Shown piece by piece: positions 1 to 64,000 of a stretch of 64,000 nt of DNA. Each line of letters begins with the position of its first letter. Position 1 is the stretch's first letter. The stretch spans positions 434,001 through 498,000 of the forward strand of contig NC_018719.1 in the NCBI RefSeq assembly GCF_000303155.1, written 5' to 3'. The notes under the pieces were generated by a model, which did no database searches, was not told the origin of the DNA, and saw only the letters and a program-made list of their open reading frames with translations. The stretch comes from Candidatus Nitrososphaera gargensis Ga9.2 (GTDB lineage Archaea > Thermoproteota > Nitrososphaeria > Nitrososphaerales > Nitrososphaeraceae). The position numbers and the translations under genes are program-made.

Positions 1-2
1 AT

Positions 3-161
3 GAATTCGTGGCCAATCCTTTTTCTATGAAGCAATCCGCGCTTGGCATAGCGCATCAGTCCCATCCCAACGGCCCTTGGAGAAAAGTAAAATCCTTTGG
101 AAACTAGGTAGTGCATCATAGTTGTAGAGGTAACTCCATTATATCCATGAATCACTTTCAT
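3..161 (-). CDS. Partial small protein, winged-helix-like, cut by window edge
   Basis: Reading from ATG at 161 toward base 3 gives 53 open codons running off the left edge. The peptide (MKVIHGYNGV..., then a stretch rich in K, R and aromatics ending RKRIGHEF) has helix-turn-helix character: a short helix with TTMMHYLVSKG, then RAVGMGLMRYAKRGLL. An in-frame TAG lies seven codons upstream, so the ATG is a plausible start. A TATA-like AT-rich stretch lies about 27 bases upstream, which would give a leaderless transcript. I infer a DNA-binding or regulatory protein. The family is not identified. Confidence 0.45.
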   Translation of the reverse strand, partial: MKVIHGYNGVTSTTMMHYLVSKGFYFSPRAVGMGLMRYAKRGLLHRKRIGHEF

Positions 162-182
162 AGATGGTTTTGAGTATTGCTA

Positions 183-193
183 ATTTTAAGGAG
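183..193 (-). promoter_or_regulatory. Putative TATA box for the left-edge gene
   Basis: On the minus strand this reads ccttaaaatt, about 27 nt upstream of the ATG at 161. That is the spacing expected for a leaderless archaeal promoter. Inferred from position and composition only. Confidence 0.3.
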
Positions 194-559
194 TTCTTGA
201 TGTTCTGCGGCATATATGTTTGGTAATGACTAAGTAACACATACGTGTTACTTTCAAAAATGACTAGTAGTAGAGCCGCAACATTGTTTCTGTCGATAGA
301 AACTGCCTGAGGGCTTTGTGTGTAAAAAGTAGCAATCTATAAAACCCTGCCTGAGCAAAGCCTTAAATATGATCTTCAGCAGGAGATCTTTTTAGTTCTA
401 TTTTCAAGGTTCATTTCGCCAAAACACTTTCTCGCATCTAAAATGTCCTTAAATTGATATTTTTGCGCATCATCCTAGACTAAAAACGCATCAGTATATT
501 GGTGGGGAAGATGCCGTGCCCAAAGGTTAATTAAACGTTGAAGGCGCCTGAACTTTACT
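194..559. other. Intergenic region upstream of S6e
   Basis: No convincing reading frame. AT-rich patches such as ccttaaatatg near 361 and ttaaattgatattt near 449 could be promoter elements for the ribosomal gene, but neither stands at an obviously decisive distance from its TTG start. No repeat or RNA gene was recognised. Confidence 0.4.
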
Positions 560-979
560 TTGGCCCAGTTCAAACTGGTCATCTCGGACACAAAAGGCAG
601 AACAATTTCGCAGGAGCTCAAGGACAGGGCTGCACAGCCACTGGTGGGCTCTAGGATAGGCAGCATCATTGATGCCTCGATAATTGGGGTGGCCGGTGGC
701 AAGCTCAAGATAACAGGTGGCAGCGACAAGTCCGGCACGCCCATGCGCGGCGACGTCCACGGTGGCGTCAAGAAATATGTCCTACTCTCGACCGGCGTCG
801 GCAACAGAAGCGAGGCAAGGATGAGAAAGCTGGTAAGGGGAAACATGGTCACAGAGGAGATCTACCAGCTGAACTGCATGCTGATTGAAGGCACTCTGCC
901 TCAAAAGCAGCAGGCTACTGAAGCTGCAGCAGCACCAGAGACAATAACAGCCGCCGAGTCGGCAAAGAAAAAGAAGTAG
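560..979 (+). CDS. rps6e: 30S ribosomal protein S6e
   Basis: 139 residues beginning at TTG. The start MAQFKLVISDTKGRT and the internal GSRIGSIIDASIIGVAGGKLKITGGSDKSGTPMRGDVHGG segment are characteristic of archaeal and eukaryotic S6e. The alanine/lysine-rich tail (AAAAPETITAAESAKKKK) is a plausible extension. S6e is a small-subunit structural protein. It lies 51 nt upstream of the aIF2-gamma gene on the same strand, a common archaeal translation-gene pairing, so the two are probably co-transcribed. The upstream region has no better in-frame ATG. Confidence 0.95.
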   Translation: MAQFKLVISDTKGRTISQELKDRAAQPLVGSRIGSIIDASIIGVAGGKLKITGGSDKSGTPMRGDVHGGVKKYVLLSTGVGNRSEARMRKLVRGNMVTEEIYQLNCMLIEGTLPQKQQATEAAAAPETITAAESAKKKK

Positions 980-1030
980 TGGCAGTTCCGTACCTTAATA
1001 TCCCTGAGAATTTTACGATAGTTACTACCA

Positions 1031-2293
1031 TTGCACTGGAAAGAGACTCTGCCGGATTGGTATATCAAGGAATATGGCTACCAGCCCTGCGTTAACATCG
1101 GCACTTCGGGCCACGTTGACCATGGCAAGACCACGCTTATAGAAGCCATCACAGGCGTCTGGACCAGCGCCCACAGCGAAGAGCTGCGCAGGGGTATCAC
1201 GATCAAGGTCGGGTATGCCGATGCGGCGTTTTACAAATGTCCCAAATGCCCGACCCCCGAAGCCTACGGCACACAGCCAAAATGCAACAACTGCGGCGGC
1301 AAGAGCGAGCTCCAGCGGGTGGTAAGTTTTGTTGATTCGCCTGGTCATGAAAGCCTAATGGCTAACATGCTCTCTGGCGCAGCGCTCATGGATGGCGCGA
1401 TACTTGTAGTAGCGGCAAACGAAAAGGTGCCGCAGCCGCAGACAAGGGAGCACTTACTTGCACTTTCTGTCCTTGGTATCCAGCAGATAGTGCTTGTTCA
1501 GAACAAGGCTGATCTTGCAGAGTACGACGAGGCTCTTGACAATTACAAACAGATTAAGGACTTTGTAAAGGGAAGCGTTGCAGAAAAAGCTCCAATTATC
1601 CCAGTATCGGCCCAGCACAAACTCAACATCGACGCACTTATTGAGGCTATTGAAAACAACATCAAGACGCCGGCGAGAACCAAGAATGTCGAGCCAATAA
1701 TGCATGTCCTGCGCTCATTTGATGTGAACAAGCCCGGCACGTCTATCAAACAAGTCAAGGGCGGCATCATTGGGGGTGCGCTAGTGCAGGGCGAGTTCAA
1801 CGTTGGCGACGAAATTGAGGTCCGCCCCGGGCTCTTGGACGAAAAGAAAGGTAAGTACGAGCCCATAACCTCCCAAATTTCAACACTTGGTACCGGAGCC
1901 GGCTTGGTCGACGCAGTCAAGCCCGGTGGTCTTGTGGCTATAGGCACGAAACTAGATCCTACGTTTACAAAGAGCGACTCGCTCATAGGCTCGCTGGTAG
2001 GCAAGCCTGGCATGCTTCCAAAAGCCGTTGAAGACATCACAGTGGAGACACACCTATTTGATACAGCCGTTGGCACTGCCGAGATGGTCAAGGTAGAGCC
2101 GATCAAGGTAAGAGAGCCTATCAGGCTCAACATCGGCACGGCCGCGAGTGTCGGCACAGTGACAAATGTGCGGGACAGCAAGATTGAAGTAAAGCTGAAA
2201 AAGCCGGTATGCCTGATGCCAAAGAGCAGGGTCGCCCTCAGCAGGAGGATAGCCGAGAGGTGGCGCCTCATTGGGTCAGGGATAGCCGTGTAA
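1031..2293 (+). CDS. eif2g: Translation initiation factor aIF2 subunit gamma
   Basis: 420 residues, TTG start. This GTPase subunit of the heterotrimeric factor delivers initiator Met-tRNA to the small ribosomal subunit. Visible motifs are the P-loop GHVDHGKT (residues 27-34), a zinc knuckle with C70, C73, C85 and C88, the G3 motif VDSPGH, and the G4 motif NKADL. EF-Tu-like domains II and III follow. Length matches the archaeal family (about 410-420). It sits between S6e and a PIN protein, with only 7 nt to the next start, as in many archaea. Confidence 0.96.
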   Translation: MHWKETLPDWYIKEYGYQPCVNIGTSGHVDHGKTTLIEAITGVWTSAHSEELRRGITIKVGYADAAFYKCPKCPTPEAYGTQPKCNNCGGKSELQRVVSFVDSPGHESLMANMLSGAALMDGAILVVAANEKVPQPQTREHLLALSVLGIQQIVLVQNKADLAEYDEALDNYKQIKDFVKGSVAEKAPIIPVSAQHKLNIDALIEAIENNIKTPARTKNVEPIMHVLRSFDVNKPGTSIKQVKGGIIGGALVQGEFNVGDEIEVRPGLLDEKKGKYEPITSQISTLGTGAGLVDAVKPGGLVAIGTKLDPTFTKSDSLIGSLVGKPGMLPKAVEDITVETHLFDTAVGTAEMVKVEPIKVREPIRLNIGTAASVGTVTNVRDSKIEVKLKKPVCLMPKSRVALSRRIAERWRLIGSGIAV

Positions 2294-2300
2294 TAATATT

Positions 2301-2705
2301 ATGGACATCCTCTGCGATACTAGCTTTTTGATGGTCCTTGTCTCAAAGCCTATCAAGCAGGTTGATAAAATAGAGTCGCAGCTTGGTCGGCTTGACTTCC
2401 TTGTGCCGGACATTGTAAAAGACGAGCTTGAGCGCCTTGTTGAAAAGGCCGGCCCAAAGAGGTCCACGCTTGCCAAGACAGCGCTCGAGCTTGCCCAGGC
2501 GAAATTCAAGATGGTGAAAGTAGCAAAGGCACAACACGTCGATGATTCGATAATTGATTACGCCATCAAGCACAAGTGCGCTGTTGCAACTATTGATACT
2601 AACCTTCGCCGCAGGCTCATTGCAAGTGATGTATTGGTGCTCACGCTCAGCAAGGATAGGCTGATCGTCGCAAACCCAAAGCCAAAGCAAAAGAATCAGA
2701 TTTAG
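2301..2705 (+). CDS. PIN-domain protein (Fcf1-like putative ribonuclease)
   Basis: 134 residues, ATG start 7 nt after aIF2-gamma, so translationally coupled. The N-terminus MDILCDTSFLM provides the first conserved PIN aspartate (D6). Further acidic residues occur in KDELERL, HVDDSIIDYA and TIDTNLRRRL, the expected quartet of a PIN nuclease fold. Archaeal homologues next to aIF2-gamma resemble the rRNA-processing factor Fcf1/Utp24. An RNA endonuclease role in rRNA maturation is therefore likely but inferred. A tnpB relic on the opposite strand begins at its stop codon. Confidence 0.85.
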   Translation: MDILCDTSFLMVLVSKPIKQVDKIESQLGRLDFLVPDIVKDELERLVEKAGPKRSTLAKTALELAQAKFKMVKVAKAQHVDDSIIDYAIKHKCAVATIDTNLRRRLIASDVLVLTLSKDRLIVANPKPKQKNQI

Positions 2706-3265
2706 GTGAACTTGCTATCTGTTCAATAGCTTCTTCCTGCTTCAACGACTCCTTTGGAATCTCTACAGGCGTAACTTCCCGCAGTCTCTGCGGTAGCAGT
2801 AAAAGCAAACCTTTTCTTAATATATTCAGACTTGCATTGTAATCCCCGTCGATTACTATATCACACCTATCGCATCTGTGGATGCGAACAGCTAAAGATT
2901 TCGGTATCTTATTACTACACTTTGAACAGTCAATTGACGTATGGGCCGGCTCAACCTCTATCACGATCTTTGACTTGTAATTTAACAATCCTTTGAATAG
3001 CCGCCAGCCAGAATCTAAAACATGGCATGCGAGATGACGATTCTTTACCATATTTAGGATTCACAGTCGTTCTAGGAAGATTATGTCATATCTTTCTAAG
3101 ATGCTTTATGCTGGAAATCTAATAATCGTTTATTCCTTATGTGCTCATGTAACATCTGCAATCTGGTCTTGGCTTTTTCCAGTTCTGGCTATCTTTCTTT
3201 CTACGGGATAGTGTACGGATACCTCTTCCCAACGGCTTAAGCATCCTGTTTAGATAGAGAGAGAA
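2647..3265 (-). pseudogene. Decayed tnpB (IS200/IS605-type RNA-guided nuclease family), C-terminal half
   Basis: The minus strand encodes TnpB C-terminal signatures: HTSIDCSKCSNKIPK, then HRCDRCDIVIDGDYNASLNIL, i.e. the CxxC...CxxC zinc finger and the last RuvC aspartate. Upstream, broken frames continue the match: YDIIFLERL, then a TGA stop, then ILNMVKNRHLA. Still further up are LNRMLKPLGRGIRTLSRRKK and a segment resembling ELEKAKTRLQ. The same blocks occur in the relic at 27.8-28.6 kb. The N-terminal half was not found. The open frame runs 59 bases into the antisense of the PIN gene, so its last 20 or so residues are not genuine TnpB sequence. Confidence 0.8.
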
Positions 3266-3977
3266 TTCGCTATGGAATGGCTGTCTGAATCTTGGCAGAA
3301 TTTAATCATTCCAGCATCAATTCTCACTAATTTTCTTGGATCAATAAATCTAAAAGGTTTCACAACTTTGCAACAGATAATTGCATACCACTTCTTACCC
3401 TTTTTGTTATGATAGTTGTCTGTTTGATGTTGTAGATTTGTAGATGTATCCTGATCTCTATGTAAAACCTATCTTTGACAGCCATAACAGATCCGTATTA
3501 CCATGTCTCTCAATCTTGAATCCGGATTGGTTATATACGTGAAGGAGTTGAAGTTTTCAAGATCATAAAAATTGAGTCCACTTACTCTGTATCCTTTCTT
3601 TTTCATTTGCTCCAATATCTTTTTACATACTGCTAATCTGGTAGAGATCACATCTGAAGCATTTTGCTATGATAATTTTTCAGCCAAGGTTCTTGTTCCT
3701 TTAGTTCAGTAAGCATATGTAGTTCATATCATTGCGTGATAGAATTCTGTTGCCTGTAAGTTTGACAAAACGGTTATAGACCCACCTGCATATGCGTCTA
3801 ATGCACTCATGAGCTTGGCTGCTTGCTGATTAGTTGGATGAAGTCTGAACTTACAATTGCGAAGCATATATCTTTTAACATGGAGGCTATTTTTACAAAA
3901 AATCGCGGTAGTATGTAATGGCAGAAGCTACTTAGGGAGAGGGGGTGTCAATCTATAAATTTTTGTAGTTTAAAATA
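3266..3977. other. Low-information region between tnpB relic and hydrolase
   Basis: No gene is supported. A 60-codon minus-strand frame at 3469-3651 has no recognisable motif and atypical composition. Some AT-rich text may be further tnpB debris, but I could not align it. The left end of the element and its hairpin were not located. Confidence 0.4.
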
Positions 3978-4643
3978 ATGTGTATGCTAGACTTTAACGG
4001 AGTCAGCTTTCACTGGCTTGGCCATGACGGCTTTAAAATAATAGCCGGTGGCAAGACCATCTATACCGACCCATATCAGCTTTCAAGAGCGCAGCACAGT
4101 AAAAACGATGCCGATATTGTGTTCATTTCGCACAACCACTTTGACCACCTCAGTATGGATGACCTCAAGCACGTGATTGGCAAAAAGACCACTGTCGTGG
4201 CTGCCAAAGAATGCATTGAGCAGCTAAAGGCTGCCGGCGCCGCAGAAATAAAGGGAGTCGCGCCGGGCGATAGACTGACTGTTCAGGACTTGCCCGTAGA
4301 GGTCATTGCAGCATATAATACCAACAAAAAGTTCCATCCAAAGGAAGACGGCAAGGTGGGGTTTGTATTTACTGTAGGCGGTAACATGCGCATATATCAC
4401 ACGGGCGACACAGACGACATTCCTGAAATGAGCGCGACCAAACCGGACGTAGCGCTGGTGCCTGTATCGGGGACGTACGTCATGACTGCAGAAGAAGCGG
4501 CCAGGGCAGTGAACGAAAAGATCAAGCCAAAGAAACTGGCGATCCCGATGCATTATGGGTCAATAGTCGGTAGCGATCAGGACGCGACAAAGTTTAAACA
4601 ACTTGTTACTGCATGCCCTGTCCGGATCCTTAACCGCGAGTAA
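3978..4643 (+). CDS. Metallo-beta-lactamase-fold hydrolase (UlaG/COG2220-like)
   Basis: 221 residues. Motifs of the beta-lactamase-fold hydrolases are present in order: SHNHFDHLS (HxHxDH zinc motif), a HTGDTDD segment giving the bridging aspartate, and a final PMHYGS histidine. The compact form with FHWLGHDGFKI at the start resembles COG2220 proteins (UlaG or YtoP-like, often annotated as metal-dependent hydrolases). The physiological substrate is unknown. ATG at 3978 is used; the second ATG two codons later is equally possible. The gene is isolated, with noncoding DNA on both sides. Confidence 0.85.
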   Translation: MCMLDFNGVSFHWLGHDGFKIIAGGKTIYTDPYQLSRAQHSKNDADIVFISHNHFDHLSMDDLKHVIGKKTTVVAAKECIEQLKAAGAAEIKGVAPGDRLTVQDLPVEVIAAYNTNKKFHPKEDGKVGFVFTVGGNMRIYHTGDTDDIPEMSATKPDVALVPVSGTYVMTAEEAARAVNEKIKPKKLAIPMHYGSIVGSDQDATKFKQLVTACPVRILNRE

Positions 4644-4869
4644 GCCAGCTAGGGACGACAAAGAAATGACTTTTTGCGTTACTGTGAAGTTCTTCACTAT
4701 TTCATGAGCCTCTCAAAAGTCGGTTGCCGCAGTTTTTCTTTGAATGACTGGCAGCACAGGCGATGCAATCATGCAACTAAAATATTAACAATATTTTCTG
4801 GCAGAAGCTATAATGATGCAGGATTACAATACCTATAATCAAATATACATAAGGTTCGCTCTCTGTTTT

Positions 4870-5106
4870 TCAGATTATCTTTAGCAACCTGGCACATGAA
4901 ATGCAATAGTGAATACGATACTGGCAGCCGAATGTCTTGCTTACTATCTTTTTCCCAATGATCAATGGCTCTTTGCACTGGTAGCACCTGATGATCTTCG
5001 CCTGATCAGGAAAGAGAGCCCGCTTACCATCTGTGAGTTTTTTCGCTGTCTTTTGCAGGATGAGGTTGTATGATCTCTTTGTAAGTGTGTAAATTGTCGC
5101 AGACAT
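4870..5106 (-). CDS. Small putative zinc-binding protein
   Basis: 78 residues. The C-terminal half holds RCYQCKEP, then CQYRIHYCISCARLL, i.e. paired CxxC motifs consistent with a single zinc ribbon. The N-terminal half is basic (LTKRSYNLILQKTAKKLTDGKRALF). No family is recognised. It is flanked by noncoding DNA, so operon context gives no clue. The paired cysteines argue for a real protein. Confidence 0.45.
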   Translation of the reverse strand: MSATIYTLTKRSYNLILQKTAKKLTDGKRALFPDQAKIIRCYQCKEPLIIGKKIVSKTFGCQYRIHYCISCARLLKII

Positions 5107-5359
5107 TATTTCGCTGTCATAACTTCTTTTCAGTACAAAAATCTTGCGACAATCTGCGCAGTGATAATAGAACTCCTAATCATCGCTCTCATAGTCATAC
5201 AGCTGCTGACAGTGTGGTTATTTTGAATAACTAGATTGAACACTTATTTGCGCCTCATTGGATATGCTATGCTCGCAATGATCGCCTGAACCGCCTTGCC
5301 CATATTGTGAGCCTTGGCTACTATTTAGTTGATCTCGGCATTTGCACGTAATTGATCCA

Positions 5360-5662
5360 TCATGATGTCTTGGTCGAAATAGCATTGGGCAAAATGTATA
5401 ACTCTGAAGCGGTAAAGATGTTGACATACATAACCACCCCAAGCCAAGAAAGAACTATACCAAGTAGCACAAGTATGCTGGCATACATTGAGGTGATTGT
5501 CGTCTTTTGACAGGAACAGCTATCATAGCTTCTTCCTGCCATCTGAGACATGGCTTCTGACATATCAGAAATGGAACGCCTGTACAAGGCAGAATCCGAC
5601 CCGGGGTAAAGGAAAGGCTGGCTACTGCTCTGGTACTGAAGGTAGAAGAAGGAGACCTCCAA
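5360..5662 (-). CDS. Possible small membrane protein
   Basis: 100 residues. The middle has one strongly hydrophobic span (SMYASILVLLGIVLSWLGVV) preceded by a short Ser/Met-rich and Cys-containing stretch (MAGRSYDSCSCQK). The frame lies in a degenerate region and closes at TGA, just before a further run of plausible codons, so it may be a truncated gene. No homology is recognised. Confidence 0.25.
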   Translation of the reverse strand: MEVSFFYLQYQSSSQPFLYPGSDSALYRRSISDMSEAMSQMAGRSYDSCSCQKTTITSMYASILVLLGIVLSWLGVVMYVNIFTASELYILPNAISTKTS

Positions 5663-5765
5663 AAAAGTCTAAGCAAATCCTAGACCGCCCGCCGGCGGGT
5701 TCACGGCAGAGTATCTGAAGATGATATGGATCGTTCTTAACTTTTGACGTGCGCGCAGAAGGTGG

Positions 5766-6284
5766 ATGTATATACAGAAATGCAAGGCTGGTTGTCAGGG
5801 TGAAGGGCTTCTACACGCGCTCATGCCTCTGTTTGGAGCCATCAGATTGGACGGAAGACACAACAACTATTCAGGCAGTATATATGACTGGTTCGATGAA
5901 GAAGATACTTTTCTGGACTATCTCTCAAGCAGATACACACAGGACGTTTCCAAGGTGCTACCTCTTTCTGGACAAGGCACGACAGCATCACAAATCAGAG
6001 GAAGTAAAAGAGATATTTCCATGATCACAAAGACATCCCGATACCGTACCACCAGTCTGGATGCCAACAGCGTCGCCAGAGTTCAGGTACTGGAAACATA
6101 TGCTGGCCGCAGCTGTCAAAGGACAAGCCTGCTTGTCATGACAACGTGTGTGTACTATTATCCATCATTTGGTGATTTGAAGAAGAAGAGGAGTAGGAGG
6201 ATACTGCGGCATTGCTTTCGGACAAGGCGCTTCTATCTTGATATGAGGAAATATCTGACTGAAGGAGTGTCCCCGCTTAATTAA
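5766..6284 (+). pseudogene. Decayed gene, possibly integrase/recombinase N-terminal region
   Basis: One frame reads YDWFDEEDTFLDYLSSRYTQD. The adjacent frame then continues CYLFLDKARQHHKSEEVKEIF before a third frame takes over, so at least two frameshifts are needed. The Y..FLDYLSSRYTQD...YLFLDKARQH pattern resembles the SAM-like core-binding domain of archaeal tyrosine recombinases. I do not see the catalytic R...HxxR...Y set, so this is a weak inference. It could equally be another decayed accessory gene. Confidence 0.25.
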
Positions 6285-6400
6285 TTATACGACTAGGTAT
6301 TGGTATTTGTCTTGGTCATCTAATTCTCCTTAACTCTTAGTATAATTGGGTTTATAGAACCAAGTATACTTTATAATAAAGTGACAAATAGTAGCAATGA

Positions 6401-6673
6401 ATGGCACCCGGTTGTCATCAACTATGCTCTCAATACAAGGCTTCAAAGAAATACAAGGACAACAAGAGTACTGGACATACCTATAGACAGAATCTGGGTA
6501 AGTACTTTGAATGGATCCGATGGTGCAGCATTTGCCAGACGTATGTGCAGTGGCAGGGATTGAGGTGTCCTTGTTGTAACATGAAGTTAAGAAGCAAACC
6601 CACAAAGGAATATCGACAACGCTTTAATGAGCTTCTGGAAGAAACAGGTAGGCCTCTTTTTATTCAAAGCTAA
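6401..6673 (+). CDS. Small zinc-ribbon protein
   Basis: 90 residues with RWCSICQTYVQWQGLRCPCCN, i.e. CxxC-(10)-CPxC, followed by a basic tail MKLRSKPTKEYRQR. This layout is typical of short zinc-ribbon proteins found in many copies in Nitrososphaera-type genomes. The function is unknown; nucleic-acid binding is a guess from charge. The N-terminal start is uncertain, and the next in-frame initiators lie near the zinc ribbon. Confidence 0.55.
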   Translation: MAPGCHQLCSQYKASKKYKDNKSTGHTYRQNLGKYFEWIRWCSICQTYVQWQGLRCPCCNMKLRSKPTKEYRQRFNELLEETGRPLFIQS

Positions 6674-6909
6674 GGTGGGAATTTGCTATTATGGATCATT
6701 GTTCAATGATTAACAGTCTATGAACGATTGATAACCAGCATAGGCTGTGAGTTTCCTAGTCGTTTATTCTTTTTGTCTGAGTGGTCAAAGCGTGTTTTAT
6801 AACCATTCAATCAACTTTGACTTTTCGCATAATATCTCCTCAGTTAGGGAATTTTTCGCATAGTATAATACAATTCAAATTATATTATAGTATTATACGT
6901 AAGATAGTT

Positions 6910-8154
6910 ATGCTAAAAGTCCTTATGAAATCAGATTTGGATAGCATTTCAAGAGTTTTAACCCTTAGATACGATCCTCTTGAGAAACCAGTAAGAAAAC
7001 CTCTAATCTCTTCAGATTTTACACCTTACAGTTCATATGGAGAGGATGTTGAAGCCAGTATCTTAGACTTAATCAAAAAAGAACTTTTGAACAAGTACGA
7101 TGAGCTCAAGTTGAAGAATGTGTCTCTAGCGCTGAGCGCAGGTGTAGACTCTAGGTTAACCCTTGCAATGATAAGAACTGTTTTGCCAGATGTCAAAATC
7201 GATTGCATAAGTGTTGGTTTTGGCGATAAAGAAGATGAGGTTTCACAGGCAAAAGAAATCTCTAGAGTTTACGATTGCAACTTTCATAATATAATCTTAG
7301 ATGAGGTTTTGTCAGACTTGCCAAAATTGATAGCGATAGTGAAGAAGCCTAAATGGAACCTCTACCAGTTTTACCCACTTGAGCATGGCAAAAAGTATTC
7401 AAATGTCTTTTATACGGGAGATGGCGGCGACGAATTATTTGGGGGATATACATTTCGTTATCACAAATTTCTTTCATTATTGCCAAGAGATAAAGGATGG
7501 AAGACAAAGGTCAAGCTATACTTGTCATGTCACGAACGCGACTGGGTCCCGGATCAAAACAAGATGTTTGGGTCGGCAGTCAAGTTTTCATGGGAAAAGA
7601 TCTATGAATTGTTTAGGCCTTATTTTAGTAATGATCTTGAACCTTTGAATCAAATTTTTTTTGCTGATTTCAACGGAAAATTGCTTTACGATTGGTTGCC
7701 AGCGAATTTCGCATTTGCAGATTTCCTAAAAATTAGGATTGAATCGATATTTCTGACAAGCACTATGATCGATTTTGCTACGCATATTCCACCAGATAAA
7801 AAGTATGATCTAAGAACGAGAATTGGGAAGCTACCGTTACGTTCGATTTTGATTAAACATAAGGGCAATGAAAAAATGATGGAGCCTGTAAAAAAAGGGT
7901 TTTCTATAGACTTGATTTCTCTATGGAACAGACATGCAAAAGAAATAGTATCAGCATATGTAAATGCGGAAAGTGAAGTAGTTAGAAATAAAATTATTGA
8001 TAAAGATTGGATAACAATATCAACCCGAAAACTCGAGGAGAAGAACTCTGACCTAAGACATCGTTACATCAATAAAATGCTGTCTATCCTAGCTTTAGAA
8101 ATTTGGTATCGCCTATTTATCAGCAAGAGCCTAAATTCAAGACAAAAATTATGA
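6910..8154 (+). CDS. Asparagine-synthase-like ATP-pyrophosphatase (no glutaminase domain)
   Basis: 414 residues from ATG at 6910. It carries the PP-loop SLALSAGVDSR of the asparagine synthetase C-terminal domain and the FYTGDGGDELFGGY signature that lines the AMP/aspartyl site. The usual N-terminal class II glutaminase domain is absent, so it needs ammonia or another amine donor. Such proteins often occur in surface-polysaccharide clusters as sugar or peptide amidation enzymes. It opens the glycan cluster here, which supports amidation of a glycan acid as the likeliest inferred role. Longer starts back to 6781 lie in AT-rich noncoding-looking DNA. Confidence 0.8.
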   Translation: MLKVLMKSDLDSISRVLTLRYDPLEKPVRKPLISSDFTPYSSYGEDVEASILDLIKKELLNKYDELKLKNVSLALSAGVDSRLTLAMIRTVLPDVKIDCISVGFGDKEDEVSQAKEISRVYDCNFHNIILDEVLSDLPKLIAIVKKPKWNLYQFYPLEHGKKYSNVFYTGDGGDELFGGYTFRYHKFLSLLPRDKGWKTKVKLYLSCHERDWVPDQNKMFGSAVKFSWEKIYELFRPYFSNDLEPLNQIFFADFNGKLLYDWLPANFAFADFLKIRIESIFLTSTMIDFATHIPPDKKYDLRTRIGKLPLRSILIKHKGNEKMMEPVKKGFSIDLISLWNRHAKEIVSAYVNAESEVVRNKIIDKDWITISTRKLEEKNSDLRHRYINKMLSILALEIWYRLFISKSLNSRQKL

Positions 8155-8220
8155 CCCCTTTGCGATTGCGTCGTACTAGATGGCATAGACCTATATTATT
8201 GAATTTGATTATAAACGACA

Positions 8221-9081
8221 TTGAGCTACAAAAGTCCTAGATATTGGGCGCTTGTAACAGTAAAAAATGGCGAAATGACAATTGTAGAATCACTTGAATC
8301 AATCATGAGACAAAGTGTTGAACCGTCCCTTGTTTGCGTAGTAAATGATGGTTCAACAGACTCGACATCCAACCTCTTATTCAAATTAAAGGATAGCTAC
8401 CAAAATATCCACATAATCACTTTGGAGGACAAAGGTTATGACAGTAGAAGAATTGTCCATAACTGGAATATCGCATGCGATTACGTAAAGAAATCTGGCA
8501 AAGAATATGATTATTTATTGATATCTAGTGACGACGTAGTGCTTCCCAAAGAATATGTGGAGAGATTGATACAAGAGATGTCAATAGATCCAAAACTTGC
8601 CGTGGTCTCTGGCAACAGAGGCTTGGCACAATCCGATTTCATTTCTCTACCGGAAGGTGCTGGGAGACTAATCAGGGTCTCATTCTTTAGCCAGATAGGA
8701 TACAGACACCCTCCCTATTACGGGTATGAGCCTTGGATACTGTACAAAGCACTTCAGATGGGGTACCGTATAAGAAAATTAGCCGATCTTAAGTATGAGC
8801 ACAAAAGAACATTTGGTGTAGGTCATCAATTTATTGAATATGGACCAGCCATGAGATGCTTAGGATATCACCCCATTTTTGTTCTTGCGCGTGTAGTGAG
8901 GAATATTCTGACTAACAAAACAGGAATATCCAAGAGCGCAAGCCTACGCATGTTATTTGACTACTTGTTTGAAGGAAAATGGAAAGATGACCCTTATTTC
9001 CAGTATTTCGACCCCGAGCTTAGAGAGTTCATCAGAAACCTGCAAAAGCAGAGATTATTTAGAAAATTGACAATGATATAG
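8221..9081 (+). CDS. Family 2 glycosyltransferase
   Basis: 286 residues, TTG start. The N-terminal GT-A fold is visible: ALVTVKNGEMTIVESLESIMRQSVEPSLVCVVNDGSTDST (nucleotide-binding DGSxD), then YDYLLISSDDVVLPKEYV with the metal-binding acidic pair. It transfers a sugar from a nucleotide- or lipid-linked donor during glycan assembly on the cytoplasmic face. No membrane spans are seen. It stands between the amidotransferase and the convergent formyltransferase operon. Confidence 0.88.
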   Translation: MSYKSPRYWALVTVKNGEMTIVESLESIMRQSVEPSLVCVVNDGSTDSTSNLLFKLKDSYQNIHIITLEDKGYDSRRIVHNWNIACDYVKKSGKEYDYLLISSDDVVLPKEYVERLIQEMSIDPKLAVVSGNRGLAQSDFISLPEGAGRLIRVSFFSQIGYRHPPYYGYEPWILYKALQMGYRIRKLADLKYEHKRTFGVGHQFIEYGPAMRCLGYHPIFVLARVVRNILTNKTGISKSASLRMLFDYLFEGKWKDDPYFQYFDPELREFIRNLQKQRLFRKLTMI

Positions 9082-9091
9082 CGGTCATAGG

Positions 9092-9388
9092 TTATTTCAT
9101 TAATCTGACCCGTCTGAGAAGAAAAAATATTATCAGTAGAACAAATATTCCCATAATAGCCGAGACCACTACTTTTGCAGCGGCACTAGATGTTTCTGGC
9201 GATAGTAAGAAGAAAAGGCTCAGTATTCCAATTGTAATGCAGGTTGCAAGTCCTGTTATGTTTCTTAATCTTGATCTGGGCAAATTCATTATGATGTATC
9301 TAAGTGGGTTGGGTACTATCCATAGCGAAAAGATGAGACGCTCAATAACTCTAAAATCCTTTGACCTGATATTGCCATTATTAGTCAT
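9092..9388 (-). CDS. Small two-span membrane protein
   Basis: 98 residues. Two hydrophobic helices (NITGLATCITIGILSLFFLL and VVVSAIMGIFVLLIIFFLL) are separated by a short loop and end in a basic tail RRVRLMK. Its start overlaps the end of the upstream formyltransferase gene by 8 nt, so the two form an operon. It resembles in architecture only the proteins at 12605 and 17843. The function is unknown; a role in the glycan pathway is inferred from location. Confidence 0.6.
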   Translation of the reverse strand: MTNNGNIRSKDFRVIERLIFSLWIVPNPLRYIIMNLPRSRLRNITGLATCITIGILSLFFLLSPETSSAAAKVVVSAIMGIFVLLIIFFLLRRVRLMK

Positions 9389-10481
9389 CTTGATTGCTAT
9401 TCACTCCTTTTTCTCTCTTTAATTCTGCTATCTCTGCTCTTAAAGATTGGATTTTCTCATGAAGTAAAATAATCTCTTCACTTATTTCTAAACCAAATCT
9501 GATCTGAACGCTCTTTAGCAGCTCCGTTGGTTTTATAATATCGCCTCCATCGAGTTGAATTTCATCAAGTACAAGTATTCCATTGCCTGTCGTTACCCAG
9601 ACCGTCCCATCATCATTCAGCCTTACTACGTGACCCGGCATTCCAACGAATTTGGGAGGGTTCTCTAGGACATGCGCTTTCCAAATGAACAATTTTTTTC
9701 TAATATCGGACCTTTCTCTTGCATTCTCTACAAAAGGTCCAGTATAGAATGTAAACGCGCCGGGATATGGCGATGTGACAGCTCTGATCAACCTGTCGAT
9801 CTCTACTGCAGAAAGAGACCAGTTGATCTCCCCGTCTCTTGGCAGCCGGGGATATGCATTAATCGCTTTTGATTCATCTTGTTTCTCTGCTTTTGCTGTC
9901 CCCTTTTCCAATTCATCCATTACCTCAAGTGTTAATTTTATAGTCAGCGGAACCAGCTTTTCCCACAGGGTTTTGATCGTCGTATTCTTGTCTATCTTTA
10001 CATAGCCTTTCTTGTAAATATCGCCTACATCTGCTTGTGGATTGTCCACCATCTTGTGAATACACATACAGGTGATATCATCACCCAAAAGTATTGACCA
10101 ACTGGTGGCAGCAAAACCCCGGTACTTGGGCAGATCAGCAGGATGTGCATTAATGAAGCCAAGCCTTGGCAACGAGACTACCGGTTCCCTTACTAGTCTC
10201 CTCCAATAGAGACTAACACCAATGTCAGGTTTGAGCGATTTAAAAATCGCGTAATATTTGTCGTTATTTATCTTATCAGTCTTGAAGAATGGAATTCCAT
10301 ATTTTGCAGCAAGCTCTTGAAAATGATTATATGAATATCCTTCGGTAATTGCATAATCTTCAGTGCAAATTGCAACTACCTTATGTCCCTTGTCAATGAT
10401 GGCCTTCAGTCCTTCGTAGCCCAGCTGGCGGGTGCCCAAAAAAAGTACCCTTAACAATGGGGAATAGTCAAAGCATGTCAT
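9381..10481 (-). CDS. Sugar N-formyltransferase (methionyl-tRNA formyltransferase fold)
   Basis: 366 residues. The formyltransferase core shows FLGTRQLGYEGLKAI near the start, then the catalytic region GFINAHPADLPKYRG (conserved Asn and His) and HKMVDNPQADVGDI (catalytic Asp). A C-terminal OB-like domain begins around residue 205 (INAYPRLPRDGEINWS), and the protein ends in a coiled coil. It transfers a formyl group from N10-formyl-tetrahydrofolate to an amine. Archaea do not formylate initiator tRNA, and the neighbours are glycan genes, so an amino-sugar substrate is inferred, as in bacterial sugar N-formyltransferases. Confidence 0.85.
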   Translation of the reverse strand: MTCFDYSPLLRVLFLGTRQLGYEGLKAIIDKGHKVVAICTEDYAITEGYSYNHFQELAAKYGIPFFKTDKINNDKYYAIFKSLKPDIGVSLYWRRLVREPVVSLPRLGFINAHPADLPKYRGFAATSWSILLGDDITCMCIHKMVDNPQADVGDIYKKGYVKIDKNTTIKTLWEKLVPLTIKLTLEVMDELEKGTAKAEKQDESKAINAYPRLPRDGEINWSLSAVEIDRLIRAVTSPYPGAFTFYTGPFVENARERSDIRKKLFIWKAHVLENPPKFVGMPGHVVRLNDDGTVWVTTGNGILVLDEIQLDGGDIIKPTELLKSVQIRFGLEISEEIILLHEKIQSLRAEIAELKREKGVNSNQDD

Positions 10482-10650
10482 ATTAAAAGTACTGTTTACT
10501 CAGAACAAGTCAACTTCTAGAGGGATAAATGCTCGTGCCCTAGCGAAGTAATATCACACTAAATACTATGACATGGGAAAGGTTGAACGAGCTAAAATCT
10601 CTGTAGCTCAACTTTCATAATTTGGATCGTTATCGTTTTTCTCAATTTTG

Positions 10651-10659
10651 TTTATATAT
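10651..10659 (+). promoter_or_regulatory. TATA box for deacetylase operon
   Basis: tttatatat centred 29 nt upstream of the ATG at 10684, with purine-rich sequence before it. The spacing implies a leaderless transcript for the first gene of the deacetylase-glycosyltransferase pair. Confidence 0.55.
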
Positions 10660-10683
10660 GCTTCGATTTACAATTAAGTGTAA

Positions 10684-11406
10684 ATGATCGCGCTCACTGC
10701 TGATACTGATTGGGTTCCAGAAAAAATCCTGAATTATTTTCTTGATATACTTGACGAATATGATGCAACAATTACTATTTTTGCAACACACGAGATCGAC
10801 GGAAGACATCATGAAATTGCCTTACATCCAAACCTTGAAACCACATACAACAAGGAAAAATATCAGCGGCATACTTCACTTGAAACGGCAGAAAAATTGA
10901 AGAAGACCTTTCCACAGGCAATAGGCATGAGGTCACATGGTCTAAATGTCTGCACAGACATGCTTTTGTTTTTGCCAAAAATAGGGCTGAAATACGACTC
11001 TTCTTATATAATGCCATTTCAAGATGGAATCAAACCATACATCATTTATCCGGGAGTTCTTGAGATCCCAATCTATTGGATGGATATAGAAATAATGAGA
11101 TTTGGCAAGTCTTTAAGATTCGATTCCAGTGTTCTAAGAGAACAACAAAAAAGTAGCACGGTATATGTTTACGATTTTCATCCTTCCCATGTTTTCACAA
11201 ATACCTGTTCACTGGATTTTTATTACAATACTTATCGACCAAATTACCACAATGTTGACTTTTTAGAAGATCAACGCAATACAAAGGAGTTTGGAGCTCA
11301 GGATGCTCTTGTTGAGATGTTAGAAATTCTGGATAACTCTGATCTACATCTAATGAGTGAAATATATGAGCACTTTCGAAATGGCCAGAATTCTGAGAGG
11401 ATTTGA
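10684..11406 (+). CDS. Polysaccharide deacetylase-like protein (NodB/CE4 superfamily)
   Basis: 240 residues. The start ALTADTDWVPEKIL gives the DxD motif of the NodB fold. ATHEIDG and ALHPNLE supply histidines, GMRSHGLN matches the R-x-HG motif, and YDFHPSHVF is the C-terminal histidine motif. The family removes N-acetyl groups from sugars using a metal. No signal peptide is present, so it acts in the cytoplasm, probably on a nucleotide- or lipid-linked amino sugar. It overlaps the next gene by 4 nt, so the two are co-translated. Confidence 0.8.
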   Translation: MIALTADTDWVPEKILNYFLDILDEYDATITIFATHEIDGRHHEIALHPNLETTYNKEKYQRHTSLETAEKLKKTFPQAIGMRSHGLNVCTDMLLFLPKIGLKYDSSYIMPFQDGIKPYIIYPGVLEIPIYWMDIEIMRFGKSLRFDSSVLREQQKSSTVYVYDFHPSHVFTNTCSLDFYYNTYRPNYHNVDFLEDQRNTKEFGAQDALVEMLEILDNSDLHLMSEIYEHFRNGQNSERI

Positions 11407-12599
11407 GATCATTGAAAATGGGAATAATCGGAAACATGGCCAACAATGGCTACAATACTGCAAAGGCATTGAGAAAATTTGGAATGGATGTAGATCTTAT
11501 AATTACATCCTCTGTTTTAAACCCGTTTGCGGCCGTAGAATGGGAAGAAGGCATATTTGGGCCTGAGATTAGTCAAGACAACTTTAGTTTTGAGACTGTC
11601 GTTGCTGCAGGCAAGCTGTGGGATAGGCCAAAATGGGTAAAGTATTACGATACTTGGCTTTTTAAAAATCGCCAGACACTCTTTAAAAGATGGTTCGAAG
11701 GTCTGCAATTTTACGATATTATTGCTGACTATGATATTTTAGAGTTGCATGTTCCATTTCCCATAATGTCTCCATTTTTCAAGGTCCCAACTTTGGTCTA
11801 TGAAGCTGGTTGGATAAGAGAATTCCCGCGTGGAAACACGTATTCTGACTTTTTGGCCTGCAGAGGCTATGCAAAAGCCGACCGAATACTTGTGACAAAT
11901 ATTGACATGTGGAGAATTTTTGATTCACTTGACTACATAGGTAAGGATAGGGTGTTGTACATGCCTTTTAGCATAGATTATGAAAGATACTGTCCAATGG
12001 ATATGATCGAGCTTAGAAGAAAGGTGGCAAAGGACAATGAAATAATTCTTTTAAACCCTTCAAGGCAGCACTGGGAATATAAAGGAAATGATAAAGTCTT
12101 CAAAGCACTCAAGAAATTATCAACGGAATATGATAACGTCAAATTATGGGCAGCAGAGTGGGGTAAGGATCTGTCAAAAAGCAAATCTCTCATCCAAGAA
12201 CTTGGGCTCGTAGATAAAGTGTTATGGTTCCCGCCAGTTGCAAAGCCAAAGCTGATTGAGTATTTCAATGCAGCTGATATCATTCTGGATCAGTTCGCCG
12301 AACCATCAGACAAGCATCAGATCTGGGGTCCATGGGGAACAGCTGCATTGGAAGCAATGTCGTGCGGCCGACCATTGCTTATGTACTATGATCTAGAGGG
12401 AGTGGATAGATACGTGGGGGAAAAACCGTATGCCGTGCACTCACTTTCAATCGAAGATATTTACAGAAATTTAAAAATGCTGATAGAAAGCCCTTCATTT
12501 AGAGAAGAGGTTGGAAAGAAGAGCCGAGAATGGGTAAAAAGAATGCATGGGCCTGAAGTAGTGGCAAGAAAATATCAACAACTGATTAGTGTACTATAA
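11403..12599 (+). CDS. Glycosyltransferase, GT4/GT-B type (paralog of the one at 16.7 kb)
   Basis: 398 residues from TTG at 11403, which overlaps the deacetylase stop. ATG at 11418 is an alternative start giving MGIIGNMANNGYNTAKALRKFGMDVDL. The GT-B C-terminal domain shows LNPSRQHWEYKGNDKVFKAL, then FNAADIILDQFAEP and WGTAALEAMSCGRPLL, with the conserved E in the donor site. Strong similarity to the gene at 16741 in the first 30 residues and through the C-terminal half indicates duplication within the cluster. Confidence 0.88.
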   Translation: MRSLKMGIIGNMANNGYNTAKALRKFGMDVDLIITSSVLNPFAAVEWEEGIFGPEISQDNFSFETVVAAGKLWDRPKWVKYYDTWLFKNRQTLFKRWFEGLQFYDIIADYDILELHVPFPIMSPFFKVPTLVYEAGWIREFPRGNTYSDFLACRGYAKADRILVTNIDMWRIFDSLDYIGKDRVLYMPFSIDYERYCPMDMIELRRKVAKDNEIILLNPSRQHWEYKGNDKVFKALKKLSTEYDNVKLWAAEWGKDLSKSKSLIQELGLVDKVLWFPPVAKPKLIEYFNAADIILDQFAEPSDKHQIWGPWGTAALEAMSCGRPLLMYYDLEGVDRYVGEKPYAVHSLSIEDIYRNLKMLIESPSFREEVGKKSREWVKRMHGPEVVARKYQQLISVL

Positions 12600-12604
12600 A
12601 ATCA

Positions 12605-12811
12605 TCATTCCAATGACTTTGATGCTGGATAAGAAGATGCCATGGCCCCAAAAATAGTCCCTATTATAATCAAGAGAGCCAAGACAAATATTACTACTGT
12701 TATTCGCAATACAGTTTCAGACCATTCTGATGCAAATAACAGCCAATTATATCCCACAAATCCTAATAGAAGTCCTACTATTATTAAGTAGAAGATGCCT
12801 TTTCTAATCAC
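12605..12811 (-). CDS. Small two-span membrane protein
   Basis: 68 residues, almost all membrane: MIRKGIFYLIIVGLLLGFVG and VLRITVVIFVLALLIIIGTIFG, with a short polar tail. It lies tail-to-tail 5 nt from the glycosyltransferase. An IS element is inserted about 53 nt upstream of its start and may have separated it from its promoter. The function is unknown. Confidence 0.5.
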   Translation of the reverse strand: MIRKGIFYLIIVGLLLGFVGYNWLLFASEWSETVLRITVVIFVLALLIIIGTIFGAMASSYPASKSLE

Positions 12812-12855
12812 AGATGCTGTTGGGAACCGTGTAAGATATGGTTTTCGACATTATC

Positions 12856-12864
12856 GTGCCGGTG
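12856..12864. repeat. Left target-site duplication of the IS1595-type element
   Basis: GTGCCGGTG, identical to 13954-13962. It directly abuts the left inverted repeat. Confidence 0.8.
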
Positions 12865-13953
12865 GGCTTTGTATAAAAAGTCGTAAAAACACGCTTGGAT
12901 AGCTGTCTGAGTGCATGCCTTTATTTTTATGGATTATTACTTTTGGTAATGCCCCAAGATTTGAAGCAGCAGTCAAAGGATAATTTCTGGTTAGCCATGC
13001 GTGCTGCATGCGTAAATTCAGTCCAGTAGAATTAGCATCAAGCAGTAAGAAAAGTGGGCCTATTTTCGTCATGCTAGATGGAATGGTAAAAGAATCTGTC
13101 CCAAATGCACATATCGATTGCTGTACTATCTGACAGGTGGTGATGACAGATATGGCTGCAAGCGTTGCAGATACACTTTTGGTGAATTTACCGGTACTTA
13201 CGTTGGAAAACTGTGAGTACCACTAGACGTAGTTTCGCATCTTCTTTACCTGTTTGTACTTGGATTGGATTACCTGCCTACAGAGAATCAGATGTGGTAT
13301 GTTCCAGTCAGCCTGGCCACCATAGAACGCGTGTTTCGAATCTTCCGACAGAAGATCTATTTACGATTATATCTTCTCCTTTTGTACGAGCTACAGGAAA
13401 TCAAGCAAGCTATCTGGCCATATAGAGCTGGACGAAGCCATGTTTGGTGGTCGAAGAAAGGGCTGTAAACGCGGCTGGGGCGCTGAGGGAAAAAAGACAC
13501 TCGTGTTTGGCATTTACAGAAGAAGGAATGGCAAGGTTATCACGTTTCCCGTATCTGACAGGAGAAAGGAGAAGACGTTGATTCCGCTGATACGACAGCA
13601 TACCGGAAAAGGCTCGTTATATATTATTCAGACGACCATACTGCATATGCCACACTGAATCTGATTGGCAAGCATCATCAAGTCATTGCTCATAGCCGGG
13701 AAGAGTACGTTAGAGGAGAAGGCACTCACACATCAATGGAGGAATTGAAGGATTCTGGAGCTATGCCAAGACATGGATGTGTACCATCACCGTGGTGTTG
13801 TACCGAAACAGTAGTAGTAGACTTTCATCTGTATCTGAAAGAAATAGAATTCAGGTTCAACTACAGGAATGAAAATTTGTATCCAATACTGACAAAAATG
13901 CTGGTCAAAGCTGCTTCAGATCTTTAGGTATTATCTAATTTTTACACAAAGCC
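12865..13953 (+). mobile_element. IS1595-type insertion sequence (1089 bp, inactive)
   Basis: The ends are a 15-bp imperfect inverted repeat: GGCTTTGTATAAAAA at 12865-12879 and TTTTTACACAAAGCC at 13939-13953 (14 of 15 match). It is bounded by a 9-bp direct repeat GTGCCGGTG on each side. The family usually gives 8-bp duplications, so one base of the nine may be chance. Inside is a single broken transposase with an N-terminal zinc ribbon and an ISXO2-like DDE domain. Still-recognisable ends plus several frameshifts suggest insertion followed by early decay. Confidence 0.85.
13085..13927 (+). pseudogene. IS1595-family transposase, frameshifted
   Basis: Stitching frames gives a zinc ribbon (RICPKCTYR...YGCKRCRYTFGEFTGTYVG) with a stop soon after. 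Next comes LDEAMFGGRRKGCKRGWGAEG, typical of the ISXO2-like domain (first acidic residue, then GG.RKG). After that are FGIYRR and GKVITFPVSDRRKE, then YYSDDHTAY, and finally HINGIEGFWSYAKTWMYHHRGV. At least four frame changes separate these blocks, so no active protein can be made. The last frame ends LVKAASDL before the right inverted repeat. Confidence 0.85.
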
Positions 13954-13962
13954 GTGCCGGTG
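13954..13962. repeat. Right target-site duplication of the IS1595-type element
   Basis: GTGCCGGTG, matching 12856-12864 and flanking the right inverted repeat. Confidence 0.8.
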
Positions 13963-14070
13963 AGGTAGAAGCTAAGTCGTTTAGAGCCTTAGGATTAATA
14001 TTGAATCTTGTGATAGGGGACTGTTAGCGTAATTCGTATAGCTAGGACTGTCCTATAGCTTTTCATTGGC

Positions 14071-14793
14071 ATGAGAAGATACAGGACAGAGAAAAAGAGG
14101 GACCCAGTTATAATAATATCAGGGATATGCGCTGTACTTATGCATTTTAATAATTCTAGGAGTTTCATGCTGGCAGCAGCCAAAAATCATTGTAACCCAT
14201 CGAAAAGAGAAGGAGCCACGTTGCAGTATGGAAATGGGTACAGAGATATATGCTCTGACGACATGGCTGCAGACAGGTTTCGGACAGACAAGCGCCTTGT
14301 CAGGGTGATATTTGTAGACGAAACATTGCTTCAGATAGAGACAGTCGTGACTACTACTGGCTATGGATTTTTTGCATATGAACCTGCCATAGACGCGTGT
14401 GCTTGATGATGCACCTGTTTCTCGTGAGAGAACATTGTGTTTGTATGTTACCGGTTCTTCAAGCAGCTGCAAAGGAGGTATGGCAGGAAGCCAATATTCA
14501 TCACAGACGGCGCCATGTGGTACACAATGATGCATGCAGGTGGCTCTCAGGTTGCAGCACACCATGTGTCTATGGCACTGAACTGAAGAAAATTTGATGG
14601 AGCGGTTTATACAGAATATCAAGGACGACAGAACGTAAGCTTCGATGACCATTATTTTCCATGTAGGAAAAAGGAGAACTGTGATAGGCAGCACATGTGC
14701 GGAACTGGCTCAGGTCATTCATGCTATATATTTGCACACATGGGAGCAGACAGAGTGCGATTTGTATCGTTTCTGGCCAGAGATGGTGGTTAA
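14071..14793 (+). pseudogene. IS6/IS240-like DDE transposase relic
   Basis: Broken frames in order read MRRYRTEKKRDPVIIISGIC, RVIFVDETLLQIE (first catalytic D), AYEPAIDACL, VCYRFFKQLQRRYGRKPIF with ITDGAMWY (second D), YGTELK, FDDHYFPCRK with ENCDRQH, then FAHMGADRVRFVSFLARDGG and a stop. This order is that of IS6-like integrase-core transposases. At least five frameshifts are present. No terminal inverted repeats could be paired, although ggggactgttagcgtaa just upstream looks like a possible left end. Confidence 0.7.
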
Positions 14794-14835
14794 GTTAACG
14801 GAGCTGATAGCTACGAAGAACACAAATAAACGATC

Positions 14836-15618
14836 GTGAAATTCCTAGCTAGTATGATGGAGGGAACATCATGGAAACTTCAAGATATGTCTGCAGAGGA
14901 TTCGACTGCTCATATATACGATTATCTTTATCACAGAACTCATTTCGCTCGATGCATGTATAGGAATTTCGCCAAAACTATTAATCGGCATACAAAAGGT
15001 GGCCGGATTTTGGAGTTAGGATGTGGTGTCGCATACCTATCTGGCATATTATCAGCTGACACAACCCTTGACAGATATTGTATGGATTTTGCATACAATA
15101 TGTTGAAAAAAGCAAAAACACGCTGTTCTCAATGCGTGCAAGCAGATATGGAGTATCTGCCTTATTCTGATAAAAGTTTTGATGCTGTCTTTGTTAGCAG
15201 TGCACTCCACCACTTTCCTTACTTAGAGAACGTTGTCAAAGAGACCCAGCGTATCCTTAAGCCTAATGGCCATCTTTTCATACAGGAGCCTAACGATCAT
15301 CATTTACACTTCACGAAACCACTTGCGATAATGCATGAATGTCTAAGAAAGCTGGGTGTTAGACAATATCCTGATGTTTCTAAATTGGAAGTAAAACCAA
15401 GCGAACATCATGCACCATTGCCTATAGATATGGTTGTTGCATCATTACAAAACAACGGCTTTAGTATAGTAAATCAAAAATACCTTTACTATAGCTCTTA
15501 CCTTTTTTCAGTCTTTGATAATAGACTAGTACACTGGCTAAGCAGAATTCCTGATAAATACTATGTAAATAAACTACATGATGGATATTTATTTATGATT
15601 ATCGGGCGGCGTCAATAA
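14836..15618 (+). CDS. Class I SAM-dependent methyltransferase
   Basis: 260 residues from GTG at 14836; ATG at 14854 or 14857 gives a more usual N-terminus. Motif I is RILELGCGVAYLSG, motif II sits around CMDFAYNML, then VQADMEYLPYSDKSFDAVFVSSALHHF and RILKPNGHLFIQEPN, the Methyltransf_11 pattern. It transfers a methyl group from S-adenosylmethionine. With glycan genes on both sides, methylation of a sugar hydroxyl is the inferred role, but a lipid target is possible. Confidence 0.85.
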   Translation: MKFLASMMEGTSWKLQDMSAEDSTAHIYDYLYHRTHFARCMYRNFAKTINRHTKGGRILELGCGVAYLSGILSADTTLDRYCMDFAYNMLKKAKTRCSQCVQADMEYLPYSDKSFDAVFVSSALHHFPYLENVVKETQRILKPNGHLFIQEPNDHHLHFTKPLAIMHECLRKLGVRQYPDVSKLEVKPSEHHAPLPIDMVVASLQNNGFSIVNQKYLYYSSYLFSVFDNRLVHWLSRIPDKYYVNKLHDGYLFMIIGRRQ

Positions 15619-15733
15619 ACTGCATCTAATAGCGGTTGTAAGCATGATTGGTCTAAAGATAACCTGAATGTCTGCCGAGTTATAGTTGTTAAACGGTTAT
15701 ATCGGGCATTAGACTCTTACCCATCGTACTACA

Positions 15734-16672
15734 TTGAAATATCTAGTAACTGGCGGCTACGGATTTGTGGGCTCTCATCTTGTTGAGAGTCTCCTCAAGG
15801 ATGGACATGAAGTAACGGTTCTAGACAACCTCAGCAACGGACAACTTGATAATCTAAAGAGCATTAAGAGCGACATCACTTCTTACATTTCAAATGTAGA
15901 ACAACTCCAATCTTCTTATTTTAAAGATAGATTTGATGGAATATTCCATCTGGCCACTGCACCGAGGTCATCGAGCCTTAAGGATCCAATGAGAGATATC
16001 GAAACAAATTGTAAAGGCATGATAGCTGTGCTGGAGTTAGCGAGAGAACTTCAAGCCAAGGTAGTGTTTACCAGCAATTCCGGCATATATGGTTCAACAA
16101 GCGGAAGCAACTCAATAAATGAAAATTCGATCAATAACCCAACCACGCCATATGATGCTGACAAGTTAGTTTCAGAATATTATTGCAAGATATATCACAA
16201 TATACATGGAGTGCGTAGCGCAGTGGTGCGCTTTGCAACGGTATATGGCGAGCGTCAGCAAGTTAATGAGAAATTGAACTGGAGACCTCTTGTAGCAACC
16301 TTTGTCAAGAATGTTCTCAATAATGAGGAGGTTGTTATTAATGGCGACGGGGAGCAGACCCGCGACCTCATTTACGTAGCAGATGCAGTGCAAGGTGTAA
16401 TAAAAGCTATGAATAGCGCTGTCGATGATGCTGACATTTTTCTAATATCTACAAATACGGAAACATCTGTTAAACAAGTATTGCACCATGTTGAAGATAT
16501 CACTGGTCTGAAGGCAAAAACAAGATTTACTGAATCACTGAAAGGAGATATACGCAGAATGAAATATGACTACTCAAAGGCCAAAAAAAAGTTGGGCTTC
16601 GAACCGAAATTCTCTGTACGAGATGGAATCAAGAGATTGGTTGAATATTCACTTGAAAATAGGACAAAATAA
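15734..16672 (+). CDS. NAD-dependent nucleotide-sugar epimerase/dehydratase (extended SDR)
   Basis: 312 residues, TTG start. The Rossmann motif TGGYGFVGSHLVESL is at residues 6-20. The catalytic YDADKLVSEYY gives YxxxK, preceded by VVFTSNSGIYG. It resembles UDP-glucose 4-epimerase and UDP-glucuronate-type epimerases that act on nucleotide sugars. It supplies an activated sugar to the adjacent glycosyltransferases. The next gene starts within about 70 nt, so they form an operon. The substrate cannot be decided from sequence. Confidence 0.88.
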   Translation: MKYLVTGGYGFVGSHLVESLLKDGHEVTVLDNLSNGQLDNLKSIKSDITSYISNVEQLQSSYFKDRFDGIFHLATAPRSSSLKDPMRDIETNCKGMIAVLELARELQAKVVFTSNSGIYGSTSGSNSINENSINNPTTPYDADKLVSEYYCKIYHNIHGVRSAVVRFATVYGERQQVNEKLNWRPLVATFVKNVLNNEEVVINGDGEQTRDLIYVADAVQGVIKAMNSAVDDADIFLISTNTETSVKQVLHHVEDITGLKAKTRFTESLKGDIRRMKYDYSKAKKKLGFEPKFSVRDGIKRLVEYSLENRTK

Positions 16673-16740
16673 TAGCCATCGAATTTTTGGATTCTGTAAA
16701 TCAATATGCTGCAATAAATGTTAAAGCGAAGTATGAAAAT

Positions 16741-17907
16741 ATGAAACACATGCGGATTCTGATCTTGGGAAACATGGCTAACGATGGATATGCAGTTGCT
16801 AAGGAACTGAGAAAAATGAATGTGGATGTTGATCTTGCTGTGAATATATCTGATTTTGGCATGGCGTTACCAGAATGGGAGGACGGCACCATGTCTGATA
16901 AAATCGATCCTTACTCAATAGATGGCGATGCAGCAAGAAAAATGTGGAATCCTCCATGCTGGATACGCTATTTTGATTTTCTAAACAAGGTACCCCGCAA
17001 GAAGCACATGATGGCAAAAATACAATCCCGGATTAACCTGATCAGAATGATGCGAGAATATGATATAATAGAATGTCATGTTCCCTTTTCGATATATTCA
17101 CAATTTTCTGGCATACCATATGTGGCATACGATGCTGGGTGGATACGCTATTTTCCGTATAGTAACGGATTCCGCGACAAATTAGCTAGGCGTGGCTATA
17201 GGAAGGCAAGAAAAATCATCATAACGAATCCTGATACATTCGAGATTTCAGATGGCTTACCATATCTTGACAAAGACAAAATTCTTTTCTGCCCCTTTGC
17301 TATAGACCCAGAAAAATATCGACCGTTAGACGCAAAAGAGTTACGTGCAAGATACGTAAATGAAAGCGATATTCTATTATTCTCTCCTACACGCCAGATA
17401 TGGAATGAAAAAGGCAATGATAAAATGATACGCGCATATGCAAAGTTTGTCAAGGAAGTACCAAACTCTAAATTCATAATGGTAGCCTGGAGCATTGATG
17501 AGGATAACAGTAAAAGATTGGCTAGTTCTCTTGGAATATCTGATAAAATTGAATGGATAAAACCGGTTCCCAAGAACCAACTCATTCAGTATTACAACGC
17601 ATCAGACATAGTTCTTGATCAGTTCATCTTGGGTAGCTGGGGAACTAGTACCCCTGAAGCAATGTGCTGCCAAAAACCCGTGCTTATCTTTTACAAGAAA
17701 AATTACATTATCCGAGCGTTTGGTGAGGAGCCCCCAATTTTAAACTCCTTCACAGAAGAAGAAATATGCTCTAATCTTCTCAAACTTGCAAAAAATCTAG
17801 ATTTTCGTGCTGTAATGGGAAAAAAAAGCCGAGAATGGATAATTAAGACACATTCTTCGCGGGTTGTTGCTGAGAGGCACCTTGAAATTCTGGAATCTTC
17901 TCTTTAG
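16741..17907 (+). CDS. Glycosyltransferase, GT4/GT-B type (second paralog)
   Basis: 388 residues from ATG at 16741, giving MKHMRILILGNMANDGYAVAKELRKMNVDVDL. An extended start at 16687 is less likely. The donor-binding region reads FSPTRQIWNEKGNDKMIRAY and YNASDIVLDQFILGSWGTSTPEAMCCQKPVL. It matches the gene at 11403 block for block, including the ending KKSREW. Its 3' end overlaps the convergent membrane-protein gene by 65 nt. Two such paralogs suggest successive addition of related sugars. Confidence 0.88.
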   Translation: MKHMRILILGNMANDGYAVAKELRKMNVDVDLAVNISDFGMALPEWEDGTMSDKIDPYSIDGDAARKMWNPPCWIRYFDFLNKVPRKKHMMAKIQSRINLIRMMREYDIIECHVPFSIYSQFSGIPYVAYDAGWIRYFPYSNGFRDKLARRGYRKARKIIITNPDTFEISDGLPYLDKDKILFCPFAIDPEKYRPLDAKELRARYVNESDILLFSPTRQIWNEKGNDKMIRAYAKFVKEVPNSKFIMVAWSIDEDNSKRLASSLGISDKIEWIKPVPKNQLIQYYNASDIVLDQFILGSWGTSTPEAMCCQKPVLIFYKKNYIIRAFGEEPPILNSFTEEEICSNLLKLAKNLDFRAVMGKKSREWIIKTHSSRVVAERHLEILESSL

Positions 17908-18337
17908 GATGGAGTAATTCTTCTCTTTTGCCTCTCTTTATGATATTCTCTAAATATCTCAACACTTCTTCTGTCTCCTCTGTTGTCACTTTTCCTTGGA
18001 TAAGCCTTATTTGATGCCTCAGTAACCATGCTGATATCCAATTTTCTTGCAACATTGCTTCGTTTTCCACAGAATACTGGTTTCTTCTATGCCAATAGCC
18101 AATGAGCATGGCTGCTGGTACATAAATGGCAATAAAGACAACTGTAAAGGCACTAAGACTACCAAAAATATTGCTAAGAAATGGAACCTTTTCTATAGCC
18201 AAGTTATAAGCAATAAGTATAAAGTTTACAAATGTTAATACGAATACCAAGTAAATACTATGACCGTTTCTAAAATCTAGCCAACGCTTTCGTAGGAATT
18301 GCTTGTTAATTATTACACGAGGAAGCTTTTCAGTCAT
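17843..18337 (-). CDS. Two-span membrane protein with cytoplasmic C-terminal helix region
   Basis: 164 residues. A basic N-terminus (KQFLRKRWLDF) is followed by two spans (IYLVFVLTFVNFILIAYNLA and GSLSAFTVVFIAIYVPAAML). A charged, helical C-terminal half (TTEETEEVLRYLENIIKRGKREELL) follows. The tail overlaps the end of the opposite-strand glycosyltransferase. It lies 71 nt downstream of the AglB fusion gene on the same strand, so read-through co-expression is possible. The family is not recognised. Confidence 0.6.
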   Translation of the reverse strand: MTEKLPRVIINKQFLRKRWLDFRNGHSIYLVFVLTFVNFILIAYNLAIEKVPFLSNIFGSLSAFTVVFIAIYVPAAMLIGYWHRRNQYSVENEAMLQENWISAWLLRHQIRLIQGKVTTEETEEVLRYLENIIKRGKREELLHPKEKIPEFQGASQQQPAKNVS

Positions 18338-18408
18338 TCTTACAGTGATATTGCTGTATTCTTCCTACTAATTTAGTTTTACCTACTAATGAGCAATATC
18401 ATCATTTA

Positions 18409-21201
18409 CTATTTGCTTTCGCGTATGCTTATCGATATTATTCTTGCTTCTTCTGGATTGGCTGGCTGCGGGGTTTGCCCAACCATCGTTGTCTGGAGCG
18501 CTGCTATCTTGTCTACAACATCCATTCCGCTTATGACCTTGCCAAACACTGTGTATTTTCCATCAAGCGCCCTTGTATTTTCATTATCGTCAAGCACGAT
18601 AAAGAACTGCGAACCTGCGCTGTTTGGATCCTGTGCTCTTGCCATGGATACTATACCTCTTGTGTGGGGGATGTCGTTGAATTCTGCGTTCACAGTGTAG
18701 CCTGGACCTCCTTGGCCCCAAGTGCTTCTGTCACTATCGTCTCCCTTGGTGTTAGGGTCGCCTCCTTGTATCACAAACCCGGGGACTATTCTGTGGAACA
18801 GCGTTCCATCGTAAAAGCCCTCATTGGCCAACTTGATAAAGTTGTCAACGTGCTTTGGAGCTTCCTTGGGGAAGAATTCTATCTCGATTGGTCCCTGTGT
18901 AGTATTGATGATTGCAATCTCATTTGATGTAGTCATATTCGCAGTAGTTGGCTCTGGCTCAGCATAGGGGTCACCCTGTGGATTTGGCACATAGTCATGG
19001 TTCACTTTGTAAATGAACACTCCAAACATGATGTTTTCTTCATTTTCAAAGCTGGGCGAGGCATATACAAGGTGAAGAGGCTGGTCGCTTCCGCCGTCTG
19101 TGGGGTACTTTATATGCTGGGTATAGAGGCCTGTGAGGCCCGGCTCCCATTCTGGCTGGGGCTGGCTTGCAACCCTGCCATCGCTCAGCTGCACATACGA
19201 TGAAGGTTCAAACGGGAAGAGCTTGCCAAGGAGCGTATTGTTCCAGAACTCTGGCGTAGGCGTGAACCCGTCGCTCTCAATGTATTTGCTTTCATCAAAG
19301 CCTCCAATTCTCATGAACCATTGCTTCTTGCTCTCATCGCCGCCTTGGCCGAGGGTGTAAATGGGGACTTGCTCTGTGGCACCAGTTTCAGTGTTGTTGG
19401 TCTGGCCGAGGAACCGTACCTGCGCAACAGTGTATACCAAGATATAATCAGCCTGCAAGTCTTGGGCGATCTTTAATCCTGCTTGCTCGTCAGATATGAG
19501 CATCTTTGCAATCGTTTCGATGCGGGTCGAGTTGATTGTTGCATTGTCCGCCAGGGTAGTCCTGTTGCCAAGCGTAGTTATCCAGTATCCATAGTCCCAC
19601 CATGATGCAATCACAGCGTCCGGCTCAGTGTTTTGTTCAATCCAGTTGAGAGCATCTGTCCAGTCGTTGGTCTGTGTCCTGAACCCCGTTCCTCCGTTTG
19701 CGATTGCAGCAGGGCTGTCTGCAGAGCTCAGCCAGTTTGAGTTAGATGGGAAGAACATTGGAATTGAAAGCATCATAATGATGACTACTGTGTATGCTAT
19801 TCTTACCGCCTGCCCGGAGGCCGGATGGCCCCTGCCTGCAAACTCGATCTTCCTTCTCTCCTCCCTTGTAGCTGCTGTTGGCCTCTGAGTCACCGATGGT
19901 GTGGCAGTGGCTTGCCTGTGAGCCATGATGCTACGAGTGACTTCGTACAATCCAAGCCCCGCCAGAACTATTATACCCAAGGACGCAAACACCAGCAATC
20001 TGGCGAACGTGGCGCTAACGTAGACTCCTGTGATGCCAATAATGAGCGCAAATATCGACATGTCGTCTCTGCGCCTGAATGCCAGCCATGCGCCAAGCCC
20101 TGCAAACATGATCAAGACGGAAAAGTCTACGAAGTAGTCTGCTACGGTCGGGGTAAAGTGCTCCGCGACTGATTCTACAAGTGCGTTCTGTGAGCTCAGA
20201 AACGGAAACACTGCATTGAGATACCTAAAGCTCGGAGATAGATAAGCTTCGGTTGCGATCACGCCTACTGAAGCTGCTACAAAGGCAATCAGCAAAAATG
20301 CAGTGTTGCGAAGCTGCACCTGCGAACGGCTGAACCTCTTCAAAAAGTGGGCAATGACTAGGAAAATGGTGCTACCAATCATGCCAAGGCCTGGAAGGCC
20401 TAGCACAAATGACATGCCCGGTCTTGGGAATGCCGCCGCACTTATCAGCGTGAATACCGTAAATGCGATTGCAACATACATCGGGATTGTCAGGTCCCTT
20501 CTAAAGAACGGAAGTGCGATAAAGAATATCGCGATAGGGATGCTAAAGTACTGAATTCCTCCCCATGAAGCGTTTGCCAGACCGAGTATGAGACCACCTG
20601 CGACCGCTTTGGGTATGGCGTACTTGATCTCCTTGTGCTTGATGGCTGAAATAAACAGGTACGCGGCTAGAATCCCGAAGAAGAGGCCTAGGGGCTCGGA
20701 CTTGAACCACCCGAGGTTGCCTCTCTGGATTATTGCAGGGCTAAATGCAAACAGCAATGCTGAAAAGAGCCCTGCAGAAGTGTTGCCAAGCACCCTTACC
20801 AGAGCAAAGATTACAATAACAGTAAGCGAGCCAATGACTGCTGGGAACACTATGGTAAAGTCCAGCAAGTCGCTTCCGCCACCAAATGCAGAGTAGAGGA
20901 CTGCAGTGGTGATATGCAGACCTGACTGGGAAGTTGCTGGAATATCGCGTCCTTCTGGGTACCATGACATTGTATCATGCCAGTTCCAGTACGCGTCAAG
21001 ACCGTTGTCTACGATATACTTTGTAGCGCGGTAGTCAAAGTAGGGGTCGAATTCGTTAAGGTAAAATCCATACTTTACGGGGTAGAACCTCATTATGAGC
21101 GCAGAGGTGAACGCAAGAGCAAGAACCGCGATAACCAGCAGGTGCCTTGTCTGAAACTCAAAAGACCCTGCTCTGAACAATGGCCTGGTACCTTCCAACA
21201 T
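18409..21201 (-). CDS. aglB: Oligosaccharyltransferase AglB/STT3 fused to a C-terminal cyclophilin
   Basis: 930 residues. An N-terminal membrane domain of about a dozen spans carries the acidic motif YLNEFDPYFDYR (D52), the metal site of STT3 enzymes. A soluble domain holds the hallmark SWWDYGYW at about residues 533-539. From about residue 758 the frame continues into a complete cyclophilin: FFPKEAPKHVDNFIKLANEGFYDGTLFHRIVPGFVIQGGDP, then RGIVSMARAQDPNSAGSQFFIVL. STT3 transfers a lipid-linked glycan to Asn in NxS/T outside the membrane, and a cyclophilin isomerises proline bonds. By STT3 topology both soluble domains face outside. The frame is uninterrupted. The adjacent glycan cluster probably makes its donor. 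Confidence 0.93.
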   Translation of the reverse strand: MLEGTRPLFRAGSFEFQTRHLLVIAVLALAFTSALIMRFYPVKYGFYLNEFDPYFDYRATKYIVDNGLDAYWNWHDTMSWYPEGRDIPATSQSGLHITTAVLYSAFGGGSDLLDFTIVFPAVIGSLTVIVIFALVRVLGNTSAGLFSALLFAFSPAIIQRGNLGWFKSEPLGLFFGILAAYLFISAIKHKEIKYAIPKAVAGGLILGLANASWGGIQYFSIPIAIFFIALPFFRRDLTIPMYVAIAFTVFTLISAAAFPRPGMSFVLGLPGLGMIGSTIFLVIAHFLKRFSRSQVQLRNTAFLLIAFVAASVGVIATEAYLSPSFRYLNAVFPFLSSQNALVESVAEHFTPTVADYFVDFSVLIMFAGLGAWLAFRRRDDMSIFALIIGITGVYVSATFARLLVFASLGIIVLAGLGLYEVTRSIMAHRQATATPSVTQRPTAATREERRKIEFAGRGHPASGQAVRIAYTVVIIMMLSIPMFFPSNSNWLSSADSPAAIANGGTGFRTQTNDWTDALNWIEQNTEPDAVIASWWDYGYWITTLGNRTTLADNATINSTRIETIAKMLISDEQAGLKIAQDLQADYILVYTVAQVRFLGQTNNTETGATEQVPIYTLGQGGDESKKQWFMRIGGFDESKYIESDGFTPTPEFWNNTLLGKLFPFEPSSYVQLSDGRVASQPQPEWEPGLTGLYTQHIKYPTDGGSDQPLHLVYASPSFENEENIMFGVFIYKVNHDYVPNPQGDPYAEPEPTTANMTTSNEIAIINTTQGPIEIEFFPKEAPKHVDNFIKLANEGFYDGTLFHRIVPGFVIQGGDPNTKGDDSDRSTWGQGGPGYTVNAEFNDIPHTRGIVSMARAQDPNSAGSQFFIVLDDNENTRALDGKYTVFGKVISGMDVVDKIAALQTTMVGQTPQPANPEEARIISISIRESK

Positions 21202-21633
21202 CGACGTTTTGGGTGTATTTTACCCTTTTAAAATGTACTGCCATTATTAGACCAAGCTCTGCTGATATGAGAAGCAGCATTGCGTATGCTGCCCTAATAA
21301 TCTGAATCTTGCGGCATTGCTTACATGCATAAGAAGGAAGGAAAAATGGTGGTAGAGGCAATAATGTGCAACAACGACCTGATGCAACAAAAATTCTCTA
21401 AAAACCTGTTGGACTTTGCCAAAGGATAGTTTGTTAGTTAATCACAACAATTCTGGTCGTGTATCCGCCGAGACCCTTCGTGCTGTTGAACTGACCTAGC
21501 ATCGACAGGAAAATAGCAGCTGCATATTTATATTGGGATTTTTATTTTCGAGTATTCATATCATATAAACATATATTAGTTATTTTTCACAACAAAATCG
21601 GAGGATATTTATGCGTCTGATTTATTTCATTTA
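21202..21633. other. Intergenic region with divergent promoters
   Basis: No supported gene. Just left of 21240 lies the AglB promoter. AT-rich text around 21540-21600 probably drives the plus-strand gene at 21634. A 67-codon minus-strand frame here lacks features of a real protein. Confidence 0.4.
21225..21233 (-). promoter_or_regulatory. Putative TATA box for the AglB fusion gene
   Basis: The minus strand reads ttttaaaag about 29 nt upstream of the ATG at 21201, consistent with leaderless initiation. Confidence 0.45.
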
Positions 21634-22254
21634 ATGATCCCTGATCATCGACGAATGATGCAACGATCAATAATAAACTTCCTGACCGATGTAAGTGGCG
21701 AAGAGGTTCAAAAGGTCTCGACGCTGGTTGATACTGCAAACGATACTATTGATAGGTACTTTGGAATTGTGACAACATTTGATGTACTGATTTGTCGCGG
21801 CAGCTGGGAAATGGAGGTACAGATAATCTCTAGAAGAAAGGAAGCTTCAGATGGATCCATTTACAGTGATACGAAATTTGTAGGAATGACCGATTATAGA
21901 CTCCAGGAAATCGTAATAAGATATGATATTGCGAAATATGGACATTATCTCCACGAACTGATCCATGGCGTAATAAGTAAGAGCCACACGCATCAATTGC
22001 GGGAGGGATTGGCATGGTACTTTACCCTCAAGCTCACGGAGGATTACAGATATGTAAGACCATCTTACCCATCTTGGGTCGACGAGATGTATGTATATCC
22101 TATCAAAAGGCTAGCAGAAATCGTTGGAGAAGAATTTTTGAAGGATTTTGCAATAGGCAGAGCATCTTTGGATCATGAAACTTTACCAAAGGATGTACAG
22201 GAGCTCTTTCTACCTGAAGAAATCTTTTATGCGGAGAAAAGGCATCGAAAATGA
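21634..22254 (+). CDS. Putative small zinc metallopeptidase (HExxH, gluzincin-like)
   Basis: 206 residues. HELIH at residues 107-111 is followed 13 residues later by E124 in LREGLAWYF. This matches the HExxH...EGxAxY pattern of the peptidase MA-like clan, where two His and the downstream Glu bind zinc. The N-terminal 100 residues form a beta-rich region (VTTFDVLICRGSWEMEVQII) that could mimic the N-terminal sheet of that fold. No signal peptide or membrane span is seen, so it is probably cytoplasmic. Substrate and family are unknown, and some such proteins are inactive binders. Confidence 0.65.
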   Translation: MIPDHRRMMQRSIINFLTDVSGEEVQKVSTLVDTANDTIDRYFGIVTTFDVLICRGSWEMEVQIISRRKEASDGSIYSDTKFVGMTDYRLQEIVIRYDIAKYGHYLHELIHGVISKSHTHQLREGLAWYFTLKLTEDYRYVRPSYPSWVDEMYVYPIKRLAEIVGEEFLKDFAIGRASLDHETLPKDVQELFLPEEIFYAEKRHRK

Positions 22255-22369
22255 TGATAGGACGACAGCAAACAACATCAAAAACCTCTGCACAGTCTTG
22301 TCCTGTTTTAGATGGGCGCCTTAACGCTACTACCCTCGTAATAATCTTGGCTGAGGAGGGCAGCAACAA

Positions 22370-22651
22370 TTGAAAACGCGAGATCGCAATGATGACAAGA
22401 TAAATAATGATGTTACTGCTTCACCATTTCCTACAAGCAGCGAACCGGAACTAGAAGCGATTGTGGGCGAAACTTATGTTGCTGATTTCCAATCCCATCG
22501 CTTGAAAACCGCCCTGAGTGACAAGGTTGCCGGATACATGCACTTGGGGAGCGGTTACTATCGAAGAAACAAGAAAAGTAGCAGTTCGACAGGCGTGTTC
22601 TCCCACAGGGGCAAGCTGTATAGGATCTCTATATCAGTCCGAGAAATATAG
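22370..22651 (+). CDS. Hypothetical protein, basic, unstructured N-terminus
   Basis: 93 residues from TTG. The first third is polar and low in hydrophobics (RDRNDDKINNDVTASPFPTSSEPELEA). The C-terminal part (AGYMHLGSGYYRRNKKSSSSTGVFSHRGKLYRISISV) looks like a small beta-structured segment. No family is recognised. It lies between the HExxH gene and parB on the same strand. Confidence 0.4.
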   Translation: MKTRDRNDDKINNDVTASPFPTSSEPELEAIVGETYVADFQSHRLKTALSDKVAGYMHLGSGYYRRNKKSSSSTGVFSHRGKLYRISISVREI

Positions 22652-22835
22652 CCATCAAGAAGCATTTTCCAGCTAATATGTGCCATAAACAGGTATATCA
22701 TTCAAGCAAAATAATACGTATTTTTGAGAAAATTCCCCTTCTCGATAGAACTATGTTAAATGTTATTCTATCATAATCTGCAAAAATTATGATAAATGAA
22801 GAAGAGATAAGTACACGCTCCTGTATTTGGGAACT

Positions 22836-23714
22836 ATGGAATTTGTTGATTCCAGTGTTGTTGAACAGATCGAAATGAAAATGATTCGACCATCACAGTT
22901 CGCAATACGTGACAAGTTTCTAAAGAACGACCAAGAGTTCGAAACGCTTGTAAATAGCATCCGGGAACACGGCCTGCTGCAACCAATATTGATAAGGCCC
23001 TTTTCAAACGGTTTTGAAATTGTCGCAGGGCATCGCCGATTCCAGGCTTGCAGAACTCTTCGGTGGAGATTCATATCTGCAAAAATAAGAGAGTTATCCG
23101 ACAAGCAGGCATACGAGATCCAGCTTACGGAAAACATACAGAGAAAATCAATGGACCCTATAGAAGAGGCCGAGGCTTTCAGAAGGTACGTTATTGACTT
23201 TGGATGGGGCGGAGTCAGCGAACTTGCTAGAAAAATAGGCAAGAGCGAGGAGTATGTTTCGCACCATATACAGCTTCTAAAATTGCCAGAGGAGATCAAG
23301 CAAAAGGTTGCAAGCAAGTCCCTGAACATAAGTCAGGCTATAGAGATAGCAGAAGTTCCATCTGACAAACAACCAAAGCTGCTAAGCCATATAATGAACA
23401 ATAACAATCTGACTGTCAGGCAGATCAGGGAGCTAAAAAGTGCATTAAGGCAGGCTGATGACATAGATGATGATATGCTTGTCATCTCGTCACGGACCCG
23501 CTCAAAGTCGTTTACGATTGCAAAGAAAACATCTTTGACATTAAGAATTGCATTAACGAGACTTGATAACCTCATCAATGAAGTGCATACCACTGTTGAA
23601 CCGGACCAAAGGGCAGAATTAGTTGACTTCCTCATGAGCGTGAGGCTACGCATTCATTCCATGATAGATGAAAGCATCAGGTTCAAGAGCAAGATCAACT
23701 CTGATACAAATTAG
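22836..23714 (+). CDS. ParB/Spo0J-family protein
   Basis: 292 residues from ATG at 22836 (a start 9 nt upstream is also open). The ParB nucleotide-binding domain shows IRPSQFAIRDKF, VNSIREHGLLQPILIRP and VAGHRRFQACRTLRW, then ENIQRKSMDPIEEAEAF. A helix-turn-helix follows (ELARKIGKSEEYVSHHIQLLKLPEEI), and the C-terminus is helical. The family binds parS-like DNA and, in bacteria, CTP. No ParA ATPase lies nearby, so a partition role is uncertain; nucleoid organisation or gene regulation is equally possible. Confidence 0.88.
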   Translation: MEFVDSSVVEQIEMKMIRPSQFAIRDKFLKNDQEFETLVNSIREHGLLQPILIRPFSNGFEIVAGHRRFQACRTLRWRFISAKIRELSDKQAYEIQLTENIQRKSMDPIEEAEAFRRYVIDFGWGGVSELARKIGKSEEYVSHHIQLLKLPEEIKQKVASKSLNISQAIEIAEVPSDKQPKLLSHIMNNNNLTVRQIRELKSALRQADDIDDDMLVISSRTRSKSFTIAKKTSLTLRIALTRLDNLINEVHTTVEPDQRAELVDFLMSVRLRIHSMIDESIRFKSKINSDTN

Positions 23715-23796
23715 TAAAGAAGTTGTTGTTGCTGCTGCCGCCTTGCTGCAATTCATTAGCAATAATGCAGCATGGAGTTATTATGACGCCCGGATT

Positions 23797-24336
23797 CTAG
23801 CGAGGAAGGAATGGTGGAATCCATTCATCTAGGAATTTCTTGTATTCTTTGTCGGTATATGCAAGGGAATGGAATGATGGGTCTTTGAGTGGAATAAAGT
23901 CGTATACCTCGTACGATTGAATGATGTCTCCAAACAGGTTCCTGTAGATGTCGCTCTCTTCGTCGGCCATTTCCTCTGATGGGAATGATTGGACACATAT
24001 CCAGTCGTATCCTCCCCTTGTGCGTCCCGAAAACAAAACAAACGGGGCATCAGCCAGATATTTTTTCAAACCTTCAATCCTTTTCGGAAGATGCTGCGAT
24101 GTCCTAAATGTTACAAGTACGACGCGGATTACGCGTTTTGGTATCTTCCTTGTGTTGACTGAAATAGTGTATCCAGTTATAACCCCCTCTTCCTCCAGCC
24201 TTGCGATCCTAGATTCAATTTCGTCTTCGCTCAGATTGAAGCCAAAGTCTCGCAGAAAGTCCCAGATTTCGCGGACATCCTGCTTCGAATTCTTGCTCAA
24301 TGCGGAAAGAATAAGCTCGTCGATCTTATCCTGCAT
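23797..24336 (-). CDS. Lrp/AsnC-family transcriptional regulator
   Basis: 179 residues. An N-terminal winged helix (DELILSALSKNSKQDVREIWDFL...IESRIARLEEEGVITGYTISV) has the family's hallmark phrase. It is followed by a RAM-like ligand domain (RVVLVTFRTSQHLPKRIEGLKKYLADAPFVLFSGRTRGGYDWIC). A 40-residue C-terminal extension is unusual. It is divergent from the urea symporter gene with a 139-nt shared promoter region, so it is the obvious candidate regulator of urea uptake. That is inference from layout only. Confidence 0.85.
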   Translation of the reverse strand: MQDKIDELILSALSKNSKQDVREIWDFLRDFGFNLSEDEIESRIARLEEEGVITGYTISVNTRKIPKRVIRVVLVTFRTSQHLPKRIEGLKKYLADAPFVLFSGRTRGGYDWICVQSFPSEEMADEESDIYRNLFGDIIQSYEVYDFIPLKDPSFHSLAYTDKEYKKFLDEWIPPFLPR

Positions 24337-24444
24337 GCTGTTACCAGTACCTAGGTATGCACAAGGTAGATTATAGGTATTATTGGGAACTAATATTATA
24401 CTACTTGTAAAACTAATCGATCAAGTCCCTGCCTGATAATCTTG

Positions 24445-24452
24445 TTTATATG
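24445..24452 (+). promoter_or_regulatory. TATA box of the symporter gene
   Basis: tttatatg centred about 28 nt before the ATG at 24476, so the mRNA is likely leaderless. The region to its left is shared with the divergent Lrp-type regulator. Confidence 0.55.
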
Positions 24453-24475
24453 CCACTTTCCGGTTCAAATAGTAA

Positions 24476-26842
24476 ATGGTAGTCCTTTCGGAGGGCGTAG
24501 GGTACTTTATCCTCCTCGGAGTGGGACTTGTCATGGCTCTGGCAGTGACCTCGCTGGTCAGAGCGGAAACCAAATGGCTTGGAACAAGGAAAACTTTTGA
24601 ATGGTTCTCAACTGCTGGAAGAACTGTAAAAACAGGCCTAATCGCGTCATCGGTAGTATCTGCGTGGACTTGGGCCGCGACGCTTCTCCAATCTTCAACT
24701 GTAGCTTACCAGTTTGGGATAAGCGGGCCGTTCTGGTATGCTGCCGGCGCCAGCATTCAAGTTGTCCTTTTCGCAATCCTTGCACTGGAAGTCAAACGAA
24801 AAGCTCCATCATCGCATACATTTCCAGAAATTATTTTCGCGCGCTTTGGCAAGAATTCACACAAAGTATTCCTGTTCTTCGCGTTAATGACTAACACAAT
24901 CGTGACTGCGATGCTTGTATTGGGAGGAGCAGCGGTAGTGAATTCCCTTACTGGCGTTGACATCTATATCGCGGCATTTCTCATTCCTGTTGGTGTCATT
25001 ATCTACACATTTTTTGGAGGGCTGAAGGCGACATTCCTTGCAGAGTATCTCAATTCAGTTTTCCTTTTCGCGGTAGTCCTGGTTTTCATTAGCGTGATCT
25101 ACTTTTCAAATCCGCAGGTCGGGGGAATATCGGGTATGTTTGACAGGCTGACGGAGGCTGCCGCGATCAAGCCAGTCGATGGCAATTTTGCTGGTTCATA
25201 CCTGACCATGGCCTCTACTGGAGCTCTGATCTTTGGAATCATCAACATCGTCGGAAATTTCGGCACTGTTTTTGTGGATCAAGCATATTGGCAGCGTGCC
25301 ATTGCCGCTGCGCCCAAATCCGCGTTCAAGGGATTTCTGATTGGCGGACTTGCATGGTTTGCAATCCCATTCGCGTTGGCCACTGCACTAGGCCTTGCAG
25401 CGGTTGCAATCCATGCCCCACTGATGCCTGAGCAGATAAGCATGGGCTTGGTAGCCCCTACAGCTGCATCCCAGATCCTTGGTGATGTGGGTGCAATTCT
25501 TCTCCTTACAATGTTATTCACGGCTGTAATGTCTGCCGGCTCTGCCGAACTCGTATCTGTCTCTTCTTTGATAACCTATGATGTCTATCGAACCTACATC
25601 AGACCGTCTGCCACGGGAAGGAGTCTGATGCGGATATCCCGTCTCTCAATCTTGTTTTTTGGGATGGGGATGGGGAGTTTGGCCCTAGTTCTGTTGCAGG
25701 TTGGAGCAAGCCTTCAGTATGTCTATCTCGCTATGGGGGTGTTGATAGGGTCGGCTGTTGTCCCGATCGCCCTCGCAGTCGTATGGAAAAAGACCAACAA
25801 GGTTGCTGCAACCGTTGGAGCCTTGATTGGATTGTGTTGTGGCTTGGTAGTATGGCTGCTGACTGCCTACACGCTTTATGGCGCAATATCTGTGCATTCA
25901 ACAGGACAGAACATTCCACTTTTGGCAGGCAACCTGACGTCGATCCTTGTGGGTGGTGCCATAACTTTGCTTGGGAGCGTGATAAAACCAGAGAATTTCG
26001 ACTTTAGGGTGATGAAGCAGAAAATATTGATCGTGGATGCAAAGATAAGGCGACTGGTAGAGGATGAAAATGACGAAGAATATCTTTTACGGTCCTCTAG
26101 ATTCGGGTACAAAGTTGCCGTAGCTCTTACGCTTGTGCTCGTAGTTGCTTGGCCTATGCCACTGTATTTGTCTGGGTACATATTTTCCCAGACAGTCTAT
26201 TCAATATGGATCGGGGTTGCGGTATTGTGGGCTGGCGCCGCCGCGGCAGCGATCATACTGCTACCTCTGATAGAGTCGCGAAAAGGCATTGTCAAAGTTC
26301 TTCAAAGGATTGGATATCATGTGATTGACACAAGACCCGGTTACAGGCTTTCAGCCGATGATGATAGATCCGACAACAACCATTATGGCGATACTGGCAT
26401 CAACAGATCAGCGGCCTATAATAGGAAGATACTCGTACCTTTGGACGGATCCCTTCAATCACTGAGAGCGCTGAATTCATCAACAAACCTTCTTGCCAAC
26501 GCCGGCAGCGTAACAGCTACAACTACAGTGTACATTCTGAATGTAATAGAATGGATGGATGAAAATGATGAATCTGTTGATGATGAACTGGCTGCGATTA
26601 TGGAAGAGCAAGGAAAAAAGATGCTGAGAAGCATCCTGCTTCCAAAGAGCAGATCCTCTGTAAAGTATGAAAGAATAGTCAAGCTGGGCGATCCTGCAAC
26701 AAAGATCATAGAAACGGCGGAAAAATTGGGCGTGGATCTGATAGCAATGGGCACAACTGGTCTAGGCGACGCAAAGGAGATTGGCCATGTTAGTAGCAAG
26801 GTTCTCAGGTTGGCATCCATGCCTGTGGTCCTAATCAAGTAG
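24476..26842 (+). CDS. DUR3-like Na+/urea symporter (SSS family) with C-terminal UspA domain
   Basis: 788 residues. The first about 590 residues carry many membrane spans typical of sodium:solute symporters. DUR3-like blocks include RKAPSSHTFPEIIFARFG, TNTIVTAMLVLGGAAVVNSLTG and FGGLKATFLAEYLNSVFLF, supporting high-affinity active urea import. From about residue 650 (RKILVPLDGSLQSLRAL) to the end (DLIAMGTTGLGDAKEIGHVSSKVLRLASMPVVLIK) is a universal-stress-protein domain with the G-x2-G-x9-G ATP-binding signature. The fused domain probably senses nucleotide or energy state inside the cell (inference). A second, different urea transporter and urease lie downstream. Confidence 0.88.
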   Translation: MVVLSEGVGYFILLGVGLVMALAVTSLVRAETKWLGTRKTFEWFSTAGRTVKTGLIASSVVSAWTWAATLLQSSTVAYQFGISGPFWYAAGASIQVVLFAILALEVKRKAPSSHTFPEIIFARFGKNSHKVFLFFALMTNTIVTAMLVLGGAAVVNSLTGVDIYIAAFLIPVGVIIYTFFGGLKATFLAEYLNSVFLFAVVLVFISVIYFSNPQVGGISGMFDRLTEAAAIKPVDGNFAGSYLTMASTGALIFGIINIVGNFGTVFVDQAYWQRAIAAAPKSAFKGFLIGGLAWFAIPFALATALGLAAVAIHAPLMPEQISMGLVAPTAASQILGDVGAILLLTMLFTAVMSAGSAELVSVSSLITYDVYRTYIRPSATGRSLMRISRLSILFFGMGMGSLALVLLQVGASLQYVYLAMGVLIGSAVVPIALAVVWKKTNKVAATVGALIGLCCGLVVWLLTAYTLYGAISVHSTGQNIPLLAGNLTSILVGGAITLLGSVIKPENFDFRVMKQKILIVDAKIRRLVEDENDEEYLLRSSRFGYKVAVALTLVLVVAWPMPLYLSGYIFSQTVYSIWIGVAVLWAGAAAAAIILLPLIESRKGIVKVLQRIGYHVIDTRPGYRLSADDDRSDNNHYGDTGINRSAAYNRKILVPLDGSLQSLRALNSSTNLLANAGSVTATTTVYILNVIEWMDENDESVDDELAAIMEEQGKKMLRSILLPKSRSSVKYERIVKLGDPATKIIETAEKLGVDLIAMGTTGLGDAKEIGHVSSKVLRLASMPVVLIK

Positions 26843-26928
26843 ATGGATAGATATCTGACAATAAGAGATCCTAGGCTGATTTTATGTTATGAGAAATGCA
26901 TGCACAGTATTATGTGCATGCTATGCTG

Positions 26929-27673
26929 CTATGGCATAAAGAAAGCTCCTTCTACTATCGCAAGGTCATAGATTATACCAATACCAATTGTAAGAGCAGT
27001 TGCCGAGGAGATATACTTTAGCGACAGGCTGATAACGCGGTTTTTGTCTTGGCAAGCGGCAGGCCAATAAGCGTACTCATTGCTGCCATGCCAGCTATCG
27101 AGCCAGCACCAAATATGGCAATATGTGCAATCCCAAGCGGGACAGAGTTGATGGTTGACAATAAGACCAACATCAGGGCGCCGCTTCCTGCCATGCCGTG
27201 TATCATTCCGACAATTAATGACTTGTGGCCATACCTGTGGTCATGTTCATGTGAGTGGACTAATCCTACATCTTCATGGACATGAGGGTGAGCATGTCTG
27301 CGTTAATGCACAACTGCGCGCAAGAAACGGCCAAGGTTGAAGCCAGCTAGCGCTTGGATTGCAAGGAAAACCAGCATTATGCCGACACCAAACTCCATCA
27401 TGCCACTGACCCGTTCAAGAATGCTGATCGCCAGCAATAGCACCATGATATGCCTGCAATAAACAGAGAAGTCGTATGGCCGACCCCTCAAAGGATGCCA
27501 AGCATTGGCGCCCGGAACTTGCTGCTTTTGTTGTTAGCTGTTGTAACCATGGTGGAAACCGCCGCCAAATGGTCTGCTTCTATAGAGTGGTGAAGCCCTA
27601 TGACGAGTCCAATAATCAGCAAGCCTACCTGCGTCGCAGCATTGATACTGCTTTCAAGAGGCCCAAAAATCAA
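26929..27673 (-). pseudogene. ureH: UreH/NiCoT-type nickel transporter, frameshifted relic
   Basis: Successive minus-strand frames give GLLIIGLVIGLHHSIEADHLAAVST (the nickel/cobalt transporter HxxxxDH motif in the first spans), then a His-rich loop (HPHVHEDVGLVHSHEHDHRYGHKS) and MIHGMAGSGALMLVLL. They then read FGAGSIAGMAAMSTLIGLPL and the last span ALTIGIGIIYDLAIVEGAFFMP. At least three frame changes occur. The order and length match UreH-like nickel permeases that feed urease. An intact His-rich transporter at 39804 probably replaces it. Confidence 0.8.
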
Positions 27674-27755
27674 CTCTATTTAGGTGGTTGAATGATTCAG
27701 CTATTAATCACGGGTTTCTATTGTTTCATTCTTTACATATCCTTTAAGTGAACTA

Positions 27756-27775
27756 CTATCGGACTTGTCCGATAG
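27756..27775. repeat. Right-end hairpin of the IS200/605-type element
   Basis: Perfect 8-bp stem with a 4-nt loop. The original tnpB stop codon (the reading ends ...AIGQVR) falls inside it, so the hairpin and the 3' end of the gene coincide. In related active elements this is where the guide (omega) RNA is encoded. Confidence 0.75.
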
Positions 27776-28625
27776 CCTCTTCTTGTTCCTGCTTCAGCGA
27801 CCGCTGTTGTACGATCTCTACAGGCGTGTAACTTCCCGGCGTTCCACCGGTAGTAGTAGTAGCAACAACATCATCAGCGATTCCCGCCCTCGCTTAAGGA
27901 TGTTGGTTGCAGCGTTGTAGTCCCTGTCAAGTACTGCTCTGCATTTTTGACATGATGCATGCGTACGTACTGCAATTGACTTTGGTACTGGGTGTCCGCG
28001 CCTTGAGCAGTCAACCGAGGAATATGCAGGCTCTACCTCCACGACGTGATTAGCCTTGTACTGTAGCAGCATATTTTTAAAAGTAGAGACCAGCTTGCAT
28101 CCAGTATCTTTCTTGCAAGAAGCCGGTGGTTCTTGGTCATGTTCATTACCCGCAATTTCTCCAAGAATATGAGATCGTAGCGGCTGCTGTAGTATGATGA
28201 CAGCTTGTGTAGAAAGTCCCTTCGTCTGTTGTTGTTGCTGTTGCTGTTTATCCTTTCATACAGCCTGGCAAGCATGTGTCTTGCTTTATCGTAGTTGCTG
28301 CTGCCAAGCTGCCTTCTAGATACTCTACGGTGAGCCCTCCTCAACGGTTTTAGCATCCTTGTAAGAAACCTGCCTGTCTTGGCAGCCTTTCTTGCAGCTG
28401 CTGCAACCTGATGTGTTATACCATCTGCTGCAGCATCTTGCTGTGGTAATTATTGCGGAGCCAAGGATGCTCTGCTCTTTCAACTCAGCTAGAGTAAAAA
28501 CTGCATCATCTTCTTTTGATATATATTCTTGTCGAAGAAGTAGTTGTACATCCACCTGCAGCCATCAAGTGTCTGCTCTAACACAAGCTCCTGTTCTTTC
28601 GTTGTTGGATATATAGGCGGAACTT
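27769..28625 (-). pseudogene. tnpB: tnpB relic (RNA-guided nuclease family), several frameshifts
   Basis: From the right: LVLEQTLDGCRWMYNYFFDK (N-terminal TnpB block) and ISKEDDAVFTLAELKEQSILG. Then, in another frame, come MLKPLRRAHRRVSRRQLGSS, YSSRYDLIFLEKLRVMNMTKNHRLLARK, VVEVEPAYSSVDCSRRGHPVPK, and HASCQKCRAVLDRDYNAATNIL. The first zinc-finger cysteine pair reads CSRRG rather than CSxC, so a cysteine is lost. The final frame is shifted by an extra gt near 27827. Trinucleotide runs (gtt, gta) interrupt it. Confidence 0.85.
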
Positions 28626-28651
28626 GTAGTCATGAGCGTCATGGTGATGAT

Positions 28652-28685
28652 AGCAGCCGTAATAGTAATAGTAATAGTAATAGTA
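28652..28685. repeat. Short tandem repeat (AGTAAT units)
   Basis: About five consecutive copies of a six-base AGTAAT unit inside the element, upstream of the broken tnpB. With nearby gtt and gta runs, this suggests replication slippage contributed to decay. Confidence 0.6.
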
Positions 28686-28743
28686 GTACGGGTACATCTA
28701 TTTTACAGGTACTGTTGCCTAAAAAATGTGATGGTGGCGATTC

Positions 28744-28769
28744 ATCCACTGGACTTGTGTCCGGTGGAT
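28744..28769. repeat. Left-end hairpin of the IS200/605-type element
   Basis: 11-bp stem (atccactggac paired with gtccggtggat, one wobble) with loop TTGT. It shares the GGACTTGT loop-proximal sequence with the right end. Confidence 0.7.
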
Positions 28770-28892
28770 TTCTCGCCGTTATATCTTTAAAAGAATGAGT
28801 TAATTAGCAAAATAGCAAAAACCTGACGGCATGTAGGATAGCCATTGTGGACTAGCCGCAGTTGCATCATCAACAATAACGACAAAAAGTTT

Positions 28893-28913
28893 GCCGACAT
28901 CGGCTTATTTTTT
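28893..28913 (+). repeat. 21-bp repeat, left copy (dyad plus T-run)
   Basis: GCCGACATCGGC immediately followed by TTATTTTTT. An exact inverted copy lies at 30893-30913, so the two frame the urea channel gene and its downstream neighbour. The stem GCCGA/TCGGC followed by thymines also looks like an intrinsic terminator read on the plus strand. Confidence 0.75.
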
Positions 28914-29061
28914 GAAGGAACAATAGACATTTTTCTGTTCAGGAATTTAGGACTCGTTTCCAGAGCAGAACAACAAATTGGAGGCGCCAAGAATTCCGCT
29001 GGCTAATAAATTGATCTCTGTTACAAATCGTTAAACAATACTTGCATGGATTCACATCCTG

Positions 29062-30180
29062 ATGGCCATTCCGACCTATTCAACAGGTGACCCGGCGCTA
29101 GATTTCTTCTTCACCCTCTTCAATGGAATAGCAGAAGTCCCTCTATTCAGTTCGCCGATTACTGGAATATTGATTCTCGCAGGTGTATTCTTGGCATCAA
29201 GAAAGGCAGGCGCGATGATGGTATTGGCTGGGCTGATAGGTGCAGGGGTTGCAATTCTCGCAGGTGCTGATTATGGGCTTGTAACATTTGGTCTGTTTGG
29301 GTACAACTCGATACTGACTGGCATGGCTTTCTGGTCAGGCCCCTTCGTCAAGGCGAACAAAGCGACATTCTTCATTTCGGTCTTTGGAGCCGCAATCACT
29401 GCATTCTCTTGGATGGCATTTGCCCATCTGATGGGCGACATGTTTGCGCTTGGCAGCACAGCAGCAGGATGGGCAATTCCCGGCTTTACGTCCTCGTTCA
29501 TATTTACCACTTGGGCGCTCATGTATGCAACAAAGAGATTTGGCCACGACATATGGCCGGCTCCAGCGCCTCCACCAAAAGAAGAGCTCATAGCTGGCAG
29601 CGGAAATCCAATGACATCTGACGCTGGTTCGTTCAAATGGACGCCAAAAGAGTTCATGATCGCAACACTGAAAGGGGTTTCCCAGGTCACGTTCGTAGAA
29701 AACTGGAAAACGGGTGTATTCTGGGTTGTAGGGCTGACACTTGCTTTTGAGTTGGCTCCCTTCATAGCAGGGGTTCAAGATAGGCCTTGGTGGACAAACG
29801 GCTATACTGCCCAATGGAACGAGTTTTCGCCGCTCTACTTGGCAGGTCTGATGGCCCTCTTGGGATCAGGAATAGGCGTTGCGATGGCTATACTTACAAA
29901 GCTTCCCACGGCGGAAATACGGATGGGACTGCATGGCTTCAATCAGGTTCTGGTAATGATTGCGCTTACAAGTTTCGTTCCTCTCACGCCACAATCCTTC
30001 ATGATGGCAGTGTTCGCAACCATAGGGTGCTGCTTCTTGATGCCTGCTCTTCAGAGGTTCTTTGGACAATGGGGACTGCCTGCACTGACGGGACCATTCG
30101 TATTCACTGCATGGATATTCCTCCTCGCAACGTCTGGATTCCAGAACATCCCTGCAGGATTAGGCTGGTCAAGGCCTTAA
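29062..30180 (+). CDS. Urea transporter (UT/SLC14 family)
   Basis: 372 residues, ATG start. The protein is nearly all membrane, with two similar halves. UT signatures include FGLFGYNSILTGMAFWSG in the first half and RMGLHGFNQVLVMIALTSF in the second, where the N-x-x-L region lines the channel. The family conducts urea down its gradient, unlike the sodium-coupled carrier at 24476. It lies directly upstream of urease and between inverted 21-bp repeats. Confidence 0.92.
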   Translation: MAIPTYSTGDPALDFFFTLFNGIAEVPLFSSPITGILILAGVFLASRKAGAMMVLAGLIGAGVAILAGADYGLVTFGLFGYNSILTGMAFWSGPFVKANKATFFISVFGAAITAFSWMAFAHLMGDMFALGSTAAGWAIPGFTSSFIFTTWALMYATKRFGHDIWPAPAPPPKEELIAGSGNPMTSDAGSFKWTPKEFMIATLKGVSQVTFVENWKTGVFWVVGLTLAFELAPFIAGVQDRPWWTNGYTAQWNEFSPLYLAGLMALLGSGIGVAMAILTKLPTAEIRMGLHGFNQVLVMIALTSFVPLTPQSFMMAVFATIGCCFLMPALQRFFGQWGLPALTGPFVFTAWIFLLATSGFQNIPAGLGWSRP

Positions 30181-30279
30181 GATCGGATGGTGGGAGGGGC
30201 CGGCCAGCCCTTCCCATTATACCTTCTTTTAACTTGCAGAGGCGAAAAAACAGAATTAGGTGAAGATCAAAAATTAGCC

Positions 30280-30885
30280 ATGAACCCTAACACATTTGAA
30301 CAGTTCCTGAGCGAGTCCAGACATGCTTTTAGGGACAAATCCGACTCTGAGAAGATCAAATTTTTTACTGATTGGTGCAAAAAGAACGGAACCGAGGAGG
30401 TTATTCTCAGGCTCAGCTCAGAGAACAAGGGAGGCTGGTCGAGTAATTTTTACCTGGATTTTACGACGGCCCGCATCATAATTACAAAGAAGAGCTTTTT
30501 TACCAAATTTGCTGATGTAGGTTATGTGGCAGGCCTTGCGCCCTATCCGTACCTTCTCCTGCTGAAAAATCCGGACCCCTCGAAAATAAGAAAACAGGCC
30601 TCACTTGCGCCAGATGAACTGGTCAAGAGCGAGAACTATTCTGATTCGATCTGGTATTCTGAAATAAAAGAGATTATCTTGAGAAAGGGCATAGAAACGG
30701 CAGTTGCAAACATGTTCGGCCGGGCAATAGTGGCTAATTTTCTTGCGATCAGCGCTTCAGGGGGCCGAAGATTTGATTTCAAGCTACCAGTAAACAAGAA
30801 TGGAACATACGAGCAGGTGCATTTCTGGGTTAACGTCGTACTCCCGCCACATTGCCAGCTTCAGAATGACATCAGGAATACATAA
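30280..30885 (+). CDS. Hypothetical protein in the urea locus
   Basis: 201 residues from ATG at 30280 (MNPNTFEQFL...). The frame is open back to 30187, but that extension looks unlike protein. The core is mixed alpha/beta with strands GWSSNFYLDFTTARIIITK and DSIWYSEIKEIIL, and glycine/arginine-rich ASGGRRFDFKLP. It resembles no family I can name; a PH-like fold is possible. It is co-directional with the urea channel and ends just before the right 21-bp repeat. Confidence 0.6.
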   Translation: MNPNTFEQFLSESRHAFRDKSDSEKIKFFTDWCKKNGTEEVILRLSSENKGGWSSNFYLDFTTARIIITKKSFFTKFADVGYVAGLAPYPYLLLLKNPDPSKIRKQASLAPDELVKSENYSDSIWYSEIKEIILRKGIETAVANMFGRAIVANFLAISASGGRRFDFKLPVNKNGTYEQVHFWVNVVLPPHCQLQNDIRNT

Positions 30886-30892
30886 AACCCGG

Positions 30893-30913
30893 AAAAAATA
30901 AGCCGATGTCGGC
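30893..30913 (-). repeat. 21-bp repeat, right copy (inverted)
   Basis: On the minus strand this is identical over 21 bases to 28893-28913. On the plus strand it reads as an A-run followed by the GCCGATGTCGGC dyad. It is located 8 nt after the stop of the hypothetical gene and upstream of ureA. Confidence 0.75.
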
Positions 30914-31056
30914 TAATTTCCTAATTATTGAACCTGTAGATTCTCTGCTTGAACTGAAAACAAAACCGGTGTTTCTGTTATGTTATTGTATTATTTCGCC
31001 TTTCTAAATTTAAAATAGTTCGCTCAATCATCTGAAAGAAGAGGTATCATGCAAAA

Positions 31057-31359
31057 ATGATGCTCGCACCAAGAGAAATGGAAAAGATGTGGATCTGGAC
31101 GGCGTCCCAGATAGCCGAAGGGCGGAAAAAGAGAGGAGTCAAGCTGAACTACCCTGAAACGGTGGCATATATTGCAAACTATGTAGTTGAAGGCGCCCGC
31201 GAAGGCAAGAGCGTGGCTGAACTTATGCAATCTGCAAGATCTATTCTAAAGAAAAGCGATGTCATGCCCGGAGTCCCGGAGCTTATCCATACAGTACAGG
31301 TGGAAGCGACTTTCCCTGATGGAACAAAGCTGGTGACTGTGCATGATCCTATCCAATAG
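31057..31359 (+). CDS. ureA: Urease subunit gamma
   Basis: 100 residues (ATG at 31057 or the next codon). It matches bacterial UreA throughout: [37 protein letters not shown] and [30 protein letters not shown]. It is the small structural subunit of the nickel urease that hydrolyses urea to ammonia and carbamate. It is the first gene of the operon; an AT-rich promoter-like stretch (aaatttaaaatag) lies about 45 nt upstream, with a purine-rich gaagaggt in between. Confidence 0.97.
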
Positions 31360-31431
31360 GTGAAGAGATGAGAAAAATATGGTAAAGAAAGAAAAAGTTT
31401 CAAAAAAAAATCTACTAGAGTTACAAAAAAG

Positions 31432-31439
31432 AAGGAGGT
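31432..31439 (+). promoter_or_regulatory. Shine-Dalgarno site of ureB
   Basis: aaggaggt, a strong complement to the 3' end of 16S rRNA, 13 nt before the ureB ATG. Internal operon genes here use such sites, whereas first genes look leaderless. Confidence 0.7.
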
Positions 31440-31452
31440 CAGAAGCGCACAG

Positions 31453-31821
31453 ATGATCCCCGGAGAATATGTTTTGTCATCGGATCCCGTGCTATGCAAC
31501 AGCAACAGGAAGACCATCAAGATCACTGTAAGCAACAAGGGAGATAGGCCCTGCCAGATAGGCTCGCATACCCACTTTTTCGAGGTAAATAGGGCCTTGG
31601 ATTTTCCAAGGGAAAAGGCGTTTGGATACAGGCTAAACATTCCTGCAGGAACTTCTGTCAGGTTCGAGCCGGGCGATAGCAAGGAGGTGGAGCTGTGTGA
31701 AATTGGCGGCAAGAGGATATGCTTTGGGTTCAATGGCTTGACGATGGGCGGCCTGAATTCGAGCATAGTCATGCGCGCAGCAGTGGAAAAAGCCAGGCAG
31801 CTTGGCTTTAACGGAGCATAG
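31453..31821 (+). CDS. ureB: Urease subunit beta
   Basis: 122 residues. UreB hallmarks are [52 protein letters not shown], and [16 protein letters not shown]. It forms the middle chain of the alpha-beta-gamma urease trimer. It stands 93 nt after ureA and 20 nt before ureC, each with a purine-rich ribosome-binding site. Confidence 0.97.
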
Positions 31822-31841
31822 GAGGAGGGAAAAAGAGGAAA

Positions 31842-33569
31842 ATGGTTCTCAAACTTACACGCAAGCAATACACCGACCTATTTGGTCCAACAACAGGAGA
31901 TAAAGTCAGGCTCGGCGATACAGACCTTTTCATTCAGATAGAAAAAGATCTGATAACCCCAGGAGATGAGTGTGTCTTTGGCGGAGGCAAGACTCTCAGG
32001 GACGGCCTTGCACAGACCTCTGGAGTCACCAACAAGAACGGCGCTCTGGACTTTTTGATCACAAATGCAGTGATCTTGGATCCTGTACTGGGCATAGTAA
32101 AGGCAGACATTGGCATCAAGGACGGCAAGATTGCGGGAATAGGAAAGGCAGGAAACCCTCTGACCATGGACAAGGTGAACCCGAACATGGTTGTTTCAGC
32201 TTGCACCGAGGCAACCGCCGGCGAACATACCATATGCACGCCGGGCCACTTTGACACTCACATACACATGATTGCCCCTCAGCAATACATCGATGGGATC
32301 AGCAATGGCATCTGCAACATGATAGGCGGAGGGACTGGACCGGCAGACGGGACAAATGCTACCACATGCACACCCGGTATATACAACATAAGCAGGATGC
32401 TGGAGGCAGTAGAAGACACCCCTGTGAACTGGGGATTCTTGGGAAAAGGAAACGATTCACACCCTTCACTGGCAACCCAGCTGGAACAGATCGAGGCAGG
32501 AGCATGCGGGCTGAAGGACCATGAAGACTGGGGCACCACCGCGGCGGTTCTTGACGCATCCCTAAAAGCAGCCGATATGACGGATACACAGGTGGCAATT
32601 CACACTGACTCAATCAACGAGTGTGCATATGTTGAAGATACAATAAACGCGATTGACGGCAGAGTGGTGCATACATACCATACAGAGGGGGCAGGTGGAG
32701 GCCACGCGCCAGACATTATGAAGATAGCGGGCGAAACATTCGCATTGCCATCTTCTACAAACCCGACTAGGCCATACACAAAGAATACTGTAGACGAGCA
32801 CCTAGACATGCTAATGTTCTGTCACCACCTGAACCCTGCAGTCGCAGAAGATGTCGCCTTTGCAGAATCAAGGATCAGAGCCGAAACCATTGCGGCAGAG
32901 GACGTGCTACATGACGAGGGCGTGATCAGCATGTATTCGTCTGACAGCCAGGCAATGGGCAGGATAGGAGAAGTCGTCATAAGGGCATGGCAGACTGCAG
33001 ACAAGATGAAGAAGATGCGCGGCAAGCTGCCACAGGAGACAGGAGATAACGACAACTTTAGAGCGAGGAGGTACATTGCAAAGACAACCATAAACTGCGC
33101 AATCACGCACGGCGTATCAGAACATCTTGGATCGCTTGAAGTGGGCAAGTATGCAGACATTGTGATGTATCCGATGGCATTCTTCCCGGCAAAACCTAAG
33201 ATGGTTCTCAAAGGAGGCTTTATAGCGTGGTCCATAATGGGCGACCCCAACGCATCGCTACCCACGCCAGAGCCAGTGTACTACAGGCCGATGTTCGGAG
33301 CCATGGGCAAAGCAGTCCACAAGACATCCTACACGTTCATGTCCAAGCGTGCAATTGAGCTGGGCGTTCCACAGAAACTAGGGTTGGAAAAGGTTGTCCT
33401 GCCTGTAAAGAACTGCAGGAACATCAGCAAAAAGGACATGATGTGGAACGATGCAACGCCAAAGATCGAGATCGATCCAGAGACTTATGAAGTAAAGCTT
33501 GACGGCAAGATTGCTACTGTAGACCCGGCAGAAGAACTCTCGCTTGCGCAGAGATACTTCATGGCATAA
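31842..33569 (+). CDS. ureC: Urease subunit alpha (catalytic)
   Basis: 575 residues, the usual length. Nickel ligands are visible: HFDTHIH (H140, H142), the lysine to be carbamylated K225 in GLKDHEDWG, the histidines of [10 protein letters not shown] and [15 protein letters not shown], the flap histidines of CHHL, and D368 in SSDSQAMGR. The residue right after the carbamylated lysine is Asp (K-D-H-E-D), where characterised ureases have a hydrophobic residue. The rest of the active site is intact, so the enzyme should be active. It requires UreDEFG and nickel for maturation, all encoded downstream. Confidence 0.97.
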
Positions 33570-33603
33570 AAAAGCGAACACAACACATATGGAAGGGACT
33601 GGT

Positions 33604-33634
33604 CCTGCCTTACGGGCAGGCTTGTACCCTTTTT
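33604..33634 (+). terminator. Putative terminator between ureC and the chaperonin gene
   Basis: 6-bp stem cctgcc / ggcagg around a 5-nt loop, then ttgtacccttttt. It could terminate or attenuate ureABC transcription before the thermosome gene. Stem and T-run are seen; function is inferred. Confidence 0.4.
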
Positions 33635-33683
33635 CATTCTCATTTTGAATCTTTATCTTTATCTGCTTTGATCCAGTACGCAT

Positions 33684-35240
33684 ATGTCGAATCCGAATTT
33701 TGGAGTATGGCGGCCCGTGGCCGAAAATGTTGAACTTAATGCCTTGGAGTCAAATTCCAACGCGGTGATGGCAGTTGCTGACACTGTGCGCACCACTCTG
33801 GGACCAAAGGGGCTTGACAAGTTGCTGATAGATCAGGCGATGAACAGGCATGTATCAAATGACGGCGTTACCATTCTTCTTTCCTTAAAAGCAATACATC
33901 CTGTAGCAAGGATGATAGTCGAGATTGCAGAAAGGCAGGAACAGCTTGTTGGCGATGGAACTACCACTGCAGTAGTAATGTCTGCAGAGATGATAAAGGA
34001 AGGGAAGAGGCTGGTAAAGGAGCTTGGGGTGCATCCTACTAAAGTAGTAGAAGGCATTGACAGCGGAGTTCGACATGCGTGCCAGCTGCTGGAAAGCGAG
34101 GCAAAGCGGATATCCATCAATGATGTTGAACTGGAGCAGATAGTAAGGACTTCTCTGGCATCAAAGCTTGATGGCAAGAGGCTTGCAGAACTTGTCATTT
34201 CTGCTTTGCGGACAGTCGGGGAAAACGCGCGCTACAATGGACAATATGATTTCAACAAGTCCATAATGGTAATCCGCAAGACCAGCATGGAAGATCAAAT
34301 AATAAACGGAGTTGTCCTTGAAAGGAAAAAGCTAGATCCAGAGCTTCCGATGGAGATCCATAACGCAAAGGTAATGATAACCAAGCTTGACTTGAAGCCA
34401 GTAAAAGAATCTTGGATAAAAGAGAACAACAAGTATCAGGAGATCCTCTTGATGGAGAATGACAGGATCAAAAAATCAAAGGAGATGGTAGACGCGATGC
34501 TGGCCACTGGGGCTAACGTAATACTCATTGCCTCTCCGGAAGTCGACCAGGCAGTTGAGGATATGCTTGTTGCCAAGAGAGTTTTTGCGGCCAGAATCGC
34601 AACAGAAGAGATCGAGCATCTCTCCCGCTATACTGGAGCCAAACCTGTCCGCGTTATGGAAGATCTCAGCAGACCGGATATACTCGGCACAGCAGAGAGA
34701 GTAAGGGAGGATGAAGACAACAACATGATCTACCTTGAGGGCGGATCAGGTCGCAACATGGTCACCATAGTTGTGTCAGGTACAACCAAGGAGACTTCCC
34801 TTGAGCGCTGGCGGGCGGCAATAGATGGCGTCAACGCAGCCGAGGCGGCTCTTAACAAGGGGGTGGTTCCCGGCGGTGGAGCCGCGGAATTGCACGTAGT
34901 TGAAAAAGTGAAAAGCCTCCGGCTCAAGGGCCTAGAGCAGGTAGGACTCGAAGTTGTGACTTCGGCTCTTGAAAGCATAATGCGCCAGATACTTACAAAT
35001 GCAGGCTTTAATGGCTTGGAGAAAGTCATGGCGGCAAAGGCATCTCCACCCGGCTTTGGAATAGACATAAACTCTGGCGAGCCGGTCGATATGTGGAAAA
35101 TGGGCGTAATCGATCCGTTGATGGTCAAAACCATGGCGCTGCAGGCAGCAGGCGAGATTGCAAAATCAGTCCTGAGAATCGATAGGAATCTTGCAGCAGA
35201 AGATCTCAGCCAGCAGGCGCTGTCTGAAACAAAGAGGTGA
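33684..35240 (+). CDS. Thermosome subunit (group II chaperonin), urease-linked paralog
   Basis: 518 residues. Chaperonin motifs are clear: TVRTTLGPKGLDKLL, NDGVTILL, VGDGTTTAVV (G90-T94, ATP hydrolysis), VVPGGGAAELHV, and DPLMVKTMALQAAGEIAKSVLRID. It lacks the Gly-Met-rich tail usual in thermosome subunits and ends LSQQALSETKR. It assembles into double-ring folding machines in the cytoplasm, alone or with other subunits. It lies between ureC and ureE on the same strand, and its stop overlaps the next start by 4 nt. A dedicated role in urease folding or activation is inferred. AT-rich tctttatctttatc upstream could be its own promoter. Confidence 0.95.
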   Translation: MSNPNFGVWRPVAENVELNALESNSNAVMAVADTVRTTLGPKGLDKLLIDQAMNRHVSNDGVTILLSLKAIHPVARMIVEIAERQEQLVGDGTTTAVVMSAEMIKEGKRLVKELGVHPTKVVEGIDSGVRHACQLLESEAKRISINDVELEQIVRTSLASKLDGKRLAELVISALRTVGENARYNGQYDFNKSIMVIRKTSMEDQIINGVVLERKKLDPELPMEIHNAKVMITKLDLKPVKESWIKENNKYQEILLMENDRIKKSKEMVDAMLATGANVILIASPEVDQAVEDMLVAKRVFAARIATEEIEHLSRYTGAKPVRVMEDLSRPDILGTAERVREDEDNNMIYLEGGSGRNMVTIVVSGTTKETSLERWRAAIDGVNAAEAALNKGVVPGGGAAELHVVEKVKSLRLKGLEQVGLEVVTSALESIMRQILTNAGFNGLEKVMAAKASPPGFGIDINSGEPVDMWKMGVIDPLMVKTMALQAAGEIAKSVLRIDRNLAAEDLSQQALSETKR

Positions 35241-35653
35241 GCGGCAAAGAGATGTTGATCAGGCACTGCGTCGAAGAAAACAACGTGGACGAGGAGATGA
35301 ATGTGATAGATGCGACCAAGGTAAGGCACGTGACTGTAAAAGCAGGCAAAATTGAATCAATGTCTGGCCTTGTCGATCCTGCCTCGCACCTAAACTTGGA
35401 CTACCCCGATCATAGAGTGACAATATGTGTTATAGCTGAGCAGTTTGCAGTCGGTGCAAAAGTAAGAATGGATGATGATGGGCTTCTTTTTGCGACCGTG
35501 CAGCGATCATCATACGGTCACTATGGAAAGGTCGATTACACACAAAGACTGGTTGAGCTGATAAGCGCCGTAAAGAAGAACCAACAATCGACAAGAAGCG
35601 CAGCAGCCAGCCAGCAAGAGCAACAGCAACAACAACAAGTGACCATCCAATGA
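35237..35653 (+). CDS. Unknown protein coupled to thermosome and ureE
   Basis: 138 residues from GTG overlapping the chaperonin stop; ATG at 35252 is an alternative. It overlaps ureE by 4 nt at its end. It has a beta-rich core (VRHVTVKAGKIESMSGLVDPASHLNLDYPDHRVTICVIAEQF) and a long low-complexity tail of Ser, Ala and a Gln run from about residue 122. No family is recognised and no metal-binding His cluster is present. The tight coupling on both sides suggests it acts in urease maturation or as an adaptor to the chaperonin (inference). Confidence 0.75.
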   Translation: MSGKEMLIRHCVEENNVDEEMNVIDATKVRHVTVKAGKIESMSGLVDPASHLNLDYPDHRVTICVIAEQFAVGAKVRMDDDGLLFATVQRSSYGHYGKVDYTQRLVELISAVKKNQQSTRSAAASQQEQQQQQQVTIQ

Positions 35654-36171
35654 TAACAGTGGATTCAATAATTGGCAACATCTACAGAGACAAGAGCCTC
35701 GGAAAAAAATATGATGAAATGCTGTCCAAGTCACAAGCCGAATCAGTGAGGATAAACAGGATAGAGTCTCAGCGTGTCAGGATGCGCAAAACCTCAAACA
35801 AAGGAACAGACATTGCACTGACCCTGCCCTCTGGGACAAAGCTGCGGCATGGGGATATCCTCTTGAATACAAGCAACCAGATGATAGTAATAGAGCTTGA
35901 GCCAGAGAACGTCATATCGTTAGAAATAAAGAAAAATCTGCATGACGATGATGACCATGTTGTGCAGATTCCTGCAAGAATCGGCCACGCAATAGGCAAC
36001 CTGCACAGGCCGCTAAAATTGCAGGGGAGGACGATCTACTTTCCCATCCAAGCCGAATCCGAGGTTGAAATGTTCAGAAAGATCTTTTCCCCACTTGAAG
36101 ACCACTTGGAAATAAAGAGCATGAAAATGGTTTTTGAACCTGATGAGGGAATGGATGTCCATGAGCACTGA
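35650..36171 (+). CDS. ureE: Urease accessory protein UreE (nickel chaperone)
   Basis: 173 residues, ATG overlapping the previous stop. The N-terminal domain has RVRMRKTSNKGTDIALTLPSGTKLRHGDIL, and the metal-binding domain has VQIPARIGHAIGNLHRPL with the family's conserved His. The C-terminus MDVHEH is only weakly His-rich. It delivers nickel to the UreG-containing activation complex. Confidence 0.93.
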   Translation: MITVDSIIGNIYRDKSLGKKYDEMLSKSQAESVRINRIESQRVRMRKTSNKGTDIALTLPSGTKLRHGDILLNTSNQMIVIELEPENVISLEIKKNLHDDDDHVVQIPARIGHAIGNLHRPLKLQGRTIYFPIQAESEVEMFRKIFSPLEDHLEIKSMKMVFEPDEGMDVHEH

Positions 36172-36880
36172 GCACGAACACACCATGACCGATATTGCTG
36201 ACATTGGCATGATGCAGCTTGCAGATTCTTTCTTTCCAACAGGCATGTATACAACCTCCAGCGGGCTGGAGGCCATATTCTACAGCGAAAGGAAAAAAAT
36301 GAGTCCGGACGAACTTCGGGACTTGGTCAAGGTATTTCTCGAACACCAGATAGGCCCTGCGGACTGCACCGCGCTTGGGAACGCCTACGAGCATGCTTCT
36401 AAAGGTAATCTTGACATGCTGCTGGAAGTAGATAATACGATACATGCAATGAAGCTCGTCAAAGAAATCAGAGAAGCATCTTCAAGATCGGGCACCCAGA
36501 TGCTAAGATGCATCCATTCATTTTCCCAGACTAACAAGTTACTTGGTGGCTATCTGGCTGCACTAAAAGAAGGCAAGGGGCATGGAACGTATCCAGTCGC
36601 GCTTGCCATAGCCGCAAACGTTTTTTCCATCCCAAAACGCAAGGCCGGCATAATGATGCTCTATTCGTTTTCTGTGAGTATCATCGGAGCAGCGCTGCGC
36701 CTAGGGATGCTGCAGCATTTCGACGGCCAGAGGATCATTGACGAATTAAAGCCGATCATATCAAAGACTGTCGAGTCCTATATCGACAGATCGATAGAAG
36801 GAATCTGGCAGTTTGCTCCCCAACTTGATATCATCCAGATGACGCATGAAAGAATGAGCAGTAAAATGTTTATTACTTGA
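36161..36880 (+). CDS. ureF: Urease accessory protein UreF
   Basis: 239 residues from ATG at 36161, overlapping the end of ureE; ATGs at 36143 and 36155 and a TTG at 36134 are also open. The family phrases are LADSFFPTGMYTTSSGLEAIF (UreF N-terminal motif), LGNAYEHASKGNL, and HGTYPVALAIAANVF. UreF with UreD forms the scaffold that recruits UreG onto apo-urease. Codon use matches its neighbours. Confidence 0.93.
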   Translation: MSTEHEHTMTDIADIGMMQLADSFFPTGMYTTSSGLEAIFYSERKKMSPDELRDLVKVFLEHQIGPADCTALGNAYEHASKGNLDMLLEVDNTIHAMKLVKEIREASSRSGTQMLRCIHSFSQTNKLLGGYLAALKEGKGHGTYPVALAIAANVFSIPKRKAGIMMLYSFSVSIIGAALRLGMLQHFDGQRIIDELKPIISKTVESYIDRSIEGIWQFAPQLDIIQMTHERMSSKMFIT

Positions 36881-36896
36881 ATGCTAATAATTTAGT

Positions 36897-36901
36897 GGAG
36901 G
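36897..36901 (+). promoter_or_regulatory. Ribosome-binding site deciding the ureG start
   Basis: ggagg located 9 nt before TTG at 36911. This supports the TTG as the true ureG start even though no ATG is used. Confidence 0.6.
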
Positions 36902-36910
36902 CACCAAAAA

Positions 36911-37567
36911 TTGAGTAAAACTAGAATTCCAAGGGTCGGCGTTGGAGGTCCTGTCGGTTCAGGCAAGACAATGCTGATAGAAAAGGTGGTTCCTGTTCTG
37001 TCTGCAAGGGGCTACAAGGTTGGCATAATTTCAAACGACGTGGTTTCAAAGGAAGATGCGGATAGAATGCGCAGAAACCTTGCTCAGGAGCAGCATCTCA
37101 TGCCAGAGGACCTAGTCATTGGGCTGGCCACTGGGGGCTGCCCGCACACAGCGGTAAGAGAGGATCCTTCAATGAACCTATCAGTCGTTGAGGAGATGGA
37201 ATTGAAGCATGGATACCTTGACATGATCATGATAGAAAGCGGCGGAGACAATATCACCACTACCTTTAGTCCTGCCTTGGCGGATTATTTCATTTACATT
37301 ATTGATGTATCGGGCGGAGACAAGTATCCTAGAAAGAGGGGCCTTGGAATAGAAACATGCGACCTGCTTGTGATAAACAAGATAGATCTAGCACCACTTG
37401 TCGGGGCTGACCTGTCTGTAATGGATAGAGATGCCAAGATCGTCAGAGGCAGCAAGCCCCATGTATTTGTAAACTGCAAAACAGGCGAGGGCATATCCAA
37501 AGTTGCAGAGCACCTAATCAGAGATGTTTTATTTGAGTCGCCACCCAAAGCCATTGCTAGACGCTGA
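36911..37567 (+). CDS. ureG: Urease accessory GTPase UreG
   Basis: 218 residues, TTG start. The P-loop GGPVGSGKT is near residues 12-20. The CPH metal-binding motif sits in TGGCPHTAVRED, followed by MIESGGDNITTTFSP and VINKIDLAPLVGADL (G4). It hydrolyses GTP to drive nickel and carbonate insertion into UreC. The end overlaps the ureD start. Confidence 0.96.
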   Translation: MSKTRIPRVGVGGPVGSGKTMLIEKVVPVLSARGYKVGIISNDVVSKEDADRMRRNLAQEQHLMPEDLVIGLATGGCPHTAVREDPSMNLSVVEEMELKHGYLDMIMIESGGDNITTTFSPALADYFIYIIDVSGGDKYPRKRGLGIETCDLLVINKIDLAPLVGADLSVMDRDAKIVRGSKPHVFVNCKTGEGISKVAEHLIRDVLFESPPKAIARR

Positions 37568-38513
37568 AAAGTCCTTGGAAGATGTAAACAAGCTAGAGTA
37601 TTACGTACCGTCAAGCATTCCCCCGGAGGTACTGGCATATGCATCAACGCTTGATCAGCTAGGCGTGGGGAAGGCTGGCAAACTAGGTGGCCTCATACTG
37701 AAGCTGGAAAAAGATGAAGTATCGGGCAAAACGGCCGTGAAGCAACAGTATTCCAGAGTCCCTCTTTACACTCAAAGGGCGTTATATTTGGAGGAAGCAC
37801 TCCCGTCGATGGCCTACATGTACATTATTTCCCCATCAGGCGGCATACTGCAAGGAGACCGCTACAGGATGGACATAACGCTGAGAAGGGAGGCAATGGC
37901 TCATCTTACTACTCAGGGGGCCACCAGGATATATAGGATGGAAAAGAATTTTGCGACCCAGATCGTAAATATCACAGTAGAACAAGGTTGCTACCTTGAA
38001 TATATCCCAGACCAGATAATTCCATACAGAAATTCAAGGTTCTACCAGATTGCAAATCTACATGTCCATGATAATGCTACCTTGGTGTATTCGGAGATGG
38101 TGACTCCTGGTAGGGTGGCAGGAGGGGAGCATTTTGATTATGATATCTGCTACATGAAAACCGTCGCAAAGAACCAGAAGGAGCGCCTGAGGTACTATGA
38201 TGTTGCAATCTTGGAGCCCAAGAAGCGCAACATGGGGGCCTTTGGAGTATTGGAAAAGCTTGATGTTTTTGGCACCGTCTATGTCCTTACGGAAACGGAG
38301 AAAGTTTTGGAACTTTACGAAGAAATAAGCCGAGAAATCCGGAGGGTTGGAGGATTCTCTGGTGGCGCATCTATTCTGCCAGATAATAATGGCATCATTA
38401 TAAGGTTGCTTGGCAGCACGGCAAGCGAAGTAAGGTCTGTGATCTTTGAAGTTGTAAGGTCGGTGAGAAAGGTGGTGCTGAATGCCCCATTCAGTGGAAT
38501 TAGGAAAGGCTGA
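37524..38513 (+). CDS. ureD: Urease accessory protein UreD/UreH
   Basis: 329 residues from ATG at 37524, within the end of ureG. The family's central phrase LYLEEALPSMAYMYIISPSGGILQGDRYRMDI and the following TTQGATRIYRM, LEYIPDQIIPYRNSRFYQ and SEMVTPGR blocks are present. It binds UreF and contacts apo-urease. It is the last gene of the operon. The N-terminal 60 residues are longer than usual and may reflect a later start. Confidence 0.93.
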   Translation: MFYLSRHPKPLLDAEKSLEDVNKLEYYVPSSIPPEVLAYASTLDQLGVGKAGKLGGLILKLEKDEVSGKTAVKQQYSRVPLYTQRALYLEEALPSMAYMYIISPSGGILQGDRYRMDITLRREAMAHLTTQGATRIYRMEKNFATQIVNITVEQGCYLEYIPDQIIPYRNSRFYQIANLHVHDNATLVYSEMVTPGRVAGGEHFDYDICYMKTVAKNQKERLRYYDVAILEPKKRNMGAFGVLEKLDVFGTVYVLTETEKVLELYEEISREIRRVGGFSGGASILPDNNGIIIRLLGSTASEVRSVIFEVVRSVRKVVLNAPFSGIRKG

Positions 38514-38611
38514 CTGACTGGGACGCAGCCATGGGCGAATCCTGACTTTAGCCAAAACCAATCTTCCATGAGATAATACTTTGAATTGAGAATTCAGTAC
38601 TTTTCTCTGAA

Positions 38612-38624
38612 TTTCATAAATAAT
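38612..38624 (+). promoter_or_regulatory. Putative TATA box of the small acidic gene
   Basis: tttcataaataat centred about 26 nt before the ATG at 38644, suggesting leaderless transcription. Confidence 0.45.
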
Positions 38625-38643
38625 CTCCGGACCAATGCAAACC

Positions 38644-38796
38644 ATGTCTGAAGAAAAAGAAATGACAGATGAACAAAAGGCAAAGGGGTATGGCACTACG
38701 AGGCATGGCAGTCATCTTACAAAGACGTCAGAAGGTGCAGCATCTTCAGAAGAGGTCGAGGAATCAGGCGGAAAAGAACCTCACGAAATAAAATAG
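38644..38796 (+). CDS. Small hydrophilic protein (50 aa)
   Basis: MSEEKEMTDEQKAKGYGTTR... ends ...EEVEESGGKEPHEIK. It is highly charged with no hydrophobic core, so probably disordered. It has a well-placed TATA box and ATG, and good codon use for its length. Function unknown. Confidence 0.5.
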   Translation: MSEEKEMTDEQKAKGYGTTRHGSHLTKTSEGAASSEEVEESGGKEPHEIK

Positions 38797-38985
38797 CAAC
38801 AAAATATTGGAACAGTTGACGAGAAATCTCTAGTGCAGACAGGCTTCGCATCTGATGCATTAGTGCTTGTCTGCAATGCCTGAAGTAAGTCATGATCTTA
38901 TTTTATTCAGAATTGAAGTGTTCTTCTTCTTCTATAAGATTAGACCATTTACTACTTATGGCAGGTATGATAAAAACCCTCTGTC

Positions 38986-39270
38986 ATGTCTAGCAGCTAT
39001 GTCAGAATTGGCGTCAACACTGCTGGATTTGAACGCTACACTCCACTCCAGCAAGCCATCGAATTGCTGCAGAGACTCGAAAAAAGGAGTAGCAATGCAG
39101 AAAAGTTGGCTAGAGAGCTCGGCACCGAGGAGAACTTCATCAGCCATTTCATTAGATTTCTGCATGACATGCAATGGATCAGGTCCGATAATCGTGAGCT
39201 ATGGTGCATAACCGAAAAGGGCGGTGTATGGCTGCATAATATTCAGGATATGCTGGAAGATAACAGGTAA
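38986..39270 (+). CDS. Small winged-helix DNA-binding protein
   Basis: 94 residues. ERYTPLQQAIELLQRLEKRSSNAEKLARELGTEENFISHFIRFLHDMQWIRSDNRELWCITEKGG has the helix-helix-wing layout of a winged helix, with GTEENFISHFIRFL as recognition helix and LWCITEKG as the wing. A single-domain regulator is likely. It sits between the urease operon and the nickel transporter, so metal or nitrogen regulation is conceivable but unproven. Confidence 0.65.
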   Translation: MSSSYVRIGVNTAGFERYTPLQQAIELLQRLEKRSSNAEKLARELGTEENFISHFIRFLHDMQWIRSDNRELWCITEKGGVWLHNIQDMLEDNR

Positions 39271-39305
39271 CAATAATAGCGACGAATGATTCGCGTCTCT
39301 TCTTT

Positions 39306-39458
39306 TTACCTTCTTCCTGTTATTAAAAACTCGGTGATTCTGACTTTATGCCCACTTTCTTCTTTGTGCAGATCAGCAAGCCACTTTGAATCGAAAACAC
39401 CTTCGCAATCTTCACACCAAGCAGTTACGCTTTTCCGGTGCTTGTCAAATGCATTCAT
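39306..39458 (-). CDS. Mini C2H2 zinc-finger protein
   Basis: 50 residues from ATG at 39458; a longer start at 39500 overlaps TATA-like tttata and is less likely. VTAWCEDCEGVFDSKWLADLHKEESGH gives CxxC then H-x5-H in finger spacing. It is one of several tiny one-finger proteins in this window. Confidence 0.55.
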   Translation of the reverse strand: MNAFDKHRKSVTAWCEDCEGVFDSKWLADLHKEESGHKVRITEFLITGRR

Positions 39459-39540
39459 TATCGAGCTGAAAAATATATCACGACTGAATGTTATAAACAT
39501 TTGCAGGTAGCATTGCTGGTGGTGTAAAATACTATGCTGG

Positions 39541-39759
39541 CTAGCGGACGGTTATTTCTGCACTGATAGGAATCCCGTTTGCAGAGACATGTTTCAAAAA
39601 ATTGATGAACTTTGCGTAGCAATCAGTTCCTTCAAATGTTTGCGTGGTAAGCACGCCGGGCATCAGGGATGCATGGAGAGTTATAGAATCAGCACTTAAT
39701 ACAAGCTGCATTTGCTTGACCTGATTCTCATCAGTAGTAGGTTCCATACCATATCTCAT
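39541..39759 (-). CDS. Hypothetical protein
   Basis: 72 residues: MRYGMEPTTDENQVKQMQLVLSAD... with SITLHASLMPGVLTTQTFEGTDCYAKFINFLKHVSANG. It looks like a small alpha/beta domain. It is divergent from the nickel transporter with 44 nt between starts; AT-rich taattaataaat in the gap may be a shared promoter. No family is recognised. Confidence 0.5.
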   Translation of the reverse strand: MRYGMEPTTDENQVKQMQLVLSADSITLHASLMPGVLTTQTFEGTDCYAKFINFLKHVSANGIPISAEITVR

Positions 39760-39803
39760 TCTGTAACAATTTATTAATTATTTAGAGCAACTAATTTCAA
39801 AAT

Positions 39804-40511
39804 ATGCAGCAAGATCCAGTTCTGCTGGGTATAATCGCGTTTGGTCTATTGCACGGATTGAACCCATCGCATGGCTGGACGGTTGCAGTATTGTATTCTA
39901 TTCGCAGCAAGGCGCCGCTGCGCAGCAGCATTATCAGTTCTGGAATAATTGCTGGTGCACACTTTTTTTCTTCTATTGTTGTTGTGGTCGCGTTCATTCT
40001 TGTTACAACATTTGTGGAGGTGCCACAGCTCTACCTCAACTATGTTGTAGCAGCCGCCTTGGCAGTATTGGCGTACATCTTTTGGAAGGAAAAAGGTACT
40101 GATGTCGTAGAATCACAGCATGGACATCTGCATCATGACATCATGGGACACACAGAGCACAAGCATTTGCACTGGCATGAAGATACCGGCAACCATGTCC
40201 ATTTGCATGTGCACGAAAAGATATTCGTGCCTACCCTGGCTGCGATGGCAGGGCTTGCCTTGGCATTGGGTTTTGCGCATGAGGAAGAATTTGTCATCCT
40301 TACGCTTGCAGTTGGCGGCGTTAATCCCCTTTTCCTGATGCTGGCCTATGCAACTGCAGTTTCTGCTTCACTCATTGGGACAACCGTACTGGCCGTCAAA
40401 ATATATGCGCGTATAGAACGTAGAGTAATCAGATATGCAAAGTATCTTCCCAAGGTAAGTGCAGTAATACTGGCCGCAATGGCGGCAGGCTTTGCGCTTG
40501 GTGTCCTTTAG
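39804..40511 (+). CDS. Nickel/cobalt transporter with His-rich loop (NiCoT/RcnA-UreH type)
   Basis: 235 residues, six or so spans. The first span region GLLHGLNPSHGWTVAVLYS carries the family's H...PxH motif. A cytoplasmic loop is extremely His-rich (SQHGHLHHDIMGHTEHKHLHWHEDTGNHVHLHVHE). FAHEEEFVILTLAVGG is a further conserved block. Placement next to the urease operon argues for nickel uptake supplying urease. Some relatives export metal, so direction is inferred. Confidence 0.8.
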   Translation: MQQDPVLLGIIAFGLLHGLNPSHGWTVAVLYSIRSKAPLRSSIISSGIIAGAHFFSSIVVVVAFILVTTFVEVPQLYLNYVVAAALAVLAYIFWKEKGTDVVESQHGHLHHDIMGHTEHKHLHWHEDTGNHVHLHVHEKIFVPTLAAMAGLALALGFAHEEEFVILTLAVGGVNPLFLMLAYATAVSASLIGTTVLAVKIYARIERRVIRYAKYLPKVSAVILAAMAAGFALGVL

Positions 40512-40553
40512 GAAAAAATATTCAATGAATGATAAGACGATGCTGCAAATGCC

Positions 40554-41516
40554 TTACATCTTTGCCTTGATCAGCGCGGCATATATGAATGGCAAGAGCG
40601 TAGTTGCCTCGCCGTGGATGGTAACCTGCCTTGCCTTGGCAGTCACTTTGCCCCACGATATCGCCTCCGCTACAAGGGCGCCACTCAGGCTCCCGTCCCA
40701 TTCAGGCGCCGTGGTAATGTAGACAGCATAGTCAAGCCCGCCCCTGAACTGGTTCCACCAGAGCGTGTGGTGCTTTGAAATGCCGCCGCCTATCATGAAC
40801 GCGCCAGACCTTTTGGCTTCAAAGACAATGTCAGATAGCTTGCTCTGGTCCTTCAGGATGTCCACCTTGAAGTCCTTGTGCTGCTGGTAAAAGAACCAGA
40901 CCTGGCTGCCTACGGCGCCATCAACGATGCCGGGCACTATCACTGGGATTCTGTTCTTGTGGGCCCAGTACAGGAATGATGACTTGTCAAGCGTGCTCCC
41001 GATATAGTCGGTTATCTCGTATGTCGAAACGCTGCGTTTGCCTTCCTTGTACATATCTGCCAAGCACTTTTGGATCTTTTCTTCGATGAGCGGGCCATAG
41101 TTGCCCATGGGAACCAGCACGTTGCCAAGTCTGTGGATATCCTTGTCAAGCAGCATCCCGTCGTCCATTCTAAAGTCGCCGGCGTAGTACTTGTCGTAGG
41201 CCCTTGCAATGTCGTGATCGAGTGCGCCGCATGTAGTGATAATGACATCACACATTTTGTTTCTTACCATGTCGCGGATAATGCCTCTTGCTCCAGTCGA
41301 CATCAGCGCGCCCACAAAGGACATGAACTTGGTGCAACTCTTGTCGTCTATCATCCTGCGCAGGATATCGACGCCATCGGCAAGGTTCCGTGACTCAAAG
41401 CCTCCAGAACGGGTCATGCTGGAAAAGATGGAATTGACATCATCATTCTGTTCAATCGAGTAATCTCTTACTGGGCTGCGTAAAAGTTCCTTATCCTTTT
41501 TCGCTCTGCCGGCCAT
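40554..41516 (-). CDS. dys: Deoxyhypusine synthase
   Basis: 320 residues. NAD- and spermidine-binding blocks are FMSFVGALMSTGARGII, DVIITTCGALDHDIAR and IPVIVPGIVDGAVGS. The catalytic lysine is in GGGISKHHTLWWN, followed by DYAVYITTAPEWDGSLSGA. It transfers the aminobutyl group of spermidine to a lysine of aIF5A, making deoxyhypusine needed for translation of difficult sequences. A second family member with altered motifs is at 43056. Confidence 0.93.
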   Translation of the reverse strand: MAGRAKKDKELLRSPVRDYSIEQNDDVNSIFSSMTRSGGFESRNLADGVDILRRMIDDKSCTKFMSFVGALMSTGARGIIRDMVRNKMCDVIITTCGALDHDIARAYDKYYAGDFRMDDGMLLDKDIHRLGNVLVPMGNYGPLIEEKIQKCLADMYKEGKRSVSTYEITDYIGSTLDKSSFLYWAHKNRIPVIVPGIVDGAVGSQVWFFYQQHKDFKVDILKDQSKLSDIVFEAKRSGAFMIGGGISKHHTLWWNQFRGGLDYAVYITTAPEWDGSLSGALVAEAISWGKVTAKARQVTIHGEATTLLPFIYAALIKAKM

Positions 41517-41566
41517 TGCAGGCTCTGTCAGGGCGCCTAGACTAATGAGTCTTTCTTGCTATCTAT

Positions 41567-42807
41567 TTAGCTTCCTCTTTTTTCCACCAGTACTGCTGGT
41601 TCAGGCGGCGGGTCCTTTCTATATGCCAGCTTGAGCCAGACAGGCGTGATTATCGTGCTCACAGCAACCATAATTACCCTGGTGCTGAACAGGTTGGTCG
41701 ATAGGACTCCTGCAGACGCGCCTGTTGCCACAACTATAAGTCCAACTTCGCCCCTTGATATCATGCCTATTCCTACTTTCATCGCTTTTCTCCTGTCCTT
41801 CAGAAATATTATTGATAGAAGCCCGCAGTCGACCAGCTTTGTTCCAACTGCCACTGCGATTGTGATGCCTGCTAGGGCCAACACTTTGACGTTGACTCCC
41901 CTGAGATCCACTCTGGCACCTATTATCGCAAAGAAGAGGGGGCAAAAACAATGTCCAGTTTCTCTGCGTATTGCCTTATCTGCTGGAAGGCCTTGGAGGC
42001 AGTTACTGCCATGCCGGCAGCAAAAGCGCCTACTATTGGCGACAGGCCTGCAAAGGATGCTGCTCCGGAAACTGCAAAACAGGCCGCCGTCGCTGCGACT
42101 TCTGTACTTCCATGCGGCTTCCAGATTTCCAAGTTCAAGAGGCGTGGTATTGCAACAACTGAAGCTACGAGTGTGGCGGCATAGATCCCAAGAATCTGCA
42201 AAAGGGACAGGGCAACGCCGTTGATATTGGGGTTGATGTTTCCTGTCCTGACCATGGTGAGAACCACGGACAGCACTGTAATAGCCAGCACGTCGTCTGC
42301 GACTGCCGCACCCAAGATGAGCCTGCCTTCTCTGGATTGCAGCCTTCCAAGCTCGCTCAATACTTTGACTGAGATGGCTATGTTGGTGGCTATCAGGGCC
42401 GTGGCCACAATTATCACATGCAGCGACTCGATGCCTATTGAGACAAATACGAAATAGCCTACAAAGAACGGAGCGACTACCCCGAGAGCTCCTACTGTAA
42501 ACGATGGGGCACCGAGCTTCATGAGCTCCTTTGGAGTGGTTCCCATCCCTGCCACAAAAAGAATAATGATCGCCGAGATTTCACCAATAATGAGCACCGT
42601 TTCGTCAAGCATGACTATAGGGCGCCCGTCGATGAGCAACAGGCCGCCGATGGCAAAGGGGCCTATTATGATGCCAGCAATTATCTCTCCCAAGACTATG
42701 GGCTGCTTCATCCTCTGTACCAATCTTGCCATGAGCTTAGCGGCAAAGAGCAGTATGGTTAGAGTGACGAGAACTTGAAGGACATGTTCAGTAGCCAAGC
42801 ATAGCAC
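41567..42807 (-). pseudogene. CPA2-type cation/proton antiporter, one frameshift
   Basis: The 5' frame (42807 down to 41923) gives a multi-span protein with LGEIIAGIIIGPFAIGG, ILGAAVADDVLAITVLSVVL (the DD motif) and SPIVGAFAAGMAV. At EKLDIVFAP it meets a run of five C (41938-41942, G on the plus strand) and closes. Adding one C restores PLFFAIIGARVDLRGVNV and joins the second frame to its end at 41567, including KVGIGMISRGEVGLIV. This gives about 413 residues. It is either a true frameshift or a homopolymer read error. The rest is well preserved. Confidence 0.85.
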
Positions 42808-43024
42808 TATCCTCAGCTAGAATAATAATATCAAAAGAAGACTTTTCCAATTGGCTGGCCCTGTCCTGGCTAGGATCAGGTTGATTTTATTATTTTTCCC
42901 TACTCGCTAGAACATCAGTCATGCTATTATCTCACATTATCATCACTTCTGACAATGCCAGCTTTACCAATAATGACGACGACGAATTGCACAAACAACA
43001 TCGCCCTTGGTAAGCAGTAGTGAA

Positions 43025-43034
43025 TTTTTAATAG
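43025..43034 (+). promoter_or_regulatory. TATA box of the second deoxyhypusine-synthase-like gene
   Basis: tttttaatag centred 27 nt before GTG at 43056, giving a leaderless transcript and supporting the GTG start. Confidence 0.5.
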
Positions 43035-43055
43035 AGGTGTCTTTGTAGCAAAATA

Positions 43056-44126
43056 GTGGACAGCAGGCATACATTCACCGGCAGGAAAATTGATCCCCAA
43101 AAAGTTTCTGCAAACATGACCGTTCCAGACCTGATCAGGTTTTACGGCTCGACCGGCTACAACGCGCGCCGGCTTGCCGAAGCTGCAGAGATACTGCAGG
43201 ACATGATAGACACCAACTCGACTGTCTGCCTGACCCTCGCAGGTGCAATGACCCCGATCGGGCTTGGCCGGACAATCTCGGAAATGATAGAGAAGGGCTT
43301 TATAGACTGGATCGTGGCGACCGGTGCCAATGTCTATCATGACCTCCATTTCGCTTACGACCTGCCAGTGAGGCAGGGCCATTTTGACGTTGACGACGAC
43401 ATCCTTTACGCAAAGCAGATTGTGAGGATTTATGACGTTTACATAAAGGAGATGGGAACGCTCCAGGCGCAGGACCTGATAGTGCAGAAGGAGATCAGGA
43501 GGGCAAAGGACATGCCGCCCAATGCGTCCACGGCCGATATCGCCTACGCGCTTGGCAAGGCGGCAAAGGAAAATGCCAAGCATCCGGAAAAGTCATTTCT
43601 GGTCAAGGCGTACGAGCACAAGGTGCCAGTGTACATGCCAGCGATAAGCGACTCGTCGATCGGCCTCAACATGCTGCCGCTCCTGTTCGAAGGCAAGGGC
43701 GTGTTTCCAAACGTCATACTTGATGTCGCCGAGTCTGCCGCCATCCTGTGGAAGAGCGATAGGTCAGGCGGGCTTGAGCTTGGCGGCGGGGTTCCCAAGA
43801 ACTTTTTCCAGCAGACCGGGCCTGCACTGTACCAGATCCTAAAGATAAAGGAGGGCGGACAGGACTACCTCATACAGCTGACAGACGCACGACCGGACAC
43901 AGGCGGGCTCTCTGGCGCTACGCTGCAGGAGGGCAAGAGCTGGGGCAAGATCAAGACCTCTCATAGGGGCAACGTCATCGTCTATGGCGACTCGTCTGTC
44001 TACTTTCCGCTGCTCTGCTCATACGCAATGTCTGTGTGCAGCCCAAGGAAGCACAAGCAGCTGTACGAAAAAAAGGATGCATGGGTAGAGGAAATGAAAA
44101 GGACATACTTTAAGAACAAGAAATAG
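43056..44126 (+). CDS. Deoxyhypusine-synthase-like protein (divergent paralog)
   Basis: 356 residues, GTG start. The fold signatures are TVCLTLAGAMTPIGLGRTISEMIEKGFIDWIVATGANVYHD, VPVYMPAISDSSIGLN and GLELGGGVPKNFFQQ. The lysine equivalent to the catalytic one is kept but is followed by N-F rather than H-H, and DARPDTGGLSGA replaces TAPEWDGSLSGA. Such deoxyhypusine-synthase-like proteins are widespread and may use other amines (homospermidine-type chemistry) rather than aIF5A. The substrate is unknown. Confidence 0.85.
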   Translation: MDSRHTFTGRKIDPQKVSANMTVPDLIRFYGSTGYNARRLAEAAEILQDMIDTNSTVCLTLAGAMTPIGLGRTISEMIEKGFIDWIVATGANVYHDLHFAYDLPVRQGHFDVDDDILYAKQIVRIYDVYIKEMGTLQAQDLIVQKEIRRAKDMPPNASTADIAYALGKAAKENAKHPEKSFLVKAYEHKVPVYMPAISDSSIGLNMLPLLFEGKGVFPNVILDVAESAAILWKSDRSGGLELGGGVPKNFFQQTGPALYQILKIKEGGQDYLIQLTDARPDTGGLSGATLQEGKSWGKIKTSHRGNVIVYGDSSVYFPLLCSYAMSVCSPRKHKQLYEKKDAWVEEMKRTYFKNKK

Positions 44127-44139
44127 AGAGTCAGTCATA

Positions 44140-44526
44140 TCACGCAAAGCTTTCTGTCTTGGCCATCCATTTCCCGGATCTCTTGACAGTCTCTATCTGG
44201 CCGACAAGCTTGCCATTTGAATATACCTTGCCATATTCAGAGGAGCTCCCAAACATCGCCGACAGGAGGTCGCGCTTTTCGTGGTAGCCGGACTCGATCA
44301 CCTTGGCGCGCATCTTGCCGCTTGCCTTTTGGATGATGCTGCGCGCAGCGGACCAGTCACCGGTCCAGACTATCATTTCAAAGTTTCCGAATTTGGTAGT
44401 CTGCATCGTGTAGCCTGACAGTTTTGCTTCAAACTTTTGGCCATTCTTTTTCGCCTGAGCGTTCATCCACTCGACGATCTCTTGCGCTTTGCCCTGCTCT
44501 ACTCCGAAACTGTCAGCTCCGGCCAA
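44140..44526 (-). CDS. Hypothetical protein
   Basis: 128 residues. It starts MAGADSFGVEQGKAQEIVEWMNAQAKKNG and has GYTMQTTKFGNFEMIVWTGDWSAAR, an alpha/beta pattern with conserved-looking aromatics, then a C-terminal strand pair (GKVYSNGKLVGQIETVKRSGKWMAK). No family is recognised. It is convergent with the DHS-like gene (13-nt gap). Confidence 0.6.
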   Translation of the reverse strand: MAGADSFGVEQGKAQEIVEWMNAQAKKNGQKFEAKLSGYTMQTTKFGNFEMIVWTGDWSAARSIIQKASGKMRAKVIESGYHEKRDLLSAMFGSSSEYGKVYSNGKLVGQIETVKRSGKWMAKTESFA

Positions 44527-44582
44527 CTCTTATTCAAACACCTTGCAGCGTATTTAATTGTAAATACTTTTCAGCTTATCAT

Positions 44583-45341
44583 ATATGTTACATATGAAGA
44601 GGAAGAGCGCAAGACAACCGATAAACTTCAGCTCAAGCTGCTGTCAAAAGAAAAATTGCAGGGCACAGACATAATGACGTTCAGGCTTGCCCGAGGTCCG
44701 TTGGATTATGCCGCAGGACAGTATGTGCGTTCTTCAAGCTAGACGGAGTTTCAGGGGATCTCAAAGGGCCAATCAGGCACTTTACGATTGCATCCTCGCC
44801 AACCGAGCAGGATTACATCTTGATAATCACCATAATAAGGGACAGCCTGTACAAGCAAAAGCTGGCATCGCTGACCGATGGCACAGAAATCCTTGCATGG
44901 GGGCCGTAGAGAGAGTTTGTGCTGCATGACGATCAAAGCCGGCAATATTTCTGTCAGGCGGGATCGGGGTCACACCGTTTAGAAGCATGATAAAATACGC
45001 CACAGATAGATGCTTGCCTCTCAAGATAGTGATGTTTGACTCTAACAGGAATGAAAGCAACATCCTGTACAAACAGGAATTTGATAGGTGGGCTCTGGAC
45101 AATAAAAAACCTAAAGATAATCTACACAGTCACGGACGAAAACGCCGTAGGATCATGGAGCGGGAAGCGTGGCAGGATAAACAAAGAAATGATTACAAGA
45201 CACCTTGGCAGCGACGAGATTGCAAACGCTATTTTCTATATCTGCGGCCCGCCGGCCATGCTCAAGGCAATGCAAGAGCTGCTGCAAGAATTTCAGGTGC
45301 AAGAAGAAAGGATCAAGGTTAAAGAGTTTACGGGCTACTGA
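44583..45341 (+). pseudogene. FAD/NAD(P)-binding oxidoreductase (ferredoxin reductase fold), decayed
   Basis: Stitched frames give LQLKLLSKEKLQGTDIMTFRL and GPLDYAAGQYV, then FFKLDG and RHFTIASSPTEQDY (flavin motif RxFTxxS). Next are AWGP, a TAG stop, EFVLHDD, and SGGIGVTPFRSMIKYA (NAD ribose motif). The relic ends AIFYICGPPAMLKAMQELL with KEFTGY. At least three frameshifts (near 44730, 44950 and 45108) plus one nonsense codon are needed. An FNR-like electron-transfer enzyme was lost. Its last bases overlap the convergent glucoamylase-like gene. Confidence 0.85.
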
Positions 45342-46695
45342 TTGTCCTCTGCATGTTTGCCAGAATATCGATGATAGCCAGCCTTATTGAAGAGATGCCT
45401 GTCCTGAAGGGGAACGCTCCATTACCTCTGCCGGTAATTGAGTCGACCCATTCGTAAAATGCAAGCATGCTGTTGTTATCGCTGTGCTCGCCTTGGATCA
45501 GGATCGAAAGCAGGTGGTCGCATTCTTCAAACCTGCGAAGCCGGCTTCTTGCAAGCATCTCTGCCCCCGTGATCCAAGGCCAGAAAGTGTGGTTGTGGTA
45601 TTCGTTTGGGTGAAGTACCCATGGGCCAGTGGTCTTGAGCTCTACTTCTGTAACCAGCGGCCACTTTTCCTTCCATATCCTAGCTTTAATGGCATCCAGC
45701 GTGCTGCTGGCGTGCTTGGTAAATTCGGGGCTTGCCGGCTCTTTTTTCCTGTCTTTGTGGACGCTGAGAATGTCGCTGGTGGTGTTTTCGGTGACTGCAA
45801 TCATATAAAATACAACATCTTGTGTGAGCGTCTTGTAGGGGCCGCCTATGTGATGCTCCTCCTGCAGGTCGATGTAGGTCCCTTCTTCTTCCAGCCACAA
45901 TTTTTCCTCTACCGCCTTTACCGATCTATTGGCTAGCGCCATAATCCTGTTGGCGTCTTCGTCCTTGCCAAGCTCTGCCAGAAGAGAAGAGAGGTTGCTC
46001 AGGGCAAGTATCCAGCATGCCTGGCTGTAGACTATTTTTCCGGACCTAAGCACAGTGTCCATCCAGTCTTCGTTATGGCCCTGCTCAAGCAACCCATCGC
46101 CATCAATGTCCCGGCCTACTAAGTAGTCTACTCCCTTTAGCATCCGGGGAAGTACAAAGTCTATGACGGTTGAAGGGTCGGATACTGTTCTTGATATCCT
46201 CGCTTCTAGCGACTCTGTAATGTAAGACAGCTGCGGCGCCGAAACCAGCCCGGCCTTCAGATAGGCATTCAGGATCCACGATGTGGCAGAAATCATTAAT
46301 GCAGTCGAATCAATGTCAGGGTCTTGACCGTACACCTCGGAAAAACCATGAAATATGGTCGTAGGGAGCGCCCCTTCAAACCTCTTTTCGGTTTCTGACG
46401 TGGCTACCTGTGAAAGGTATCTCATCTCTGGCGACCCCCTGCCGTAGATTATCTTCTCGCGGCCTGCTGCAATCTGGTGGGACCAGATGAACATCAGTTC
46501 ACGCATCACGGCTTCAGCATGACCGGCTAGGAACCAGTCTCTGAGTATGTATGATGCGTCCCTGCACCATATTGCCTTGTAGTATCCTCCGGGGTTTATC
46601 CCTTGGCGAATGTAATCTTCAGTCGTTTCCATGAATCTTTCTGCTTTTGAAACAAATGGATTCAAGGCATCGGCGAGATCAGAGGAGTTCACCAT
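45328..46695 (-). CDS. Glucoamylase/debranching-enzyme-like glycoside hydrolase (six-hairpin fold)
   Basis: 455 residues. YYKAIWCRDASYILRDWFLAGH, GLLEQGHNEDWMDTVLRSGKIVYSQACWILAL and NEYHNHTFWPWITGAEMLAR are typical of the six-hairpin (alpha/alpha)6 hydrolases such as GH15 and amylo-1,6-glucosidases. The acidic residues of NEDWMD would be catalytic. There is no signal peptide, so the substrate is intracellular, such as glycogen or trehalose-like sugar. It heads a block of sugar-phosphate genes on the same strand. Confidence 0.75.
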   Translation of the reverse strand: MVNSSDLADALNPFVSKAERFMETTEDYIRQGINPGGYYKAIWCRDASYILRDWFLAGHAEAVMRELMFIWSHQIAAGREKIIYGRGSPEMRYLSQVATSETEKRFEGALPTTIFHGFSEVYGQDPDIDSTALMISATSWILNAYLKAGLVSAPQLSYITESLEARISRTVSDPSTVIDFVLPRMLKGVDYLVGRDIDGDGLLEQGHNEDWMDTVLRSGKIVYSQACWILALSNLSSLLAELGKDEDANRIMALANRSVKAVEEKLWLEEEGTYIDLQEEHHIGGPYKTLTQDVVFYMIAVTENTTSDILSVHKDRKKEPASPEFTKHASSTLDAIKARIWKEKWPLVTEVELKTTGPWVLHPNEYHNHTFWPWITGAEMLARSRLRRFEECDHLLSILIQGEHSDNNSMLAFYEWVDSITGRGNGAFPFRTGISSIRLAIIDILANMQRTISSP

Positions 46696-46767
46696 CCATT
46701 GAAGTAAGCACTCTTTTCTTTTTTTAGGTTACAATCCTTATCTGCGATATGTGCTAATTGAAAGACA

Positions 46768-46923
46768 TTGTCGAAAGAATCATTTGCAGAATACAGGTGC
46801 CGCTCGTGCGGGCAGCAGTTTAGCAGCCTGGGAGACATGCAGAAGCACATCTTAATTGAGCATTTTCAGACCGGGGACATCCCAGCCAAAGAGGATGCAC
46901 AAAGAGAAGCACAGGCTGCCTAG
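46768..46923 (+). CDS. Mini C2H2 zinc-finger protein (51 aa)
   Basis: From TTG at 46768: SKESFAEYRCRSCGQQF, then SSLGDMQKHILIEHF with CxxC-x12-HxxxxH finger spacing, and an acidic tail to TAG at 46921. It overlaps the end of the convergent 6-phosphogluconate dehydrogenase gene. Its layout is like the 43-aa protein at 50845. Confidence 0.6.
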   Translation: MSKESFAEYRCRSCGQQFSSLGDMQKHILIEHFQTGDIPAKEDAQREAQAA

Positions 46924-47855
46924 ACCTTGTGGACTCTGCTTGTTTTCCTCTCCTCTGCTATGTCCTTGTCCTTTCCAAAAGGATGCCCGCCAAAGCCATG
47001 CCTCATCAACGCTATGGCCTTGTAAGCGTTGCTTTCGCTCATCCTTGACTTGAACAGCTCCATTACGGCTTGGGAAATTATGGGTATTGGGATTTCTTTG
47101 CTAACCGCGTCTTGAACGAGCCAGTTGACCTCACCGGTGTCCTCGACGTAGCTCTCCACCTTGTCGATGCCCTGCTCTCTCAAACCTCTCTCCATGAGCT
47201 CTACAAGCCACCCTCTGATGACAGAGCCGTTTGACCAGTTCTTGAAAATCTTCTGTAGGTCAAGCCTGAAATCGCTTTTTCGTAGCAGCTCAACGCCCTC
47301 CCCTATCGATTGCAGCATGCCAAATTCGATCCCATTATGAACCAGCTTGACAAAGTGGCCACTTCCCGGCTGGCCTGTATGCACGTATCCGTCCTTTACG
47401 GATAACGCAGTCAAAAGGGGCTCGGCTATCCTGACGCCTTCTTGTCTGCCGCCGACCATAAAGCACGCACCGTATCGGGCTCCTTCCAGCCCACCACTTG
47501 TGCCGCAGTCAAGAAAATAGATGCCCTTTTCCCACATCCTTTTCTCCCTTTCGATAGAATCTAGGTAGAATGAATTGCCGCCATCCATCACCACGTCTCC
47601 TTTTGCAAGGTAGGCTGCCAGCTCGTCAAGCACAGTATCTACAGTGGGGCCTGCAGGCAGGGAGAGATATACGACCCTTGGCTGTTTCAGATGCCTTGCA
47701 AAAGAGTCATAGTCCGTCACTACCCTGATCCCTTGCTTTTCCAATTCCGGCTTGCTCTTTCTCGCTTTTCCAATGACGTCTATCTTTTTTTCGTGGGCCT
47801 GCATGGCGAGGTTCCCACCCATCTTGCCAAGGCCGACTATTCCAAGCTGCCGCAT
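46920..47855 (-). CDS. gnd: 6-phosphogluconate dehydrogenase, decarboxylating
   Basis: 311 residues, the short (NAD-type, GndA-like) form. The Rossmann start MRQLGIVGLGKMGGNLA is followed by GDVVMDGGNSFYLDS, DCGTSGGLEGARYGACFMVGG (substrate-binding phrase) and SGHFVKLVHNGIEFGMLQSIGEG with the catalytic Lys/Asn. It converts 6-phosphogluconate to ribulose 5-phosphate and CO2. Its neighbours RpiA and an F420-dependent glucose-6-phosphate dehydrogenase-like protein complete an oxidative pentose route. Confidence 0.93.
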   Translation of the reverse strand: MRQLGIVGLGKMGGNLAMQAHEKKIDVIGKARKSKPELEKQGIRVVTDYDSFARHLKQPRVVYLSLPAGPTVDTVLDELAAYLAKGDVVMDGGNSFYLDSIEREKRMWEKGIYFLDCGTSGGLEGARYGACFMVGGRQEGVRIAEPLLTALSVKDGYVHTGQPGSGHFVKLVHNGIEFGMLQSIGEGVELLRKSDFRLDLQKIFKNWSNGSVIRGWLVELMERGLREQGIDKVESYVEDTGEVNWLVQDAVSKEIPIPIISQAVMELFKSRMSESNAYKAIALMRHGFGGHPFGKDKDIAEERKTSRVHKV

Positions 47856-47864
47856 ATATATCTC

Positions 47865-48257
47865 CTAGCCACCACCCGTAAGCCCGCCAAAGGCAAGAAA
47901 CTCTATCATCTCGCTCCCGTCGTTTGTTATCGAATGAACCGCCTTTTCCGGTATGTAAATGACGTCGCCGTCCCTGAACCGGGCGCTTTCGCCGCCCACT
48001 TTGATCTGGCCTGACCCGCTGATTATGTAGTACACTTCTTCATGATCTTGGTGGTCGTGCGGCTCGTACGACAGGGTCGGCTGCAACTTGGCAAGCGAAA
48101 CATAAGTGATGGTCTTTAGGCATTGAAACTTGGGGTCAACTTCAACTTCGATATCGCCACTAGTCTTGGCGGGCATACCAAGCAGCCGCCAGTCCAGCCC
48201 GCTCTTGTGGGCTATGGTCGGGTGGACGTTTCTCCAGTTCCTTACTACTATGACCAT
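47865..48257 (-). CDS. Cupin-domain protein
   Basis: 130 residues. YEPHDHQDHEEVYYIISGSGQIKVGGESARFRDGDVIYIPEKAVHSITN is the two-motif cupin core, with metal ligands HxHxxxxE and a later H. Small cupins are often sugar isomerases, dioxygenases or ligand sensors; which one is not clear. It lies between gnd and the cyclase gene, 9 nt from gnd. Confidence 0.8.
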   Translation of the reverse strand: MVIVVRNWRNVHPTIAHKSGLDWRLLGMPAKTSGDIEVEVDPKFQCLKTITYVSLAKLQPTLSYEPHDHQDHEEVYYIISGSGQIKVGGESARFRDGDVIYIPEKAVHSITNDGSEMIEFLAFGGLTGGG

Positions 48258-48280
48258 TGATCACACAGGTGCCCAACAAA

Positions 48281-48907
48281 TTATTTTACTATATCAAACA
48301 GGACCGCTCTGGCAGGCGACCCGTCGATCCCCTTCAGCGGCAGGGGCAGGCACACAAAAAACATCCTACTGCCTGCAAACTGCTCCAAATTGACAAGGTT
48401 TTCAATTATCCCGATGTTGCTGGCAAGAAGCATCTTGTGGACAGGCGCGTCCTTTACTCCATACTTTTCTACGCTCGGGGTGTCAATGCCTACACACCTG
48501 ACTCCATGCTCTGTGATCCATTTAGCTGCAGAAACATCAAGGTAGGCAAAGTCGGTGGGGCGGTCGCCCGTGCCAGTGTGGATAAGCACAATGTCGCCGC
48601 TTCTGATGTCGTTGCAAGAAAAGTCGCCGGCGGTTATGCTGCTTTTGCCTGAAGCATCGATAATCGCGGCCTCGCCAACGAATTTGTCAAGAGGCTCCAT
48701 GTCTATTCCGTTTCCGTCCTGAAGAAAATGCCACGGCGCGTCAACATGGGTTCCAGTATGGGAGCCAAGTGTGATTCTGGTGACATTGGCTTTGCCGTCT
48801 TCTTTGATAGTCACATGAGGTTCGAATTTTGGTCGTGGGTCTCCCGGATAGACCTGCATGTCTTCACTTATTGTCCGGGTCAGGTCATGGATTCTCGATA
48901 GTTTCAA
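48281..48907 (-). CDS. Cyclase-family hydrolase (kynurenine-formamidase-like)
   Basis: 208 residues from TTG at 48907, where the family's N-terminus (KLSRIHDLTRTISEDMQVYPGDP) begins. A 46-residue upstream extension in the same frame overlaps rpiA and is not protein-like. GSHTGTHVDAPWHF is the metal-binding HxGTHxDxPxH motif, and GDIVLIHTGTGD and GVRCVGIDTPSVEKYG follow. The family hydrolyses amides or esters of aromatic or small acids. Its real substrate is unknown. It overlaps rpiA by 23 nt. Confidence 0.85.
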   Translation of the reverse strand: MKLSRIHDLTRTISEDMQVYPGDPRPKFEPHVTIKEDGKANVTRITLGSHTGTHVDAPWHFLQDGNGIDMEPLDKFVGEAAIIDASGKSSITAGDFSCNDIRSGDIVLIHTGTGDRPTDFAYLDVSAAKWITEHGVRCVGIDTPSVEKYGVKDAPVHKMLLASNIGIIENLVNLEQFAGSRMFFVCLPLPLKGIDGSPARAVLFDIVK

Positions 48908-49616
48908 AAGAGCTGTCCTCTTTTGCCTTGTAATAATAATAGTATGTGTCTGCGCGCCGGGTAAAGAGGCCGACTTCAACCACGCCTGCGATGCTTTTGA
49001 GCTCAACTTCCTGCCGCCTGATGTCTGATGATGGTGGAAAGTCAAATTCTGTGTCTAGAATAAAGTTGCCGTTCTCTGTAACGTATGGATAGCCTTCCCT
49101 TAGCATCCTCATTTTCGGCCTGCCGCCAACCTCTTCTAGCTTTTTCCTGACAACATGAACTGCAAAAGGGTGAGTTTCAATCGGAACCGGCCAGCTGAAG
49201 GTGGGCACAAATTTTGTGGATTCTGCCGCAATTACGATCTTCTTGGCGGCAGAGTGGACTATTTTCTCTCGCGAAAGGGCACCGCCTCCACCCTTTATCA
49301 TGTTGAATCTGGCATCGATCTCGTCAGCGCCATCAAAAACAACATCAACTTCTGGCATCCTGTTCTCCCCCACCAATTTCAGCCCGCTGCATTCGGCTTC
49401 AAGCTTTATCTGGAATGAAGTTGGGATGCACTCAAGAGTATCCTTCCTGTCAAAATTTGCCATCTCCCTTACGATGGCAGCCGCCATCGGACCGCTTCCA
49501 AGGCCAACTACCTGGTCAGGCTTTACAAAGCGCTCAACTGTTTCTTTTGCCAAATTCCTGGCAGCTTCTTGGAACGATCGCGGGATCCAGTTCGTTTCTT
49601 GTAAACCCGCATACAT
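48885..49616 (-). CDS. rpiA: Ribose-5-phosphate isomerase A
   Basis: 243 residues. VVGLGSGPMAAAIVREM, VDVVFDGADEIDARFNMIKGGGGALSREKIVHSAAKKIVIAAESTK and VPIETHPFA are the RpiA active-site blocks. It interconverts ribulose 5-phosphate and ribose 5-phosphate for nucleotide synthesis. A Tyr-rich run (DTYYYYYKAKED) near the C-terminus is unusual. The start at 49616 gives MYAGLQETNWIPRSFQEAARN; Met is first. Confidence 0.92.
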   Translation of the reverse strand: MYAGLQETNWIPRSFQEAARNLAKETVERFVKPDQVVGLGSGPMAAAIVREMANFDRKDTLECIPTSFQIKLEAECSGLKLVGENRMPEVDVVFDGADEIDARFNMIKGGGGALSREKIVHSAAKKIVIAAESTKFVPTFSWPVPIETHPFAVHVVRKKLEEVGGRPKMRMLREGYPYVTENGNFILDTEFDFPPSSDIRRQEVELKSIAGVVEVGLFTRRADTYYYYYKAKEDSSFETIENP

Positions 49617-49667
49617 GGCATATAGCTTGCGCCATATCGATTAAAAAAGTTGCAACAACAACAATGC

Positions 49668-50711
49668 CTAGGCAGAAGTGGCCGTCGTTTTTCTGCTGCC
49701 GCGAGCTTCTATGCTGAAATGCGGCATTACCTTTTTGCTGAACATCTGGATAAATTTTATCTCGTCGGGGCTCGTGCTGTGGACATAGACCCTTGTAAAA
49801 CCTACTTTAAAGTAGTCCTCTATAGATTTTATGCAATCCTCTATTGAAGTTGTTATCTGGATGGCTTGCTTGATCTTTTCATCAGGGACTTTGCTTTCCG
49901 CTTTTTGCTGGAGGCTTCTTGGGTCGCTGATGTCAGAGTCAAACACGTTCTTTATGAGAGTAGCTCGCCAGAAAGTTGCAGACTTGAAAGCCTCGTCATA
50001 ATCCTCAGAAAATGACACCTTGTATTCCGCTATCTTTTCCAAAGAATCTTTATCCCTTCCTTCTTTTTCAGCTGTCGCATCAAATATGTGAAGCACCTTG
50101 CCTGCCTCGGCTGCTGGCAAGTAGGTTATCAGGCCGTCTGAATATTGCGCGGCAACCTTTGCTGCCTGCTTTCCGGTTGCGGCCATATACACGGGTATCT
50201 TGGTAGAGGGTGGAGTGTACAGCTTGGCGTCGCGGATTAGAAAATACTCTCCGTTGAAATTCACAAATCCTTCATCATCTACACCTTGACCCCATAGCTC
50301 CTTGATTATCTGGATCGCTTCTTTCGTCCTTGCAAGCCTCGCCCTTGCCCTCGGCCAATCAAACCCAAGCGGGGCCTCGTTCATGGCTTCTCCGCTACCA
50401 AGTCCAAGCCCAATGCGACCCGGGTAAAGTACATCAAGAGACGCGAATGCCTGAGCGATAATGGCAGGATGATACCGATAGACTGGAGCAGTCACGCCTG
50501 TAACAAACTGCATCCTCTTTGTATTTTCTGCCGCGGCGGCCATCCAGATCCACGTAAAGTTGCCAAATGCGCCATCGTGCCACCAAGGGTGGAAATGATC
50601 GCTGGTCATTGTCGTTGCAAACCCACTCTTCTCTGCCTCGGTGACAAATTTTAGCAAATCCTGCATCGAATACTGCTCTTGGGCAGCCCAATATCCCAAT
50701 GCCCTTCCCAT
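49668..50711 (-). CDS. F420-dependent glucose-6-phosphate dehydrogenase-like LLM oxidoreductase
   Basis: 347 residues. LGYWAAQEQYSMQDLLKFVTEAEKSGFATTMTSDHFHPW with the SDHFHPW signature, then VTGVTAPVYRYHPAIIAQAFASL and GLGSGEAMNEAPLG are typical of luciferase-like monooxygenase-fold, F420-dependent dehydrogenases. The trp/His motif near the active site fits the FGD and G6PDH-like subgroup (TIGR03557-type). With gnd and rpiA in the same cluster, glucose-6-phosphate oxidation is a good guess, though secondary-alcohol activity cannot be excluded. Confidence 0.8.
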   Translation of the reverse strand: MGRALGYWAAQEQYSMQDLLKFVTEAEKSGFATTMTSDHFHPWWHDGAFGNFTWIWMAAAAENTKRMQFVTGVTAPVYRYHPAIIAQAFASLDVLYPGRIGLGLGSGEAMNEAPLGFDWPRARARLARTKEAIQIIKELWGQGVDDEGFVNFNGEYFLIRDAKLYTPPSTKIPVYMAATGKQAAKVAAQYSDGLITYLPAAEAGKVLHIFDATAEKEGRDKDSLEKIAEYKVSFSEDYDEAFKSATFWRATLIKNVFDSDISDPRSLQQKAESKVPDEKIKQAIQITTSIEDCIKSIEDYFKVGFTRVYVHSTSPDEIKFIQMFSKKVMPHFSIEARGSRKTTATSA

Positions 50712-50844
50712 TGACTAGTAATGGCACACTTTTCGCAAAAACGTTTGCAATGATAATAATGGAAAATAAAAGATAGAGCTGCGGGTAGAGGATTTTCCAA
50801 CAATACTATAACTGCTTTATCCGATATCGCGACATGTCACACAT

Positions 50845-50976
50845 ATGGACCAAGGAGAGCCAGGATTGGACTACCACGACCCAAACCTCAACCCACTTGT
50901 GTGCGACATTTGCCGCCAGGCATTTGACAGCCTTGACAAGCTGGGAGAGCACCAAAAGGTAGTGCATGACATGTAA
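50845..50976 (+). CDS. Mini C2H2 zinc-finger protein (43 aa)
   Basis: MDQGEPGLDYHDPNLNPLVC with DICRQAFDSLDKLGEHQKVVHDM: CxxC-x12-HxxxxH. It is too short for usual gene calling but has ATG, stop and a clean finger. It precedes the RNA ligase/phosphodiesterase operon by 26 nt. Confidence 0.6.
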   Translation: MDQGEPGLDYHDPNLNPLVCDICRQAFDSLDKLGEHQKVVHDM

Positions 50977-51002
50977 ATAGTAGGGCCAAGATCATTAGGA
51001 CA

Positions 51003-51557
51003 ATGCGCACCTTTATCGCAGTAGACGCTTCAGTAGCCGGCGCGATAGCCAAACTGCAAAATGAAATAATGTCTGCTGCAGGATGGAGCACCAGAGACAT
51101 CAAGCCAGTCGAGACCCAGAATTTTCATTTCACTCTCATCTTTCTTGGGGAGAAGAGCGACAGCGATGTTGGCAGGATAAAATCCAAGCTAGCGGAAGTA
51201 CAATTTGAGCCGTTCACGCTGACCTATACCGGCGTCGGCGCGTTCCCAAAACCGGCGTTGGCCCGAGTAGTTTGGGTCGGGGTGGATCAAGAAGGCGGGC
51301 AAAAGCTGACCGCGCTTGCAAACGATGTGATAGCAAAAATGGGCGAGCTAGGGTTTTCTGCCGACAAGCCGTTCTCGCCCCACATGACCCTCTTTCGAGC
51401 AAGGAGCCGGCCGGTCCAGATAAACAATATTGCCGCAAAATATCTGGGCAGGACGTTTGGCTCGGATCTCATAGAAAGGGTGCACCTCAAAAAGAGCGAC
51501 CTCTCGCCCTCGGGTCCCATCTACTCGAACATTTATACCGTAGAAGCCAAGAAATGA
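51003..51557 (+). CDS. thpR: RNA 2',3'-cyclic phosphodiesterase (ThpR/LigT)
   Basis: 184 residues. The 2H-phosphoesterase pair NFHFTLIFLGE and PHMTLFRARS (HxTL twice) is present. It hydrolyses 2',3'-cyclic phosphates on RNA and reversibly joins tRNA half-molecules in vitro. First gene of a tightly packed operon with the CCA enzyme (6-nt gap), a kinase and a DNA glycosylase. Confidence 0.92.
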   Translation: MRTFIAVDASVAGAIAKLQNEIMSAAGWSTRDIKPVETQNFHFTLIFLGEKSDSDVGRIKSKLAEVQFEPFTLTYTGVGAFPKPALARVVWVGVDQEGGQKLTALANDVIAKMGELGFSADKPFSPHMTLFRARSRPVQINNIAAKYLGRTFGSDLIERVHLKKSDLSPSGPIYSNIYTVEAKK

Positions 51558-51563
51558 ACCAGT

Positions 51564-52916
51564 ATGTCCAGCGTCCGCGCCATAGTCGCCAAGGCACTGC
51601 CTCTCTGCGAGCCCTCGCCTAGCGAAGAGCGCCGGATAGCCGCAGTTGCACAGGAGGCAAAGGCGCTAGTAGACAAACAGGTCGCCCACATGAGTCACAT
51701 GGTAGTAGGTGTAGTGTTTGGTGGATCGTTTGCAAAGGGCACTTGGCTCCGTGGCGATGCCGACATTGACATTTTCTTCAAGGTCAAGCCTTCGGTCGCC
51801 GTTGAAAAGTTTGAAGAGCTAGGCAGGTCTGTTGGTCAGGACGCACTGAAAGCCCACCGGCCGAGGATGCGCTATTCTGATCACCCATACGTAGAGGCGT
51901 TTGTGAAAAATGTCAGGATAAACGTCGTGCCATGCTATGACGTCGAGCAGGGCAAGTGGCAGAGCGCGGCAGACCGGTCGCCCTTCCATACCGAATTCAT
52001 CGGCCGGAACTTTGACGATGAAAAAAGGCGGCAGGCAAGGCTCTTGAAAAAATTCCTCAAGGCAACCGGGATATATGGCGCAGAGATTTCCACTGGCGGC
52101 TTTAGCGGCTACGTTTCAGAAGTGCTCGTGCTGAAATACGGCTCGTTTGAGGGCGTGCTGAATGCGGCGGCAGACTGGCAGGAGCGGCAGGTTGTATCAG
52201 TAGGCGACTATGACCCGGATATAGTCAAGGGTTTCATCAGTCCAATAGTCATAATCGATCCCGTGGACAGTAGAAGGAACCTTGGGACTGCAATTTCTCC
52301 GGAGAGCGCCGGCAGGTTCATGCTGGCCGCCAGGGCGTTTCTTGACAGGCCATCGATCAAGTTCTTCAAGAAAAGCCAGCGAGGCCCTGAGACTAAGAAG
52401 AAACTACTTCAAAACGTCCTTGTAGTAGAATTCTCACATAGAGAGCGGAGCCCCGATATTGTTTGGGGGCAGCTAAAGAGGAGCGTGAACGCGGTAGCAA
52501 AGCAGCTAGAGCTGGCAGATTTTGCCGTGCTGCGCAGCTCGTGCGTCACTGATGAAAAGAAATCTGCGGCGATGGCATTCCTGCTTGAATCGATGACGCT
52601 GCCGCCATACACCAAGAAAAAGGGCCCCGAAGTCTTTAGGAGAAACGATACTGCCCGCTTTCTTGCCGGCAAGAAAAAACCACTCGTTACTTGGGTCGAT
52701 AAAGAAATGAGAGTAGCCATGTTGGTTGATAGGAAGGCAATAGACGCAAGAAAGTTCGCCAAGTCGCTACTGCAAAAAGCAGAGAACAGCGGAGTTGCAA
52801 AAGACCTGATTGCAGGCAAGCTCCAAATTTATAGCGGAAGCGGCAGAAAAGTCAAGGGAGTTGCAAAGGAGGCTATCAGCGAGGTTGTCTCGACAGAGCG
52901 TCTCATTTTCGGATGA
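51564..52916 (+). CDS. cca: CCA-adding tRNA nucleotidyltransferase (archaeal class I)
   Basis: 450 residues. The polymerase-beta-like head has FGGSFAKGTWLRGDADIDIFF, with the catalytic DxD, then FVKNVRINVVPCYD. Archaeal-type domains follow (STGGFSGYVSEVLVLKYGSF, the GGxxGY-type segment). It adds or repairs the 3' CCA of tRNAs. Many tRNA genes in these archaea lack CCA, although the tRNA-Pro in this window is followed by it. Confidence 0.94.
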   Translation: MSSVRAIVAKALPLCEPSPSEERRIAAVAQEAKALVDKQVAHMSHMVVGVVFGGSFAKGTWLRGDADIDIFFKVKPSVAVEKFEELGRSVGQDALKAHRPRMRYSDHPYVEAFVKNVRINVVPCYDVEQGKWQSAADRSPFHTEFIGRNFDDEKRRQARLLKKFLKATGIYGAEISTGGFSGYVSEVLVLKYGSFEGVLNAAADWQERQVVSVGDYDPDIVKGFISPIVIIDPVDSRRNLGTAISPESAGRFMLAARAFLDRPSIKFFKKSQRGPETKKKLLQNVLVVEFSHRERSPDIVWGQLKRSVNAVAKQLELADFAVLRSSCVTDEKKSAAMAFLLESMTLPPYTKKKGPEVFRRNDTARFLAGKKKPLVTWVDKEMRVAMLVDRKAIDARKFAKSLLQKAENSGVAKDLIAGKLQIYSGSGRKVKGVAKEAISEVVSTERLIFG

Positions 52917-53643
52917 GCTGGACATCAGGTCGCCAGAGCTGATGCCGCTCATATGTTACCCACGCTTTTCAGAAAGCGAATACAACGATCGCATCGCCGA
53001 GATGGAGTCGCTTGGCGTAACATCAATATCGCCTGGCGGCCGGACGACCATCAATGGCTTTCGCGTGGCCGGTAAGGGGCACGTCGGACTCGTGCTCCGG
53101 GCAAAGATCGGGGGCAAGGCCTGTGCCTTAAAGATAAGGAGAGTGGACGCTGACAGAAAGAGCATGGACGGCGAGGTGCGCCTCCATACCATGGCAAATG
53201 ATGCCGGCGTGGGACCGCGCCTTGAAGGTCACAGCAAGAACCTGATAGCGATGGAGTTTGTCGATGGCTACAGTATAATTGATTGGGTTAAAGGTGCTAC
53301 AAAAGACAGGCTGCGCAAGATGGCAAGGTTAGTGCTTGAGCAATGCTACAGCCTTGATAGGGCTGGGCTTGACCATGGCGAGCTCAGCCGGCTAAACCGA
53401 CACGTCATCATAGTATCTGACAGACCGTACATAATCGATTTTGAGAGCGCAAGCACAGCCAGAAAGACCAGCAATGTGACTGCCGCCGCGCAGTCGATAT
53501 TCCTGCACGGGGCGATAGCCGAAATAATGGTAAAGAGAACATTGCAGACCGATAGGGAAAAGGCGCTTACCGCGCTAAAGACCTACAAACGTGACCAGAC
53601 AAGGACTAACTTTGACGCTGTGCTTGATTCACTTCCGGTGTAG
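52885..53643 (+). CDS. Predicted serine/threonine protein kinase (RIO/COG2112-like)
   Basis: 252 residues from TTG at 52885, inside the end of cca; upstream TTG at 52810 is also open. Kinase features are the glycine-rich VAGKGHVGLVLRAKIGGKACALKIRR (ATP lysine in ALK), MEFVDGYSII hinge, AGLDHGELSRLNRHVII (catalytic loop with D-H-G in place of HRD) and YIIDFESAS (metal-binding D of a DFG-like IDFE). It resembles archaeal COG2112 kinases. Adjacent genes suggest an RNA-related substrate, but this is inference. Confidence 0.8.
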   Translation: MSRQSVSFSDELDIRSPELMPLICYPRFSESEYNDRIAEMESLGVTSISPGGRTTINGFRVAGKGHVGLVLRAKIGGKACALKIRRVDADRKSMDGEVRLHTMANDAGVGPRLEGHSKNLIAMEFVDGYSIIDWVKGATKDRLRKMARLVLEQCYSLDRAGLDHGELSRLNRHVIIVSDRPYIIDFESASTARKTSNVTAAAQSIFLHGAIAEIMVKRTLQTDREKALTALKTYKRDQTRTNFDAVLDSLPV

Positions 53644-53645
53644 AT

Positions 53646-54290
53646 GTGATAATAGCAATGACGGCCAAGCAGGTTGCAAAAGAAGAAGCAGAAGCATTGA
53701 AGCACCTTGCGGCTGCAGACGCGCGCCTTGCGGCAATAATCAAGTCGGTGGGCGCATACGAAATCAAGCTCCGAAAAGATCCGTTCCAGTCGCTGGTGGA
53801 GGCAATAATATATCAGCAGCTTGCCGGCAGCGCAGCAGACGCGATCTATGGCCGGTTCGTCAAGATTTACGGCAGGTTCCCCCGGCCGGCACAACTTTTG
53901 GCGACCCCGGATTCCAAGCTGCGCGCTTGCGGGCTTTCTGCAAGGAAGATAGAATACCTCAAGGATCTTTCCTCGCAGGTATCAGATGACCGGCTAAAGC
54001 TCGCCTTGCTGCCGAAAATGCCTGACGAGCAGGTGATCGAGCAGCTGGTGCAGGTAAAGGGCATAGGTCGGTGGACAGCCGAAATGTTCCTGATATTTTG
54101 CCTCGGACGGCCGGACGTGCTACCTGTAGGGGATCTCGGCCTGCGAAAAGCCATGCAACAGGTCTACTCGCTTGCCGAGCTGCCGTCGCCGGCGCGCATG
54201 CGCGAGATTGCTCAGCTCTGGAAGCCCTACAGCAGCATCGCCACGTGGTACATGTGGAAGTCGCTTGAAAAATTCAAGGGGATCGGATGA
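53646..54290 (+). CDS. DNA-3-methyladenine glycosylase (HhH-GPD, AlkA-like)
   Basis: 214 residues from GTG; ATG at 53658 is an alternative. IIYQQLAGSAADAIYGRFVKIYG, the helix-hairpin-helix VKGIGRWTAEMFLIFCLGR, and VGDLGLRKAMQQVY with the catalytic aspartate are AlkA hallmarks. It excises alkylated or damaged purines from DNA. It follows the kinase gene by 2 nt. Confidence 0.9.
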   Translation: MIIAMTAKQVAKEEAEALKHLAAADARLAAIIKSVGAYEIKLRKDPFQSLVEAIIYQQLAGSAADAIYGRFVKIYGRFPRPAQLLATPDSKLRACGLSARKIEYLKDLSSQVSDDRLKLALLPKMPDEQVIEQLVQVKGIGRWTAEMFLIFCLGRPDVLPVGDLGLRKAMQQVYSLAELPSPARMREIAQLWKPYSSIATWYMWKSLEKFKGIG

Positions 54291-54302
54291 AGACTGCTAC
54301 TA

Positions 54303-54815
54303 TTACTTTATTTCTGCTATTAGCATCCTGACAGTGTTGATGTCAAGGTCAAGCTGCTCGGCTATCAAGTCTTCTGAGATCCCAGAGTGGTGCAGGTTCC
54401 GCAGGGTCTCCTTCTTTTCCTCGTTTACAATGTTGCTTGGAGGGTAAAGCGAAAGCTCGCTTTCGACCGACTTGACATACTTTATGACTTTCTCAACCAG
54501 ATGGTCTGCGTTAACTTTTGGCTCCGTAGAGATGACAAGCACGTGCTCCTTGACAGGCATGCTGATCAGCTTGACCTTTTCATAGTCATAAATGATGGAC
54601 TTTAAGTTGCCAAGCTCCTGAGTGAACATCTTTCTCAGATCCACAATGTATGCAGACTGTGCAAGGCTGATCTCCGGGCTTCTGCCCTTCAGATATTCTT
54701 CAGTGCCGTTCTTTCTGACGCTGGCATACAGGTGGCCGGACTTTTCCATGACGCCGGCGAACCTGATTTCAGGATCAAGCGACAACACGTTCTTTGAAAA
54801 CTGCTCTGCCTTCAT
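54303..54815 (-). CDS. DUF6659-like protein with C-terminal helix-turn-helix
   Basis: 170 residues from ATG at 54815 (MKAEQFSKNVLSLDPEIRFAGVMEKSGHLYASVRKNG). The longer upstream frame runs through the uL2 gene and is not used. It has a sensor-like alpha/beta domain followed by a C-terminal HTH (NLHHSGISEDLIAEQLDLDINTVRMLIAEI). Thaumarchaeal genomes carry many such proteins, perhaps roadblock-like. Function unknown. It is separated from uL2 by 77 nt. Confidence 0.65.
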   Translation of the reverse strand: MKAEQFSKNVLSLDPEIRFAGVMEKSGHLYASVRKNGTEEYLKGRSPEISLAQSAYIVDLRKMFTQELGNLKSIIYDYEKVKLISMPVKEHVLVISTEPKVNADHLVEKVIKYVKSVESELSLYPPSNIVNEEKKETLRNLHHSGISEDLIAEQLDLDINTVRMLIAEIK

Positions 54816-54892
54816 ATGATTAAAACCGTAGAATAGGGAATAGAATATAGCCTTTACGCGCAGTTTTCCAAAAAAGGAGAAAAAGATCAGGA

Positions 54893-55633
54893 TCAGGCTT
54901 GCTGGTTGGGGTCCTTGATCCTGCCCCTGCCTGTCTTCCTCGGGGCGATGTTGCCAACCTTGCGCCCTGGCGGGGTTGTCCTGCCCACTGACGACTGGCG
55001 GCCGATGTGCTGGTGCCTTCCGCCTCCGTGCGGGTGGTAGACTGCTGCCTGGGCGATGCCCCTGACTGTCGGGTAGAGCCTGCCGTGCGCCTGCATGTAT
55101 TTTGCGCGGAGCCCTGCCTTCAGAAACGGCTTTTCCTTGCGGCCGGCGCCTGCTATTGCGCCTATCATGGCCCTGCATTTCTGGTTAAGTGTTAGGAACT
55201 TGCCTGAAGGGAACTTGATCGTGACGCCCTCGGTGCCGTGCGCAAATACGACAGCGGACGAGCCGGCCGACTTGATCAGCTTACCTCCGTCGCCGGCGTT
55301 CTTTTCAATGTTGCAGACTATGGTCCCGTCCGGGATCGACTCTAGTGACATGATGTTGCCGGCCCTAGCCGTCGCGCCTGTTCCAGCCTCGATCGTGCTT
55401 CCCACTATGGTCCCGTCCGGAGCCGGGACGTAGGAGTACCTTCCATCGTCAAACCGTATCTTTGCCAGAGGCGCGTCGCGCCCCCTTTCATGAACAATGT
55501 CAACTACTTTACCAATGTGATGATCTTCTAGCTTGAAATTGGGGTACTTGGCAGGCGCAATCTTGCCTACAATGACTGCGCGGAATTGCTTGCCTCCACG
55601 GCCCCTTCTGCGGACCAGCGTTCTCTTGCCCAT
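54893..55633 (-). CDS. rpl2: 50S ribosomal protein uL2
   Basis: 246 residues. MGKRTLVRRRGRGGKQFR, LKAGLRAKYMQAHGRLYPTVRGIAQAAVYHPHGGGRHQHIGRQSSVGRTTPPGRKVGNIAPRKTGR is the conserved peptidyl-transferase-proximal end. It stands outside the usual ribosomal operon, as a single gene between a DUF6659-like gene and a VOC protein. Confidence 0.97.
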   Translation of the reverse strand: MGKRTLVRRRGRGGKQFRAVIVGKIAPAKYPNFKLEDHHIGKVVDIVHERGRDAPLAKIRFDDGRYSYVPAPDGTIVGSTIEAGTGATARAGNIMSLESIPDGTIVCNIEKNAGDGGKLIKSAGSSAVVFAHGTEGVTIKFPSGKFLTLNQKCRAMIGAIAGAGRKEKPFLKAGLRAKYMQAHGRLYPTVRGIAQAAVYHPHGGGRHQHIGRQSSVGRTTPPGRKVGNIAPRKTGRGRIKDPNQQA

Positions 55634-55677
55634 TTTTTCCAGTAACCGGCCGTCCGATAGGTGATTTTAAGCTTGCT

Positions 55678-56151
55678 CTATTGTTTTGCCTGCTGGGCGA
55701 ACCATTCCTCGGCGGCCTTTTTCAGCCCCTTTGGCGAGAGGTTGCGCTTGCGGCTTGCAACCCACCACTTGTGCCCAAAGGGATCCGTTACCATGCCTGC
55801 GCGGTCGCCCCAGAACATGTCCATGATCGGCATCGTCATGGTGGCACCGGCCTTGACTGCTTGGTTGAAGGCTTTGTCGGCATCCCTGACATAGATATAC
55901 AGGCCTACGGGACTTCCGTTAAGGGACTGCGGCGAGGGGTTCATCTGAGGATTTTCTTCTCCAAGCATGATTCTAGAGTCGCCGATCTGAAGCTCGGCGT
56001 GCATTATCTTGCCGTCTGGGCCGGGCATGCGCCCCTTCTCTTTTGCCCCAAACGCCTTTTTGTAAAACTCGATGGCTTGGTCCGCATTGCGGACAGCAAG
56101 GCCTGGGGTCAAAGTATGATAGCCTTTTGGAATCGGATTGACCTTTGCCAT
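55678..56151 (-). CDS. VOC-family protein (glyoxalase/PhnB-like)
   Basis: 157 residues. IPKGYHTLTPGLAVRNADQAIEFYKKAFGAKEKGRM, HAELQIGDSRIMLGEENP and GDRAGMVTDPFGHKWWVASRK match PhnB/glyoxalase-like VOC proteins, which act on small metabolites with or without a metal. The substrate is unknown. It is read toward uL2. Confidence 0.85.
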   Translation of the reverse strand: MAKVNPIPKGYHTLTPGLAVRNADQAIEFYKKAFGAKEKGRMPGPDGKIMHAELQIGDSRIMLGEENPQMNPSPQSLNGSPVGLYIYVRDADKAFNQAVKAGATMTMPIMDMFWGDRAGMVTDPFGHKWWVASRKRNLSPKGLKKAAEEWFAQQAKQ

Positions 56152-56260
56152 ACCTTCATGGACAGGCGGGTTGCATTAAAAAGCTTCTCTCCCCACCCAT
56201 AGATACTGTATATTGCCGCTGCTCCTAAGAATTGCTGCGAATATCTCCTATATCCACAAA

Positions 56261-56269
56261 AAATATATG
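56261..56269 (+). promoter_or_regulatory. Putative TATA box of the siroheme reductase gene
   Basis: aaatatatg about 33 nt before ATG at 56298, in an AT-rich spacer. A slightly downstream tttgatat is an alternative. Confidence 0.4.
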
Positions 56270-56297
56270 ATTTGATATAGGCTTTTTTACACGTATA

Positions 56298-58139
56298 ATG
56301 AGGAAATCAAAGGTCGCTACTGAGAAGGGCGTTTCTCCACCCAAGCCCAACCCAAGGTGGGGCAGGGAAGAGGAGACAGAGATCTTTGCAAAGAAGGTCA
56401 AGCTATTCAGGCAGGGCAAGATTTCGGAGGATGATTTTCGGCGCTTCCGTCTTCAGCATGGAGCATACGGCTCGCGCCTTCACATGGACTACAGCATGGT
56501 CAGGATAAAGGTGCCTGGCGGCGAAATAACACCAGACCAGATCGAAAAGATTGCAAGCCTTTCTGAAGCGTTCTCTATAGGGTCTGCTCACGTTTCGACC
56601 CGGCAGAACATCCAGCTACATTGGGTGCAGCTGGAGGATGTCAGCGAGGTCATGAGGGGGCTTGTCGAGGCCGGCCTCACAACCCGGGAAGCGTGCGGCA
56701 ATACCGTCAGAAACGTCATGTGCAGCCACTTTGCTGGCGTCTGCCCAAACGAAGCATTTGACGCCACTCCCTATTCGAAGGCGATAGCAAGGTTCTTTTT
56801 GCGTAATCCGATGTGCCAGAACCTGCCGCGCAAATTCAAGATCAACTTTGCATGCTGCGACCAGCACGGCCTTGTAAGGGTGGCAGACATTGGGCTTGTA
56901 CCAGCTATAAGGGAAGTAGAGAACGGCACAAAGGTCCGGGGATTCAAGATATACCTTGGCGGTGGCCTTGGGGCTGCGTCCTTCATAGGCCACCTGCTTG
57001 AAGATTTCACTCCTGAAGACAGGGTTCTTGCGACGTGCATGGCGACTGTCAGGCTGTTTGACAGGCATGGCAACCGCGAGAACATGGCAAGGAACAGGAT
57101 GCGCTACCTTGTGCATGAGATGGGATGGGAGAGGTTCCAAAAGATGGTGCTGAAGGAGCGCTCGATAGTAGAGATGACCACTTCTTACTCTACAGCGCAG
57201 CTGTTCGATGTCAAGTCACAAGAGGACACGCGCCAGCTGCCAAAGGCACCGAGGATGGCAAAGCTGCCGATGCTGAACGAACAATTAACAAAGGACAGCC
57301 CGGCGTACGAGCGCTGGCTCCACACAAATGTAGTCCCGCAAAAGCAGGAAGGCTATTTCACGGTATTTATCACTCTTGGAGCAGGCGACATCACCGCAAA
57401 CCAGCTAAGGGTGCTTGCTTCCGCCATCCGCGACTATTCGGCAGAGGCCGTCGCAAGGAACACGCCCCAGCAGAACTTTGCGGTGCGCTACGTGCGCGGC
57501 ACTGAACTTCGCGACTTTTACGAAAAGCTTGCTTCCGCCGGCCTTGCAAACCCCGGCGCGCTTACCATTGCATCGACAGTAGGATGCTCAGGTACGACCT
57601 CATGCAACCTTGCAATAACAAACTCACATAGGCTTGCAAAGGAAGTGCAGCGCAAGTTCCTCGAGCTTGAGCTTGACACTGACGATTCGTTGCGCGACGC
57701 AACCATCAAGATAAGCGGCTGCCCCAACTCTTGCGGCCAGCATGAGATCGCCACGATCGGATTCTTTGGCGGCGCAACGAGGATGAACAACTCCATGACC
57801 CCGACGTATACAATGCTCTTTGGAGGAAGCGCCGGCGAGCAGGGAGAACTTGGAAAAGCGGTGATGCGCGTGCCGGCAAAGCGCGTAATCGACGCGGTAC
57901 TGAAAGTGATCGAGCTGTACAAGCAGCAGAGGTCTGGAAACGAGACTTTGCACCAGTGGGTCGTCAACATTACAAGGGGCAAGGGCACAGGGGCGATAAA
58001 GAACCTTGAAGACATGAAGGCGGCCCTTGCGCAGGTGATACAGCTGCCAGCCCCTGACAAGGACCCAGACGCCTACATGGACTATGGCAGCGACTCACGT
58101 TTCTCTGCCAAGACTGCGAGAGGAGAATGCGCAGCTTGA
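56298..58139 (+). CDS. nirA: Siroheme/4Fe-4S nitrite or sulfite reductase (ferredoxin-type)
   Basis: 613 residues. Two ferrodoxin-reductase-like halves (RLHMDYSMVRIKVPGGEITPDQIEKIA and the later GYFTVFITLGAGDITANQLRVLA) each with ARxTxQxN-like substrate loops (STRQNIQLHWV, NTPQQNFAVRYV). The cluster cysteines are C430, C436 (CxxxxxC in GCSGTTSCNLA), C475 and C479 in GCPNSCGQH. It reduces nitrite to ammonia or sulfite to sulfide with ferredoxin electrons. Rhodanese directly downstream (13-nt overlap) makes sulfite plausible; its length fits either. Confidence 0.9.
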   Translation: MRKSKVATEKGVSPPKPNPRWGREEETEIFAKKVKLFRQGKISEDDFRRFRLQHGAYGSRLHMDYSMVRIKVPGGEITPDQIEKIASLSEAFSIGSAHVSTRQNIQLHWVQLEDVSEVMRGLVEAGLTTREACGNTVRNVMCSHFAGVCPNEAFDATPYSKAIARFFLRNPMCQNLPRKFKINFACCDQHGLVRVADIGLVPAIREVENGTKVRGFKIYLGGGLGAASFIGHLLEDFTPEDRVLATCMATVRLFDRHGNRENMARNRMRYLVHEMGWERFQKMVLKERSIVEMTTSYSTAQLFDVKSQEDTRQLPKAPRMAKLPMLNEQLTKDSPAYERWLHTNVVPQKQEGYFTVFITLGAGDITANQLRVLASAIRDYSAEAVARNTPQQNFAVRYVRGTELRDFYEKLASAGLANPGALTIASTVGCSGTTSCNLAITNSHRLAKEVQRKFLELELDTDDSLRDATIKISGCPNSCGQHEIATIGFFGGATRMNNSMTPTYTMLFGGSAGEQGELGKAVMRVPAKRVIDAVLKVIELYKQQRSGNETLHQWVVNITRGKGTGAIKNLEDMKAALAQVIQLPAPDKDPDAYMDYGSDSRFSAKTARGECAA

Positions 58140-58990
58140 CGCCAGGTGCGGCAAAAAAGAAAAAAACAGCAAAAGCATCTACTGCGGGCTCTGCTGTCCC
58201 GCAGCTCTCCATAGTCTGCGACGCAGACACGCTGCGCTCGCTGGTGCGCAAAAGGACAGTCCGCGTGGTAGATGTGCGCAAGGAAGATGACTACAAGCAG
58301 GAACACATACCAACTGCGGTATCGCTGCCGCTTGCACGCGTGCTTGAAAACGACACACCGGAGAAAATAGTCAGCATCATGGAAGAGCTTGGAATATCGG
58401 ACAAGATGCCTGTCGTAGTATATGACGACACGTTTGGCGCGCTTGCAGCAAGGGTCGCGTGGACGTTCCAGTACGTCGGCCACAGCAATACTGCGCTACT
58501 TGAGATGACCTTCAAGCAGTGGAAGGAGCTTGGGCTTGAGACTGAAAAGCAGGTGCGCGCATTTCCAAGAGCCAAGCATTCACTCAACATCAACAAGGAC
58601 ATCTATGCAGACGCCTCTTATGTCGAGGCGGCCAAATCGCAGCCAGGCAAATTGCTGGTCGATTCGCGTGAGCGGCTGAACTTTCTGACAGAGCACATAC
58701 CGGGCGCAAAGAACATCCCATACACGATGGTGGGCTCTAATGGCAATATCTTGCGCAAGGCTGACGAGCTGAAAAGGTTCATTGAAAACCGTGGCATAAC
58801 AGACAACGCCGAGATAATCACGTACTGTGGAAGCGTCGGCACCCTTTCCGGCCTTACCTACTATGCGCTCAAGCTGGCAGGGTTCCAGAATGTCAAGCTA
58901 TACCCCAAGTCATTCAAAGAGTGGAAGGCCCTTGGCAAGCCAAAGGAAGAGTTCAAGGACGCCACATACTGGGACCTATCGGCAGAATAA
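58127..58990 (+). CDS. Tandem-rhodanese sulfurtransferase
   Basis: 287 residues from ATG overlapping the reductase gene. Domain 1 has VVDVRKEDDYKQEHIPTAVSLPLARVL; domain 2 has VDSRERLNFLTEHIPGAKNIPY and the active-site loop ITYCGSVGTLSG with catalytic C234. It moves sulfane sulfur from thiosulfate or mercaptopyruvate to acceptors, linking it to sulfur assimilation next to the reductase. The Lys/Ala-rich N-terminus is a linker. Confidence 0.9.
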   Translation: MRSLTPGAAKKKKTAKASTAGSAVPQLSIVCDADTLRSLVRKRTVRVVDVRKEDDYKQEHIPTAVSLPLARVLENDTPEKIVSIMEELGISDKMPVVVYDDTFGALAARVAWTFQYVGHSNTALLEMTFKQWKELGLETEKQVRAFPRAKHSLNINKDIYADASYVEAAKSQPGKLLVDSRERLNFLTEHIPGAKNIPYTMVGSNGNILRKADELKRFIENRGITDNAEIITYCGSVGTLSGLTYYALKLAGFQNVKLYPKSFKEWKALGKPKEEFKDATYWDLSAE

Positions 58991-59010
58991 TACAGATAGT
59001 AGTAATCGCT

Positions 59011-59580
59011 ATGTCCAAGAGGCTCATCATCTGTCTCACAGGCATGCCAGGTGCCGGCAAGTCGACTGTCGCGTCATTTCTCAAGGAAAAGGGCTTTACG
59101 GCTGTAACCATGGGCGACGCTGTTAGAGAAGAGGCGAAAAGGCAGGGACTTGAGCCTACCGATGTCAACCTCGGCAAGCTGATGATCAAACTCAGGCAGG
59201 ACCTTGGACAGGGCGCAGTGGCTCACCTCGCCCTACAAAAGCTGGCAAGGGACGGCAGCCGCGGTAATGTTGTCATTGACGGCATACGCAGCATACCTGA
59301 AGTCGAAGTTCTAAAGCAAGTCGGGTACGTGAAACTTTTGGCGATACACGCGTCGCAGGACACCCGCTTTAAGCACTTGGTGGATAGGGGCAGGTCAGAC
59401 GCTCCGGCAAACAGCGACGAGTTTGCCGGCCGAGACAAGCGCGAGCTTTCTGTCGGGATAAGCGAGGCGATCGCGCTGGCAGACGAAACGATATCTAACA
59501 ACGGCCTGACGCTGAACCAGCTGAAGCAGCGTGTATGCGACATCGTCAAGGAGTGGCTAGAGGAGGCCAAGAGCAATTGA
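59011..59580 (+). CDS. Nucleoside/nucleotide kinase, UPF0200 (dephospho-CoA-kinase-like)
   Basis: 189 residues from ATG at 59011 (the longer frame back to 58921 is upstream of this). P-loop CLTGMPGAGKSTVASFLKEKGF, then TMGDAVREEAKRQG and VIDGIRSIPEVEVLK, the UPF0200 pattern. In archaea these P-loop proteins are conserved but substrate is undetermined. It overlaps the UPF0201 gene by 4 nt, a conserved pair. Confidence 0.88.
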   Translation: MSKRLIICLTGMPGAGKSTVASFLKEKGFTAVTMGDAVREEAKRQGLEPTDVNLGKLMIKLRQDLGQGAVAHLALQKLARDGSRGNVVIDGIRSIPEVEVLKQVGYVKLLAIHASQDTRFKHLVDRGRSDAPANSDEFAGRDKRELSVGISEAIALADETISNNGLTLNQLKQRVCDIVKEWLEEAKSN

Positions 59581-59984
59581 AAAGGCTGGCAATAGGGTCA
59601 CCAGTAGAGCTTAAGGTCGAGGCGCCTGTCAACCCCTCTGAAGATCCGCAAAAGGTCATCGACGCGATTGAAACGATAATAGAAAGTTGCTCGCCAGAGT
59701 TTCGTTACGGCAGCAGGGTCATAGGCAGGGCTGCCGGGATCGAGCCCTTGTCGGTGCTGTACGAGCAGGTGCGATCCAGATCCACGATGGGAGTGCTGCG
59801 AAGGATGCTGCTTGACAACCGCGCCGGTGACAGCACGTGGTTTTTGCTCAACAAGCAGGCAGCAACCGCTGGAATTGCAGTGATCATCGATGAAGAGCAG
59901 GAGTCGCCCCTTGGGCCGATCAGGGTGACAATAAGCTGTGAGGAGCTGGACACCCTTATAGACTGGCTGGTCCCTGAGACATAG
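59577..59984 (+). CDS. UPF0201/COG1325 protein (RNA-binding-exosome-associated family)
   Basis: 135 residues from TTG at 59577. Strand-rich LKVEAPVNPSEDPQKVIDAIETII, SVLYEQVRSRSTMGVLRRMLLDN and FLLNKQAATAGIAVIIDEEQESPLGPIRVTI match UPF0201. Annotated elsewhere as putative RNA-binding. The overlap with UPF0200 supports a joint function. Confidence 0.85.
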   Translation: MKRLAIGSPVELKVEAPVNPSEDPQKVIDAIETIIESCSPEFRYGSRVIGRAAGIEPLSVLYEQVRSRSTMGVLRRMLLDNRAGDSTWFLLNKQAATAGIAVIIDEEQESPLGPIRVTISCEELDTLIDWLVPET

Positions 59985-60026
59985 CACGAGGAAAGCTTCT
60001 TTTACCCCCACCCGTATACGGGCTTA

Positions 60027-60173
60027 ATGGCAACAGAAGCATACTGCGTCAAGTGCAAGGCCAAAAGAACAATGAAGGATGAGAAAAAAGTAACAATGAA
60101 GAACGGCAAGCCGGCGACCCAAGGTGTCTGCCCCGTCTGCGGAACCAAGATGTTCAAGATAGGCGCAAAGTAA
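60027..60173 (+). CDS. DUF5679-like small zinc ribbon (48 aa)
   Basis: MATEAYCVKCKAKRTMKDEK with GVCPVCGTKMFKIGAK: two CxxC knuckles, 48 residues. A widely conserved archaeal and bacterial mini-protein. Its ATG lies just after a C-rich, promoter-like leader. Confidence 0.75.
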   Translation: MATEAYCVKCKAKRTMKDEKKVTMKNGKPATQGVCPVCGTKMFKIGAK

Positions 60174-60238
60174 TCGTTTTTCTTTTTTCATTTTTTGTTT
60201 TTTCAAAATGTCAAGGCATAATAGACTCGGCTGCGGTC

Positions 60239-61210
60239 ATGTACATCCGCTTGATAAAGATAAGGAACTTGGTCAAAAAGTACTACAACAACAATTTGAC
60301 CGCAGTCGACGACCTCACGCTTGACATCAATGAAAATGAGGTCTTTGGGCTGCTGGGGTCAAACGGCGCTGGCAAGACCACTACGATCCACATGCTTGCG
60401 ACGCTGCTCAGACCGACTTCAGGCACCGCGACGGTGAACGGCTACGACATTATAAGCCAGCCGGCAAAAGTGCGCTCAAGCATCGGGATCGTGTTCCAAG
60501 CACCAAGCAGCGACGACATGCTCACCGGGTATGAAAATTTGCAGCTGCATTCTATGCTGTACAGCGTGCCCCGGCACGCAAGACAGCAGAGGATTGACGA
60601 AGTGCTCGAGCTGGTAGGGCTGACAGAGCGCAAACACGATCAGGTTAAGACCTACTCTGGCGGGATGCGCAGGCGGCTTGAAATCGCGCGGGGGTTGCTC
60701 CATAAGCCAAAAGTGATGTTCCTTGACGAGCCCACACTTGGGCTTGATCCCGCAAGCAGGGAGACGATGTGGAAGTACGTCAAGCGTCTGGTGGATGAGG
60801 AAAAGGTGACAGTCATTTTGACTACACACTACATGGAGGAGGCCGACATGCTGTGCGATAGAATAGGCATAATTGACAAGGGCAAGATAGTCGCGCTTGA
60901 CACGCCATCAGGTTTGAAGGCAGGGCTTGGAGGCGACATCATTAGGATCAAGACCAAGACTCCTGACGCGGGCAAGACGGTAGCGCAGTTTGACTTTGTT
61001 CACAAGGTGGAGCAGAGCGACGGCTTTCTCGTACTGTCTGTAAAGGACGCCAAGAAAGCCCTGCCAATGCTGCTGCAGCACGTGGAAGCAGAGTCGGCCG
61101 AATTTGCAAGCCCGACTCTCAATGATGTGTTTATACAGATAACAGGCCGTAACATCGACAAGGAGCAGGCAGAAGGGGGGTTCATGGAGAGGTATGCAAA
61201 GTACGATTAG
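60239..61210 (+). CDS. ABC transporter ATP-binding protein (DrrA/CcmA-type)
   Basis: 323 residues. Walker A GSNGAGKTTT, Q-loop VFQAPSSDD, signature YSGGMRRRLEIARGLL, Walker B VMFLDEPTLGLDPASR, and the switch THYMEEAD. The C-terminal domain (residues about 225-323) is of the DrrA drug/lipid-exporter type. It pairs with the ABC-2 permease that starts 17 nt before its stop. Confidence 0.93.
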   Translation: MYIRLIKIRNLVKKYYNNNLTAVDDLTLDINENEVFGLLGSNGAGKTTTIHMLATLLRPTSGTATVNGYDIISQPAKVRSSIGIVFQAPSSDDMLTGYENLQLHSMLYSVPRHARQQRIDEVLELVGLTERKHDQVKTYSGGMRRRLEIARGLLHKPKVMFLDEPTLGLDPASRETMWKYVKRLVDEEKVTVILTTHYMEEADMLCDRIGIIDKGKIVALDTPSGLKAGLGGDIIRIKTKTPDAGKTVAQFDFVHKVEQSDGFLVLSVKDAKKALPMLLQHVEAESAEFASPTLNDVFIQITGRNIDKEQAEGGFMERYAKYD

Positions 61211-61973
61211 CATCGAAGATCATCTGACCAAGATATACGCGCTGTGGCTGCGTGAGTTCAAGGTGTTCATGCGGGAAAAGAGCAGGCTTGTTGCGTCAAC
61301 GTTTACGCCGATACTGTGGCTCTTTGTGATAGGCTCTGGCCTTGGCGCTACCAACCCATCGACTGTGCCCGGCGTGGACTACCAGCAGTTCATATTCCCA
61401 GGCATTGTCGCAATGTCGATAATATTCAGTTCTGTGTTCTTTGGGTCGTACATAATCTGGGACAGAAAATTCGATTTCTTGAAGAGCGTAATGGTCGCTC
61501 CTGTCAGCAGGGGGAGCGTCTTTGTGGGCAAGACCCTTGGCGGCATGACAACATCGCTCATACAGGCAGCGATACTGCTTGCAATAGGCGCAGCAATAGG
61601 CATCCCGCTCACGCCACTGTCGCTTGCGCAGGACATTGCGATAATACTATTGATGTCATTTGGGCTCACGTCGCTTGGGCTTGCGCTTGGCAGCTACATG
61701 TACAGCCTTGAAGGGTTCCAGATGATAGTAAGCTTTGTAGTCTTTCCGCTGTTCTTCCTCTCCGGCGCGCTCTTTCCACTCGACAACCTGCCAAGCTGGC
61801 TTGGAGTTCTTACCGCTGCCGACCCTGCTACATATGGCGTTGACGCGCTGAGGCATGCGATGTTGGGCGTCGGCACTAATTCGATGGAGCTTGACATGGC
61901 GATTCTAGTAGCCTATACAGCGGCGCTTGGGGCGTTTGGGATCTTTTCGTTCAACAGAATGAAGGCTGTTTGA
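61194..61973 (+). CDS. ABC-2-type transporter permease
   Basis: 259 residues, six spans. SRLVASTFTPILWLFVIGSGLG, then FIFPGIVAMSIIFSSVFFGSYIIWDRKFDFLKSVMVAPVSRGSVFVGKTLGG, the conserved ABC-2 loop. Together with the ATPase it forms an exporter. Substrate unknown. Confidence 0.92.
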   Translation: MQSTISIEDHLTKIYALWLREFKVFMREKSRLVASTFTPILWLFVIGSGLGATNPSTVPGVDYQQFIFPGIVAMSIIFSSVFFGSYIIWDRKFDFLKSVMVAPVSRGSVFVGKTLGGMTTSLIQAAILLAIGAAIGIPLTPLSLAQDIAIILLMSFGLTSLGLALGSYMYSLEGFQMIVSFVVFPLFFLSGALFPLDNLPSWLGVLTAADPATYGVDALRHAMLGVGTNSMELDMAILVAYTAALGAFGIFSFNRMKAV

Positions 61974-62010
61974 TTGATTTTTATTCGCGGCATACAAAAA
62001 ATCATGTGGT

Positions 62011-62217
62011 ATGCCGGGCGAAGAATATCGCGACCTTGTGATCTGCAACAACTGCCTGTGGGCCATGTCGCTACTAAAGGGATCGCACGGCTTTATCGCC
62101 TGCCAAATGTGCGGCAACATCAGCCTAGACGTCATCATCCCTGTCAACGACTATGAGGCATACACCATGAACGTCAGAAACAAGAATATCGAGCTGGAGT
62201 TAACAAAGGAAAGGTAG
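62011..62217 (+). CDS. Small zinc-ribbon protein (68 aa)
   Basis: MPGEEYRDLVICNNCLWAMS with GFIACQMCGNISLDVIIP: CxxC...CxxC. The charged C-terminus is ELELTKER. It precedes the tRNA gene by 47 nt. Confidence 0.65.
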   Translation: MPGEEYRDLVICNNCLWAMSLLKGSHGFIACQMCGNISLDVIIPVNDYEAYTMNVRNKNIELELTKER

Positions 62218-62229
62218 GTAAATTTCTGT

Positions 62230-62240
62230 AAGTTTAAAAG
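62230..62240 (+). promoter_or_regulatory. Putative TATA box of tRNA-Pro
   Basis: aagtttaaaag about 27-30 nt upstream of the tRNA 5' end. Confidence 0.4.
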
Positions 62241-62264
62241 TGGTTAAACAATGTGACTTTTCGA

Positions 62265-62367
62265 GGGGCCATAGTCTAGCTTGGTCTAGGATGTCAGAGG
62301 TTGCTATAAAAAACAACCGACGAACCTGGGGCGCTGGAGATCGTGGGTTCAAATCCCACTGGCCCCA
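62265..62367 (+). tRNA. tRNA-Pro (GGG) with a 27-nt intron at position 30/31
   Basis: Acceptor GGGGCCA pairs with TGGCCCC. D-arm GTCT...GGAT has A14, G18G19 and A21; the T-arm GTGGG-TTCAAAT-CCCAC is complete. A standard 17-nt anticodon arm is obtained only by removing 27 nt (62298-62324), between TCAG and CCTGGGGCGCTGG. This yields stem TCAGC/GCTGG and loop C-T-GGG-G-C, hence anticodon GGG. Placement at 30/31 differs from the common 37/38. Bases after the discriminator A are CCA (62368-62370), so CCA may be encoded. Confidence 0.85.
62298..62324 (+). other. tRNA intron
   Basis: 27 nt starting AGGTTG and ending GACGAA. A GGTTG/CAACC hairpin with an A-rich loop lies inside. I could not draw a textbook bulge-helix-bulge around these borders, so splice sites could shift by one base or use a relaxed motif. 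Confidence 0.6.
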
Positions 62368-62513
62368 CCATAGTAATGGGTTCACCTACTACTCTGGTTG
62401 GGTATACTACGGTAACTAGTTACAGAAACGACCAAGACAACAAGAGGAGTGCAAAGACCCAAGCCGGCAAGGCCTGACCACAACACCAAAGGATGGTTTG
62501 ACGAAAGCAAGCT

Positions 62514-63164
62514 GTGACTGCTCCAGCCATAGCGACGATCATGCTCAAGGAGTTTTGGGGTTCGGAGATTCCTTGGCCGCTGAATTCTCTGGTTGACGGA
62601 TTGTTTAGAGCACAAATGGAGGTAAGTTTTGGTCACACTCTTGAAATAGAACCGCGGCTGTTTATAGAACGAGACCTGCACGACTTTCTGACTGTCACCG
62701 GTTACAGGCAGCTGTACGACTATCTCTACAATGTCTACAGCTTGGAGTATAGCCAGCACCATTTGGAGCCTATGGACTGGGAGCTTGTAGGGAAATATGT
62801 CCACACTCCACACTGGATTGAATACGAGGAGAAAGACCGATATCGCGACCGCCTGCCTATTCGCAGCCACATTGGCGGCGACAGGCCATACAGGACCATC
62901 TCGGAATACAAACTGGATGCAACGATTCTAAAGGTCAGGAAGACATTTGAAGAATGGCTGGACAAAGGCACTCTTCACATAGAGCCAGACATACCGTCGC
63001 GCAGAGAACTTAAGGAGGCCTACAGCTTCTTTAGCTCTAAGGCTGAGCTTCGCAAGAGACTCGATGACTATATTGAGAATGTGAGGAAAGAACTTTACGC
63101 ATGTGGAATTTACTACAGAGCAAATGTGCTGTCTCACGTAGTTCGCCGATTGCTACTCGCATAA
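62514..63164 (+). CDS. Hypothetical protein
   Basis: 216 residues, GTG start. Helical and charged, e.g. LRKRLDDYIENVRKELYACGIYYRANVLSHVVRRLLLA at the end and PHWIEYEEKDRYRDRLP in the middle. No family recognised. It lies after the tRNA-Pro gene in a region of weak, partly broken genes; possibly part of an integrated element. Confidence 0.5.
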   Translation: MTAPAIATIMLKEFWGSEIPWPLNSLVDGLFRAQMEVSFGHTLEIEPRLFIERDLHDFLTVTGYRQLYDYLYNVYSLEYSQHHLEPMDWELVGKYVHTPHWIEYEEKDRYRDRLPIRSHIGGDRPYRTISEYKLDATILKVRKTFEEWLDKGTLHIEPDIPSRRELKEAYSFFSSKAELRKRLDDYIENVRKELYACGIYYRANVLSHVVRRLLLA

Positions 63165-63192
63165 GATTTTTCTACTAGAAAAAATAGCACGC

Positions 63193-63541
63193 TTGTTGAA
63201 GCGGCTGAACCGTCTGTCGTTTTGGGACAGAATTAACAAGCTAGAAGAGGATTCAGGTTACAACCTGCTGTTCAGAGATTACATTGCGCCATACCGCGAA
63301 GGCAAGGATGTCGATGTTCCTCCAAAATTCCAGAAGGCATTCAACTTTGCAACCAAGATTGACGACCTATACTGGGATGCCGATTATCATGGCCTTGACT
63401 GCGCTGGCCAATCCTGCTCGTGCAAAGATACAACGCACAAGAAACGGACGTATCCAAAACTATGGAAAAAGGCTGGAGGAACTGGAAAAGCGCGTCGAGG
63501 CATGGAAAATAATGGTGGCCTGCAGGGCAGATAAAGCATGA
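63193..63541 (+). pseudogene. Possibly frameshifted helical protein
   Basis: Begins MLKRLNRLSFWDRINKLEEDSGYN with LLFRDYIAPYREGKDVDVPPKFQKAFNFATKIDDLYWDADYHG, then this frame loses protein character. The neighbouring frame carries a coiled-coil-like end RIQNYGKRLEELEKRVEAWKIMVACRADKA. One frame change near 63395-63450 would join them. Alternatively the first frame simply ends at 63534. Confidence 0.4.
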
Positions 63542-63630
63542 TTAGCCTCTGCGTGGAGGCGGAAGTAGACCCAGATCAGAACATCTGAGGAAGAATTTTT
63601 CGACAAACCTTGTTGTCTCTTCTCTCTATT

Positions 63631-64000
63631 TGACAAAGCTAACTTCGGGTTCAGAGCCAAACTGCCAAGATTGTTTCTGGCACAGGTGCTCAAACAGCTC
63701 TTCAAAATTGCTTCTAGCAGCCCAAGCTGGACCTGCGCTTTTTCAGGGCTCACAACAATGGTCTCCCTCTCCGGATCGTAGAATATTAGATATTCGGAAT
63801 CCGCAGATAACTTGACGTCGACTGCCTTGATATTGTAATGCTCTGCAAAGAGCCAGCACCCACCTCCAAAGAGGGCGGCCTGTCAAGTACTACGACCCTG
63901 AATATTTTTCGAACAACTTCGTCAGAAGGCAAATTAAAGCCTAGATACGGGATCCTGCGCTCCATGTAGTATTCAAGCAGCTTGTCTCTGGCAATCTCGT
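63631..64000 (-). pseudogene. Frameshifted gene truncated by window end
   Basis: Minus-strand frames in order: EIARDKLLEYYMERRIPYLGF with NLPSDEVVRKIFRVVVLDRPP, then HYNIKAVDVKLSADSEYLIFYDPERETIVVSPEKAQVQLGLLEA, then NFEELFEHLCQKQSWQFGSEPEVSFVK and stop at about 63631. At least two frame changes. Unknown family; the gene's start lies beyond base 64000. Confidence 0.5.

Follow-up and report, generated by a model that had tools for sequence, protein, structure and literature searches.

A single-strand gene cluster of Candidatus Nitrososphaera gargensis Ga9.2 may encode an oxidative pentose route that runs without phosphorylated intermediates, a reading to which we give nearly even chances. It lies in a 64,000-nt stretch of DNA (the window) from a genome that forms one contig of 2,833,868 bp. 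Three of the encoded proteins, homologs of 6-phosphogluconate dehydrogenase (Gnd) and RpiA and an LLM-class oxidoreductase, lack residues that usually hold phosphate, and the route may therefore run on unphosphorylated sugars. An original prediction had the cluster turning a glucan into pentose phosphate and reduced cofactors; the general idea of glucan to pentose fits the gene neighborhoods described below, but the phosphorylated chemistry fits the altered phosphate sites poorly. No description of such a non-phosphorylated route was found in the open-access literature, a coverage that does not take in the main N. gargensis genome papers.

The cluster and its conservation

The genes for the hydrolase (GH), Gnd, RpiA and the LLM protein, proposed earlier to share one strand, were all found as open reading frames on the minus strand (Table 1); that gene list had overlooked two intervening genes between those for RpiA and Gnd, encoding a PF04199 cyclase family protein and a cupin. 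The order LLM-RpiA-cyclase-cupin-gnd-GH, on a single strand, is repeated identically in the relative G178, and portions of it in other relatives, so that the grouping is not due to chance. Among ten gnd-bearing contigs of relatives, the cupin gene is close to gnd in eight and the GH gene in five. The cyclase reading frame ends at 48281, and its longest version starts at 49045, inside the RpiA gene; the true start is likely nearer 48907 or 48859.

Table 1. Features of the cluster and its flank, with positions in the window.
Feature	Position	Strand	Basis
Broken Rieske ferredoxin-NAD(P) reductase fusion gene	44593..45338	+	tblastn with relatives
GH, proposed glucose-releasing glucosidase	45328..46695	-	weak GDE_C and DUF608/GH116 matches, model fold
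Gnd clade A, proposed gluconate dehydrogenase (decarboxylating)	46920..47855	-	TIGR00872, contact residues, clade support
Cupin_2 protein, perhaps a sugar anomerase or isomerase (?)	47865..48257	-	Pfam
PF04199 cyclase family hydrolase, proposed aldonolactonase	48281..48907	-	Pfam Cyclase 9.2e-31
RpiA paralog (GSGPM loop), proposed ribulose/ribose isomerase	48885..49616	-	TIGR00021
Proposed F420-dependent sugar dehydrogenase of the LLM class, with an unphosphorylated substrate (glucose?)	49668..50711	-	TIGR03557

The Gnd homolog

The window Gnd passes both TIGR00872 (313.7, cut-off 297.2) and NF007161 (353.8, cut-off 271), and its structure model (pLDDT 93.7) matches Rv1122 Gnd2 with a Z score of 31.3. 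It belongs to a fully supported clade, here clade A (branch 100/100), with members from archaea, Bacteroidota and other groups; several of the contigs are MAG contigs and possibly mis-binned. Substrate contacts were taken from Table 2 of PMC1919378, in sheep 6PGDH numbering. Those at the acid end (N102, S128, G129, G130, K183, H186, N187, and E190) are each conserved in 51-53 of the 53 clade-A rows, including the window, where Lys183, Asn187, and Glu190 are K170, N174, and E177. On the phosphate side, Y191, K260, T262, and R287 are replaced in the window by F178, N244, L246, and L267. The same holds across the 53 clade-A rows: Y191 has become F in 51 and A in 2; K260, N in 50, S in 2, and D in 1; T262, L in 52 and A in 1; and R287, L in all 53. 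The sister clade B (28 rows) has Y in 28, K or R in 23, T in 28, and R in 28. Clade A shares fold, length class, and catalytic residues with the short 6PGDHs (Rv1122 Gnd2, 8ihe; Gluconobacter, 10gw, with 6PG; G. metallireducens, 4e21; Gluconacetobacter, 6vpb; Z 29.5-31.3 to the model of the window Gnd over 262-274 residues), but 6vpb, 10gw, and 8ihe carry Y, R, T, and R at the four positions where clade A has F, N, L, and L, and clade A has a longer tail. The earlier assignment to the 6-phosphogluconate dehydrogenase family agrees with the family models, but loss of four phosphate-side contacts across the clade makes 6-phosphogluconate itself an unlikely substrate.

It could be argued that clade-A Gnd is a 6-phosphogluconate dehydrogenase nonetheless, holding the phosphate by Arg285, His291 and a new C-terminal tail, and supplied with 6PG by an unrecognised kinase or dehydrogenase. 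R285 is kept in 52 of 53 rows, the exception being an X in a broken copy, and H291 is kept in 51; we take these to be equivalents of R446′ and H452′, from the phosphate half of the 6PG site. The conserved basic tail, found in clade A and absent from clade B, has an Arg303 that is invariant in 33 rows, and could be a phosphate binder. That TIGR00872 is passed, and that the gene has an RpiA family neighbor, would also suit this alternative. However, the four contacts have been lost jointly, to uncharged residues in nearly all rows, and the RpiA paralog shows a parallel change. Moreover, searches with PF02781 (zwf), FGGY, TIGR01313 (gluconokinase, GntK), and PF01182 each gave no match over cut-off in any of nine genomes, that of N. 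gargensis among them, and the clade-A neighborhoods are likewise without zwf, FGGY, or pgl (below). On balance we consider it rather unlikely that clade-A Gnd is a 6-phosphogluconate dehydrogenase.

Neighborhoods of gnd in the two clades

A zwf, FGGY kinase, or pgl gene is nearby in 0 of 52 clade-A loci vs. 24 of 28 clade-B loci, the kinase count being of FGGY, with GntK-type kinases outside it. Of the clade-A loci, 38 carry at least one of the expected neighbors (a glycoside hydrolase, a glucose dehydrogenase, a cyclase or a gluconate permease) and 14 carry none. Glycoside hydrolases are near gnd in 24/52 clade-A vs. 1/28 clade-B loci, and SDRs with a glucose dehydrogenase (GDH)-like tail in 11/52 vs. 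0/28. Over these 52 and 28 loci, the clades are not told apart by Zn-type dehydrogenases alone (7/52 vs. 0/28, p 0.09), by cyclases alone (16/52 in clade A, p 0.17), or by the permease GntP (9/52 in clade A, p 0.77). For the SDR at one clade-A locus (L124), the top seven PDB matches are all glucose 1-dehydrogenases; a 71% homolog in N. gargensis adjoins a broken copy of the GH gene, and an intact copy lies about 3 kb away.

These neighbors bear on a second alternative, in which the cluster serves a sugar acid other than gluconate, again without phosphate, and this sugar is the substrate of Gnd, the RpiA paralog and the cupin; a different hexonate would be one case, and a pentonate derived from nucleosides or from glycans of the cell surface another. 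The residues do not reveal sugar specificity, a nucleoside-hydrolase-like ORF (identified by eye) lies beside a ribokinase-like gene, and the LLM gene is more frequent than gnd, all of which would be compatible with such a substrate. We nevertheless regard it as improbable, since the genes around clade-A gnd, encoding GntP permeases, GH15 enzymes, and SDRs of the glucose 1-dehydrogenase type, speak for glucose and gluconate.

The RpiA paralog

The clustered RpiA passes TIGR00021 (190.7, cut-off 126.4) and has the DGADE and KGGGGAL motifs, as expected from its earlier assignment; it is a second paralog, however, and not the housekeeping enzyme. Its loop reads GSGPM instead of the GSGST found in the other copy in the genome (C1:1070420-1071082). 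The four solved RpiA structures compared have G(T/S)GST here, a loop that presumably binds phosphate. The 27 loops read comprise 12 GSGPM (the window and 11 relatives) and 15 GSGST (housekeeping copies), and all six genomes in which both copies could be read have one of each.

The LLM oxidoreductase

The LLM protein passes the broad F420 family model TIGR03557 (239.6, cut-off 210.4) but fails the Fgd equivalog TIGR03554 (229.6 vs. 420), and its top PDB match is Adf (1rhc, 234 bits), vs. 203-209 bits for Fgd. It shares with Fgd the LLM family, alignment to Fgd1 over nearly the full length, and E12, H39, W43, and E108, which we take to be catalytic; it differs in its closeness by score to Adf and in its phosphate pocket. 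The Fgd pocket residues given in PMC5352752 (Lys198, Lys259, and Arg283) are A200, D258, and A283 in the window, with no Lys or Arg at flanking places. Among 26 orthologs with 56-81% identity, neither the second nor the third pocket column is ever Lys or Arg; two have His in the third, and several have a Lys adjoining the first or third column. Lacking this pocket and scoring below the TIGR03554 cut-off, the protein is unlikely to use glucose 6-phosphate.

The original reading of it as an F420-dependent glucose-6-phosphate dehydrogenase, despite the TIGR03557 match, the alignment with Fgd1 and a question-marked entry for Fgd in Thaumarchaeota in a review (PMC8498797), is therefore very unlikely, all the more as the Gnd and RpiA phosphate sites are changed, and as M. 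tuberculosis Rv0132c, also without the pocket residues, is assigned to hydroxymycolic acid instead in PMC3859598.

The LLM gene is commoner in the family than gnd (at least 35 vs. 12 of 70 genomes, counting partial matches), and many genomes, including the one-contig G100, have it without gnd. In G165, an 89%-complete MAG, the LLM, RpiA paralog, cyclase, and cupin genes are present, and gnd was not found.

Lactonase candidates

The original prediction noted that no lactonase was seen, and proposed looking for one. PF01182 indeed has no match over cut-off in the nine genomes (profile search; control found in 9 of 14), but the PF04199 cyclase beside gnd is a candidate that had been overlooked. 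Its sequence HTGTHVDAPWH, which we take to be a metal motif, fits the HxGTHxDxPxH shared with PF04199 hydrolases of the kynurenine formamidase and isatin hydrolase types; it differs from these in falling below the arylformamidase equivalog cut-off (135.3 vs. 223.05) and in its place with gnd. A PF04199 cyclase adjoins gnd in several phyla. Twelve gnd loci also bear zwf: six of these have pgl, four a cyclase, two neither, and none both, so that in four loci the cyclase occupies the Pgl slot and is a candidate lactonase by position. PF10282 lactonase matches exceed the Pfam cut-off in all nine genomes, and are strong only in G100 and G113.

The hydrolase

The proposed glucoamylase-like character of the GH was not borne out: Pfam listed no GH15 (PF00723) match, and those to DUF608/GH116 (27.3, cut-off 26.3) and GDE_C (23.8, cut-off 21) are barely above threshold, with an MGH1-like match below it. 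No PDB relative was found by phmmer; the model (pLDDT 66.0) resembles GH116, GH63, and sugar epimerases in its general fold. We propose an (alpha/alpha)6-type glycoside hydrolase, acting as a glucose-releasing glucosidase.

The Rieske-reductase remnant, convergent with the GH gene, has 49-57% identity to relatives (tblastn), in two frames with stops. In G173 a full-length match to this fusion is convergent with GH; in G172 such a match lies one gene further away.

A possible route to ribose

From these observations we infer substrates, reactions, cofactor preferences and a role for the cupin. The hydrolase would free glucose from a glucan, and a glucose dehydrogenase, either the LLM protein with F420 or the SDR encoded elsewhere in the genome, would oxidize it to gluconolactone, which the cyclase might open to gluconate. 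Clade-A Gnd would then oxidize and decarboxylate gluconate with NAD(P)+ to ribulose and CO2, and the RpiA paralog could convert ribulose to ribose. Phosphate would enter only at the last step, through a ribokinase encoded elsewhere.

The order of chemistry (C1 oxidation, lactone opening, oxidative decarboxylation, aldose/ketose isomerization) is that of the oxidative pentose phosphate pathway (zwf, pgl, gnd, rpiA), and Gnd and RpiA are homologous in the two. The differences are that PF02781 and PF01182 were not found, that the Gnd and RpiA phosphate sites are altered, and that the proposed intermediates are phosphate-free. In the non-phosphorylative Entner-Doudoroff pathway gluconate is dehydrated to KDG, whereas the proposed route would convert it to a pentulose by oxidative decarboxylation. 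The two would begin alike, with a glucose dehydrogenase on free glucose, as PMC4518329 gives for archaea.

More tentatively, and with somewhat less than even confidence in the whole, the pathway may be an undescribed part of central carbon metabolism that is also widespread, occurring in methanogens, Asgard archaea and ammonia-oxidizing archaea as well as in Bacteroidota and further bacteria. It would combine a Gnd clade blind to phosphate with an aldonolactonase of the PF04199 family and a glucose dehydrogenase, which in Nitrososphaera is perhaps F420-linked; the Nitrososphaeraceae would add a phosphate-blind RpiA. Storage glucan would be turned into ribose and NAD(P)H with no ATP spent before ribokinase; PF04199 would also include an overlooked 6-phosphogluconolactonase in some Bacillota.

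If gluconate is the substrate, the name given to a whole clade in archaea and bacteria is wrong, and ribose and NAD(P)H can be made along a phosphate-free path. Since the window Gnd passes an NCBIfam phosphogluconate dehydrogenase model, genomes of this kind would be credited with an oxidative pentose phosphate step that they may lack. The proposal would also give the F420-linked LLM enzymes of soil ammonia oxidizers a testable role, and would supply a candidate lactonase for some Bacillota in which none stands beside zwf.

For a PfkB protein in the N. gargensis genome, the best NCBIfam model is ribokinase, at a score (170.9) below its cut-off (299.65); PfkB matches above 140 bits were found in only three of the nine genomes. 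The ribokinase-like gene adjoins the nucleoside-hydrolase-like ORF mentioned above.

A putative pathway of free sugars

Three enzymes of sugar-phosphate-binding families, encoded by the Gnd, RpiA and F420-type LLM-class oxidoreductase (LLM) genes, each lack residues of the part that binds phosphate and retain the rest, and genes for the release and oxidation of free glucose lie beside these enzymes or beside their relatives. The simplest account is a putative pathway of free sugars, in which a glucan would be taken by way of glucose, gluconolactone and gluconate to ribulose plus CO2, and then to ribose, with entry into the phosphorylated pool at a ribokinase. Such a pathway would be a modified oxidative pentose route, similar in spirit to the non-phosphorylative Entner-Doudoroff pathway. 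Among the titles and abstract openings returned by an open-licence full-text search, we recognized no description of a Gnd homolog that decarboxylates gluconate or of a PF04199 lactonase; neither is described in the available portions of PMC4518329, PMC8305020, and PMC6053391, and that of PMC8193941 concerns ordinary 6-phosphogluconate (6PG) chemistry.

Gene cluster and its distribution

The genome is a single contig of 2,833,868 bp (G000:C1), on which the window occupies 434001-498000. The original prediction grouped a glycoside hydrolase (GH), LLM, Gnd, and RpiA as a possible F420-linked oxidative pentose-phosphate module, and all four genes do lie on the minus strand at 45328-50711. Gaps are 51 bp from LLM to RpiA, 23 bp from cyclase to cupin, 9 bp from cupin to Gnd, and 224 bp from Gnd to GH. 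The earliest possible start of the cyclase ORF is 49045 (TTG), inside RpiA, but 48907 or 48859 is likelier, since the alignments of several homologs begin only at residue 40-54.

Features of the window discussed here (window positions)
Feature	Position	Strand
Deoxyhypusine-synthase-family gene	40554-41516	-
Two adjoining frames, antiporter-like	41567-42807	-
Deoxyhypusine-synthase-family gene	43056-44126	+
Broken Rieske ferredoxin-NAD(P) reductase gene (convergent with GH)	44593-45338	+
Glycoside hydrolase (GH)	45328-46695	-
Gnd	46920-47855	-
Cupin	47865-48257	-
PF04199 cyclase	stop at 48281	-
RpiA	48885-49616	-
LLM	49668-50711	-

Among 70 family genomes, good gnd matches (64-100% identity) were found in 11, two of which run off the end of a contig; one further genome (G166) has a 72% fragment, and two more have 23-27% paralogs alone. 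The gnd copy of G168 has five internal stops. LLM relatives of at least 54% identity, counting split matches, occur in at least 35 of the 70, and GH in 31; LLM is thus commoner than gnd across the family, and was dropped as a gnd-specific partner. On the gnd contigs of ten relatives, the genes near gnd are cupin (8 of 10), cyclase (7), GH (5), RpiA (4), and LLM (3). The complete gene order of the window is repeated in G178; G165, an 89%-complete genome in which a search for gnd found none, has LLM, RpiA, cyclase, and cupin together on a single contig.

A full-length relative of the broken Rieske reductase is convergent with GH in G173; in G172, LLM is placed between such a relative and GH. A second locus in the Ca. 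N. gargensis genome (C1:524.4-532 kb) has a broken gnd, an intact and a broken GH, a short-chain dehydrogenase (SDR), and an intact Rieske reductase. Its broken copies, outside the window, are at G000:C1:524397-525300 (gnd, in 60-71% identical pieces) and 528529-529900 (GH). A second LLM relative at G000:C1:942737-943530 is split over two frames (45 and 30% identity), one of them containing a stop, and is apparently also broken.

Changed phosphate-half residues in one Gnd clade

A Nitrososphaeraceae Gnd alignment was scanned against a collection of 84,980 species, each represented by a single genome, and the best 80 of 434 confirmed loci were kept. In this sample, clade A, to which the window Gnd belongs, comprises L123-L174, from Nitrososphaeraceae, methanogens, Bathyarchaeota, Lokiarchaeota, Bacteroidota, Ignavibacteriota, Chloroflexota, Pseudomonadota, and others; its sister clade B comprises L175-L202, mostly from Bacillota and Chlorobiota. 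In a 77-row tree, the clade A branch has a support of 100/100 and a length of 0.96; L132, L141, L154, L157, and L194, with no usable called ORF, are absent from the tree but included in the residue comparison. Contacts to 6PG were taken from the sheep enzyme (Table 2 of PMC1919378).

Residues at positions of 6PG contacts in sheep 6PG dehydrogenase, among the best 80 of 434 loci plus the window
Sheep position	Clade A (53 rows)	Clade B (28 rows)
Acid-end contacts	retained in 51-53	retained in 28
Tyr191	F 51, A 2	Y 28
Lys260	N 50, S 2, D 1	K 15, R 8, other 5
Thr262	L 52, A 1	T 28
Arg287	L 53	R 28
Arg446' (presumed)	R 52, X 1	R 28
His452' (presumed)	H 51	H 28

Three short solved 6PG dehydrogenases have Y, R, T, and R at the four positions of the phosphate half. 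Judged from these alignments, clade A is a Gnd clade with an altered phosphate site. The main rival to the free-sugar reading is that this site has been rebuilt; the two retained residues that we take as the equivalents of Arg446' and His452' are relevant here, and clade A has an additional conserved tail beyond the GGH motif. The predicted model of the window Gnd (pLDDT 93.7) matches solved 6PG dehydrogenases at Z 27-31 over about residues 1-274, with the tail outside the comparison.

The neighborhoods of these 80 loci (best of 434) were compared by tblastn, using at most 12 representatives of each neighbor family, in flanks of up to 7 kb, with 32 of the 80 loci shorter than 14 kb. Within these limits, zwf, FGGY kinase or PF01182 lactonase genes (pgl) are found near none of the 52 clade A loci but near 24 of the 28 in clade B (zwf 12, FGGY 12, pgl 6). 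Conversely, a glycoside hydrolase is a neighbor in 24/52 clade A loci vs. 1/28 in clade B, and an SDR with a glucose-dehydrogenase-like C-terminal tail in 11/52 vs. 0/28; demanding this tail, which on our reading of the alignment marks glucose dehydrogenases, lowered the SDR count from a generic 17/52 vs. 1/28. A Zn-dependent dehydrogenase is found in 7/52 vs. 0/28 (p 0.09, the Fisher p values treating related genomes as independent), these being seven loci of one ORF cluster, with PF16912 found in the one tested (L127). Neither the cyclase (16/52 vs. 4/28) nor GntP (9/52 vs. 6/28) separates the clades, and 14 of the 52 clade A loci have none of these neighbors within 7 kb. In this sample, therefore, 6PG-making genes are absent around clade A, and gluconate-making or -importing genes are often near it.

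Glucose 1-dehydrogenases fill the top seven places among 710 PDB matches of the L124 SDR, which is 71% identical to that of the second gargensis locus. For the four SDRs tested in NCBIfam, a glucose-1-dehydrogenase model ranked first but below its cut-off of 420. All four pass the "glucose 1-dehydrogenase" subfamily NF005559 and fail PRK08936, and a FabG subfamily is passed by two of them as well, which leaves the name uncertain. The gnd genes of L124, L127, L130, and L137, loci labeled as TM6 bacterium, Methanophagales, and Actinomycetes, are 64-79% identical to that of the window; L124, which also carries a Nitrososphaera-type cluster, is probably mis-binned.

The cyclase as a candidate lactonase

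The earlier remark that a lactonase is not seen holds for PF01182, which has no match in nine family genomes including this one (9 of 14 controls matched, all 9 over the cut-off), but overlooks the PF04199 cyclase of the cluster, a lactonase candidate. PF04199 genes adjoin gnd in archaea, Bacteroidota, and Ignavibacteriota, and are one gene away from it in Bacillota and a Mycoplasmatota genome. Twelve zwf-bearing gnd loci among the best 80 of 434 have pgl (6), cyclase (4), or neither (2), and never both. The order gnd-zwf-cyclase occurs in L177, L178, L188, and L191, where the PF04199 product is a candidate non-orthologous 6-phosphogluconolactonase. In these four loci the PF04199 gene is in the slot held by PF01182 in Chlorobiota loci. 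Replacement of Pgl by the cyclase, acting on a phosphorylated lactone there and an unphosphorylated one here, would fit these few loci.

For another lactonase family, PF10282, G100 and G113 are the only ones of the nine family genomes with a strong match. Its matches in the gargensis genome, at 28.3 and 24.1 bits (over a low Pfam cut-off of 21.7), one of them just beyond the second locus, were not counted as lactonases, being weak and partial, though they may be such enzymes.

The LLM-class oxidoreductase

The LLM protein was proposed to be an F420-dependent glucose-6-phosphate dehydrogenase (Fgd). Against the Fgd equivalog model its score is 229.6, short of the cut-off of 420; among solved structures its best match is the F420-dependent alcohol dehydrogenase Adf (1rhc). 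In alignment it retains E12, H39, W43, and E108, which we take to be the catalytic residues. The Fgd pocket thought to hold the phosphate of glucose 6-phosphate consists of Lys198, Lys259, and Arg283 (available text of PMC5352752); the window LLM aligns A200, D258, and A283 with these, with no Lys or Arg immediately adjacent. Among 26 orthologs (56-81% identity), Lys or Arg never occurs in the second or third pocket column, and His occurs twice in the third; several have Lys adjacent to the first or third. With the cut-off not reached and the pocket residues missing, the classical Fgd reading was set aside, and the LLM protein is probably not an Fgd.

Rv0132c, also without the pocket residues, has been assigned to hydroxymycolic acid rather than glucose 6-phosphate (PMC3859598, in the text available). 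The accessible part of a review (PMC8498797) gives Fgd in Thaumarchaeota a question mark, and F420 in N. gargensis as indicated by genome and fluorescence evidence without biochemical proof. In Gagatemarchaeum, KEGG-based annotation gives the name Fgd to as many as 12 such genes in a genome (PMC10640624).

RpiA, the hydrolase and the wider enzyme set

The genome has two RpiA genes, so the cluster copy was dropped as the housekeeping enzyme. In place of the G(T/S)GST loop of the housekeeping copies and of four solved RpiA, it has GSGPM. The GTGST loop presumably has a phosphate-binding role, for which we found no literature source. The loop was read in 27 copies, a subset of those found; GSGPM stands in 12 of them (from 11 family genomes and L124) and GSGST in the other 15, and each of the six genomes with both copies read carries a GSGPM and a GSGST copy. 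DGAD and KGGGG motifs are retained, save for KGESG in the GSGPM copy of L221.

The glucoamylase-like (GH15) identity given to the hydrolase was abandoned, with no PF00723 among its listed matches. A phmmer search of PDB gave no match; a fold search with a model of pLDDT 66.0 gave a general (alpha/alpha)6 match (Z 21-24) to cellobiose 2-epimerase, rhamnosidase, GH63, GH94, GH116, and neutral invertase.

In the same nine family genomes, PF02781 has no match (controls 9 of 14, all 9 over the cut-off), FGGY none over the cut-off (controls 11 of 14, all 11 over), and GntK none over the cut-off (controls 5 of 14, just 2 over); the gargensis genome has sub-cut-off partial matches to FGGY (23.3 bits) and GntK (25.6 bits). 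It has five PfkB matches; for the best (C1:2018475-2019383), the top-ranked NCBIfam model is ribokinase, with a score below cut-off. Among the nine genomes, similarly strong matches were found in G072 and G120 only, so this ribokinase-like gene does not track gnd well. It adjoins a nucleoside-hydrolase-like ORF (L254:4374-6414, G000:C1:2017373-2019413), a pair also found in G120 (L256) and possibly serving ribose salvage.

Other genes in the window

Two deoxyhypusine-synthase-family genes lie close together on opposite strands; the plus-strand gene passes the homospermidine biosynthesis model NF001980 (488 vs. 450). The two adjoining minus-strand frames in the table resemble, on visual inspection, a single cation/proton antiporter gene interrupted by a frame break.
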